This document shows positions 1 to 21,923 of a DNA stretch of 21,923 nt, in pieces. Made by a program: the position numbers and the translations under genes. Each line of letters begins with the position of its first letter. The first letter of the stretch is position 1. Below the pieces are notes generated by a model. It made no database searches. It saw only the letters and a list, made by a program, of their open reading frames with translations, and was not told the origin of the DNA. The DNA is from a virus. Location of the stretch: the IMG/VR virus record IMGVR_UViG_3300045953_000106, positions 1-21,923 of that record. One strand, given 5' to 3'.

Positions 1-93
1 TCCCAACTTTCTGAGACGCGCTCGGCACCGGCTGCGCAAGAGGATTTCCGCGAGGCCAAAAGTTCGTCCGGGTTCGTGAGTTCGGGCCTATGA
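1..93 (+). CDS. Possible 3' end of an upstream gene (partial)
   Basis: The first forward frame is open from base 1 to a TGA at 91-93. That stop forms an ATGA overlap with the small terminase start at 90, the same coupling used throughout the window. The visible 30 residues are Ser/Ala-rich and match no family I know. The second forward frame is also open from base 2 to a stop at 77-79 and encodes an Arg-rich peptide, and third-position GC does not separate the two. Genes just upstream of terminases often encode HNH nucleases or small DNA-binding proteins, but nothing here shows that. The choice of frame rests only on the ATGA overlap. Confidence 0.25.
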   Translation, partial: SQLSETRSAPAAQEDFREAKSSSGFVSSGL

Positions 94-476
94 GGACCGG
101 ACGACCACCGAAACCGACCGCGCTAAAGATCCTGCAGGGCACGGCGCGCAAACACCGGCTGCCGAAGAACGAGCCGGTCCCGCCGCCGGGCGAAATCGTG
201 AAGCCGCGCATGCGGAGGGGCGCTTCGGCGATCTGGGACACATACGCGCCGATGGTTATCCACATGGGATTGCTGACGCCGGTGGACGTGCCGCTCTTCG
301 CGCTGGCGTGCGCGCTCATGGCCGAGGCGGCGCGCAACCCTGGCGCGATGGCATCGTCGCGCATTGCCCGCCTGGAGAGTCTGTCTGGCAAATTCGGGCT
401 ATCACCGTCCGACCGGGCGCGGCTCGGCAGCGTGGCGAAGCCGAAGGAAAACGCCTTCGGTGCGCTGACGGCATGA
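90..476 (+). CDS. terS: Terminase small subunit, P27 family
   Basis: This 128-residue protein is the DNA-recognition subunit of the packaging motor. It would bind phage DNA and deliver it to the large terminase at the portal. Its N-terminus, GRPPKPTALKILQGTARK, followed by an N-E-P-V-P segment, is the hallmark opening of the P27-like (Terminase_4) family. The C-terminal KFGLSPSDRARL segment is the other conserved block. The middle (about residues 40-100) is the predicted helical core. The length is slightly short for the family. The ATG at 90 overlaps a possible upstream stop, and the gene ends in an ATGA overlap with the large subunit, so the two are probably made in step. The family call is firm; the DNA site recognised cannot be read from this window. 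Confidence 0.9.
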   Translation: MRTGRPPKPTALKILQGTARKHRLPKNEPVPPPGEIVKPRMRRGASAIWDTYAPMVIHMGLLTPVDVPLFALACALMAEAARNPGAMASSRIARLESLSGKFGLSPSDRARLGSVAKPKENAFGALTA

Positions 477-2182
477 GGACCGCCCGTAAGCGCGCCGCCG
501 CGCAGGACCACGTCAAGCGAGCGGCGCAGTACGCCCGCGACGTCGTCGCCGGCCGCATCCTGGCCTGCCGGTATGTGCGCCTCGCATGTCAGCGGCACCT
601 CGACGGTCTAAAGCTGCAACGCACCGCGGCATACCCCTACCGACTGGATGTCAAAGCCGCCGAGAAGTGGTGCCGATTCGTCGAGCTCCTGCCGCACGTT
701 AAGGGCAGATGGGCCTCGAAGCATGAGTCAATCCGGCTCGAGCCGTGGCAGTGCTTCATCATCGTCAACGTGTATGGCTGGGTGCGCAAATCGGACGGGC
801 TGCGGCGCTATCGGCGCGTGTACATCGAAGTCCCGCGCAAGAACGCGAAGTCGACCATTACCGCGGCGCTGGGGCTCGCGCACCTAACGATCGACGGCGA
901 GCACGGCGCAGAGGTCTACAGCGGCGCGACGTCCGAGAAGCAGGCGTGGGAGGTATTCGGGCCGGCGCGGCAGATGGCGTTGCGCACGGCGGACCTGCGC
1001 GAAGCGTTCGACCTGCAGGTCGGCGCGAAGAACCTGCACGTCCTGAAAGATGCGTCGAAGTTCGAGCCGATCATCGGCAAGCCGGGTGACGGTGCGTCGC
1101 CGTCGTTCTCCATCACCGACGAATACCATGAGCACACGACTTCCGAGCAGTACGACACGATGGTCACCGGCATGCTGGCGCGCGAGCAGCCGATCGCCTG
1201 GGTGATCACAACCGCCGGCTTCGACACCGCGGGTCCGTGCTACGCGCTCCGTCAGCAGTGCCTCGAAGTGCTCGAGGGCAAGGTCGACGACGACCGCATC
1301 TTCACGCTGGTTTACACGCTGGATGAGGGCGACGACTGGACAGCGGTTGAATCGCTGTACAAAGCGAACCCGAATCTGGGCGTGTCCGTAAGCGAAGAGG
1401 ATCTGCGCAAGGATCAGATTGCCGCCGTCAACTCACCGCGCGAACAGGCCAAGTTCAAGACCAAGCACCTGAACATCTGGGTGACTGCGGCCGCGCCGTA
1501 CTTCAATGACGAGCTGTGGCGGCAATTGGGCGACGCGCCACCGATCGAAGAGTTTGCCGGCGCGGAGTGCGTCATCGGTCTCGACCTGGCATCGAAGATC
1601 GACCTGTGCGCGTCGATCCGCGTGTTCTCGCGCGACCTCGAGGACGGCCGCCACTTCTACGCTTACGGCCGGTTCTACGTGCCGAAGGCGCGCATCGAGG
1701 ATGCCGCGCACCGTCACTACGCGGGTTGGGCCGAGCAGGACCACATCATCGCGACGCCCGGCGACATCACCGATTACGACTACATCGAAGTCGACCTGAA
1801 GGATGACGCCGAGCGCTACAGCATCGTGCAGCTCGGCGCCGACCCTCACAACGCGACGCAGCTGATCACGCACCTGCAGAACATCATCGGCGCGGACAAG
1901 GTCGTCGAGGTGCCGCAAACCGTGATGCACTTGTCGGAGCCGATGAAGGAGCTGCAGGCGCTGATTGTGTCCGGTCGCATCCATCATGACGGCAATCCGT
2001 GCTACGCGTGGCAGATCGGCAACGTCACGGCGCAGGAAGACCGCAACCAAAACGTGTTCCCGCGCAAGGAACGGCCGGAACTGAAGATCGACGGTGCGGT
2101 CGCGACGATTATCGCGCTCGGCCGGCTGCTTTTTCTCTCCGCGACGCCACAGCCCGAATACAACATTTATCCGGTGTGGTGA
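473..2182 (+). CDS. terL: Terminase large subunit (ATPase/nuclease)
   Basis: This 569-residue packaging motor translocates DNA into the prohead and cuts it. An N-terminal ATPase carries a variant Walker A, VPRKNAKST (about residues 119-127), typical of HK97-type large terminases. The Walker B is SFSITDEYHE (about 211-220), with the acidic pair DE. The C-terminal RNase H-like nuclease begins at VIGLDLASKIDL (about 367-378), whose Asp would bind metal, and further acidic residues follow, including in GADPHN (about 460). Length and domain order are normal for Terminase_1 proteins. The frame stays open upstream to 308, but that stretch lies over the small terminase, so I chose the ATG at 473, which makes an ATGA overlap with its stop. 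The capsid gene starts 2 bases after the stop. Confidence 0.97.
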   Translation: MRTARKRAAAQDHVKRAAQYARDVVAGRILACRYVRLACQRHLDGLKLQRTAAYPYRLDVKAAEKWCRFVELLPHVKGRWASKHESIRLEPWQCFIIVNVYGWVRKSDGLRRYRRVYIEVPRKNAKSTITAALGLAHLTIDGEHGAEVYSGATSEKQAWEVFGPARQMALRTADLREAFDLQVGAKNLHVLKDASKFEPIIGKPGDGASPSFSITDEYHEHTTSEQYDTMVTGMLAREQPIAWVITTAGFDTAGPCYALRQQCLEVLEGKVDDDRIFTLVYTLDEGDDWTAVESLYKANPNLGVSVSEEDLRKDQIAAVNSPREQAKFKTKHLNIWVTAAAPYFNDELWRQLGDAPPIEEFAGAECVIGLDLASKIDLCASIRVFSRDLEDGRHFYAYGRFYVPKARIEDAAHRHYAGWAEQDHIIATPGDITDYDYIEVDLKDDAERYSIVQLGADPHNATQLITHLQNIIGADKVVEVPQTVMHLSEPMKELQALIVSGRIHHDGNPCYAWQIGNVTAQEDRNQNVFPRKERPELKIDGAVATIIALGRLLFLSATPQPEYNIYPVW

Positions 2183-2184
2183 CG

Positions 2185-4197
2185 ATGCATCGCGCATACA
2201 GCGTCATTGAAATCAAAGCGGTCGATAAGGAACAGCGCATCATTGAGGGCATCGCCACTACGCCAAAGACCGACCGCGTGGGCGACATCATTGAACCCGA
2301 AGGTGCGGTGTTCAAGCTGCCCATCCCGCTCCTGTGGCAGCACCGCGGCGATTCCCCGATCGGGCATGTCATCGAAGCGCGCGTCACGAATGACGGCATC
2401 CATGTTCGCGCGCAGATCGAACGAATGGACGAGCCCGGCGAGCTAAAAAACCTGCTCGACCGCGCGTGGCAGTCGATCGGAAAGAAGCTGGTCCGTGGCC
2501 TGTCGATCGGCTTCAGTCCGCTCGAATGGTCCGACATCAAGGGCACGTTCGGGCAGCGGTTCACCAGCTGGGAATGGCTGGAACTGTCGGCGGTCACGAT
2601 CCCGGCGAACGTCGATGCCACCATCACGTCCGTAAAGCAGTTCGACACAAACGCGCCCGCCGTGCCTGGCAATGGCGCGCACCACATTCCCGCGGCTGCG
2701 GGCAGGGTCGTTTCACTGACGAAAACCAAGCCCCCAGAGGGAAAAATGACGGTTACGGAACGGATCGGCGCTGCGGAAGCGAAGCGCGCCGCGAATGTCG
2801 CACGCATGGGCGAGATCACGAAGTCGGCCGGCGATGCGAACCGCACGATGGACGCACCGGAGCAGGAAGAGTGGGAAGGTCTCGATGAAGAGATCAAGTC
2901 GCTGGATGGCGAGCTCGTGCGTCTCAAGCGGATGGAAGAGCTGAACGCGCAGCAGGCCAACCCGGTCAACGGCCAGACCACAAAGGCCGCGACGGATTCT
3001 CGCTCGACGGATGTCGTCGTGACGCATCCGGCGAAGCTCGAGCCCGGCATCGAGTTCGCCCGCTACGCGATGTGTGTCGCCGCAGCAAAGGGCGACCCGA
3101 CGATGGCGCTGCGTCTCGCCGAGACGCACTACCCGCAACAGATGCGCGCCATTACGGTCATGAAAGCGGCGCGCGACGTCGGCATGGAGCCGCACCGCTT
3201 CATCGCGCAGCTCGCCGAGACGGCAACGAAGGCGGCGGTCGCAGCGGGCACCACGACACAGGCGACATGGGCCGCGCCGCTGGTCGAGTACAACCAGTTC
3301 GCGGGCGACTTCATCGAGTACCTGCGCGCGCGCACCATCATCGGTCGTTTCGGCCGGGATGGCATTCCCGACCTGAACCGCATCCCGTTCAACGTGCACA
3401 TCCGCGGTCAGACGTCCGGCGGGTCGGCGTCGTGGGTCGGTCAGGGCAAGGCGAAGCCGGTCACCAAGTTCGACTTCAACGACACGTACCACGGCTTTTT
3501 CAAGATCGCGGCGATCGCCGTGCTCGTGGAGGAGCTGATCCGCTTCAGCAACCCGAGCTCCGAGCGGTTGACCCGTGATGCGCTGGGCGGTGCGGTCATC
3601 GCGCGCATCGACTCCGACTTCGTCGATCCCGCCATCACGGCGGTCGCGAACGTCAACCCGGCGTCGATCACGGCCGGCGTGTCGGTGACACCCGGCAGCG
3701 GCGGCGTCGATGAGGCGGCCGTGCGCGCCGACATCGCGGCGTTGTGGGCCGATGCGATCGCGGCGAACCTGCCGCTGACCAGTGCGGTCTACATCACCAC
3801 GCCGACGATCGCGCTCAACCTGTCGCTGATGTCGAACGCGCTCGGCCAGGCGCCGCGCGGTTTCGATGTGACGATGACGGGCGGCACATTGCTCGGCGTG
3901 CCGGTCATCGTGTCGAATTACGTGCCGGCGGGCACGTTCATCCTCGCGTTCGCGTCCGAGATCTGGCTGTCGGACGATGGCGTCGTGACCGTGGATGCGT
4001 CGCGCGAGGCGTCGATCGAGATGCTGGATTCGGCGCTGCAGGGTGATGCGACGTCGGGCACGGGTGCATCGCTCGTGTCGATGTTCCAGACGAACAGCGT
4101 GGCGCTGCGCGCCGAGCGCTACATCAACTGGTCGAAGCGGCGTTCGACCGCCGTCCGTCTGCTGGAAGATGTCGTGTGGGGCACGGAAGAGACCTGA
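2185..4197 (+). CDS. Prohead protease fused to HK97-fold major capsid protein
   Basis: This single 670-residue frame joins two normally separate head proteins. Residues 1 to about 165 are a HK97 gp4-type serine protease: the LLWQH motif supplies His53, GLSIGF supplies Ser107, and WEWLELSAVTIPAN supplies Glu133, matching the spacing of a His/Ser/Glu triad. A Pro/Ala-rich linker (about 166-187) leads to the capsid part. That part starts with a charged coiled coil (about 188-275), like the delta scaffolding segment that the protease removes, then a HK97-fold shell domain to residue 670. The start at 2185 lies 2 bases after the terminase stop; the open frame back to 1999 overlaps terL and is rejected. 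An in-frame ATG at 2746 with a good ribosome site could yield a 483-residue capsid-only product. Both domain calls are firm; how the fusion is processed is inferred. Confidence 0.93.
   Translation: MHRAYSVIEIKAVDKEQRIIEGIATTPKTDRVGDIIEPEGAVFKLPIPLLWQHRGDSPIGHVIEARVTNDGIHVRAQIERMDEPGELKNLLDRAWQSIGKKLVRGLSIGFSPLEWSDIKGTFGQRFTSWEWLELSAVTIPANVDATITSVKQFDTNAPAVPGNGAHHIPAAAGRVVSLTKTKPPEGKMTVTERIGAAEAKRAANVARMGEITKSAGDANRTMDAPEQEEWEGLDEEIKSLDGELVRLKRMEELNAQQANPVNGQTTKAATDSRSTDVVVTHPAKLEPGIEFARYAMCVAAAKGDPTMALRLAETHYPQQMRAITVMKAARDVGMEPHRFIAQLAETATKAAVAAGTTTQATWAAPLVEYNQFAGDFIEYLRARTIIGRFGRDGIPDLNRIPFNVHIRGQTSGGSASWVGQGKAKPVTKFDFNDTYHGFFKIAAIAVLVEELIRFSNPSSERLTRDALGGAVIARIDSDFVDPAITAVANVNPASITAGVSVTPGSGGVDEAAVRADIAALWADAIAANLPLTSAVYITTPTIALNLSLMSNALGQAPRGFDVTMTGGTLLGVPVIVSNYVPAGTFILAFASEIWLSDDGVVTVDASREASIEMLDSALQGDATSGTGASLVSMFQTNSVALRAERYINWSKRRSTAVRLLEDVVWGTEET
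2736..2748 (+). promoter_or_regulatory. Internal ribosome binding site and in-frame start for capsid-only product
   Basis: AGAGG (2736-2740) sits 5 bases before an in-frame ATG at 2746, inside the protease-capsid frame. The ATG falls exactly at the end of the protease linker and begins a peptide, MTVTERIGAAEAK, that looks like a normal major capsid N-terminus. The site is better placed than the one before the full-length start at 2185, where no clear Shine-Dalgarno is visible. Internal initiation would give many capsid subunits per protease. Function is inferred from position and spacing only. Confidence 0.55.
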
Positions 4198-4206
4198 TCC
4201 GCTGTA

Positions 4207-4440
4207 ATGGCTAAGGTCGCTATCGTTCCCACGAAGAAGCCCATCAAGGGCGTGCCGCCTGGTGCCGTCGTGACGGTATCGGGCGCGCACGCCCGCGCGC
4301 TGGTTGCCGTTGGCGCGGCGCGGTATCCGACGCCGGACGAAGTTACGCCGCCCGCGCCGCCGGCCAGCCAGCCAAAGCCAGAACCGCCCGCAAAGTCGAA
4401 GCGCACGTACCGCCGCCGCGACATGAAGGCAGAGGACTGA
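4207..4440 (+). CDS. Small head-module protein of unknown function
   Basis: This 77-residue protein lies between the capsid and portal genes. Residues 1 to about 42 form a compact Val/Ala/Gly-rich segment (PPGAVVTVSGAHARALVA) that looks like a small beta domain. Residues 43-62 are Pro/Ala/Lys-rich, and the C-terminus is basic (KRTYRRRD). Similar small proteins with a V-x-V-S...A-x-x-L-V pattern often sit next to capsid genes in siphophages, where their role is usually unassigned. It starts 9 bases after the capsid stop and ends in a TGATG overlap with the portal, so it is probably co-translated with the head genes. A decoration or assembly-helper role is possible but not shown. Confidence 0.75.
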   Translation: MAKVAIVPTKKPIKGVPPGAVVTVSGAHARALVAVGAARYPTPDEVTPPAPPASQPKPEPPAKSKRTYRRRDMKAED

Positions 4441-5816
4441 TGCGGCTCTTCGGCCTGGTGATCACGCGCACGAAAGCACACCTGTCCGGCGTGGACAACC
4501 GCGGCGGCTGGTGGCCGTGGATTCGCGAGCCGTACGCGGGCGCGTGGCAGCGCAACGACGAATGGACCGTCGATACGGTGCTCGCGCATCACGCCGTCTA
4601 TTCCTGCATCACGCTCATTTCATCCGACATCGCGAAGCTGCGCCCGAAGCTCGTGCAGCAGAACGCGACATCCGGCATCTGGACGGAAACCGAGAGCGCC
4701 GCGTTTTCGCCCGTGCTCCGTCGCCCGAACCGCTACCAGAACCACATCCAGTTCAAGGAGTGGTGGACGACGTCGAAGCTGATCCGCGGCAACACGTACG
4801 TGTTGAAGGTGCGCGACGGCCGCGGTGTCGTCCGCGCGCTGTACATCCTCGACCCGTCACGCGTGCAAGTGCTCGTCGCGCCGGATGGCAGCGTGTACTA
4901 CCAGCTCGGCGACGACAATCTGACCGGCCTGCAGACCAACGGCGTGCAGCTGCCGGCCACCGAAATCATCCATGACCGGATGAATTGCCTGTTCCATCCG
5001 CTCGTCGGTATCTCGCCGCTGTTCGCGTCCGGCCTCGCGGCCAATATCGGCCTCAACATCGAGCGCAATTCTGCCGGCTTCTTCGGCAACAGCAGCAACC
5101 CCGGCGGCATCCTGATCGCGCCATCGCGGATCGACCAGGCGACGGCGGACAAGATCAAGGACATGTTTCACGCGAGTTTCACCGGCAAGAATTCCGGCAA
5201 GATCGCGGTCGTCGGCGACAACATGAAATTCCAGCAGCTGCGCATGACCGCGGTCGAGTCGCAGCTGATCGAACAGCTGAAGTGGACCGCCGAAGTCGTG
5301 TGCAGCACGTTCCACGTTCCGCCGTTCAAGATCGCGGTCGGTCCGATGCCGACGTATCAGAACGGCGAAATTCTCGACCAGCGCTACTACTCCGACTGTC
5401 TGCAGTACCACATCGAGAGCTTTGAAGCGGCGCTGGACGAAGGGCTCGGCCTCGAGGTCAAGATTGACGGCCGCATGCTCGGCGTGGAGCTAGACCTGAC
5501 CGGGCTCCTGCGCATGGACACGCAGACGCAGGTCAACACGCTGAAAGAGGGCGTCGCCGGTTCCATCTTCACGACAAACGAGGCGCGCCGGCAATTCGAC
5601 TTGGAGCCGGTCGACGGCGGCGATTCGATCCGCTCGCAGCAGCAGTACTACGACATCGCGGCACTCGCCGAACGCGACCGCACGAACCCGTTCCCAGAGC
5701 CAACGCCGCCCGCTACGCCGCCACCGACCGACAGCGCTGATTCGGTGAAGTCGCTCGACGACGGCAGCGTGGCCGAAATGGCGGTCAAGTTCGCTCAAAA
5801 CCTGAGAGCGGCATGA
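4440..5816 (+). CDS. Portal protein, HK97 family
   Basis: This 458-residue protein would form the dodecameric ring at one capsid vertex through which DNA enters and leaves and to which the terminase and connector bind. Recognisable family blocks are HHAVYSCITLISSDIAKL near residue 50, NSSNPGGIL near 217-225, the PPFKIAVGPMPTYQNGE block near 293-309 with the following Q-R-Y-Y, and IFTTNEARRQFDLEPVDGGD near 377-396. The C-terminus is Pro/Thr-rich and probably flexible. The length is normal for the Phage_portal family. The start at 4440 forms a TGATG overlap with the upstream stop. In HK97 and many relatives the portal gene precedes protease and capsid; here it follows them. Confidence 0.95.
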   Translation: MRLFGLVITRTKAHLSGVDNRGGWWPWIREPYAGAWQRNDEWTVDTVLAHHAVYSCITLISSDIAKLRPKLVQQNATSGIWTETESAAFSPVLRRPNRYQNHIQFKEWWTTSKLIRGNTYVLKVRDGRGVVRALYILDPSRVQVLVAPDGSVYYQLGDDNLTGLQTNGVQLPATEIIHDRMNCLFHPLVGISPLFASGLAANIGLNIERNSAGFFGNSSNPGGILIAPSRIDQATADKIKDMFHASFTGKNSGKIAVVGDNMKFQQLRMTAVESQLIEQLKWTAEVVCSTFHVPPFKIAVGPMPTYQNGEILDQRYYSDCLQYHIESFEAALDEGLGLEVKIDGRMLGVELDLTGLLRMDTQTQVNTLKEGVAGSIFTTNEARRQFDLEPVDGGDSIRSQQQYYDIAALAERDRTNPFPEPTPPATPPPTDSADSVKSLDDGSVAEMAVKFAQNLRAA

Positions 5817-6562
5817 CGATCGACGAAGTCGCGGCCTTCATGGCCTCAGAAGTTCGCGCGTATGTCGAGCGCACCGTTCCGGTGATGCTGGAACAGCGCG
5901 AAGCGCCGCTACTCGCGCGAATCGCCGAACTGGAATCGCAGGTCAAGTCCATCGAAGCGGTGCCCGGTCCAGCAGGTCCGGCGGGACCGCAAGGCGAACG
6001 CGGCGAAGCGGGTGAGACCGGCGCGGCAGGACGCGACGGCACTGATGGCGCAAAGGGCGAACCGGGACCGGCCGGACCAGCCGGCGAGACGGGACCGCAA
6101 GGCGAGCGTGGCGCGGACGGGACGGCTGGACCTGCCGGAGTCGATGGCGCGCCAGGCGAGCGCGGTGCGGATGGCGCGAAAGGCATCGACGGCCGCGATG
6201 GTCGCGATGGCAAGGATGGCCGCGACGGTATCGCCACACGCGACGAAATCGACGCCGCGTTCAAGTCGCTCTTCGCGGAGCACGAAACCGCGCACGTCGA
6301 GCGCATTACGTCCGCCATCAAAGCAGCGCTGCCCGACTTGCGTTTTTGCGGCGTGTGGCGCGACGGCGAGCACTACAACGAAGGCAACCTGGTGGTGTGC
6401 GGCGGCAGCCTGTTTCACTGCAACGAAACGGGAACGGCCGACCGTATCGGGAACGGCCCGACCAAGGGCTGGACGATGGTTGCGCAGCGCGGCCGCGATG
6501 GCCGTGACCTGCGTGAGCCGCCCGAGAAGCAAACACGCAACGCCCCGGTGACGCTGAGATGA
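5813..6562 (+). CDS. Collagen-like protein with C-terminal carbohydrate-binding-like domain
   Basis: This 249-residue protein has three parts. Residues 1-50 are a charged helix, likely a trimerising coiled coil (ARIAELESQVKSIEAV). Residues 52-141 are 30 uninterrupted Gly-X-Y triplets, Pro-rich at first and GRD/GKD-rich at the end. A second helix follows, and a C-terminal module (about 180-236) opens with FCGVWRDGEHYNEGNLV and runs to KGWTMVAQRG. That Trp/Tyr/Gly layout resembles small CBM5/12-like modules found on phage fibres. Phage collagen-like proteins usually form thin trimeric fibres. This gene sits between portal and connector with ATGA overlaps at both ends, so it is expressed with head genes and may be a head or neck fibre rather than a tail fibre. 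The collagen repeat is certain; the site on the virion is inferred. Confidence 0.9.
   Translation: MTIDEVAAFMASEVRAYVERTVPVMLEQREAPLLARIAELESQVKSIEAVPGPAGPAGPQGERGEAGETGAAGRDGTDGAKGEPGPAGPAGETGPQGERGADGTAGPAGVDGAPGERGADGAKGIDGRDGRDGKDGRDGIATRDEIDAAFKSLFAEHETAHVERITSAIKAALPDLRFCGVWRDGEHYNEGNLVVCGGSLFHCNETGTADRIGNGPTKGWTMVAQRGRDGRDLREPPEKQTRNAPVTLR
5966..6235 (+). repeat. Collagen Gly-X-Y coding repeat, 30 triplets
   Basis: This is 270 bases of in-frame GGN-NNN-NNN units encoding 30 perfect triplets without interruption. Codon choice varies between units, so it is not a simple DNA microsatellite. The first half uses GPA/GPQ/GER/GET units; the last units are GID, GRD, GRD, GKD, GRD and GIA. Confidence 0.95.
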
Positions 6563-7161
6563 TCAGCATATCCGAGCTGCGCGACTACCTCGAAATCGAG
6601 GACGACCAAGAAGAGGACGTCGATCACATCCTGGCGCGCCTGGAATCGTACGCGGTCGCGTTCGTCGAGAAGCAGACGAACCGGCATTTCGGCCCGAAAG
6701 GCGATGTGACCGTGGTGGTCATGGGCACCACGTCACAACGGCTCTATCTGCCGTACGCGGTCGCACTGCCGGCGTCGAGCGCCATCACGATTGTCGAAGA
6801 ACGCCGACAGCCGGGCGACACCGCGACGGAGATCACGACTGCGGCGAGCGACGGTTACATCCTGCGCACCAATGGGCAGGAAGCGTGGCTGGTGCGCAAA
6901 GGCGGCGCCAGGTGGCAGGACGGCTACGAATACACGGTGACGTTCAAGCGCGGCTACGCGCCGGGTTACGAACCGGGCGACATCCGGCGGATTGTGCTCA
7001 AGCTGGTCGAACTGGATTGGAATAGCCGCGGCGGCGAGGGCGTGAAGAGCGAGACGATCAGCGGATACAGTTATTCCGGCATGACAAACGAACAGCTCGA
7101 GGACGCGATTCCCGGCTGGACCGACACCATCGAGTCGTGGCGCCCGCCGGTGATCGCATGA
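6559..7161 (+). CDS. Head-tail connector protein, gp6-like
   Basis: This 200-residue protein is likely the adaptor ring that binds under the portal. Its N-terminal helices (ISELRDYLEIEDDQEEDVDHIL, then a segment ending VEKQTNRHF, about residues 3-44) are the standard opening of the gp6-like (Phage_connect_1) family. A beta-rich middle follows (LYLPYAVALPASSAITIVEE, then an insert with WLVRKGGARWQDGYEYTVTF), and the C-terminal helical part has the typical IRRIVLKLVELDW segment. It is longer than minimal HK97 gp6 because of the beta insert, which is common in the family. ATGA overlaps couple it to the collagen-like gene and the head-closure gene. Confidence 0.85.
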   Translation: MISISELRDYLEIEDDQEEDVDHILARLESYAVAFVEKQTNRHFGPKGDVTVVVMGTTSQRLYLPYAVALPASSAITIVEERRQPGDTATEITTAASDGYILRTNGQEAWLVRKGGARWQDGYEYTVTFKRGYAPGYEPGDIRRIVLKLVELDWNSRGGEGVKSETISGYSYSGMTNEQLEDAIPGWTDTIESWRPPVIA

Positions 7162-7565
7162 GCCTGCGCAGCATTCGCCGCTTCCGGCGCCTGCTCACCG
7201 ACCGCGTGCAAATCTATCGCGAGCCTGCGCCCGACTCGGTGCGCGACTCGCTGGGCCACGTCCGATCGCTGCCCGCCCCGATCATGGACGCGCCGACGCG
7301 CAAGAACGCGCGGCCCGCGCAGAACTGGTCAGGCGACGTTGCCGATGCCGGCCCCGGCGAGCAGCAGAACGCGAAGCGGACGTGGTTGCTCGACCGCGAC
7401 CTGTCCGACGTGCTCGAGCGCGACGTGTTGCTCGTGACTGCCGGCCCGCACGAAGGCATGAAGCTGCGTGTCGGTAGTGTCGAGCTCGCGCAGGATTCGC
7501 GGCGTGTGCATCACGTCGAGGTAGGTGTCGATGTGTGGCATGGCGAACTGGAGGAAGCATCGTGA
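7158..7565 (+). CDS. Head closure / head-tail joining protein
   Basis: This 135-residue protein sits where the stopper or head-closure protein (SPP1 gp16 / HK97 gp7-like) is expected. It has a basic N-terminus (SLRSIRRFRRLLTDRVQIYR) and then a small beta-barrel-like body with the block DVLERDVLLVTAGPHEGMKLRVGSV, resembling the joining-protein pattern in which a defined value is followed by a G-x-x-x-x-V turn. The frame is open further upstream to 7137, but I chose the ATG at 7158, which makes an ATGA overlap with the connector stop. Family assignment is by order, size and weak motif similarity. Confidence 0.65.
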   Translation: MSLRSIRRFRRLLTDRVQIYREPAPDSVRDSLGHVRSLPAPIMDAPTRKNARPAQNWSGDVADAGPGEQQNAKRTWLLDRDLSDVLERDVLLVTAGPHEGMKLRVGSVELAQDSRRVHHVEVGVDVWHGELEEAS

Positions 7566-7972
7566 GCGTGCGCGTGCGCGTCGTCATCTACGGCGACAAG
7601 CTCGACCTTGCCGACGAGCTGGAGGAGGAATTCCACGCCAGCGCGAAGCAGGCGGTTGCGGACGCAGCGGACATCCTGCTGGACGACGTACAGCGCCGGC
7701 TGACCGTGCGCACCACCGGCATCGCGGCAGAGGGCGAAGCGCCGGTGCGTCGGCGCGGCAACCTGGAGCGGAGCTACAAGCGCATCAATCCGACGATACG
7801 CGGCCGCGTGGCGCGCAGCGGCATCTACTCGAATCACCCCGGCGCGAACCGGCTGGAGTACGGCAAGACGGACACTCGCGGCGTGCGCACGCTGCCACAT
7901 CCGGCAGTGCGTCCCGCGATCGAAGCGACCGAGCCCGCAATTGATCGACTGCTTACGGAGCGGTTGACGTGA
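7562..7972 (+). CDS. HK97 gp10-like tail/neck protein
   Basis: This 136-residue protein fits the HK97 gp10-like family, which works at the neck or tail-completion stage. Signs are an N-terminal acidic helix (DELEEEFHASAKQAVADAADILLDDVQRR), then a T-V-R-T-T-G turn, and the block GRVARSGIYSNHPGANRLEYGKTD, which matches the family pattern of a G-x-V-x-S...P-x-A-x-x-x-E-x-G-T/K strand pair. It ends with the usual HPAVRPAIEA helix. The GTG at 7562 overlaps the upstream stop (GTGA) and is the preferred start; an ATG at 7535 in the same frame would overlap the preceding gene by 31 bases. Confidence 0.75.
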   Translation: MSVRVRVVIYGDKLDLADELEEEFHASAKQAVADAADILLDDVQRRLTVRTTGIAAEGEAPVRRRGNLERSYKRINPTIRGRVARSGIYSNHPGANRLEYGKTDTRGVRTLPHPAVRPAIEATEPAIDRLLTERLT

Positions 7973-8376
7973 TATGGGACGTTGTCACCGAAGATTGGCT
8001 TGCACTGATCGTGGCCGACAGCGCGTTACAGTCGGTCTTCGGTGGCACCGTCCAGTTCAACATGGCGACATCCACCGTGCCGGTGACGATTCCGAGCATC
8101 GAGTACCTGCTGATCTTCGATTTGGAAGGCGAGAACTTCAACCGCTGGGGATTGCAGGTCGACTTCTGGACGCACACGAGCACGCAGGCACGAACCATCG
8201 AGCGGCGCATCCGGCTTTTGACGCACCGGGACACGGCGTGGGAACTGAACGGTCGGCGCATCTGGTCGCGACTGACGGACGCGCGGACGATCGAATACGC
8301 GAGAGAAAAAGGCGTCATTCACCGAAGCCTCGATTTCGAGTTCGAGGCATTGCGGTCTAAGCGGACCTATCCATAA
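7969..8376 (+). CDS. Tail completion/terminator-like protein
   Basis: This 135-residue protein lies just before the tail tube, where the tail terminator (lambda gpU / DUF3168-like) is usually encoded. Its start is a GTG at 7969 in a GTGA overlap with the gp10-like gene; the nearby ATG at 7974 is in another frame. The sequence has an N-terminal helix (VVTEDWLALIVADSALQSVFGG) and then strands containing IEYLLIFDLEGENFNRW and LQVDFWTHT. The family pattern of a helix, a short strand and an 'L-x-V-D-W/F-W' strand followed by a helix with R-x-I-R-x-L is present. The assignment depends on position as much as sequence. Confidence 0.6.
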   Translation: MIWDVVTEDWLALIVADSALQSVFGGTVQFNMATSTVPVTIPSIEYLLIFDLEGENFNRWGLQVDFWTHTSTQARTIERRIRLLTHRDTAWELNGRRIWSRLTDARTIEYAREKGVIHRSLDFEFEALRSKRTYP

Positions 8377-8377
8377 C

Positions 8378-8382
8378 GGGGG
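8378..8382 (+). promoter_or_regulatory. Shine-Dalgarno of the tail-tube gene
   Basis: GGGGG lies 6 bases before the ATG at 8389, in the 12-base gap after the tail-completion stop. It is one of the few places in the structural block where a gene is not coupled by overlap, which fits a need for many tail-tube copies. Confidence 0.6.
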
Positions 8383-8388
8383 CGAACC

Positions 8389-9051
8389 ATGCTACTCACG
8401 TCGATCAATTCGCAAAAGTACGACATCGGTCGCGTCGCCATCTTCGGCGTGCCCGGCGGCTGGGACGGCGTCACAAACTTTTTCGATGAGGCCGTGCACT
8501 ACGGCAACACCGAGCAGGCCGTCGACCCGCAGCCGAACCCGGAGTATTCCGAGATGACCATCGAGGCGACGGGCCCGGCGGCGCTGAAGCGGTATCTGTC
8601 CGGCGAGCGCCCCGAGTTCGAACTGGGCGTGTTTCCGAATCCCGCGAATATGGCGCTGATGTCGCCGACGGGCCGCGGCAGCGCCGGCCATTCGCGCCGG
8701 CCGCGCGTCTACGAGCACACGCTGTGGCTCGTCGCGGAAGAGCTGTTCATCAAGTACACGAATGGCCAGCCGTCGGAAGTGCCCGTGGTGTACAGCGGCG
8801 GCGTTTTCCTGAAGGACGGGCAGGCGTTGACGGCCGACGAGCAGGCGCTGGTCGATGTGTCGATGCTGGTCTGGCGCGCCGACTTCTCGCGGTTGGCGCC
8901 GCTGTATCAGCACGAAGACGGCGGCAAGAGCCTGAAGACGGTGACGGTGACAGTGCAGCAGGATCTGGAGAAGCCGGAAGGCTGTCAGCTGTACCTGGTC
9001 GTCGGCGAGCTGGCTGACTTCCCGACGCTTGACCTGTCGCCGGCATCCTGA
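8389..9051 (+). CDS. Major tail tube protein
   Basis: This 220-residue protein would form the stacked rings of the tail tube. The evidence is its place between the tail-completion gene and the chaperone and tape-measure genes, its size, its mixed beta-rich composition and its own ribosome site. Visible features are an N-terminal strand (YDIGRVAIFGVPGGWDGV), a segment ending ALMSPTGRGSAGH, and a C-terminal beta region (KTVTVTVQQDLEKPEGCQLYLV). I do not recognise a diagnostic family motif. A sheath protein would be much larger and normally precedes the tube; none is present, so a non-contractile tail is likely. Confidence 0.65.
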   Translation: MLLTSINSQKYDIGRVAIFGVPGGWDGVTNFFDEAVHYGNTEQAVDPQPNPEYSEMTIEATGPAALKRYLSGERPEFELGVFPNPANMALMSPTGRGSAGHSRRPRVYEHTLWLVAEELFIKYTNGQPSEVPVVYSGGVFLKDGQALTADEQALVDVSMLVWRADFSRLAPLYQHEDGGKSLKTVTVTVQQDLEKPEGCQLYLVVGELADFPTLDLSPAS

Positions 9052-9767
9052 TGCGCATCACGCCTCACGCCGAGCTCGAAGCCTACGCGCGCCAGCAATA
9101 TCGCAAGTACGCGAAACGACTGGCGCTCGCGGCGGCGCGATCGGTGCCGCTTAACGTCGAGGCGGTCACGCTGCTCAACAAGCCGCGTGAGCTGCCGTAC
9201 GGCAAGGTCTCGTATCGGGCGCCGCCGCTCACGTTTCGCCAGGGCTTCGACCTGATGGTCGCCGCGAACGCGTTGCGCGCGCGGCGCATTGCCAACCAGC
9301 CGACGGATGAGGCCCGCAGCATCGCGGTGCGCCTTATACGTCCCGTGTTCTTCCCCAAAAGCCGAGTGCTGCGCCTGCTGCTGCCAGCGCGCTGGATGAA
9401 CGTGCCTGACATCGGCATCGAGACCATCATCTATGCGCTGCTGTTCCTGCCCGATGATGGTGCGGTCGCGCCGCCGAGCAAGCCGATACGCTCCGACCTG
9501 ATGGATGCCGTCGCGACATTCGCGCAGCAGTTGCCCGCGTGGTGCGTGCCCGAGTGGCGTTACTGGTTCTTCGGCTGGCGCAAGAACAGGGATGCGGGAC
9601 TGCCGCTGTCATGGGCGCACTACGTGTACGGCATGAGCCACATCGCGCGGAAGCTCGCGCGTGATGATCTGCGTGCAGCTACGGCCGCTCGCCGGGCATG
9701 GGCCGACAAGCAGGCGTGGAAGACGTTTGAATCCGAGCAGCGGTCCGCTGCGGGCTGGGTGCACTAA
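9051..9767 (+). CDS. Putative tail assembly chaperone (by position)
   Basis: This 238-residue protein fills the space between tail tube and tape measure, the usual place of the tail assembly chaperone that coats the tape measure during tail assembly. The N-terminal half is basic and Leu/Ala-rich (residues 1-110). The second half has aromatic blocks such as WCVPEWRYWFFGWRKN (about 164-179) and ends with an Arg/Ala-rich helix. I see no second chaperone frame or convincing frameshift site, unlike lambda G/GT. It overlaps the tail-tube stop (TGATG) and the tape-measure start (TAATG), so all three are coupled. The function is inferred from order. Confidence 0.45.
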   Translation: MRITPHAELEAYARQQYRKYAKRLALAAARSVPLNVEAVTLLNKPRELPYGKVSYRAPPLTFRQGFDLMVAANALRARRIANQPTDEARSIAVRLIRPVFFPKSRVLRLLLPARWMNVPDIGIETIIYALLFLPDDGAVAPPSKPIRSDLMDAVATFAQQLPAWCVPEWRYWFFGWRKNRDAGLPLSWAHYVYGMSHIARKLARDDLRAATAARRAWADKQAWKTFESEQRSAAGWVH

Positions 9768-11872
9768 TGGCGCGCAACGGATCGATCCGGCGTTTCGTCA
9801 CCGCCATCTTCGACCACAAGTCCGCGGCGAAGATGGAGGCCGAGTTCGCGCAATCGCTCGGCAATGCGGCGGAAAAGGGCGGCAAGGCGTTCGTCCGCGA
9901 ACTGCGCCAGGAATTCGACCGCTCGATGGGCACGCTCCGCAAGCAACTGGCGGACGGTGTTATCGATGAAGCCGAGTTCAAGCGGCGAGCGGCGTCGCTG
10001 GCGCGCGCGTTCAATACGACGCTGTCGCGCGAGATGGACAAAGCGCGCGCAGCGGGTGACCTGACCGACCGCGAGTTCGTCAAACTCTCCAAGACATTCA
10101 AAAACGTCGAGACGGCAGGGACCGGCGCGTTCGGCCGCATCCGCAATTCACTGACGTCGCTGGTCTCGACGAATCTCGGCCCGCTGCTCGCGGCGGGTGG
10201 CATTCTCGCAGGGCTGCGCCGCGCGAATCAGGAAGCCAACGAGCTGGACGCATCCCAGCGCACGCTCGCTGCGACCGCGAAAATCACCGGCGTCCAATTC
10301 GAGTTCCTGGCGCAGCAGGCCCAGCTCGCCAACGATCAGTTTCGGTTTGGTGTCACGCTGTCGAACAGTTTCACCATCGAGCTGGCGAAGCTGACCGAAA
10401 AGGCGGGCGACATCTCGCAGCTGTCGGCCGCGATGCGTGCGTTCCTGGACATTGGTGCTGCGCGCGGGTTGGATGCGAACCGCACACTGCAGGCGATCCA
10501 GCAGGCGATTCTCGGCATCGATGAAGGCACCGACAAGCTGTTCGGTAAGAACCCGTCCGCCATTTATGAAGAATTCGCCGCCGCAATCGGGGTCAGCGCC
10601 GCGAAGCTGACCGACCAGCAGAAGGCGCAGGCGCTCGTCAACGAAGCGCTGGAGGATGGCGAGAAGGTACGCGGCGAGTATCAGCGCTGGCTCGAGACTG
10701 CGGCCGGTCAGCAATTCCTGCTGACGGTCGAGGTTGAAAAGACATTTGCCGTCATCGGCAAGTCGCTGCAGCCTGCGCTAATTGCGCTGATTCCCGTCGT
10801 GTCGGCGCTGGCGAAGACCGTGGCATTTCTGGTCAATGTGCTGGTCTCGTTCGTTCAGCTCATCGGCACGACGGTGCTGGCGGGAATTACCGGCTTCACG
10901 TTGGCAATGGCGGGCGCTGCGAAAGCGGGCGCGCTGCTGCTCACCGGCATGGCGACCCTTTCCGACTTCCTGGGCGCAGACAAGACCGCTGCATTCTTCA
11001 CCAAACGTGCGGAGGCCGTAAACGCGGAAGCCGATGCGCTGATGCGTCTCACGAAGGCGCTGGGGCAGGTCACGCTCGGCGAGCTCGGCGCCATCATGGG
11101 CCGGCTGGGTCTCGGACCTGAGCCGGCGTCCGCGCAGGGACCGCCCATTAAACCGCCGCCGAAGCGCACAGCCGGCACCGGCTCCGACCGCGTCGGCGAT
11201 GCTGTGCGCGGCATGCGGCAGCGCGGACTCGAGGAGCGCGGATTCGAGGGTGTCGACCGTTCCGCGTGGCAATCGCTTGCACAGCAGCTCGGTGTTCGTG
11301 AAGCGCTGCTGCAACCGATCGTCGATGAGTCAGAGCGCGCGGCTGAAGCGTTCGTGTCGCCGTGGGATAAGGCGCTCGTCCACATCAAGGACGAAGTCAC
11401 ACAGACCGGCGGGCTTTTCGGTGACCTGGCGAACGCATGGGCCGAAGGCGGCGTGGCGGGACTCGCGAAACTCGCGACCGCCAAGGTCAAGGAAAATCTC
11501 GCGCGCGCGATTGAAATGGGCGCGATCGCGCTCGGCCAATTGGTATTTGGAAACACAGCCGGTGCGACGTTGGCCGCGAAGTCGGCGGCGACTCATGCGG
11601 CGGCGGTCCCTGCGTGGGCTGCGCTCGGTGCAGCCGTCGGTGGCAGCGGCTCCAAGTCCGCACCGACGGGCGGCTCGTTCCCGTCGATCGGCTCGACCAA
11701 CACGCGCAACGCCGCCGACATCACGCAAAGCGCGCAGGTCCACATCTACATCGACCCGCTGAACCCGGATGACCCGGCCTACCAGCGCAGTGTCGCCGCC
11801 GCCACGAAGAACGCGCAGGAACGCTACGGCGCCAACACGCAGGTGCACATCCATCGCAGGCGGTCAGGATGA
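9767..11872 (+). CDS. Tail tape measure protein
   Basis: This 701-residue protein sets tail length and helps DNA ejection. It is largely helical and rich in Ala, Lys, Glu and Gln. An N-terminal charged region (about 10-125) has heptad character. The middle (about 145-320) holds the Gln/Ala repeats typical of tape measures, for example FEFLAQQAQLANDQF and TDQQKAQALVNEAL. A hydrophobic stretch (about 334-400, with ALIALIPVVSALAKTVAFLV) probably inserts in the host membrane. The C-terminus is Ser/Gly-rich and ends in a beta/basic tail (AQVHIYIDPLNPDDPAYQ). By the usual rule of about 1.5 angstrom per residue the tail would be near 105 nm. The ATG overlaps the chaperone stop. No peptidase domain is visible. 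Confidence 0.9.
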   Translation: MARNGSIRRFVTAIFDHKSAAKMEAEFAQSLGNAAEKGGKAFVRELRQEFDRSMGTLRKQLADGVIDEAEFKRRAASLARAFNTTLSREMDKARAAGDLTDREFVKLSKTFKNVETAGTGAFGRIRNSLTSLVSTNLGPLLAAGGILAGLRRANQEANELDASQRTLAATAKITGVQFEFLAQQAQLANDQFRFGVTLSNSFTIELAKLTEKAGDISQLSAAMRAFLDIGAARGLDANRTLQAIQQAILGIDEGTDKLFGKNPSAIYEEFAAAIGVSAAKLTDQQKAQALVNEALEDGEKVRGEYQRWLETAAGQQFLLTVEVEKTFAVIGKSLQPALIALIPVVSALAKTVAFLVNVLVSFVQLIGTTVLAGITGFTLAMAGAAKAGALLLTGMATLSDFLGADKTAAFFTKRAEAVNAEADALMRLTKALGQVTLGELGAIMGRLGLGPEPASAQGPPIKPPPKRTAGTGSDRVGDAVRGMRQRGLEERGFEGVDRSAWQSLAQQLGVREALLQPIVDESERAAEAFVSPWDKALVHIKDEVTQTGGLFGDLANAWAEGGVAGLAKLATAKVKENLARAIEMGAIALGQLVFGNTAGATLAAKSAATHAAAVPAWAALGAAVGGSGSKSAPTGGSFPSIGSTNTRNAADITQSAQVHIYIDPLNPDDPAYQRSVAAATKNAQERYGANTQVHIHRRRSG

Positions 11873-12306
11873 GCATGCCACACCGCGTGCGCTTCGTTTA
11901 CAGCGCGAGCGACTACACGACGGAGCTGGCCGTCCGGCCATGGGCGCGCAGCACGCGCACCGTCGGCGGCTCGCGCACGGCGGCCGGCGGCGTGCCCGCG
12001 TCGTACGTGGCGCGGCGCGATCGCGTGCTCGTCCTGACGCCGCGCGTGTGGGAAGACGAATGGTCCAACATCGAAGAGATGGTGGAGTGGGGGCAGGGCT
12101 CGGAGCTGATCACCGTCTATCTCGATTATCCCGACTTCAGCGTGCCGGTTGACTGCTACCTGGAGTCGCCGCTGGCCGGCAGTGAGCTGTCCGACAATCG
12201 GTCCGCGGAGTTTCCGCACATACTCGAACCCGTGCTCGAATTCCGGCGCGCCGACGGTCTCGTCTGGGACCAGCAGTACTTCTACCAGACGGACCCGGAG
12301 TCATGA
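11869..12306 (+). CDS. Minor tail protein of unknown function
   Basis: This 145-residue protein follows the tape measure, where distal-tail or tip-assembly proteins lie. It starts in an ATGA overlap with the tape-measure stop. The N-terminal half is basic (RTVGGSRTAAGG, then RRDRVLVLTPRVWEDEW). The C-terminal half is acidic and beta-like (ELITVYLDYPDFSVPVDCYL, then EPVLEFRRADG). The strand-rich second half could be a small distal-tail-like domain, but it is short for that family and I see no diagnostic motif. Confidence 0.7.
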   Translation: MSMPHRVRFVYSASDYTTELAVRPWARSTRTVGGSRTAAGGVPASYVARRDRVLVLTPRVWEDEWSNIEEMVEWGQGSELITVYLDYPDFSVPVDCYLESPLAGSELSDNRSAEFPHILEPVLEFRRADGLVWDQQYFYQTDPES

Positions 12307-12482
12307 GGCCGCCGCCGACGTACCGGAAGCCGTGCAACTGCCGCGACAAAGACATCGCGGCCATCGCGCAGGCGTCGGCCGATGCAGAGCACGCGCGCAT
12401 CCAGCGCGACCGTCGCGTGCCAGTAGATCCGCGCCCGCCCTTTGATCCGCGGACACCAACAGTGAGCGTTACCCATGGCTGA
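12303..12482 (+). CDS. 59-residue protein with N-terminal CxC motif
   Basis: This is a short frame of 60 codons. It begins ATG at 12303 inside an ATGA overlap with the previous stop and ends TGA at 12480-12482, overlapping the next gene by 8 bases. It fills the 170 bases that would otherwise be the largest gap in the tail module. The peptide begins MRPPPTYRKPCNCRDKD, has a central helix (AAIAQASADAEHARIQRDRR) and a Pro-rich end. The Cys-Asn-Cys pair could bind metal or be accidental. I do not recognise a family. Existence is supported by tight coupling at both ends, not by homology. Confidence 0.6.
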   Translation: MRPPPTYRKPCNCRDKDIAAIAQASADAEHARIQRDRRVPVDPRPPFDPRTPTVSVTHG

Positions 12483-13506
12483 ACCCATCATGATCGCGGT
12501 CGATCATCTTCCGAACGGCGGGGCCGGGCTCGCGATCGGTGACGGCTCGCTCACATCGCTCGGCGCCGACAACGGCAATACGCCGCAGATAACGACGAGC
12601 GGCAGCTTTCCCGGCCGCAAGGTCATCAGTCACATATCGCAGACGACGCACGGTCTCGTCATTCCCGTTGTGCACGCGACGCAATTGGTGTTCGGTCAGC
12701 GGGTCCGCTTCGCAAGCGGGTCCAGCGGCGTGCTCGATGTCGTCAAATTCGTCGACGCATCGGCTAACGTGATGGTGTCCCTGCGGGTGGATGCAACCGA
12801 TTCGTTTACCGTCAGAGGAAACGGCGTCAGTCTCGGCTCGGTGTCGATTCCGGTCAACACCGTTATCTACTTAGAGGTCGCCACGTACATGGCGACGACG
12901 GCCGTCGGCTACGTTCTCGTGCGCATCGACGGCGTCGAAGTATTCCGCGAGGAAGCCGTTGTCACAAAAGGCGGCGGCCATGGCGATTGCTCGGCGATCC
13001 GGCTCGCGGGCACAGTACTGCAGACGACACTCTGCACAGACATCTACGTCAAAGAGGGCGACACGGACCCCGACGCGGCCGGTCTGTTCTATGGCCCGGT
13101 GCAGATGGTCATCCTGCGCGGCGACAGCGACATCACGGAAAACTGGACACCGGATACCGGCTCGTCGAACGTCGCCCGCGTCAACGAGGATGAAAGCGAT
13201 TCGGGCACGAGCTACATCGAAACCGGCGTCGCAGGCACGAAGGATGAGCACGGACTCGAAGACCTGCCGGGCACTGTAACAGCGCTCGTCGCGATGGTGG
13301 CGGTCGCCGTATCCGTCGCCCCCGCGGGCGGCGCGCCGCAAATCCTGCTCGGCCTGAAAAACGGCAGCGGCGAAGTCGTGGCAGCAGCCGCTACCGTCGG
13401 CACGACCAGTTACCGCACGCAATCACGCGCCATCACGCAGCGACCTGGCGGCGGCGGCTGGACACCGGGCACGGCGCCGACAAGCTACACCATCGAAGCC
13501 GCGTAA
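12475..13506 (+). CDS. LamG/concanavalin-like tail protein
   Basis: This 343-residue protein is beta-rich. Residues 1 to about 210 resemble a LamG/concanavalin A jelly roll: SGSFPGRKVISHISQTTHGLV, then VSLRVDATDSFTVRGNG, then the paired strands GYVLVRIDGVEVFREEA, which match the common V-x-V-x-x-D/N-G-x-x-V-x-x hairpin of the fold. The remaining part (about 220-343) is a Val/Ala/Gly-rich beta domain ending in GTAPTSYTIEAA. Such domains in phage tails usually bind sugars or decorate the tip. It starts at 12475 within the 59-residue gene and stops 6 bases before the large tip gene. Fold-level identification only. Confidence 0.65.
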   Translation: MAEPIMIAVDHLPNGGAGLAIGDGSLTSLGADNGNTPQITTSGSFPGRKVISHISQTTHGLVIPVVHATQLVFGQRVRFASGSSGVLDVVKFVDASANVMVSLRVDATDSFTVRGNGVSLGSVSIPVNTVIYLEVATYMATTAVGYVLVRIDGVEVFREEAVVTKGGGHGDCSAIRLAGTVLQTTLCTDIYVKEGDTDPDAAGLFYGPVQMVILRGDSDITENWTPDTGSSNVARVNEDESDSGTSYIETGVAGTKDEHGLEDLPGTVTALVAMVAVAVSVAPAGGAPQILLGLKNGSGEVVAAAATVGTTSYRTQSRAITQRPGGGGWTPGTAPTSYTIEAA

Positions 13507-13512
13507 CCTGCG

Positions 13513-16500
13513 ATGGCCGACGCGCGCGTCAGCACGATCGCCATCTACGGCGCAGGCGAGGGCGGCCCGCGCACGAGCACGATCGCCATCTATGCCGCGA
13601 GCGTCGCCTTTTCGTCGCCACGCACGTCGACCATAGCGGCCTACGCCGTCGAGCCTGACCGCCCGACGCTGCAGCTGGTTGCCGATGCCGCGGGCCTATA
13701 CATCGGCGCCAAGGGCTTCGGCACGGAGAATCACCGCATCTACTACGCGCCGGAATCCGCTGGTCTCACGCGCACGAATTACCTCACCGTCGGCGTGCTG
13801 TTCTTTCAGGGAACGCTCGCGCCCCTGCAGGCATGGCTTCCCGAATGGAAGCTGCAGACCGGGCTCGTCCGCGGCGCACGGTATTCTTATGTGGTCGTCG
13901 GCTATCACGCCGCGACAGATACAGACCTCACGTCGGACGTTGTGGCTTCAGTCTTCGGCGCGATCGACTGTGCGCTATTTGTCGGCGGTCGAAAAATCTG
14001 GCGCACGGATGCCGAGTGGTCGGTTAGCTCGTTGCTCACGAGCATTCGACCGGGCTGCTCGATTCTCGGCCGCCCGCCGCAGCCGCCGCCGATGGGCGGC
14101 GATCTCCATAACCGGATGGGCATCCTCGTGCCCGCATGCGCAGACGGCAGCATCGCGGGCGCATCGACGGGCGAACAGGAGATCGAAGGAATACTAACGC
14201 TCGACCCGAACATGACCGGCGCCGCACCGTTCCTGCCGCATTACGGGCAGGAAGATTCGGCGTACGCGCTCGTCACGCACGCGAGCGAAACCGATGCCGG
14301 TGTGAATACGTTCATCGCGCAAATCGTGACCGGCCTATTTACGCCGGGATTCGCGCCGACACTGCAAGCGATCGAGATCGTGTCCGTTGTCGATACCACG
14401 CCGGTTCTAGTGGCGAGCGTCGAGTTCCCCGAGCTGGTCGACGAGTTACCGTACGCGCTGCTGGCGCCGTGGTTTAACTACTCGTTCAACAATTACAGCT
14501 TTCCCCACGGCTTCGCTGCGCATCTGCGCCTGCGCTCGACACCGCGACCGGACCTGGCGCCGACATCCGCGGGGCGGCAGTGGTGGCAATTCCGCGTCTG
14601 GCTGAACGGCACGCTGGTCATCGACACGGCGCACGAGCGCGCCTCGGCAATGGTTGCGGGGACGGCGGGCATCGGAGAGCGCACCGTCGGCGGCGCAGCG
14701 CACTGGTCGAGCGTGAACGGGACGTTTGCCTGTCAGGGCGCGCCGTGCGCGGTCACGCTCGAGGTCTACGACGACGACCGGACGACCATCCTGTGGGAAG
14801 TCGGCACGAACCCCGCGCACGCGAACCCATACCTGTGCCTGCCGGAGAATTACGGCGAGCAGGAAATCGACGTGGTGCGCGGCGCTGCAACGATCGGCCA
14901 GGTCGAGGCCGTCATCATCGACCGCCGACAGACAGCCGGCGATCAGGATTCCGGTTGGCTGACGGACAAGCTCGCAGACCGCATCCACGGACGCCGCTGC
15001 CGCATGCGTCGCTTCGTCTCCGAAGACATCGGCTGGGTCACGATTGCCGACGGGCCGGCGGGCACGCCGCGCCTCGACGCATCATTCGCTGCCTACCACT
15101 TCGTCATCCGCGACACGCGCGAGACCGAACGCAAGGTGCGCGCATTCGTCACGTCGGACACGACGTCACTGTTACCGCTCGGCATCACCAACGGGTTCGG
15201 ACTGATCCCCGCGGTGACGCCGCTGTCCGGGCCCTACATCACTGGCCTGCCGGCTGCGAACGCGCTGATCGACTTCGCGCCCGGCTACTGGACCGGCACC
15301 GTCGGCGTCGATGCCGTCGTGGACGATGCCGTCGTCATCAGCGCTGAACACGAAGCGATGGTGCAGGCGACGCGCGTCGAGGACATCGGCGGCGGGCAGT
15401 TCCGCAACCATTACGACAACGTAAAGCTGCTCTGGCGTATCGCCGGCAGCATGGCCGCCTACACCGAATGGGCGACACCCGTCGGCACCTACTCGGACGA
15501 CACCGCGCGCCCGCTGGTCGCGGTCTTCGATGCGCTGAAGGTCACGGGTCAGCCGGTGCGCGCCGCGTTTGTCATCCAGTCGGATGCGATTCCCGGTGCG
15601 CCCGCGCTCGATACGGAAGACCTCGAGGTCATCATCGTTCCCGTGGATGCGCAGCCGACGTCTTCACAATGGCCGCTCCACATTGACGGGCTGACCGCCG
15701 GCGAATTCCTGACCAACCTCTACGACGGGCTGTATTCACCGCGCGACTCAAGCGGTAACATCGTCCCGACCGGCATCCGCTACGACGCGGCGGCACTGCT
15801 CGCGATGACGACGCAGGTCACATTGCGCGTGACGGAGCCGATCGACGATGCGCGCGCGTGGGCGGAAGAGTTCATCTATGCACCGACCGGCTGGTGTCCC
15901 GCGCTGGACAACGACGCCCGCATCTCACCCGTGTCGCAGATTCCGCCGCTCAGTACTGCGGGGCTCACAGACATCAACGGTGCGATTACGGAGCCCGTGC
16001 CCGGCTGGCACGCGGGCGAACGCGTTATCAACATCGTCGAGTACGAATATCCGCGGCACTACATCCCCGCGGATTCTTCGGTGCCTGTCGATGGCGACGG
16101 CCTCGCAACACGGACGCAGCGCATCACGGACACGACGCTACTGCATTCGGAGACCAGCATCGAACGCCACGGCGAGCAGAAGGTCGATTTCAACGGGCTC
16201 GCGTTCGCCGCGATTGGCAGCGGCATCGGTGAACCGCTCGGCTACCCGCAGGACCCCGACGCAATCCAGACCGAGCTGGGCTATCAGCTCGCATACGAGC
16301 GCGGGCTTTACATCCTGCCGCGTTATGAAGAGGGCGCGCAGGCCATCGATGTGCCCGTCATGCGTTCCGCGACGGCGACACTGCGCGCGGGCGATTGGGT
16401 GCTCGCCAACCTCGCGTGGTTCCCGAACTACATCACACGCCGCCGCGGCCAGACGGACATGATCGGCCAGATCATGGCGATCGCCGACCTGGACTGCGCG

Positions 16501-17019
16501 TGGCGTCAGCTGCTCATCGAGGAAGGCCCGCCGACCATCCCGCCGGCCGATGTCGAGCTCGAGGATTCCGTCGGCGTGTGGGATGAGCTGGACGTCGTAT
16601 CCATCACGCCGGTCGATCTGGAGGACACGGCGGGCGTCGATGAAACGCTGGACATTATCGCCGAGATTACGGTCGAGGATGCGTTCGCGCCGAGCCTGTT
16701 GCCGCCCGCGTTCGTCGCCGTGCGCACGAACCAGAGCGAGACGCCGACCAGCCTGTACCGCTACTCGATCGAGATTTTCGATAACACCGACCCGATCGAG
16801 CTGGAATTTTACGTGAAAATCGCGGGCGTCTGGCAGCTCGAGGATACGATCACGTTCCTGACCGCCGGGCGTCACGACATCAATATCCCGCCGGTCGGCA
16901 GTGTCGGCGATCCGGATGTCGAAGAATTCCGCATCCTCGACCTGAACGTACAGGAGCCGATCGCGTGGACGGCGATCGGCGTCTCATGGACCTATCAAAC
17001 CCCGATTGCGAGCCTCTGA
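13513..17019 (+). CDS. Large tail tip / central hub-like protein
   Basis: This 1168-residue protein is the largest product here and sits where the tail tip or hub is normally encoded. The N-terminus (residues 4-45) has three copies of a R-x-S-T-I-A-x-Y repeat. A lectin-like segment (about 310-440) contains FRVWLNGTLVID. From about 460 (GQVEAVIIDRRQTAGDQD) to about 1010 the sequence is hub-like, with LYDGLYSPRDSSG near 736, VTEPIDDARAWAEEFIY near 774-790, APTGWCPALDNDARISP near 791-807 and GERVINIVEYEYPRHYI near 836-852. The C-terminus has two LED-x-x-GV repeats and a final beta domain (YRYSIEIFDNT, then IELEFYVKIAGVWQLED). It may carry receptor recognition as well as tip assembly. No peptidoglycan hydrolase motif is seen. 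Hub assignment is from order, size and general pattern. Confidence 0.7.
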   Translation: MADARVSTIAIYGAGEGGPRTSTIAIYAASVAFSSPRTSTIAAYAVEPDRPTLQLVADAAGLYIGAKGFGTENHRIYYAPESAGLTRTNYLTVGVLFFQGTLAPLQAWLPEWKLQTGLVRGARYSYVVVGYHAATDTDLTSDVVASVFGAIDCALFVGGRKIWRTDAEWSVSSLLTSIRPGCSILGRPPQPPPMGGDLHNRMGILVPACADGSIAGASTGEQEIEGILTLDPNMTGAAPFLPHYGQEDSAYALVTHASETDAGVNTFIAQIVTGLFTPGFAPTLQAIEIVSVVDTTPVLVASVEFPELVDELPYALLAPWFNYSFNNYSFPHGFAAHLRLRSTPRPDLAPTSAGRQWWQFRVWLNGTLVIDTAHERASAMVAGTAGIGERTVGGAAHWSSVNGTFACQGAPCAVTLEVYDDDRTTILWEVGTNPAHANPYLCLPENYGEQEIDVVRGAATIGQVEAVIIDRRQTAGDQDSGWLTDKLADRIHGRRCRMRRFVSEDIGWVTIADGPAGTPRLDASFAAYHFVIRDTRETERKVRAFVTSDTTSLLPLGITNGFGLIPAVTPLSGPYITGLPAANALIDFAPGYWTGTVGVDAVVDDAVVISAEHEAMVQATRVEDIGGGQFRNHYDNVKLLWRIAGSMAAYTEWATPVGTYSDDTARPLVAVFDALKVTGQPVRAAFVIQSDAIPGAPALDTEDLEVIIVPVDAQPTSSQWPLHIDGLTAGEFLTNLYDGLYSPRDSSGNIVPTGIRYDAAALLAMTTQVTLRVTEPIDDARAWAEEFIYAPTGWCPALDNDARISPVSQIPPLSTAGLTDINGAITEPVPGWHAGERVINIVEYEYPRHYIPADSSVPVDGDGLATRTQRITDTTLLHSETSIERHGEQKVDFNGLAFAAIGSGIGEPLGYPQDPDAIQTELGYQLAYERGLYILPRYEEGAQAIDVPVMRSATATLRAGDWVLANLAWFPNYITRRRGQTDMIGQIMAIADLDCAWRQLLIEEGPPTIPPADVELEDSVGVWDELDVVSITPVDLEDTAGVDETLDIIAEITVEDAFAPSLLPPAFVAVRTNQSETPTSLYRYSIEIFDNTDPIELEFYVKIAGVWQLEDTITFLTAGRHDINIPPVGSVGDPDVEEFRILDLNVQEPIAWTAIGVSWTYQTPIASL
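13522..13647 (+). repeat. Three R-x-S-T-I-A-x-Y repeats
   Basis: Codons at 13522-13551, 13567-13596 and 13618-13647 encode ARVSTIAIYG, PRTSTIAIYA and PRTSTIAAYA, at 15- and 17-residue spacing. The DNA of copies 1 and 2 is nearly the same; copy 3 has several synonymous changes, so the peptide is conserved beyond the DNA. Confidence 0.85.
16558..16656 (+). repeat. Two LED-x-x-GV-x-x-x-LD repeats
   Basis: Codons at 16558-16596 and 16618-16656 encode LEDSVGVWDELDV and LEDTAGVDETLDI, 20 residues apart in phase. A third, shorter acidic copy (VEDAF) follows. They lie between the hub part and the C-terminal domain of the tip protein and look like a repeated strand linker. Confidence 0.7.
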
Positions 17020-17462
17020 TGAATGCAAAGGAGCTGAAGGATGGGCGCGCCGTGCGCGGCACGCTGACCGTGCGGAAGCATCGCGCCGACGGCAGCGGCG
17101 AAGTCGTGCGCATCGGCAACGAGCTGGTCGGCCCGCACGTCCTCGCCATTCTGTGCGCGAACATGCCGGGGCGCGAGGAGATCGACCGGCTGTCCGTCGA
17201 GGATACGAGCAACGCGAGCCTGATTGCGCTGCTCGCGGTCAACGCGACCGACCACAATGGCACGGATGCGTTCTGCACGTTCCAATGGGTGTGCCCGCCG
17301 GGCACGGGTACGGGCGCGTGGGACGACGTCTACATCCTGACGCAATCGGCGGAAGTGCTGTCCGAGTTCATCGGACGCAACGGCGACCTGGGCAGCAAGG
17401 GTGCGGGCGATACGTGGCTCGTGACCTACACGCTGTATTTCGTGCCGCTTTCAATGAGCTGA
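17019..17462 (+). CDS. Tail-tip-associated protein of unknown function
   Basis: This 147-residue protein is coupled to the tip gene by a TGATG overlap; an upstream in-frame ATG at 16965 lies inside the tip gene and is rejected. It starts MNAKELKDGRAVRGTLTVRK, with a beta-hairpin-like opening, a helical-acidic middle (PGREEIDRLSVEDTSNASLI) and a beta-rich end (DTWLVTYTLYFVPLSMS). Cys residues occur at CANMP, FCTFQ and VCPPG. Proteins of this size often follow the hub and help form the tip, but no family is recognised. It is the last tail gene before the only real intergenic gap. Confidence 0.7.
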   Translation: MNAKELKDGRAVRGTLTVRKHRADGSGEVVRIGNELVGPHVLAILCANMPGREEIDRLSVEDTSNASLIALLAVNATDHNGTDAFCTFQWVCPPGTGTGAWDDVYILTQSAEVLSEFIGRNGDLGSKGAGDTWLVTYTLYFVPLSMS

Positions 17463-17529
17463 GGATGCAACGGGTTTGGTGCGCCTCCCCTGGCGTCACT
17501 CACAGCCCACGGTAACGAAATGATGAGAG
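17463..17529 (+). other. Intergenic gap between tail and lysis modules with imperfect hairpin
   Basis: This 67-base gap is the longest non-coding stretch in the window. It contains an imperfect hairpin at 17479-17499: GTGCGCC, loop TCCCCT, then GGCG, one bulged T and CAC. No U-tract follows, so it is not a standard intrinsic terminator, and I see no convincing -35/-10 pair. It could be a weak processing or attenuation site, or chance. The overlapping ATG codons at 17520 and 17523 open a different frame that stops early and is not coding. Confidence 0.3.
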
Positions 17530-17823
17530 ATGACGGCACAGGGCAGTACTGGCAACGGCGCCAACGGTTACGGGCTCAACAAGGTTTTCACCACGGTCAT
17601 CGCCACGGTGATCGCGACGGGCATCAGTGCATCGGCGGTGTTCACGATCCGCACGTCGGTGACGCAGGCGCGCATCGATGAGCGGCTGGCGAACCAGGTG
17701 CAGGTCAACGCGGATGTGCGTGCGCGGGAGGTGGAATTGCAACAGCAGATAAAGGCGATGCAGACCGTCGTCGGCGATCTGCAGACACGGCTGATCCGCA
17801 TCGAGGAAAGGATGAGCCGATGA
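17530..17823 (+). CDS. Membrane-anchored coiled-coil lysis-module protein
   Basis: This 97-residue protein has a short polar N-terminus, one transmembrane segment (about residues 19-41, TTVIATVIATGISASAVFTI) and then a long charged coiled coil to the end (ANQVQVNADVRAREVELQQQ, then LQTRLIRIEERMSR). This N-in anchor plus periplasmic coiled coil resembles the layout of inner-membrane spanins, and also some holin-associated proteins. A GAGAG just before the ATG at 17530 is too close to be an ideal ribosome site. The gene ends in an ATGA overlap with another protein of the same layout. No outer-membrane lipoprotein partner was found with confidence, so the spanin idea is tentative. Confidence 0.65.
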   Translation: MTAQGSTGNGANGYGLNKVFTTVIATVIATGISASAVFTIRTSVTQARIDERLANQVQVNADVRAREVELQQQIKAMQTVVGDLQTRLIRIEERMSR

Positions 17824-18185
17824 CGCAAGAGGATGAAGCGCAATACGCGGCATGGCTGGACTCGGACGAACGCCGGGAGCTGCTGCGCTATCTGCGTGCG
17901 CAACTGCCGGCATGGGTGACGGTCGGCATGCACACCCTGCTCGCGTTTACGGCGGTGATTGCGATCGGCATCGCGGTGGTCGCATACCGTACGCTGGAGT
18001 CGAGCGTGCGCAGCGAGGTGCTGCTGACACAGGCGGTAAACGCGGCGCAGGCGGGCGCAAACGATACGCGGCTGTTGCGTGTGTTCTTTGATTCGACACT
18101 GGAGGCCGCGCAGCGACGCGCGGATTCCTTGCGCGTGATGCGCGACCGTCAAATCGACTCGCTTCGCGCGTTACGCCAACGGTGA
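17820..18185 (+). CDS. Second membrane-anchored coiled-coil lysis-module protein
   Basis: This 121-residue protein is coupled by ATGA to the one before. Residues 1-30 are an acidic/basic cytoplasmic helix (EDEAQYAAWLDSDERRELL), residues about 34-56 are a transmembrane helix (VTVGMHTLLAFTAVIAIGIAVV), and the rest is a charged helix (FFDSTLEAAQRRADSLRVMR) with heptad character. The layout again suggests an i-spanin or holin-associated protein facing the periplasm. Two adjacent proteins with the same topology could form a hetero-oligomer. No lipobox is present in this frame. Confidence 0.65.
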   Translation: MTQEDEAQYAAWLDSDERRELLRYLRAQLPAWVTVGMHTLLAFTAVIAIGIAVVAYRTLESSVRSEVLLTQAVNAAQAGANDTRLLRVFFDSTLEAAQRRADSLRVMRDRQIDSLRALRQR

Positions 18186-18194
18186 GGACGCCGT

Positions 18195-18401
18195 ATGACC
18201 AAACTGGCACAGACTGGCGTAGGCTTCGCGCTCATCAGCGCGGGCATATTCGCGTTCGTCTACCTCGAGCACCGAAGCGAATGGGTCGCGCTCATCCTCA
18301 TCCTGATCGGCGGCAACTTCGTTTCGCAGTCGATCATCGCGGGCGCGTTGAAGGGCGCCGCAGACCTGTTGCCGTTCCGGCGGCCGGAGGGGAAGCCATG
18401 A
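18195..18401 (+). CDS. Two-helix small membrane protein, holin candidate
   Basis: This 68-residue protein has two predicted transmembrane helices (about 7-24, TGVGFALISAGIFAFVYL, and 29-51, EWVALILILIGGNFVSQSIIAG), a short charged turn (EHRSE) and a basic, Pro-containing C-terminus. Size and hairpin topology fit class II holins. GGTGAGGA just before it (GAGG at 18184-18187) gives a proper ribosome site 7 bases from the ATG at 18195. It lies upstream of the endolysin and ends in an ATGA overlap with a 23-residue gene. It competes with the 49-residue protein at 19047 for the holin role. Confidence 0.7.
   Translation: MTKLAQTGVGFALISAGIFAFVYLEHRSEWVALILILIGGNFVSQSIIAGALKGAADLLPFRRPEGKP
18386..18390 (+). 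promoter_or_regulatory. Shine-Dalgarno of the 23-residue gene
   Basis: GGAGG lies 7 bases before the ATG at 18398, inside the last codons of the holin-candidate gene. Spacing and sequence are close to ideal, which argues that translation of the very short frame is real. Confidence 0.6.
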
Positions 18402-18469
18402 CATGGCTTGTCGACATCATCGAAACCGCGCGCATGTGGCGCCGAATACGGAGGGCGTTTTGCCGATGA
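18398..18469 (+). CDS. 23-residue cationic amphipathic microprotein
   Basis: This frame has 24 codons including the stop. It begins in an ATGA overlap with the holin candidate and ends in an ATGA overlap with the zinc-ribbon gene, and has its own GGAGG at ideal spacing. The peptide starts MTWLVDIIETARMW and ends with a basic stretch (RRIRRAFCR): six Arg against one Asp and one Glu. On a helix Trp3, Ile7, Trp14, Ile17 and Phe21 fall near one face and the Arg residues on the other, the pattern of a membrane-surface amphipathic helix. It has no homologue I know. A role in membrane disruption or as a holin regulator is guesswork; a pure coupling leader is the main alternative. Confidence 0.55.
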   Translation: MTWLVDIIETARMWRRIRRAFCR

Positions 18470-18648
18470 ACACGCGGACGGCGCGCGAACGTCAAACGAG
18501 CCTCGAAGAATTGCACGAAGAGCATCGGCAACGGCTGGCGGAGCACTTCGCGGACACGGGCCGCTGTACATGCAAGGCACCGATCCGACAGCGCCAGTAT
18601 CGCGGCGTGTGGACGTGCGCGGTGTGCCAAAAACCGATGGAGCGCTGA
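18466..18648 (+). CDS. 60-residue zinc-ribbon-like protein
   Basis: This 60-residue protein has a charged helix (ERQTSLEELHEEHRQRLAEH, about 9-27) followed by a C-x-C...C-x-x-C arrangement: Cys34, Cys36, Cys51 and Cys54, in GRCTCK and WTCAVCQK. This is a plausible treble-clef or zinc-ribbon site. GGAGGG at 18450-18455 lies 10 bases before the ATG at 18466, which also overlaps the microprotein stop. It sits between holin candidate and endolysin, an unusual place for a nucleic-acid-binding ribbon. The frame is open upstream to 18403, but coupling and the ribosome site favour 18466. Function unknown. Confidence 0.65.
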   Translation: MNTRTARERQTSLEELHEEHRQRLAEHFADTGRCTCKAPIRQRQYRGVWTCAVCQKPMER

Positions 18649-18649
18649 C

Positions 18650-19045
18650 ATGCCACAATTTTCGACGGCCAGCGAATCGCGACTCGCGACGTGCGACCCG
18701 CGGCTGCAATCGGTGCTGCGGCTTGCGATCGAAGTCGTCGACTTCTCGGTACTCGAAGGCCACAGGTCGGTCGCGCGGCAACAGGCGCTATACGCGCAGG
18801 GCCGCACGAAGCCGGGCAGCATCGTGACCAAGGTCGACGGCGTGCGCGTCAAGGGCAAACACAATTACCAGCCGTCGCGCGCGGTCGATGTGCTCCCGTA
18901 CCCGTTCGCCGGCTGGAACGATTACGACGGCTTCGCGTTCGTCGCGGGTCACATCCTGATGGCAGCGCACACGCTCGGCATCCGCGTTCGCTGGGGCGGC
19001 AACTGGAACAGCGATCTGGTCGACCTTCCACACTTCGAGGTGTGA
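18650..19045 (+). CDS. Endolysin, peptidase M15-type (L-alanyl-D-glutamate or D-Ala-D-Ala peptidase)
   Basis: This 131-residue enzyme would cleave peptide stems of peptidoglycan at the end of infection. The zinc-site pattern of phage M15 endolysins is present: KHNYQPSRAVDVLPYP gives His71 and Asp80, and DLPHFEV at the C-terminus gives His128 with Glu130. Conserved EGHRS (36-40), RQQALYAQGRTKPG and RWGGNWN (114-120) blocks also match. It is a single catalytic domain without a cell-wall-binding module or signal peptide, so release needs a holin. The start at 18650 is 1 base after the upstream stop. The exact bond cut (L-Ala-D-Glu versus D-Ala-D-Ala) cannot be told from sequence. Confidence 0.9.
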   Translation: MPQFSTASESRLATCDPRLQSVLRLAIEVVDFSVLEGHRSVARQQALYAQGRTKPGSIVTKVDGVRVKGKHNYQPSRAVDVLPYPFAGWNDYDGFAFVAGHILMAAHTLGIRVRWGGNWNSDLVDLPHFEV

Positions 19046-19046
19046 C

Positions 19047-19196
19047 ATGCTGACACTGCTTTCCGTGCTGCTCGCGCTGGTCATCGCGTACGCCGTTGTC
19101 GCGAACCGGACGCAGCCGCGGCAACTGCTGGAGGTCGTTCTGGTCGTCGCCATCATCGCGACCGTCGTCTACATCGTGTTCAACTTGGGGGGCTGA
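19047..19196 (+). CDS. 49-residue two-helix membrane protein, second holin candidate
   Basis: This frame of 50 codons begins 1 base after the endolysin stop. It encodes two hydrophobic helices, about 2-19 (LTLLSVLLALVIAYAVV) and 29-46 (EVVLVVAIIATVVYIVFN), joined by a short polar turn (NRTQPRQ). Such a minimal hairpin is like very small holins or pinholins, and placement directly after the endolysin is also seen for holin or antiholin genes. The last codons contain the GGGGGG that serves the next gene. No family is recognised; the transmembrane hairpin is clear. Confidence 0.65.
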   Translation: MLTLLSVLLALVIAYAVVANRTQPRQLLEVVLVVAIIATVVYIVFNLGG

Positions 19197-19197
19197 C

Positions 19198-19371
19198 ATG
19201 AACGGGAAAGCCAAGGCCAAAAAGGCCATCGATGAAGCGCGGCAGCACCTGATCATCGTGCAGGGGCTGCTGCAGAACGCGCTCGACGCCGTGAACGCGG
19301 CAGAAGGCGAAGACCCGCCGCCGCAGGATGACGAACCGGGGCCGGGCGTAACGCCCGTCGGAGGCGACTAA
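19198..19371 (+). CDS. 57-residue charged protein of unknown function
   Basis: This 57-residue protein has a basic N-terminus (MNGKAKAKKAIDEARQ), an amphipathic helix (HLIIVQGLLQNALDAVNAAE) and an acidic Pro-rich tail (EDPPPQDDEPGPG). The GGGGGG at 19187-19192 lies 5 bases before the ATG at 19198; the longer frame back to 19096 overlaps the 49-residue gene and is rejected. It ends in a TAATG overlap with the Ig-like surface protein. It could be a soluble partner of the small membrane proteins, but nothing shows this. Confidence 0.6.
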   Translation: MNGKAKAKKAIDEARQHLIIVQGLLQNALDAVNAAEGEDPPPQDDEPGPGVTPVGGD

Positions 19372-20609
19372 TGGGCGCGAACAAAATCAAGATTGCGCTC
19401 GTGACCGACTACGGCGAGCGCTTCAACGCGACACTCACGCGCGAGCTCGACCAGCCGCCGCAGTACATCACGCTGGAATCGGCGACGGTCGATGGTGTCA
19501 GCATTCCGACGGGGCCGCCCGTCGTCGAGCCGCCGCCGGTTGACCCCCCGGTCGAGCCGCCGGTCGAGCCGCCCGTCACGACACTACGCATCGTGAGCGG
19601 CGACGGACAGACGGCCGCGCCCGATACGCGCGTCACGCTAGTGGTGGAATTGGCCGGCGCGGATGGTCCCATTGCGGATGCGCGGATCAGCTTCATCCCG
19701 ACATCGGGCGGCGGCCGCTTCACGGCGGCAAAGCCTGTGTATGTTGCCGATCCTGTGGTCGAGGCGGCGGGCGGCCGCGTCGCAAAGACCGGCGCCGATG
19801 GCCGTGCCCAATGTGATTGGGTATTCGGCAGCGGGCCGCAGACTGCCGCGGTTACTGCGATGGATCACGGGCTCGATGTCACGTTCACGGCGACGGGAAC
19901 CACGAGTGGAGGCGGCGGGACGACACCGCCACCCAGCGGCAACCTGCCGGTCGCGACGACGTTCGACACGGGTTCGTCCGCACCTTTCGTAGACACGAAC
20001 GGCTCAGCGACGGGCAATCAGCACATCAACATCATGGACGACCCGACCGGCCAGTTCGTCGGCAAGGTCGCGCGCTACCGCTTCCAGCGCACGGGCGGCA
20101 GCGTCGACGTCAATCGCGCGCTCACCTACACGCTGTCACCCGGTGATGCGGTCGGGCTGGGCAAGACCATCTTCATGCGCGGCGAGGTGCTGATCCCGAC
20201 GCCGCAACCGAATATGGCGAACGCGATGCGCAAGCTGATTTATGTGCAGCGCGCCACGAATGACGCGAGCTTTGCCGTCATCAAGGCGACAGGCAACACA
20301 CTGAAAGTCGAGATTACGGGCAACCGCATCTTTTCCGGCGGCTCGCTCCCCTATGACGGCAGGGTAGCGCTGGAGGTGCAGATCACGGCCAACAGTGCGC
20401 TTGGTGTGGCGGACGGGATCCTGCGCGTCTGGAAGAATGGCGCGCTCGTGATCGACCGATCGGACGTCCTATGGCTGACGACAACGGCGCCGTTCAAGGA
20501 GATCAAGTTCGGGCAGCAGACACAGCATGAGCAGAATGATGCAACGATCATGTTCGACGAGTATCGCTATTGGGATAACCTGGCCGTGAGCGCGCAGCGC
20601 ATCGGCTAA
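19371..20609 (+). CDS. Surface protein with Ig-like (Big_1-type) and lectin-fold domains
   Basis: This 412-residue protein has four parts: a short N-terminal beta region (1-48) that may anchor it to the virion; a Pro-rich hinge with P-V-E-P units (about 49-69); an invasin-like Ig domain (about 70-176), with TRVTLVVELAGADGPIADA, a SGGGRF turn, GRVAKTGADGRAQCDWVF and a closing strand VTFTATGT; and after a Gly/Pro linker a C-terminal jelly-roll (about 191-412) with LRVWKNGALVID and FDEYRYWDNLAV, a pattern shared with LamG and polysaccharide-lyase-like folds. No catalytic residues can be assigned. The role is probably binding host surface polysaccharide. GGAGG at 19360-19364 lies 6 bases before the ATG, which overlaps the upstream stop. 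Whether it is head- or tail-attached is unknown. Confidence 0.75.
   Translation: MGANKIKIALVTDYGERFNATLTRELDQPPQYITLESATVDGVSIPTGPPVVEPPPVDPPVEPPVEPPVTTLRIVSGDGQTAAPDTRVTLVVELAGADGPIADARISFIPTSGGGRFTAAKPVYVADPVVEAAGGRVAKTGADGRAQCDWVFGSGPQTAAVTAMDHGLDVTFTATGTTSGGGGTTPPPSGNLPVATTFDTGSSAPFVDTNGSATGNQHINIMDDPTGQFVGKVARYRFQRTGGSVDVNRALTYTLSPGDAVGLGKTIFMRGEVLIPTPQPNMANAMRKLIYVQRATNDASFAVIKATGNTLKVEITGNRIFSGGSLPYDGRVALEVQITANSALGVADGILRVWKNGALVIDRSDVLWLTTTAPFKEIKFGQQTQHEQNDATIMFDEYRYWDNLAVSAQRIG
19548..19577 (+). repeat. Pro-Val-Glu-Pro hinge repeat
   Basis: A 12-base unit CCGGTCGAGCCG occurs at 19548-19559 and again at 19560-19571, then continues CCC-GTC. Together with the preceding PPPVDP codons it encodes a short stiff Pro-rich hinge. 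In-frame length change here would alter hinge length without breaking the protein. Confidence 0.7.
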
Positions 20610-20617
20610 TCACCTTC

Positions 20618-20623
20618 GGAGGG
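20618..20623 (+). promoter_or_regulatory. Strong Shine-Dalgarno before the 181-residue surface gene
   Basis: GGAGGG lies 7 bases before the ATG at 20631, in a 21-base gap. It is the most ideal free-standing ribosome site in the window and suggests a highly made product. Confidence 0.65.
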
Positions 20624-20630
20624 ACGCACC

Positions 20631-21176
20631 ATGCCCATCGTTGACACCGACATCGTTTTCCGGCTGAGCATTCCCGGCGCGGCTGCTGGCGACGCCGACG
20701 CGCAGCCGGACCCCAACGACTCGCTCGGCGAGTTCATGAGCACGACGGCGCTCGACCTGGGCACGCCGTTGAACAACCTGTTCGATGACGTCAGCGGCGC
20801 AGAGAACGCGGCGAGCGACGTCGAGTACCGATGCATCTTCGTGCTCAACGATCACGCGTCACTGACGCTGCAGAGCGCGAAGGTCTGGCTGCAGTCGGAG
20901 GTCGCGGGCGGCGCCAGCATCGCCATCGGATTGGACCCCGCCGGCAATGTTGCGCGCAACAGTGGCACCGATCAAGCCGCCACTGTCGCAACCGAGCAGG
21001 ATGCACCCGCAGGTGTGTCATTCAGTTCACCGGCATCGGAAGGCGCCGCGCTGTCGATCGGGGATCTGGACGCGGACGACGTGCGCGCCATCTGGATACG
21101 GCGCACGGCTGCAAACACTGCGGCGCTCAACAACGACGGCGTGACGCTGCGCGTGAAGGGCGACACGGCCGCATAG
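20631..21176 (+). CDS. Beta-rich virion protein of unknown function
   Basis: This 181-residue protein begins MPIVDTDIVFRLSIPGAAAG and continues with a SLGEFMS block, NNLFDDVSGAEN and VEYRCIFVLNDH, followed by strands such as LTLQSAKVWL and a C-terminal IRRTAANTAALNNDGVTLR. This opening (D-I-x-x-R-L-S...S-L-G...LFDDV...E-Y-R-C-I-x-V) reminds me of a conserved hypothetical family seen in siphophage structural regions, but I cannot name it. It is beta-rich, acidic, lacks a signal peptide and has a strong ribosome site, so an abundant fibre or decoration protein is plausible. Confidence 0.7.
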   Translation: MPIVDTDIVFRLSIPGAAAGDADAQPDPNDSLGEFMSTTALDLGTPLNNLFDDVSGAENAASDVEYRCIFVLNDHASLTLQSAKVWLQSEVAGGASIAIGLDPAGNVARNSGTDQAATVATEQDAPAGVSFSSPASEGAALSIGDLDADDVRAIWIRRTAANTAALNNDGVTLRVKGDTAA

Positions 21177-21179
21177 GAG
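21175..21179 (+). promoter_or_regulatory. Shine-Dalgarno of the 161-residue surface gene
   Basis: AGGAG overlaps the previous TAG stop and lies 10 bases before the ATG at 21190. The AT-rich spacer (AAAATAAAAC) stands out in this GC-rich DNA and would keep the start unstructured. Confidence 0.6.
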
Positions 21180-21189
21180 AAAATAAAAC

Positions 21190-21675
21190 ATGGCGATGGG
21201 TGCGATTCTCCTGCTGCCGGGCGCGAACGACTACCCGGCAAGCAACCCCGCGACGCCGGACGTGCTCAATGCCGTTACGGTGCTCGACTTCGATGCGAGC
21301 ACGGATGAGTCGGTATTCTGGACGTTCGTGATGCCGCAAACGTACGCCGGCGGCACGCTCACGGCCTACGTGTACTACACGATGTCAAGCGCCACGAGCG
21401 GAAACGTTGTGCTACAAGTTGCGCTTGAGGCGATCGCTGATGGCGAATCCGCCGCGTCGGACAGCTTCGACACGGTGAACAATTCCGGGCAGGTAGCAGT
21501 GCCCGGCACGGCGGGCCTGTTGGATGTCGCGTCGATCACCCTCACGAACAAAGACAGCGTGAACGCGGGCGAGCGCGTGCGCTGCAGGCTCAACCGAGAC
21601 GCGGACAGCACTACCGCGACAGACGACGCAGCGGGCGATCTGGAATTGCACGCCGTCGAGATTCGGGAGTCGTAA
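21190..21675 (+). CDS. Beta-sandwich virion surface protein of unknown function
   Basis: This 161-residue protein has the layout of a single beta-sandwich: ILLLPGANDYPASNPATPDV, then VTVLDFDASTDESVFWTFVM, PQTYAGGTLTAYVYYTMSS and a C-terminal strand VRCRLNRDAD followed by DLELHAVEIRES. The D-F-D-x-x-x-x-E-x-x-x-W...P-x-x-Y-x-G-G-x-L-T-x-x-V-Y pattern resembles small proteins that follow tail-fibre genes in environmental phages. No catalytic motif is seen. It begins after an AT-rich spacer with its own ribosome site and ends 2 bases before the next gene. Confidence 0.7.
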   Translation: MAMGAILLLPGANDYPASNPATPDVLNAVTVLDFDASTDESVFWTFVMPQTYAGGTLTAYVYYTMSSATSGNVVLQVALEAIADGESAASDSFDTVNNSGQVAVPGTAGLLDVASITLTNKDSVNAGERVRCRLNRDADSTTATDDAAGDLELHAVEIRES

Positions 21676-21677
21676 GC

Positions 21678-21923
21678 ATGGCGTTGCTGCTCGGCGAAGC
21701 CGAGAACGATGGCATCGACTACGGCAGCGGAGCGACGATCGATGACCCGACGTTGTCGACGGTCGTGTTCATCGTGTATCCCACAGACCTAAGCAATGCC
21801 GTTCGTTACATCGCGAATAAGGGCACCCCGCTCGAGGTATTCAAGCGCGGCACCGATGGCACGATCTGGCGGGGCCAGCGCAACCGATCGTCGGGCCAGT
21901 TGCGCGCCGACATCACCGGCATG
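21678..21923 (+). CDS. LamG-like surface/fibre protein (5' part only)
   Basis: The first 82 codons of a frame that runs off the window. It begins MALLLGEAENDGIDYGSGAT, then STVVFIVYPTDLSNAVRYIA, NKGTPLEVFKRGTDGT and QLRADITG. A strand of the type T-V-x-F-x-V-Y-P followed by I-A-N/S-K-G is the standard front half of a LamG/concanavalin jelly roll. It starts 2 bases after the previous stop (TAAGCATG). Full length and further domains are not visible. Confidence 0.7.
   Translation, partial: MALLLGEAENDGIDYGSGATIDDPTLSTVVFIVYPTDLSNAVRYIANKGTPLEVFKRGTDGTIWRGQRNRSSGQLRADITGM

Follow-up and report, generated by a model that had tools for sequence, protein, structure and literature searches.

A 23-codon open reading frame overlapping both of its neighbors in a phage lysis cassette: a candidate ribosome relay

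Introduction

A phage lysis cassette contains, between its holin-like and zinc-ribbon genes, a 23-codon open reading frame, here called p23, that overlaps both neighbors. Is it a gene and, if so, does it act through its peptide or through its translation? The initial annotation of this locus offered three roles, namely (i) a membrane-active helper of lysis, (ii) a holin regulator, and (iii) a coupling leader for the zinc-ribbon protein. We analyzed p23 in its context; the window, that is, the whole stretch of DNA considered, comprises the 21,923 bases of a virus record. Probably, p23 is a translated minigene of an ordinary kind in an interesting place. Our leading reading, which we hold tentatively and at a little less than an even chance, is that of a real, translated minigene acting mainly in cis as a ribosome relay.

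Organization of the locus

The coordinates and sequence of p23 and the GGAGG located 7 nt before its ATG are all as first described. The ATGA overlaps reported for its two ends are also present, one (18398–18401) with the stop of the gene at 18195–18401 and the other (18466–18469) with the start of the gene at 18466–18648. The features of the region are as follows.

18195–18401, + strand: g68, 68 amino acids; hydrophobic windows span residues 4 to 52, and the resemblance to a holin is one of position and topology only
18386–18390, + strand: GGAGG, Shine-Dalgarno (SD) sequence of p23, spacing 7 to the ATG at 18398
18393–18409, + strand: perfect 7-bp hairpin AAGCCAT-GAC-ATGGCTT (loop GAC) that covers the stop of g68 and the start of p23
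18398–18469, + strand: p23, a 69-base reading frame of 23 amino acids, reading MTWLVDIIETARMWRRIRRAFCR
18450–18454, + strand: GGAGG within p23 (CGG AGG G); the spacing to the start of zn60 at 18466 is 11
18466–18648, + strand: zn60, a 60-aa zinc-ribbon/DksA-like protein (phrog_29598, E 0.0044; phrog_54, E 0.023)
18650–19045, + strand: M15-type endolysin, 131 amino acids (phrog_465, E 4.9e-38; Peptidase_M15_4, E 5.8e-5)
19047–19196, + strand: g49, 49 amino acids, with two hydrophobic segments; second holin candidate

The setting in a lysis cassette is borne out by the M15 endolysin and by the short hydrophobic proteins g68 and g49 nearby. Protein-family searches gave no match for g68. The zinc-ribbon protein carries CxC and CxxC pairs; its matches to phrog_29598 and to the DksA-like phrog_54 are weak, and its AF2 model, a helix plus a beta hairpin, is of low confidence.

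p23 exactly fills the space between g68 and the zinc-ribbon gene, and by virtue of it the 64-nt gap from g68 to 18466 becomes two 4-nt overlaps. Signals of the reinitiation type are found at both starts, 18398 and 18466, each with a 4-nt stop/start overlap and with GGAGG 7 and 11 nt upstream, respectively. The commonest junction in this phage is likewise a 4-nt overlap, ATGA or GTGA, and most gaps in the cassette are of 10 nt or less; a comparable gap of 67 nt is found before 17530. Another junction style, TGACATG, occurs at window positions 18399, 18646, 19043, and 19194, at gene junctions (one of them only possible) within the 0.8-kb cassette, and differs from the ATGA overlaps seen among structural genes. 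The inverted repeat at 18393–18409 could hide the p23 start until ribosomes from g68 arrive; the window holds nine 7-bp hairpins of this kind, so this one could be due to chance.

Elsewhere in the window, positions 20631–21176 encode a 181-aa protein (phrog_13135), whose relatives in the phage collection come nearly all from Vibrio phages, many of them large and KVP40-like, at about 40% identity. Directly after the portal gene, positions 5813–6562 encode a collagen-like Gly-x-y repeat protein, the C-terminal part of which is similar to the final portion of certain portal proteins (phrog_1289).

Alternative start of the zinc-ribbon gene and codon use

The zinc-ribbon frame contains an earlier ATG that the initial annotation overlooked.

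18403–18405, + strand: rival ATG in the zinc-ribbon frame at a TGACATG junction, giving an 81-aa zinc-ribbon protein; SD spacing 12

Were the gene to begin here, p23 would be an out-of-frame reading with no product. This ATG is a serious alternative to the start at 18466, although a disfavored one, and we consider it unlikely that p23 is to be explained in this way. An open frame runs from 18403 to 18648, and the ATG lies one base past the g68 stop, in the same junction as the next three genes: all four plus-strand TGACATG sites are in the cassette, and at the other three the endolysin, g49, and g57 begin. On the other hand, its SD spacing of 12 compares with 6–8 at the other two GGAGG starts, and the second GGAGG, ahead of 18466, is left without explanation. 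Both PHROG scores drop once the extension is added, the extension is modeled as coil (pLDDT about 50), and the 81-aa model is of low confidence. Positions 22–57 of the 62-position phrog_29598 align with zn60 residues 23–58, which favors the start at 18466. Finally, if the start hairpin is under selection, its palindromic sequence alone accounts for the second ATG.

Codon use bears on both starts. Over the whole frame, the synonymous codon use of p23 falls in the 1st percentile of in-frame windows. Its first 12 codons match the usage of the phage (0.25; log P of −3.76 per codon versus an in-frame mean of about −3.7), and the other two frames over these codons are not coding-like (−4.6 and −4.5). 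The last ten codons are poor (−0.52) and not coding-like, perhaps from carrying the next SD. From about 18430 onward the zinc-ribbon frame is more coding-like than that of p23, which counts in favor of 18403, but the first nine codons from 18403 show very poor use (−0.54). Across the stretch as a whole, codon use is good in neither of the overlapping frames.

Within 18430–18469 the coding signal passes from the frame of p23 to that of the zinc ribbon, near ATGTG at 18434–18438, which provides an ATG in one frame and a GTG in the other. A frameshifted single gene, with the two frames joined near 18436, was rejected, as no slippery site is evident there, and is kept as an oddity.

Chance occurrence of the pattern

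The features of p23 had been judged unlikely to coincide by chance. We obtained figures on both sides of this claim, all of them computed after p23 had been noticed. In its support, GGAGG is depleted in the window (21 observed versus 36 expected) and lies 4–12 nt upstream of only five of the 285 plus-strand ATGs, at 18398, 18403, 18466, 19371, and 20631; the first two draw on the same GGAGG, and the last two are clear gene starts. Among the 71 ATGA sites, the two with GGAGG at this distance are 18398 and 18466, the ends of p23. With g68 and the start at 18466 accepted as genuine, the double overlap arose in 1.2% of simulations of a random gap of 64 nt, and the double overlap plus an SD in 0.08% (8e-4). 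Against the claim, when any stop and start were accepted as neighbors, without the need for them to belong to genes, one or more short ORFs with an SD and the two overlaps turned up in 24% of dinucleotide shuffles of the window. In addition, across 2.4 Mb of loci that carry related endolysins or portals, the gene strand shows no clear excess of ORFs of this kind (28 unique versus 20 on the other strand; under stricter rules, three versus two). The claim is right only in part.

These figures are relevant to a further explanation, in which p23 is a product of chance and the 64 nt serve as a spacer or form a regulatory hairpin around 18466, where the zinc-ribbon gene starts. The lack of good codon use in both overlapping frames, the perfect hairpin at the p23 start, and the similar-sized 67-nt gap before 17530 agree with it. 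Nevertheless, we regard it as highly unlikely: GGAGG is placed at a spacing of 7 before 18398, the ATGA overlaps are exact at both ends, the RNA folding of the region is unexceptional (z −0.48), and there is no Rfam match. A search for promoters and terminators in the region yielded no regulatory element.

Search for relatives

No relatives of p23, g68, or zn60 were found in the phage and viral collections or in the fetched loci. Searching phages by tblastn gave only a chance match for p23 and no relatives for zn60 and g68, and scans of viral contigs with zn60, g68, and the tail protein gave no relatives of the first two. The same was true of phmmer searches of all ORFs in M15-guided loci from viral and genome contigs, and of the 49 related viral records searched. 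Degenerate DNA patterns for WLVDIIE and MWRRIRRAF detected no relatives in viral contigs, the 15 matches to the former being unrelated frames. The weak zinc-ribbon matches seen in two contigs (L003 and L168) appeared, when inspected, to be due to chance. Queries with the tail protein and phrog_29598 in 399 genomes of one bacterial order returned nothing useful; in a second order, relatives were recovered with the portal. Two viral fragments of 6.5 and 8 kb (L026 and L027) have a portal identical to that of the window and end before the lysis cassette. The nearest endolysins show 44–47% identity, and their cassettes carry other small genes.

Properties of the encoded peptide

As judged from its sequence, p23 would form a short amphipathic cationic helix. 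It bears a net charge of +4, from six Arg against one Asp and one Glu. The maximal helical moment is 0.68; among out-of-frame 23-mers 0.8% reach this value, and among composition shuffles 5%. The peptide had been described as amphipathic and rich in Trp, Ile, and Arg; its Arg-rich tail is in part a consequence of the CGG AGG in the last codons, which forms the SD of the next gene, a point that the initial annotation missed. p23 has no transmembrane segment (best 19-residue hydropathy 0.06) and therefore is not a holin by itself; it also has no signal segment and no match in protein-family searches.

The peptide might act as a membrane-binding helix, either a disruptin-like disruptor of the outer membrane or a modulator of the putative holin g68. 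The charge and moment fit such a role, as does the place of p23 beside the endolysin. About 13% of phages of Gram-negative hosts have no identifiable spanins, and the disruptin of PhiKT is a short amphipathic helical antimicrobial peptide (PMC12819732). In this cassette a convincing lipoprotein spanin is not found, there being no convincing lipobox ORF in 17400–19400 of the contig, itself a fragment. However, spanin-like functions could be supplied, at least in part, by g97 and g121, and no homologues of p23 were found in the collections searched. The tail fixed in part by the embedded GGAGG and the absence of signal and transmembrane segments also speak against a peptide function, which we consider quite unlikely. 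We consider a dual role highly unlikely: p23 would then be a ribosome bridge and at the same time a membrane-active peptide of lysis, and the production of a disruptin-like factor would be locked between translation of the holin and that of the endolysin.

Proposed translational coupling through p23

Of the three roles initially proposed, the best fit is that of a coupling leader for the zinc-ribbon protein, as p23 replaces a 64-nt gap by two 4-nt overlaps and reinitiation fades by 20–40 nt. Coupling by termination and reinitiation is lost over roughly this range of gaps: in Haloferax reinitiation is lost within about 20 nt, and in Escherichia coli 38 nt removed 80–100% of coupling, which depends on overlap and for which the final 15 nt of the upstream gene are enough (PMC10666635). 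Because the 64-nt gap exceeds this range, g68 would be uncoupled from the zinc-ribbon and endolysin genes if p23 were absent. A minigene of the axe-txe system raises translation of its downstream gene in cis (PMC8708949). Given the range of reinitiation and the existence of such cis-acting minigenes, we favor a relay minigene over the 81-residue protein, and the latter over a peptide helper.

In the proposed relay, ribosomes that end g68 would reinitiate at the overlapping ATGA, aided by GGAGG, and a passing ribosome would melt the hairpin at the p23 start. Translation of the 23 codons would be followed by termination at 18469 and reinitiation at the overlapping zinc-ribbon start. The single-base TGACATG junctions could then carry ribosomes to the endolysin and the next genes. 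As a result, g68, the zinc ribbon, and the endolysin would be kept translationally coupled across what is otherwise a 64-nt gap. A side activity of the amphipathic peptide is possible and is not needed for the relay.

Several observations count against the relay. The zinc-ribbon start has a GGAGG of its own, so coupling may be unnecessary, and its spacing of 11 is long; the low codon-use percentile of p23, the TGACATG ATG at 18403, the absence of relatives from the collections searched, and the frequency of the pattern in shuffles weigh in the same direction. RNA accessibility gave no clear sign that the zn60 start is exposed by the opening of p23.

If the relay is real, p23 is a clean example from nature of a ribosome relay formed by a minigene within a lysis operon, and genes of 23 codons can be recognized from their start signals. 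If p23 is instead membrane-active, it adds a very short lysis factor. The case also shows the need to check alternative starts in the neighboring frame.

Comparison with known systems

Very short genes do occur in such cassettes, as follows from an example in three related viral contigs, which are among those with the nearest endolysins.

L003:4346–4435, L005:4346–4435, and L006:4585–4671: 28–29 aa gene, e.g. MLTAIGLAVVVVALALGCWHLWRWFRGEP, with an SD and little amino acid change among the contigs

Like p23, this gene is very short, is preceded by an SD, lies upstream of an M15 endolysin, and encodes a Trp/Arg tail (CWHLWRWFRGEP); in L003 and L006 its start overlaps the stop of the preceding gene. 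Unlike p23, to which it is not homologous, it has a hydrophobic membrane-spanning stretch. Disruptins, with PhiKT as the archetype (PMC12819732), are also short amphipathic cationic peptides encoded with lysis genes. p23, for which no homologue was found in the collections searched, differs in that its activity is putative.

The ATGA termination-reinitiation pairs (PMC6728339, PMC10666635) share with p23 the 4-nt stop/start overlap, present here at both ends, and the upstream SD. In p23 the coupling is putative, and the middle partner has only 23 codons and seems to be a bridge. The mg2 minigene in the leader of the axe-txe toxin-antitoxin system (PMC8708949) is, like p23, a tiny ORF before another gene with a proposed translational coupling in cis. 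It consists of two codons, is separated from its target by 15 nt, and lies within the antitoxin gene region, whereas p23 has 23 codons and overlaps its neighbors at both ends.
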